Shown here one piece after another: positions 1 through 12,158 of a stretch of 12,158 nt of DNA. The number at the start of each line of letters is the position of its first letter. Positions within the stretch are counted from its first letter, which is position 1. Position numbers and translations under genes: made by a program. Source of the stretch: Tannerella sp. (GTDB lineage: Bacteria > Bacteroidota > Bacteroidia > Bacteroidales > Tannerellaceae). The stretch is taken from NCBI GenBank assembly GCA_031279875.1, contig JAITHS010000151.1:1-12158 (forward strand), given 5' to 3'. The notes under the pieces were generated by a model. The model made no database searches. It saw only the letters and a program-made list of their open reading frames with translations, and was not told where the DNA came from.

Positions 1-282
1 TTTCACTTTGCCGCTGTTCCAGAGGTCGCCCTTGTCGGCGTCGAGATTTTCTGCCGACGAAGCGACAATAATTTGATACGCAGTTTGTAACTGTCCTTTC
101 CGTGCATTGTCGGTCTGCTTGATTTTCCACGCCAAACGCGGCTGAACAGCGTCGATACTCAAAGGCTCGGTCAGATATTCGCAGGTGAGCGCAATCGGCA
201 CAATATCTGCTGTTTCCTTCGCTGCGCACGAGAGAAATAACGCCGCGCAAAGGAAGATAATAAGTCTGTATTTTACTGACAT
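1..282 (-). CDS. Alpha-L-rhamnosidase, family GH78, N-terminal part (runs off the left edge)
   Basis: I translated this frame by hand from an ATG whose complement is at 280-282; it stays open to base 1, giving 94 residues. Residues 1-19 form a lipoprotein signal peptide ending LFLSC, with Cys19 the likely lipidated residue, so the enzyme is probably an anchored envelope protein. Residues 32-94 match the conserved N-terminal beta-sandwich of GH78 enzymes: CEYLTEPLSIDAVQPRLAWK (34-53), then QTAYQIIVASSAENL (66-80) and GDLWNSGKV (85-93). GH78 enzymes release terminal alpha-L-rhamnose with inversion. The catalytic (alpha/alpha)6 domain lies outside the window, so activity cannot be judged. It is divergent from the LacI regulator and PUL operon and has its own promoter (324-331). 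Another multidomain protein with the same N-terminal fold is possible but less likely. Confidence 0.85.
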   Translation of the reverse strand, partial: MSVKYRLIIFLCAALFLSCAAKETADIVPIALTCEYLTEPLSIDAVQPRLAWKIKQTDNARKGQLQTAYQIIVASSAENLDADKGDLWNSGKVK

Positions 283-323
283 AGTGTTTGATAAAAATTA
301 AGAAACATCTTGAAAGATTTCTG

Positions 324-331
324 CAAAGGTA
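324..331 (-). promoter_or_regulatory. Bacteroidetes -7 promoter element for the GH78 gene
   Basis: Read on the minus strand this is TACCTTTG, a full match to the Bacteroidetes consensus TAnnTTTG. It would start transcription near 315-318, about 35 nt before the ATG at 282. I see no TTG or TTTG at the usual 19-21 nt upstream, so only the -7 half is supported. A small palindrome, ATCTT-GA-AAGAT (307-318), lies at the predicted start site and could be a regulatory site, but it does not resemble the palindrome before the LacI gene. Confidence 0.6.
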
Positions 332-420
332 GTGAAATAATTTTAATTCGGTATATATTCCGTATTGTTTTGCTATATTGCGTAAATATATGCTAAATAA
401 TCATAAATAAATAAAAAATA

Positions 421-452
421 TTTGCGTATAAAAAATTTTATCAGTAACTTCG
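421..452 (+). promoter_or_regulatory. Promoter of the LacI-family gene and probably of the PUL operon
   Basis: TTTG at 421-424 and TAACTTCG at 445-452 are separated by 20 nt. This matches the Bacteroidetes sigma-ABfr promoter layout (TTTG, 19-21 nt, TAnnTTTG), with one mismatch in the -7 element. Transcription would start around 457-460, at the edge of the palindrome at 459-474 and about 20 nt before the LacI ATG. I found no equally good promoter in the 24-bp gap before susC, so this may serve the whole operon. Confidence 0.6.
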
Positions 453-458
453 CGTTCA

Positions 459-474
459 ATTTAAACGTTTAAAT
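459..474. promoter_or_regulatory. Candidate LacI-family operator (16-bp perfect palindrome)
   Basis: ATTTAAACGTTTAAAT is a perfect 16-bp palindrome with a central CpG. A central CG step in a symmetric site of this length is the hallmark of LacI/PurR-family operators, where the hinge-helix leucine inserts at that step. The site begins at the predicted transcription start and ends 3 bp before the ATG of the regulator, so a bound dimer would block initiation or early elongation. I did not see a second copy elsewhere in the window. The function is inferred from symmetry and position. Confidence 0.6.
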
Positions 475-477
475 AAT

Positions 478-1476
478 ATGAATCACTCAATTAAAGATAT
501 TGCCAATGCGCTTAATCTTTCGATTACAACCATATCCTGGATACTTTCCGGCCAGGGAGAGGCACGTGGTTTCAGCGAGGCGCGAATAAAGGAGGTTCAG
601 GACTATGCTGCCAAAGTAAACTATCGTCCCAATCAGTTGGCGCGCAGCCTTCAGACCGGCAAGACCCAGACAATAGGACTTATTATCCCCCAGATAGGTG
701 ACAGTTTTTTTGCTCATTTGGCGCAGGCAGTTGAATTAGAGGCAGAGAAACACGGATATGTTTTAACTATATGCAGTTCGCGCGGCGACGGCAAGCGAGA
801 GAAACATCTGATACAAACATTGAGAGAAAAGCAGGTTGACGGCTTGATAATAGTACCGTCGGAAAAGACGCAGTCGCTTTTCGGACAAATGCTTCGTGAT
901 AAGACACCTTTCGTATTTGTGGACAGGCATTTTCCGCATCTGAAAACCAATTATATAGTTGTTGACAATGCAGGCGGCAGCTACAAACTAACAGAGTCAC
1001 TGATAGTCAAAGGCTGTCGCAGGATAGCCTACATCAACACAGAATCACATCTCAGCGTTATGGAGTTACGACTAAGAGGATATGCAAACGCACTGCGGGC
1101 ATATAATATCAAGTATGACGAAAATCTGTATGTCGAAATGACCAAGAACTTCTTTCACAACAAAACGAATGAAAAAATCAAGATGTTGCTGAAAAATGCT
1201 CCCGATCTTGATGGGATAGTCTTTTCCACTCATTTTTTGGCGATAGACGTTATTCGCTGTCTGACACAGAAACGCATTCCCTATAAAGAGCGCTTTAAAA
1301 TAGCCAGTTTTCATTCCAATGCTGCTCTCGAAATACTTGTGCCGAAAGTTGCAGTAGCACGTATCAAAATTGACGAAATAGGACGTACAGCCGTTGATAC
1401 CCTACTGCAAAACATCAAAAACCCCGAAATGGACAAGCAAGAACTGATATCATCTATTTGTTACGAACGTTTATAA
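478..1476 (+). CDS. LacI-family transcriptional regulator
   Basis: This 332-residue protein has the normal length and order of the LacI/GalR family. Residues 3-24 are the helix-turn-helix (SIKDIANALNLSITTISWIL). Residues 46-62 are the hinge (NYRPNQLARSLQTGK, with Leu58 as the likely minor-groove residue). Residues 64 to the end are the periplasmic-binding-protein-like effector domain, opening with TIGLIIPQIGDSFF. Such proteins are cytoplasmic dimers whose DNA binding changes when a sugar or sugar derivative binds. The start is chosen because the HTH begins three residues later and a promoter and palindrome sit just upstream. It is the first gene of the PUL operon, 24 bp ahead of susC, which fits an autoregulated sensor of an imported breakdown product. 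The ligand cannot be read from the sequence. Many PULs use hybrid two-component, SusR-type or ECF-sigma/anti-sigma regulators instead. Confidence 0.93.
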   Translation: MNHSIKDIANALNLSITTISWILSGQGEARGFSEARIKEVQDYAAKVNYRPNQLARSLQTGKTQTIGLIIPQIGDSFFAHLAQAVELEAEKHGYVLTICSSRGDGKREKHLIQTLREKQVDGLIIVPSEKTQSLFGQMLRDKTPFVFVDRHFPHLKTNYIVVDNAGGSYKLTESLIVKGCRRIAYINTESHLSVMELRLRGYANALRAYNIKYDENLYVEMTKNFFHNKTNEKIKMLLKNAPDLDGIVFSTHFLAIDVIRCLTQKRIPYKERFKIASFHSNAALEILVPKVAVARIKIDEIGRTAVDTLLQNIKNPEMDKQELISSICYERL

Positions 1477-1500
1477 TATCATTATCAAAAATACTTTTCT

Positions 1501-4500
1501 ATGAAAAAAAAACCGGTTAAACTTTTATTTTTACTTTTCTGTACCTTGTCGCTGTCGGCGGAACAGATGAAACACGAAACCCTTGCAGCGGTTTTAAACC
1601 CTGCAAGGGTTGAGGTAGTCATTCCAGCAGAACCACTTGCAGGGGTTTTAAACCCTGCAAGGGTTGAGGTAGTCATTCCAGCAGAACCACTTGCAGGGGT
1701 TTTAAACCCTGCAAGGGTTGAGGCGTTACAACAACGCAAGTCTATTACCGGCGCAGTATCCGATGAGACGGGCGAACCGTTGCCGGGTGCTTCGGTGCTG
1801 GTCAAAGGCACTCCGCGCGGTGTTATCGCAGACGCTGACGGTACGTTTAAAATTGATGTGTCGACTGATGACGTACTCGAAATTTCTTACATCGGATACG
1901 AGCCGTTACAGGTCAAAGTTGGCAGTCAGACGTACATCAGCATCAAACTCGAACCGAAGAAAAACGAGTTGGACGAAGTAACCGTCGTAGCCTTCGGTAA
2001 GCAAAAGAAAGAATCTATCGTAGGCGCCATTACGACGGTACGTCCGTCGGACTTGAAAGTACCGAGCAGCAACCTCACAACGTCTCTGGCAGGCAGAGTA
2101 GCAGGTTTGATTTCTTATCAGCGCAGCGGCGAGCCGGGCATGGACAACGCAGACTTCTTCGTGCGTGGCGTAACTACTTTCGGCTACAAGCAAGACCCGC
2201 TAATACTTATCGACGGTATTGAACTGACGACTACCGACCTTGCGCGGTTACAGGTTGACGACATCGCCAGTTTCAGTATTATGAAAGACGCCACAGCCAC
2301 AGCGCTTTACGGCGCACGCGGCGCGAACGGCGTTATCCTCGTTACGACCAAGCAAGGTTCGGAAGGCAGAGCCAAACTGTCGGTAAGAATTGAAAACTCG
2401 TTCAGTTCGCCTACCGACAACGTTGAATTAGCCGATCCGGTAACATTCATGCGGCTGGAAAACGAAGCCGTATTGACACGCGACCCGCTTGGCATTACTC
2501 GTTATTCCGACGCCAAAATAGCACGTACAGCTAACGGTGAAGATCCGTTAGCATATCCGGCTAACGATTGGAGGCAACTGATGTTTAAGAATTATGCCGC
2601 CAATCAGCGCGTCAATCTTAGTGTGAGCGGCGGCGGTACTATTGCCCGATATTACGTGGCCGCCTCATACTCAAAGGATAACGGAATGCTCAAAGTTGAC
2701 AAACGCAACAACTTCAACAGCAATATTGATTTGAGAAAATACACGCTGCGTTCAAACGTCAATATCAACATAACTAAAAGCACCGAGTTAGTAGTGCGTT
2801 TGAGCGGCAGTTTTGACGATTATTCCGGTCCTATCGACGGCGGCAAGGAGATGTATAACAAGGTTATGCACGCCAATCCGGTGCTGTTTCCGGCATACTT
2901 TCCGGTTACGGACAGTTACCGCTATATCAATCATATTTTGTTCGGCAATTACGAGCAGAGCGGCTTTATGCGCAATCCGTATGCCGATATGGTGCGTGGC
3001 TACAAAGAATACACCCGTTCACAGATGATAGCCCAGTTTGAAGCCAAACAAAACCTTGAAGCCATTACTAAAGGTTTGAGTTTGAGGGCAATGTTTAATA
3101 CTACGCGCAACGCTTATTTTGATGTTACACGCGCCTACAACCCGTTTTATTACAGTTTCGCAGGCTACGATGTTATGACCGGTGAAAGGATGCTGACCGT
3201 CTTAAACGAAGACACCGGAACAGAATATCTCGGTTACGCGGAAGGTGTTAAAACCATTACTTCGGATGTTTATTTTGAATCGGCACTTGATTATAACCGC
3301 GAGTTTGACAGGCACGGCGTCAGCGGTATGCTCGTTTTTATAGCCAAAAACACTATCGAAGCCAATGCCGGCGGCTTGCATCAGTCGCTTCCGCACCGCA
3401 ATCTCGGACTGTCGGGGCGCGCTACATACGCCTACGACAAACGCTATTTTACCGAGTTAAACTTCGGCTATAACGGCTCGGAAAGATTTCATAAAAAACA
3501 TCGTTTCGGGTTCTTCCCCGCAATAGGATTAGGATGGAGCATCTCTAACGAACAGTTTTTTGAGCCGATGAAAGCCATTGTTACGAACCTCAAACTGAGA
3601 GGTACATACGGATTAGTAGGCAACGATGCCATTGGCGGGCCGAGTGACCGTTTCTTTTATCTCTCTCAGGTCAACATGAACGACGGCGGCAAAGCTGCAT
3701 CTTTCGGCGAAAACCAAAATACATACTTGCGTAACGGCATCACGGTCAATAACTATTCAAACGAAAACATTACGTGGGAAGTGTCAAAAAAACAAAACTA
3801 TGCAGTAGAAATCGGGCTATGGGATAAAATCAACATCATAGCGGAATATTTCCGTGATTATCGCGAGAAAATCCTTATGACGCGGTCTTATATCCCAAAT
3901 ACTATGGGGCTATCGTCAACGGCTTCAATCCGTGCCAATTCGGGCGAAGCGTCAAGTCGCGGTACGGATATTTCGCTCGACTACAATCAGGCGTGGGGCA
4001 GTCATACATGGTTAAGCATCAGAGGTAATTTCACTTATGCCACAAACCGTTACGAGGTCTATGAAGAACCTATATACAAAGAGCCGTGGCGTACGCGGAT
4101 AGGTTATTCGATAGACCAGACGCGCGGCTATATCGCAGAAAAACTATTTATCGACGACGCAGAAGTTGCCAACTCGCCGCGACAGTTCGGCGATTATAAA
4201 GCCGGAGACATCAAATATACCGACGTCAACCGTGACGGCGTTATTACCGGCGCCGACATGGTGCCTATCGGCTACCCTACAAAACCTGAAATCGTTTATG
4301 GCTTCGGCTTCTCACTGGGATATAAAAACATTGATTTTTCTACATTCTTTCAAGGGCTTGCCAACGAATCGTTCTGGATAAGTTACGCTGCCACAGCGCC
4401 TTTTGTCAACGAAACGCAGATACTCAAACAATACGCCGACAGCCATTGGAGTGAAGACAACCGCAATGTTTATGCAATATGGCCGAGATTGAGTAACTAT

Positions 4501-4761
4501 CTGATATCAAACAACAACCAGACAAGTACATGGTTTATGCGCGACGGCTCATTCTTGCGTCTCAAACAGTTGGAGATAGGCTATACGCTACCGGATAATT
4601 TGCTCGCAAACATCAAAGCCTCAACATGCAGAATATATTTTAGCGGCACTAATCTGCTACTTTTCAGCCGATTTAAGATGTGGGACGTAGAGATGGGAGG
4701 CGAAGGTCTCGGCTATCCTATTCAGAAAACGCTTAATATTGGTCTTAACGTTAGTTTCTAA
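1501..4761 (+). CDS. susC: SusC/RagA-family TonB-dependent outer-membrane transporter with an in-frame repeat insertion
   Basis: This 1086-residue protein imports oligosaccharides across the outer membrane with energy from TonB. Residues 1-20 are a signal peptide (basic start, then LLFLLFCTLSLSA). Residues about 80-151 are a carboxypeptidase-regulatory-like domain (SITGAVSDETGEPLPGASV onward). A TonB-box-like segment, ELDEVTVVAFG, is at 156-166. The plug follows, with PLILIDGIE (233-241) and ATALYGARGANGVILVTTK (266-284). The remainder is the beta-barrel, ending in phenylalanine (NIGLNVSF) as expected for barrel assembly. The oddity is residues about 28-75: nearly three copies of an 18-residue unit (LAGVLNPARVEVVIPAEP) encoded by a palindromic 54-bp DNA repeat, placed between signal peptide and first domain, where family members normally pass almost directly into the domain. 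The frame stays open, so the gene looks functional. SusD follows after 13 bp, as usual for SusCD pairs. Confidence 0.96.
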   Translation: MKKKPVKLLFLLFCTLSLSAEQMKHETLAAVLNPARVEVVIPAEPLAGVLNPARVEVVIPAEPLAGVLNPARVEALQQRKSITGAVSDETGEPLPGASVLVKGTPRGVIADADGTFKIDVSTDDVLEISYIGYEPLQVKVGSQTYISIKLEPKKNELDEVTVVAFGKQKKESIVGAITTVRPSDLKVPSSNLTTSLAGRVAGLISYQRSGEPGMDNADFFVRGVTTFGYKQDPLILIDGIELTTTDLARLQVDDIASFSIMKDATATALYGARGANGVILVTTKQGSEGRAKLSVRIENSFSSPTDNVELADPVTFMRLENEAVLTRDPLGITRYSDAKIARTANGEDPLAYPANDWRQLMFKNYAANQRVNLSVSGGGTIARYYVAASYSKDNGMLKVDKRNNFNSNIDLRKYTLRSNVNINITKSTELVVRLSGSFDDYSGPIDGGKEMYNKVMHANPVLFPAYFPVTDSYRYINHILFGNYEQSGFMRNPYADMVRGYKEYTRSQMIAQFEAKQNLEAITKGLSLRAMFNTTRNAYFDVTRAYNPFYYSFAGYDVMTGERMLTVLNEDTGTEYLGYAEGVKTITSDVYFESALDYNREFDRHGVSGMLVFIAKNTIEANAGGLHQSLPHRNLGLSGRATYAYDKRYFTELNFGYNGSERFHKKHRFGFFPAIGLGWSISNEQFFEPMKAIVTNLKLRGTYGLVGNDAIGGPSDRFFYLSQVNMNDGGKAASFGENQNTYLRNGITVNNYSNENITWEVSKKQNYAVEIGLWDKINIIAEYFRDYREKILMTRSYIPNTMGLSSTASIRANSGEASSRGTDISLDYNQAWGSHTWLSIRGNFTYATNRYEVYEEPIYKEPWRTRIGYSIDQTRGYIAEKLFIDDAEVANSPRQFGDYKAGDIKYTDVNRDGVITGADMVPIGYPTKPEIVYGFGFSLGYKNIDFSTFFQGLANESFWISYAATAPFVNETQILKQYADSHWSEDNRNVYAIWPRLSNYLISNNNQTSTWFMRDGSFLRLKQLEIGYTLPDNLLANIKASTCRIYFSGTNLLLFSRFKMWDVEMGGEGLGYPIQKTLNIGLNVSF
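1578..1723 (+). repeat. Tandem 54-bp palindromic repeat inside susC (about 2.6 copies)
   Basis: Units begin at 1582, 1636 and 1690, a period of exactly 54 bp; the third is partial and ends near 1723. Units 1 and 2 differ at one base (CAGCGG against CAGGGG), which is the only difference I see. Each unit holds an inverted repeat with arms CTTGCAGGG and CCCTGCAAG around the 8-nt loop GTTTTAAA. In unit 1 the outer arms extend to AACCCTTGCAG (1578-1588) and CTGCAAGGGTT (1601-1611), a perfect 11-bp match. The rest of each unit is a 20-nt non-palindromic spacer (GTAGTCATTCCAGCAGAACC). The encoded unit is LAGVLNPARVEVVIPAEP. No reading frame of the repeat on the susC strand frame is interrupted because 54 is a multiple of three. 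The stems could also fold in the susC mRNA about 80-220 nt after its start codon. Confidence 0.95.
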
Positions 4762-4774
4762 AAATATAATAATT

Positions 4775-6652
4775 ATGAAGAAAAATATAACATCTCTCCT
4801 TTTCCTTTCGTTTGTACTTTGTACAGGTTGCGGCGACTATTTAGACGTTATACCCGACAACATAGCGACTATCGAACATGCGTTTGCCATGCGCTCGCAG
4901 GCTGAGAAATATCTCTTTACCTGTTATTCATACATGCCCAAAGACGGCAACCCGTCAAGCGACCCTGCTATGGAAGGCGGTGACGAGATATGGCGTCTCA
5001 ACAATCAAGGCAGCGCATATTTCCAGATAGCACGCGGCTATCAAAACATCACATCACCTCACGGCGACGCATACTGGACAAATATGTACAGAGCCTTGCG
5101 CGACTGTAACATCTTCATAGAAAACATCTTCGACGTTGCGGAGATGCACTCCGAAGAGCAGCGTCAATGGGCAGCCGAAGCTATGGTTCTCAAAGCATGG
5201 TATCATTTCGTATTGATACGAATGTACGGAGCGATACCGTTAATACGCGAAAATTTGCCGTTAGACGTAGGTGTTGATGAGGTCAAGGTAGAACGGACGC
5301 CTGTCGATGAATGTTTTAATTATATCGTCAGCCTTATCGACGAAGCTATTTCCGACCTGCCTTTCACCACTACTAACCCTCAGAACGACGCCGGTCGCAT
5401 TACTCGGTTAGTTGCTTACGCAATAAAGGCTAAAATATTGCTTACAGCCGCCAGCCCGCTCTATAACGGTAATACCGACCATGCAAAACTTCAAAACCAC
5501 GACGGTACACCACTCTTTAATATGACCGTCTCGGATGCCAAATGGCAGTTAGCCGCCGATGCCTGCAAAGAGGCTATTCATTTTTGCGATTCTGCCAAGA
5601 TTAAACTCTATTACAACCTGCTAACATACGGTCAATACACTCTTACCGACACCATAAGGACGCAGTTGAGCCTCCGAAACGTTGTCTGCGAGCGGTGGAA
5701 CGACGAAATAATATGGGCTAATACGCAAAGTTACTGTGCCATACAAGGCACTGCTATCCCTAACCTTTCGCAGTATTCCGAAAACTATATCCCGCGCGGA
5801 GATTACTCGCCTACTATTAAGATTGCCGAGCAGTTTTATTCCGACAAGGGCGTTCCTATTACGGAAGACAAGACATGGAACTATTCCGGTCGTTACGAAT
5901 TGCGTACCGGCAAGCCTGACGAGGCGTTGTATATCCGCGAGGGCTACACTACCGTTGCCATGCACTTCAACCGCGAGCCGCGCTTTTATTCTACTCTCGG
6001 TTTCGACGGCGGCGTTTGGTACGGGCAGGGACTCTACGATGACGGGGCGCCTAATTCGCTTTACTATCTTATGACAAAGCGGGGTCAGCGCTATGCCGCA
6101 GGCTCCGACCGCAGTACGGTAACCGGTTATTATATCAAAAAACTTATTCATTTTGAGAACGTCATCGGTTCGGGAACTACCTATTCCGTAACTAATTATC
6201 CATGGCCTCTGATTCGTTTAGCCGACCTGTATCTGATGTATGCCGAAGCGCTCAACGAACTTAACGGGCCTAATGCCGAAGCGCTCTATTACGTCAATCT
6301 GGTCCGTGAACGCGCCGGTCTCGCAACAGTAGAAGAATCTTGGACAAAGTATTCCATCAATCCCGCAAAATACACTAACAAAGAAGGCTTGCGTGCTATT
6401 ATACATCAGGAACGCCTCAACGAACTATCGATGGAAGGACATCGTTTCTGGGATCTCCGTCGCTGGAAAGAGGCTATCTCCGTGCTTAACAATCCCGTTC
6501 ATGGCTGGGACAGGCAGCAAAGCGAAGCTGCTGCATATTTCCGCAAAACGATGCTGTTTGACCAGACTTTCGGCATTAAAGACTATTTCTGGCCTATAAG
6601 AGAAGCCAATATTGACGTCAATCCCAATCTCGTTCAAAATACCGGTTATTAA
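4775..6652 (+). CDS. susD: SusD/RagB-family outer-membrane nutrient-binding lipoprotein
   Basis: This 625-residue lipoprotein caps the SusC barrel on the cell surface and binds the glycan for delivery to it. The signal peptide ends VLCTGC with Cys19 as lipidation site, followed by GDYLDVIPDN, a very common SusD start. The N-terminal TPR-like part includes YWTNMYRALRDCNIFIENIF and EAMVLKAWYHFVLIRMYGAIPLI. The C-terminal SusD/RagB region includes RLADLYLMYAEALNE (near 481), RLNELSMEGHRFWDLRRWK (near 545-560) and the family-typical ending on asparagine-rich NPNLVQNTGY. I chose the ATG at 4775 over the in-frame one at 4739 because the latter overlaps susC by 23 bp and adds 12 residues before the signal peptide. 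The length is slightly above the usual 500-600. It sits 13 bp after susC, so the two are surely co-transcribed partners. The specific sugar bound cannot be told. Confidence 0.96.
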   Translation: MKKNITSLLFLSFVLCTGCGDYLDVIPDNIATIEHAFAMRSQAEKYLFTCYSYMPKDGNPSSDPAMEGGDEIWRLNNQGSAYFQIARGYQNITSPHGDAYWTNMYRALRDCNIFIENIFDVAEMHSEEQRQWAAEAMVLKAWYHFVLIRMYGAIPLIRENLPLDVGVDEVKVERTPVDECFNYIVSLIDEAISDLPFTTTNPQNDAGRITRLVAYAIKAKILLTAASPLYNGNTDHAKLQNHDGTPLFNMTVSDAKWQLAADACKEAIHFCDSAKIKLYYNLLTYGQYTLTDTIRTQLSLRNVVCERWNDEIIWANTQSYCAIQGTAIPNLSQYSENYIPRGDYSPTIKIAEQFYSDKGVPITEDKTWNYSGRYELRTGKPDEALYIREGYTTVAMHFNREPRFYSTLGFDGGVWYGQGLYDDGAPNSLYYLMTKRGQRYAAGSDRSTVTGYYIKKLIHFENVIGSGTTYSVTNYPWPLIRLADLYLMYAEALNELNGPNAEALYYVNLVRERAGLATVEESWTKYSINPAKYTNKEGLRAIIHQERLNELSMEGHRFWDLRRWKEAISVLNNPVHGWDRQQSEAAAYFRKTMLFDQTFGIKDYFWPIREANIDVNPNLVQNTGY

Positions 6653-6672
6653 TAATTTATAAATCAAAATAT

Positions 6673-7863
6673 ATGAAATCGTATTTATTTAAAATATTTG
6701 TAGCAGCCGCGCTATTGTATATGTCTGTTATATCCGGCTGCAAGGAAGAGGAGCGCGTTTACTATCTTGACGACAGCGCAGGAACGCCGCAACAGGTTAC
6801 CGACGTAAAGGTGTTGCCGACACCCGGCGGCGCTATCATAACGTATAAACTGCCGAAAGATAAGTCGCTGTCATACGTCAAGGCTGTTTATGAAATCGAA
6901 GGCGGTATTGTTCGCGAAGCCAAATCGTCGATATACAGCGATACTCTCAAACTTGAAGGCTTCGGCGACACCCGACAGCATACGGTAAACATTTATTCCG
7001 TAAGCCGTAACGAGAAGATGTCGGAGCCTTTGCCGGTCAGCGTTACTCCGCTTGAACCGCCCGTTTTCAGCGTCTTCAAAACCCTGACGATGGAAGCTAC
7101 TTTCGGCGGCTTGGACATCCGTTTCCAAAACGAAACGCAGGCAAGTCTGGCGATTTTCATTCAGGGCGATACCGTCGGCGGCGAGTGGTTTAACGTTGCC
7201 GACTACTACTCTGCGGCGCCGGTCGGCAATATAAGTATCCGAGGGATGAACCCGACGGAGGGCAATTATTCGATCTATCTGCGCGACAGGTGGAACAACA
7301 AATCCGACACAATGGTATTACGCCTGACACCCCTATACGAGGAACTTATCCCTTATGGGAAATTTAAACTGCTCAATCTTGTGGGTGACAAAAGTCTCGG
7401 ACAGCCAAAATATCCGGTAATGAACATCTTTAACGGCAAATACGGCGCCGCCGAAGACTGGTATAAGTCGGAAGATGATACCTATCCGCAGTGGTTTACT
7501 ATCGATATTGGTAATAGTGTAATCTTCAGCCGCATGAAACTGTTTCAGGCAGTTCAGTATCCTTACGTTGCCGACTGGGTAAAGGATTTTGAAATTTGGG
7601 GTTCAAACGAACCGGTCGCCGACTGGGATAAATGGACATTGCTCGGCTCGTTTCAATGCGAGAAACCTTCCGGTTTGCCCGACCCGCAATATACGGCCGA
7701 AGATATGGATTACGAACGCGCCGGCGAAGATTACAATTTCCCGACAGGTATTCCGGCCGTGCGATATTTCCGCTTCAAAGTATTGATCAACAGAGGCGGT
7801 GGAGGTAAGTTTTATGTTCTAAACGAAGTCCTTCTATGGGGACAAATTATAAAGGAGAATTGA
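6673..7863 (+). CDS. PUL surface lipoprotein, DUF4959-DUF5126-DUF5000 type (probable glycan-binding protein)
   Basis: This 396-residue protein follows susD after 20 bp. The signal peptide ends VISGC (Cys23), followed by KEEER; an acidic stretch right after the lipid-bearing cysteine is the export signal that sends Bacteroidetes lipoproteins to the cell surface. By pattern I recognise three domains: DUF4959, a fibronectin-like module, at about 25-127 (GTPQQVTDVKVLPTPGGAII); DUF5126 at about 128-222; and DUF5000, a discoidin-like carbohydrate-binding module, at about 245-391 (WFTIDIGNSVIFSRMKLFQ, FEIWGSNEP, VRYFRFKVL, VLNEVLLWG). This architecture occurs in PULs directly after SusD and is presumed to help bind glycan. 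No catalytic residues are expected. Assignment of domain numbers is from memory of the families; the lipoprotein and discoidin-like character are visible. Confidence 0.85.
   Translation: MKSYLFKIFVAAALLYMSVISGCKEEERVYYLDDSAGTPQQVTDVKVLPTPGGAIITYKLPKDKSLSYVKAVYEIEGGIVREAKSSIYSDTLKLEGFGDTRQHTVNIYSVSRNEKMSEPLPVSVTPLEPPVFSVFKTLTMEATFGGLDIRFQNETQASLAIFIQGDTVGGEWFNVADYYSAAPVGNISIRGMNPTEGNYSIYLRDRWNNKSDTMVLRLTPLYEELIPYGKFKLLNLVGDKSLGQPKYPVMNIFNGKYGAAEDWYKSEDDTYPQWFTIDIGNSVIFSRMKLFQAVQYPYVADWVKDFEIWGSNEPVADWDKWTLLGSFQCEKPSGLPDPQYTAEDMDYERAGEDYNFPTGIPAVRYFRFKVLINRGGGGKFYVLNEVLLWGQIIKEN
7852..7858 (+). promoter_or_regulatory. Shine-Dalgarno-like site before the DUF4998 lipoprotein gene
   Basis: AAGGAGA lies 6 nt before the ATG at 7865, inside the last codons of the preceding gene. 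It stands out because the other starts in this operon have only A/T-rich leaders, as is usual in Bacteroidetes. With the 1-bp gap between the two genes it may support re-initiation or independent loading. It supports 7865 as the start. Confidence 0.5.
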
Positions 7864-7864
7864 T

Positions 7865-9067
7865 ATGAAAAAGATATTTTATTGTTTATCATCCGCGCTT
7901 GTACTGTTAACAAATGCCTGCAAAGAGCAGGATAGCATTTTTGAGAAATATGTCGTTCCGAGCGGAATAGTTTATACCGGACGGCCTGTTTCACCAATAG
8001 TTTATTCGGGTGAAAACCGCGTATTGCTAACGTGGCACAAGGGAACAGACCAAAACATAACAAAAACGGTCATATACTGGAATAATTATGACGATTCGTT
8101 GATCGTTGACATGACCGGCAAACAAGACTCAGTCGGTGTTTATATCAACAATCTGGAAGAAAAATATTATTCTTTCTATCTGCGGACGTTTGACGATTAC
8201 GGTCATTCGTCGGTCTGGTCGGAAGTTACCGGACCGGTTTACGGCTCGCGGTATATTTCCAATCTTCTGACACGACCGGTAGCAAGCGCCGTTCTCGACA
8301 TATCCGGCCGATTAGACGTAGAATGGGGAGAGGCAGACGTGTCTAACGGCGCTTTTGCCGTCGAACTATCGCTCGACGCAAACGATAAATTGGAAACGTT
8401 AAGACTTGGGGTTGAAGAATCTAAAACAATCTTAAACAACATCGATAATAACGTCATCTGCAGCTATCAAACCCTTTTCCTGCCTTCAGCAACGGCTATC
8501 GACACTTTCCGTAGCGCAATAACGACGATGAAAATCAAAAAAGATGTAACCGCTACCTACCTCAAAAACTATCAGCGTCCTTTCCTCTACTCGTCATGGG
8601 ACGGCACGAGATACGGCATCCTTTCCGACTGGACTACTACCGATGCCGTAAAAAACAAAGGCGGGTACGGCGGTTTCGACAACCTCAACAACGGCGCAAG
8701 TTTCGGCTTCGAACAGTGGACTACCGACCCTGCCATCCCTAACGGCAAGATCTACCGGACAGTAACTCTTCCTGCCGGATACTACGAACTGAGTTTCTAT
8801 TTCGGTACCGACAATCCAGGAGTAGGCAACACCGGTACCGACGCCCGATATCTGGCCGTAGCCGCAGGTAGTACTCTGCCCGACGTCGCCGATATTAACC
8901 GGTCGCTGGCATACGTATCGCTCGTAGGGGTAGGCACTAACGATTTTCGTACCATTTCGTTTACGCTCGCCGAACCGACCGAAGTGTCAATCGGTATGGT
9001 TGTCAATTTTACTTCCACCCGCCAAAATATTCGCGGTAACAGATTTCAAATTACAGCTATTAATTGA
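7865..9067 (+). CDS. PUL surface lipoprotein, DUF4998-DUF5013 type (probable glycan-binding protein)
   Basis: This 400-residue protein starts 1 bp after the preceding stop codon, so translation of the two is tightly linked. The signal peptide ends LLTNAC (Cys19), followed by KEQDSIFEKY, again with charged residues after the cysteine consistent with surface display. The N-terminal half (about 20-225) resembles DUF4998, with paired fibronectin-like strands (NRVLLTWHKGTDQNITKTVI, YYSFYLRTFDDYGHSS). The C-terminal half (about 245-400) resembles DUF5013, a beta-sandwich carbohydrate-binding-like module (GGYGGFDNLNNGASFGFEQW, TVTLPAGYYELSFYFG). The last residues, NRFQITAIN, complete the module. Such two-part lipoproteins occur next to SusCD pairs and are believed to recruit glycan at the surface. 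No enzyme motif is visible. The ligand is unknown; the shared operon suggests the same glycan as the lyase. Confidence 0.85.
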   Translation: MKKIFYCLSSALVLLTNACKEQDSIFEKYVVPSGIVYTGRPVSPIVYSGENRVLLTWHKGTDQNITKTVIYWNNYDDSLIVDMTGKQDSVGVYINNLEEKYYSFYLRTFDDYGHSSVWSEVTGPVYGSRYISNLLTRPVASAVLDISGRLDVEWGEADVSNGAFAVELSLDANDKLETLRLGVEESKTILNNIDNNVICSYQTLFLPSATAIDTFRSAITTMKIKKDVTATYLKNYQRPFLYSSWDGTRYGILSDWTTTDAVKNKGGYGGFDNLNNGASFGFEQWTTDPAIPNGKIYRTVTLPAGYYELSFYFGTDNPGVGNTGTDARYLAVAAGSTLPDVADINRSLAYVSLVGVGTNDFRTISFTLAEPTEVSIGMVVNFTSTRQNIRGNRFQITAIN

Positions 9068-9114
9068 AAATAAATTGTTGAATATTTCATGAATCTTTTT
9101 AAAATCATAACCGT

Positions 9115-11016
9115 ATGAAAAAAATTATACTACTATTGCTCTGCTCGCCGTTTGTTTACTGCGACGAGGGATGGGATATCGTTACCGCTAATGACCGGAT
9201 TAGTATCAAAGCCGCAGCACAAACAGAATGGGGGCAACGCATTGTCGATTCGTTACAAAACATCGTCGCCAAACGTCGCCGACACCCGTTGAGAGTGCCG
9301 CTACTCGAAGGCGGACATCTGCATCAGTATTTCTGCCCCGTCCATAACGTAATGTTTAAATGGGATTGGAACAGCCCTGATTCGCATTATTGCAACCTTT
9401 GCCGCAAGTCGTATGACAACGAACCGCGATACCAATGGGCATGGATAAACCTGCTGCACCGCGAAAATCTTAAATATCTAACCGCCTCAATGTATCTCTA
9501 TATCGTTACCGAAGACACTCTTTATGCCGGCTATATCCGCGACATGGCGCTCGACTATGCAGCCAAATATCACACTTACATGATACATAACACCGGACGT
9601 GTCGCTAATGCTAAACAAGGCGGCAGAATGTTTGCTCAAAGCCTTGAAGAAGGCGTCTGGGCAGCCGAAGCATGCAGAGCATTTACCGTAGCAGAAACGA
9701 TAATGACCGACGATCAGAAAGAAAAATTGCGCCGAGGATACCTCAAACCTTGCGCCGACTTACTCCTCAATAGTCGCGTCGGTGGCAATTGGCAAGTGTG
9801 GCACAACAGCGGACTGCTTGCTCTCGGCGTTGCACTACGCGACGACAGCATCATCAACACCGCCCTCAACGACCCTGCTTGCGGCTATTATACAATGATG
9901 AAGCGTAATGTTTATCACGACGGATGGTGGAGCGAAGGCTCACCGGTATATCATTTTTATCCGTTACAGGCAATGATATTTTCCGCCGATGCGATGCGTT
10001 GCAGAGGTATCGACCTCTACGACGACAAGTTATACAACATGCTTGCAGCGCCTGCTCTGGCTGTATATGACGATCTATCATTACCAGCCCACAATGACGG
10101 CTGGTACGGCGAATCGCTCGCCGAACAGACGCAACTCTATGAATTTGCCTGCGCACGTTTCAAGGAAAACACACCGTTTAAAGACGTTTTAAGCTTATGC
10201 TACCGGCAAACGGAACGCCTCTCCCCAGAAGCGCTGCTTAACATCACCGACATCAAACCGGCGGAAACACTCAATTCACCGCCATCAACTCTCTTCCCCG
10301 AACTCGGAGTAGCATTCCTGCGTAACGGTAAACAAACGGTTACTCTCAAATACGGACCGCATGGCGGCGGACACGGGCATCCCGACAAACTGTCTATCAC
10401 ACTTCATAACGGTCGTAAGGAACTTGTTACCGACCTCGGCACTTCCGCATACGGAGTGCCTGATTATACCCAGTGGTTTAGAAAGACACTTTCACACAGC
10501 ACAGTAACGGTTGACGCCAAAGACCAAAACCCGACAACCGGACGTCTGCTCAATTTTAAACCGCAAAAAAACGGCGGCATAGTATCTGCCACCGTTTCCG
10601 ACGCTTATCCGGGCGTTGAAATGACGCGAACCGTTATGTTGAAAAACAATCGACTGACCGACGAGTTCAGCGCCGTTTCGGATACTGTTCATCAATATGA
10701 TTATGTCCTGATATTCAACACACAACCCGTTATCAAAGACGCTACCCTAATCGACACCACCCTCAACGACGCACCTGTTTATAAGCGTATTTCAGGAGTG
10801 AAACAGGCATCCATACGAAAGCAGTTACAGATATCCTTTCCCGACGGTAGCATCTTCAAGATAACGCCCGACGGAGTATATCAGATTTTTATTGGTGAAG
10901 CGCCCGGTGTCCCTAACCGCATAGGCTCGCATAACGAATATCAAAAATCCTTTCCGCTGATAATAAGAATGAAAACCAACAGGATGAAAATAACTTCGGA
11001 AATTTTGTTGCTTTAA
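9115..11016 (+). CDS. Heparinase II/III-family polysaccharide lyase (PL15/PL21-like)
   Basis: This 633-residue enzyme should cleave a glycosidic bond beside a uronic acid by beta-elimination. A hydrophobic start (residues 1-16) is a signal peptide; Cys16 follows VY and is a poor lipobox, so secretion is clearer than lipidation. An alpha/alpha-toroid spans about 30-375 and a beta-sandwich heparinase II/III domain about 390-633. Likely active-site segments are NWQVWHNSG (225-233, His230), EGSPVYHFYPLQA (274-286, Tyr279/His280) and HGGGHGHPDKLS (416-427, His420/His422), in the order seen in this fold, where one His, one Tyr and a second His act together. Residues 74-96 form CPVH...CNLC, a zinc-knuckle-like CxxH-x15-CxxC pattern. 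The gene is last in the operon, 47 bp after its neighbour. Substrate could be any uronate-containing glycan; the GH78 neighbour favours a rhamnose-uronate polymer over animal heparan, but this is inference. Confidence 0.88.
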   Translation: MKKIILLLLCSPFVYCDEGWDIVTANDRISIKAAAQTEWGQRIVDSLQNIVAKRRRHPLRVPLLEGGHLHQYFCPVHNVMFKWDWNSPDSHYCNLCRKSYDNEPRYQWAWINLLHRENLKYLTASMYLYIVTEDTLYAGYIRDMALDYAAKYHTYMIHNTGRVANAKQGGRMFAQSLEEGVWAAEACRAFTVAETIMTDDQKEKLRRGYLKPCADLLLNSRVGGNWQVWHNSGLLALGVALRDDSIINTALNDPACGYYTMMKRNVYHDGWWSEGSPVYHFYPLQAMIFSADAMRCRGIDLYDDKLYNMLAAPALAVYDDLSLPAHNDGWYGESLAEQTQLYEFACARFKENTPFKDVLSLCYRQTERLSPEALLNITDIKPAETLNSPPSTLFPELGVAFLRNGKQTVTLKYGPHGGGHGHPDKLSITLHNGRKELVTDLGTSAYGVPDYTQWFRKTLSHSTVTVDAKDQNPTTGRLLNFKPQKNGGIVSATVSDAYPGVEMTRTVMLKNNRLTDEFSAVSDTVHQYDYVLIFNTQPVIKDATLIDTTLNDAPVYKRISGVKQASIRKQLQISFPDGSIFKITPDGVYQIFIGEAPGVPNRIGSHNEYQKSFPLIIRMKTNRMKITSEILLL

Positions 11017-11028
11017 AACGTATGCAGT

Positions 11029-11065
11029 AACCCCTCGCAGGGGTTTTAAACCCTGCGAGGTGGTT
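11029..11065. repeat. Stand-alone palindromic repeat between convergent genes, related to the susC repeat
   Basis: Arms CCTCGCAGGG (11033-11042) and CCCTGCGAGG (11051-11060) are perfectly complementary and enclose the loop GTTTTAAA, identical to the susC copies. AACC (11029-11032) and GGTT (11062-11065) extend the stem to 14 bp with one bulged T. Compared with susC, CTTGC/GCAAG has become CTCGC/GCGAG, a paired change that preserves the stem. It begins 13 bp after the lyase stop codon and ends 10 bp before the stop of the convergent gene, so it could act as a bidirectional transcription end point. However, it lacks a U-tract, and its link to susC suggests a dispersed element first. Confidence 0.85.
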
Positions 11066-11074
11066 AACAACCCA

Positions 11075-11458
11075 TCAACGGCACCGTTCGAGGAAAGCAA
11101 GAAAACTTTCGGCAACAGCACCTTCAAAAATGTAGAGATCTTTTACCGGATGATATGTAAAAGGCGAGTATTCATACAGTTGTACTGCGACAAAACTGTG
11201 GTCGGCAGTGCTTACCGCATCGAAGTAACAATTGCTGTTGGCGGCAGATATTTTTATCGCAGCAGCGTCGTTAAATGACTTGTTGTCAAGGACTTTGATC
11301 AGTCCGGAAAGTGAGTTTTTGTCAAAATAAACAGACACTTTTTTAACCTTGACGCCGGTAGCCTTAACTCTGTATTGTGTTGAGGTAAGGAACGGGAGCA
11401 GTTTATTTCTTACCCGTACTGCTTCGAAAACGGGATTATCAAAAATATTATATTGCAT
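11075..11458 (-). CDS. Hypothetical protein, unrecognised, 127 residues
   Basis: The frame starts MQYNIFDNPVFEAVRVRNKL and ends FLAFLERCR. It has no signal peptide and no long hydrophobic segment, so it is probably cytoplasmic. Alternating short strands (YRVKATGVKVKKVSVYFDK, AAIKISAANSNCYFDAV, SFVAVQLYEYSPF) and a final helix suggest a small alpha/beta fold. I do not recognise the family. The composition, the A/T-rich leader (AATTAACAATTAAAACA before the ATG) and the absence of a better frame on the other strand support a real gene. It lies 75 bp downstream of, and on the same strand as, the secreted protein gene at 11534-11950 with no promoter motif of its own that I can see, so the two may be co-transcribed. 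It converges on the PUL operon and is probably not part of it. Confidence 0.6.
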   Translation of the reverse strand: MQYNIFDNPVFEAVRVRNKLLPFLTSTQYRVKATGVKVKKVSVYFDKNSLSGLIKVLDNKSFNDAAAIKISAANSNCYFDAVSTADHSFVAVQLYEYSPFTYHPVKDLYIFEGAVAESFLAFLERCR

Positions 11459-11533
11459 TGTTTTAATTGTTAATTAGTTAATATCTTTCGGTCGATTAAT
11501 TTCCATATCGTGGAATACAACGGAACAACAGCA

Positions 11534-11950
11534 CTAAATAACAATTTTCCTAAAAGCGACAACAAAATAATTGCAGGGAGGATATGAATAAGGATACCGA
11601 ATGGAATAATTATGTATATAAATATCCGACAGCGAATTGTTTAAATCAGAAAGAGATTTGTAATACACTCCTAACGAGAAACTGAACTGCACCAGACGTG
11701 TAGGCACTCTGACCGGTGAACGGCTTGTTTTTGAAAAACGAAACAGGACATTGAACGGGTTATGGTCGTTGACAGGCAGCATGGCGGAATGCGGCTTCGA
11801 CATCAACTCGTCGTATGATTTACGTACAGGTATCTCCTGCCTGTCGTCTTGCGGACATGTTTTTGACGACGCCGACAGTGCTGCCGACGCTACATTAGTC
11901 AACAAGAAAATCATCATCAGTAAAAGAATATGTCTTTTCTTTTTAAACAT
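11534..11950 (-). CDS. Small secreted hypothetical protein, 138 residues
   Basis: From the ATG at 11950 the protein begins MFKKKRHILLLMMIFLLTNV, then ASAALSASS, a clear signal peptide with likely cleavage after ASA. The mature part of about 110 residues has no motif I know. It includes a basic, proline-flanked stretch (RFSKTSRSPVRVPTRLVQF) and a tyrosine-rich end (DIYIHNYSIRYPYSYPPCNYF). An in-frame ATG at 11965 would put five uncharged residues before the signal peptide and lie upstream of the -7 promoter element, so 11950 is preferred. Cys residues occur at 32 and near the C-terminus and could pair after export. The gene is preceded by a leftward terminator (11975-12013) and its own -7 element, so it starts a new transcript that may include the next gene at 11075-11458. 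Function unknown. Confidence 0.6.
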   Translation of the reverse strand: MFKKKRHILLLMMIFLLTNVASAALSASSKTCPQDDRQEIPVRKSYDELMSKPHSAMLPVNDHNPFNVLFRFSKTSRSPVRVPTRLVQFSFSLGVYYKSLSDLNNSLSDIYIHNYSIRYPYSYPPCNYFVVAFRKIVI

Positions 11951-11954
11951 GCCG

Positions 11955-11962
11955 CAAAGGTA
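11955..11962 (-). promoter_or_regulatory. Bacteroidetes -7 promoter element, almost touching the start codon
   Basis: On the minus strand this reads TACCTTTG, a full consensus match, and only GCGGC... separates it from the ATG (four bases, 11951-11954). Transcription would start at or within a few bases of the start codon, giving a leaderless or nearly leaderless mRNA. No TTTG lies 19-21 nt upstream; the nearest TTG (11974-11976) is only 11 nt away. Confidence 0.5.
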
Positions 11963-11974
11963 CAAATTATTTTC

Positions 11975-12013
11975 AAAAAAAACGCTGTGTCCTATAGAAA
12001 AGACACAGCGTTT
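11975..12013 (-). terminator. Intrinsic terminator acting leftward
   Basis: AAACGCTGTGTC (11980-11991) and GACACAGCGTTT (12002-12013) form a perfect 12-bp stem with a 10-nt loop. On the minus strand the stem is followed directly by T residues: eight T in a row counting the stem end (11982 down to 11975), a classic intrinsic terminator. On the plus strand the tail is weaker (TTTACAATTT). It should end a leftward transcript entering from beyond the right edge and insulate the promoter at 11955-11962. Confidence 0.85.
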
Positions 12014-12046
12014 ACAATTTAAAAAATTTAAAATATATGAAGGGAA

Positions 12047-12158
12047 CCTCTAAAAATTGATTTTTTCGAGGCCTGCGACTGAGGAAAAAGCGGAGTTTAC
12101 TGACGTAAATGAGCATTTTGACGAAGGAGCAAAACGAAGAAAAAACAATTTTTCGAGG
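12047..12158. repeat. Candidate repeated element at the right edge (truncated by the window)
   Basis: CCTCTAAAAA and TTTTTCGAGG (12047-12056 and 12062-12071) form a hairpin with one mismatch. The segment TTTTTCGAGG recurs at 12149-12158, exactly 87 bp later, at the window end. The 87-bp interval is a multiple of three and is open in one plus frame (LIFSRPATEEKAEFTD and onward to KRRKNNFSR) and in two minus frames, so coding cannot be told from repeat DNA. A minus-strand gene end here would fit the terminator at 11975-12013. I favour a dispersed or tandem non-coding repeat, but only one period is visible. Confidence 0.4.

Follow-up and report, generated by a model that had tools for sequence, protein, structure and literature searches.

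How did three DNA palindromes come to stand in tandem, and in frame, near the start of a gene for a SusC transporter, and does the peptide that they encode serve the protein? The question is raised by the window, the whole stretch of 12,158 nucleotides of Tannerella sp. that was analysed. The answer that we regard as very probable is that a REP-like element private to one species entered the SusC gene in frame and was then duplicated in tandem, the peptide being a passenger.

The array in the SusC gene

The features of the window on which the argument turns are the following, all on the + strand.

1501..4761, +: SusC/RagA TonB-dependent transporter, open reading frame of 1086 aa (list of open reading frames; Pfam CarbopepD_reg_2 and Plug)
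1501..1566, +: signal-peptide-like N-terminus, residues 1-22 (MKKKPVKLLFLLFCTLSLSAEQ), judged by eye from the translation
1578..1723, +: in-frame array of 2.7 tandem copies of a 54-bp unit, each unit encoding 18 residues (Tandem Repeats Finder, repeat search)
1578..1611, +: palindromic element, copy 1 (inverted repeat, DNA hairpin, two half-sites of the genome-wide family)
1612..1629, +: 18-base spacer separating copies 1 and 2, with GTAG at 1615-1618
1631..1665, +: palindromic element, copy 2 (inverted repeat, DNA hairpin, half-sites of the genome-wide family)
1666..1683, +: 18-base spacer separating copies 2 and 3, with the same sequence as the spacer before it (sequence comparison)
1685..1719, +: palindromic element, copy 3, its palindrome equal to that of copy 2 (inverted repeat, hairpin, half-sites, sequence comparison)
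1744..1986, +: CarboxypepD_reg-like domain, residues 82-162, immediately 3' of the insert (Pfam)
2008..2334, +: TonB-dependent receptor Plug domain, residues 170-278 (Pfam)

The protein has the order by which SusC/RagA transporters are recognised, a carboxypeptidase-like domain and then the Plug (Pfam). Its gene is flanked by the SusD gene and by a regulator with a LacI-type sugar-binding domain, whose LacI helix-turn-helix match of 20.5 bits lies below the Pfam cut-off of 27. SusD is followed by DUF4959/DUF5126/DUF5000 and DUF4998/DUF5013 proteins and by a heparinase II/III-like protein, and because of these neighbours the locus is, by the usual reading, part of a polysaccharide utilisation locus. 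The nearest SusC loci in a scan of relatives belong to Bacteroidales and other Bacteroidota, the first listed being that of a Tannerella sp. MAG with 68% identity in the best segment; the protein of the window itself is known from one contig only, the window's own.

Tandem Repeats Finder returned exactly 1578-1723 (period 54, 2.7 copies, 97% matches), and a repeat search placed the copies at 1576, 1630, and 1684, with identities to copy 1 of 94% and then 74%, copy 3 departing from copy 1 on the 3' side of its palindrome. As single-stranded DNA, the hairpins of copies 1 to 3 reach -15.1, -12.9, and -12.9 kcal/mol (z -7.7, -5.3, and -5.3), and for each copy 0 of 200 shuffles was as stable. The initial annotation had described 2.6 units of 54 bp with inverted repeats, encoding an 18-residue repeat between the signal peptide and the carboxypeptidase-like domain; this description stands, with 2.7 copies as assembled, three hairpins beyond their shuffles, and a frame that is the SusC reading frame of 1501-4761. 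It had also proposed that the array expanded after entry, and the internal comparison agrees with this: copies 2 and 3 match at all 38 palindrome bases and the two 18-base spacers match as well, the pattern expected of recent tandem duplication. Both spacers begin with GAGGTAG, which puts a GTAG four bases past copies 1 and 2, not past copy 3. Relating the spacer of the 54-bp unit to a common flank of the element was dropped as weak, a seven-letter core being all that is shared.

The mRNA would also be expected to fold: for the 276 nt around the array the energy is -98.6 kcal/mol (z -6.3), and none of 200 shuffles was as stable. This would suit a role at the RNA level, with hairpins that slow translation after the signal peptide or alter the stability of the susCD mRNA. 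We consider such a role rather unlikely, given that any palindrome within a gene would fold likewise, that most of the clusters inspected across the genome lie outside recognisable genes, and that nothing in the window reaches the gathering threshold of any Rfam family.

A search with the N-terminal region of SusC found 74 proteins (E up to 0.001, 4559 candidates). The alignment used to compare N-terminal lengths covered 57 homologues, 12 others being excluded for an annotated STN domain and 4 for a different architecture. In the window, 83 residues precede the conserved Gly, versus 13-63 in 49 of the 57 homologues; the remaining eight have 128-150 and, apparently, an extra N-terminal domain. 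The expectation that SusC proteins pass from signal peptide to first domain in a few residues does not always hold: two relatives among Tannerella MAGs (loci L151 and L114) carry long, non-palindromic linkers at the position of the insert. These long linkers indicate that the site tolerates length in general, in keeping with the earlier proposal of entry at a tolerated site, the N-terminal linker being variable in length among relatives. More than by its length alone, the insert is distinguished by its DNA origin.

A peptide conserved among SusC proteins was considered and rejected, since the protein of the window is the only one of the 74 that carries it at that place; orthologues in distant species sharing the peptide with non-palindromic DNA had been named at the outset as a finding that would overturn an origin from palindromic DNA. 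The sole other near-match to the repeat peptide, in protein P0051, is positioned after the first domain. Residues 1-78 of the SusC structure model, signal peptide included, have a pLDDT below 50 (protein mean 78.4), as have residues 242-279 of a sugar porter that also carries the element (mean 81.8), and the greater part of either protein is modelled with higher confidence, so that the insert is predicted to be unstructured in both proteins modelled. The predicted tryptic peptide of the SusC insert is VEVVIPAEPLAGVLNPAR.

Distribution of the palindrome

The genome searched is a 2.785-Mb draft of 410 contigs, 80% complete. The element is defined as a 35-bp consensus unit made of two imperfect half-palindromes around TTGCAG/CTGCAA, and four of the six reading frames of this unit have no stop codon. 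A gapped pattern found 274 + 303 = 577 half-sites; base composition, at an assumed GC of 0.45, predicts about 0.04, and the reversed pattern used as a control gave 0. One pattern for the full unit matches at 198 places, and among those listed the form most often seen is AACCGCTTGCAGGGTTTAAAACCACTGCAAGGGTT. In 60 other genomes (36 congeners and 24 of the same order), many of them incomplete drafts, 57 are without a half-site and three, all congeners, have one each. The initial annotation had called the palindrome dispersed and had proposed a search of this genome and of related ones; dispersed it is, and as far as the searched genomes show the family appears to be private to one species. A sequence common to the genus is ruled out by the same comparison (33 of the 36 congeners without a half-site, 3 with one each), and spread by viruses was rejected, as the palindrome had 0 matches in a viral contig collection.

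In total, 167 clusters were inspected, each holding two or more half-sites, with as many as two mismatches allowed per half-site, and representing 166 loci and 464 of the 577 exact half-sites. The sample is non-random, being taken mostly in listing order, with one cluster (C390) included for its open frame and others from a separate listing. Where an open frame was shorter or did not convince, the cluster was put aside on inspection by eye alone. On these terms, 12 of the 167 clusters were assigned to recognisable genes or gene ends, and the remainder was judged by open frames and by eye. A scan for genes broken by the element found long frames on the same strand on both sides in 20 of 174 clusters, several of which are the known in-frame cases. 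The family thus has the general features of a REP: a palindrome of 20-40 bp, in more than 100 copies, mainly outside genes and often in arrays.

Several elements, on many contigs, lie within about 100 bases of a contig end; the copies may therefore interrupt the assembly, and the family may be larger than counted. A draft of this kind (410 contigs, 80% complete, some elements near contig ends) could also suggest that the array in SusC is an artefact, or a copy-number error, of metagenome assembly. This is very improbable, as the array stands in the interior of a 12-kb contig, the sequence of copy 1 differs from that of copies 2 and 3, and six further genes, each on a contig of its own, also carry in-frame insertions.

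In-frame copies in other genes

Hundreds of dispersed copies, tandem arrays among them, are thus present in this genome, and copies stand in frame in the linkers, loops or termini of several genes. At least seven genes are hit internally: SusC and the first six of the genes that follow.

L224 (G000:C157): FecR-1, in-frame internal insert (open frame and family search)
L309 (G000:C390): FecR-2, in-frame internal, four 63-bp units (open frame and family search)
L264: sugar porter, in-frame internal insert (Pfam match spans the insert)
L288: Gfo/Idh/MocA oxidoreductase with a lipoprotein-like start (by eye), in-frame internal, 21-bp steps
L274 (G000:C137): outer-membrane beta-barrel protein, in-frame internal, 96-bp step
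L321: GNAT acetyltransferase, in-frame internal insert
L231 (C171): ThiD-type kinase, C-terminus extended by the element
L245 (G000:C198): sulfatase, C-terminus extended by the element
L192 (C281): BT_3928 family protein, C-terminus extended by the element

Two N-terminal cases (L249 and L016) both have an uncertain true start. In six of the seven internal cases, the sugar porter excepted, the Pfam match lies on one side of the insert only, and that of the beta-barrel protein (27.2 bits) is barely at its cut-off of 27. The beta-barrel gene also encodes low-complexity NEETRKQG repeats from a DNA repeat like GGAGACAAGG, and sequence similar to this repeat adjoins some elements outside recognised genes.

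As judged from the alignments, the compared homologues lack the inserts or mostly keep those linkers short. The linker of FecR-1 has 71 residues, versus 0-22 in all 119 homologues listed (zero in three of these; 544 proteins found, the query counted), and both sides of its insert align. The segment of the sugar porter has 52 residues, versus 21-37 in all 120 homologues listed of the 8000 scored. For the Gfo/Idh protein, the start is readable in three of nine relatives, and these have a short linker behind the cysteine, from which the repeat is absent.

Of the distances from one half-site to the next, 20 of 21 in the five in-gene arrays are multiples of three, versus 61 of 125 elsewhere (Fisher p 3e-5), the lone exception being a spacing of 62 bp in the sugar porter. 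Counted per array, the figures are four of five in genes versus nine of 42 elsewhere (p 0.017). Terminal cases and single-unit inserts were set apart from this comparison (10 spacings, nine of them multiples of three). As evidence for in-frame tolerance, this codon-multiple spacing is given modest weight, because the in-gene arrays were partly recognised by their open frames and because spacings within an array are not independent.

Hairpin inserts are bypassed in some mitochondrial genes, and the strong hairpins within the SusC coding sequence might recall them. That the insert is bypassed here rather than translated is hardly credible: the internal inserts keep a stop-free frame and nearly always codon-multiple spacings, and bypassing needs neither.

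The inserts could, on the other hand, be adaptive, the number of units tuning how far the SusC N-terminal domain reaches or how flexible it is, and doing likewise for the linkers of FecR, porter, and lipoprotein. The attraction of this reading is that an envelope association seems likely for six of the seven internal cases, a raw count, and that the two FecR paralogues (L309 and L224) share one insertion site, the linker that precedes the membrane helix; the array steps of 54, 63, 21, 18, and 96 bp, codon multiples with one exception among the spacings, point the same way. We nevertheless judge it unlikely, for linkers are the best-tolerated place for any insertion and at least four reading registers occur among the in-gene copies, so that no peptide is conserved among them. 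A more far-reaching proposal is that in-frame palindromic minisatellites across the genome gain and lose codon-multiple steps, vary linker lengths between cells, and are selected as a length rheostat. It would cover SusC, the two FecRs, the sugar porter, the lipoprotein oxidoreductase, and the beta-barrel protein, and we give it little credence.

The preferred account, passenger DNA that became protein, would run as follows. A REP-like palindrome would have multiplied within one species, and one copy would have entered the SusC gene directly after the signal peptide. It may have survived there because the unit has stop codons in only two of its six frames and because the linker tolerates changes in length. 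Duplication in steps of 54 bp (18 codons) could then have occurred by slippage or unequal recombination, leaving a peptide that is predicted to be a disordered passenger. Any effect on transport would be nil or small, through linker length or through mRNA hairpins just past the start; the function of the SusC insert is probably nil, or an effect of linker length. The compared sequences include no precise empty SusC site from a sister strain. As the element is abundant in one species and nearly absent from 36 congeners, the insertions are probably young. This brings two long-standing questions within reach of a test: by what route REP-like DNA that has no transposase beside it spreads, and whether insertion in frame followed by tandem growth is a steady source of new linkers or a tolerated load only.

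Known palindromic elements and the putative mover

In the available passages of PMC3733652, the REPs with intragenic cases, of the GTAG and CGTC super-families, are described as sequences of 20-40 bp in high copy, mostly intergenic and clustered or paired. Inside unrelated protein genes, their clusters can encode 43-82 residues, probably linkers or loops, and there are CGTC families without a dedicated transposase (PMC3733652). The element resembles these as a short palindrome in high copy, mostly outside genes and in some cases inside unrelated ones. It differs in that the end tags are missing from nearly all of 179 units: GTAG/CTAC stands within 6 bp of the unit end in four and CGTC/GACG in two, and within 10 bp of the unit the numbers are 14 and 6, respectively; CGTCA occurs within 25 bp on the 3' side in 52. 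The GTAG four bases past the palindromes of copies 1 and 2 of the window, which copy 3 is without, leans toward the GTAG REPs. The host, too, is different, being a Bacteroidales species: for Bacteroidetes, that part of the source mentions CGTC repeats but none that lies inside a gene (PMC3733652).

The initial annotation had offered the Rickettsia palindromic elements (RPE) as precedent. According to the portions of the sources at hand, these measure about 105-150 bp, occur as in-frame fusions with many unrelated protein genes and were neutral or of slight effect in one enzyme tested (PMC2229807, PMC10969869). The precedent is apt in that the element, too, is a palindrome lying in frame inside unrelated genes, with seven internal cases. 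It is less exclusive than was supposed, since the intragenic REPs are equally close on the part of PMC3733652 at hand, which also assigns the shorter RPE-4 and RPE-6 to the CGTC REPs. From the long RPE, which enter here by description only, the element differs in its unit of about 35 bp, its several registers, and its tandem growth within genes.

PARCELs, as presented in part of PMC2996958, are tandem amphipathic motifs of 25 residues with palindromic DNA, found in many membrane-targeted proteins and across taxa. The SusC insert is likewise a tandem in-frame repeat with palindromic DNA; its period is 18 residues, those of the other arrays are 21, 7, 6, and 32, and, unlike that partial description of PARCELs, the element is known from one species and is read in several frames. 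BrickBuilt, a MITE of Porphyromonas gingivalis, shares with the element tandem repeats (a minisatellite) in a member of the Bacteroidales; prokaryotic MITEs are almost exclusively intergenic according to PMC4596501, and in-gene copies, present here, are not mentioned for BrickBuilt in the passages of that paper at hand.

On its sequence, the element is classed as a REP in the general sense only, because the end tags of the super-families are missing from nearly all units and it has neither the length of the long RPE nor the PARCEL motif, and it appears to work like an intragenic REP or a Rickettsia element. Among the titles and abstract openings listed in searches of open-licence PMC papers, none describes an in-gene palindromic element in SusC or in a Bacteroidales species. 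With the present case, a Bacteroidales host and its transport and anti-sigma proteins join the short list of bacteria where dispersed palindromes become protein.

As in REP/REPIN-RAYT systems, a REP-associated tyrosine transposase (RAYT) gene is present in this genome, once (L193, C98:145-681; NF047646, 102.1 bits, cut-off 80). Acting in trans, a REP-type tyrosine transposase is the leading candidate for the putative mover. The contig of the gene (C98) contains no half-site of the element in its 6.6 kb, the gene starting 145 bases from the contig end; its downstream flank has, by eye, palindromes of a different sequence. Y1_Tnp was found in five of the 18 congeners searched (G003, G009, G012, G014, and G018), each with at most one half-site of the palindrome family.

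A second dispersed repeat, CGTCATTGCGAGGAACGAAGCAATC, accompanies the element in FecR-1 (L224) and other loci, with 49 exact copies in the fetched loci; its 12-base start is absent from the window. The insert of FecR-1 is a composite that includes the second repeat, beginning with CGTCATTGCGAG, a 12-mer present in 126 copies in the fetched loci, and a variant of CGTCATTGCGAGGAACGAAGCAATC lies inside it. A check of this insert for a target-site duplication found CGTCAT at both ends, letters that also belong to the second repeat. Like the REPs tagged with CGTC, CGTCATTGCGAGGAACGAAGCAATC starts with these four letters.
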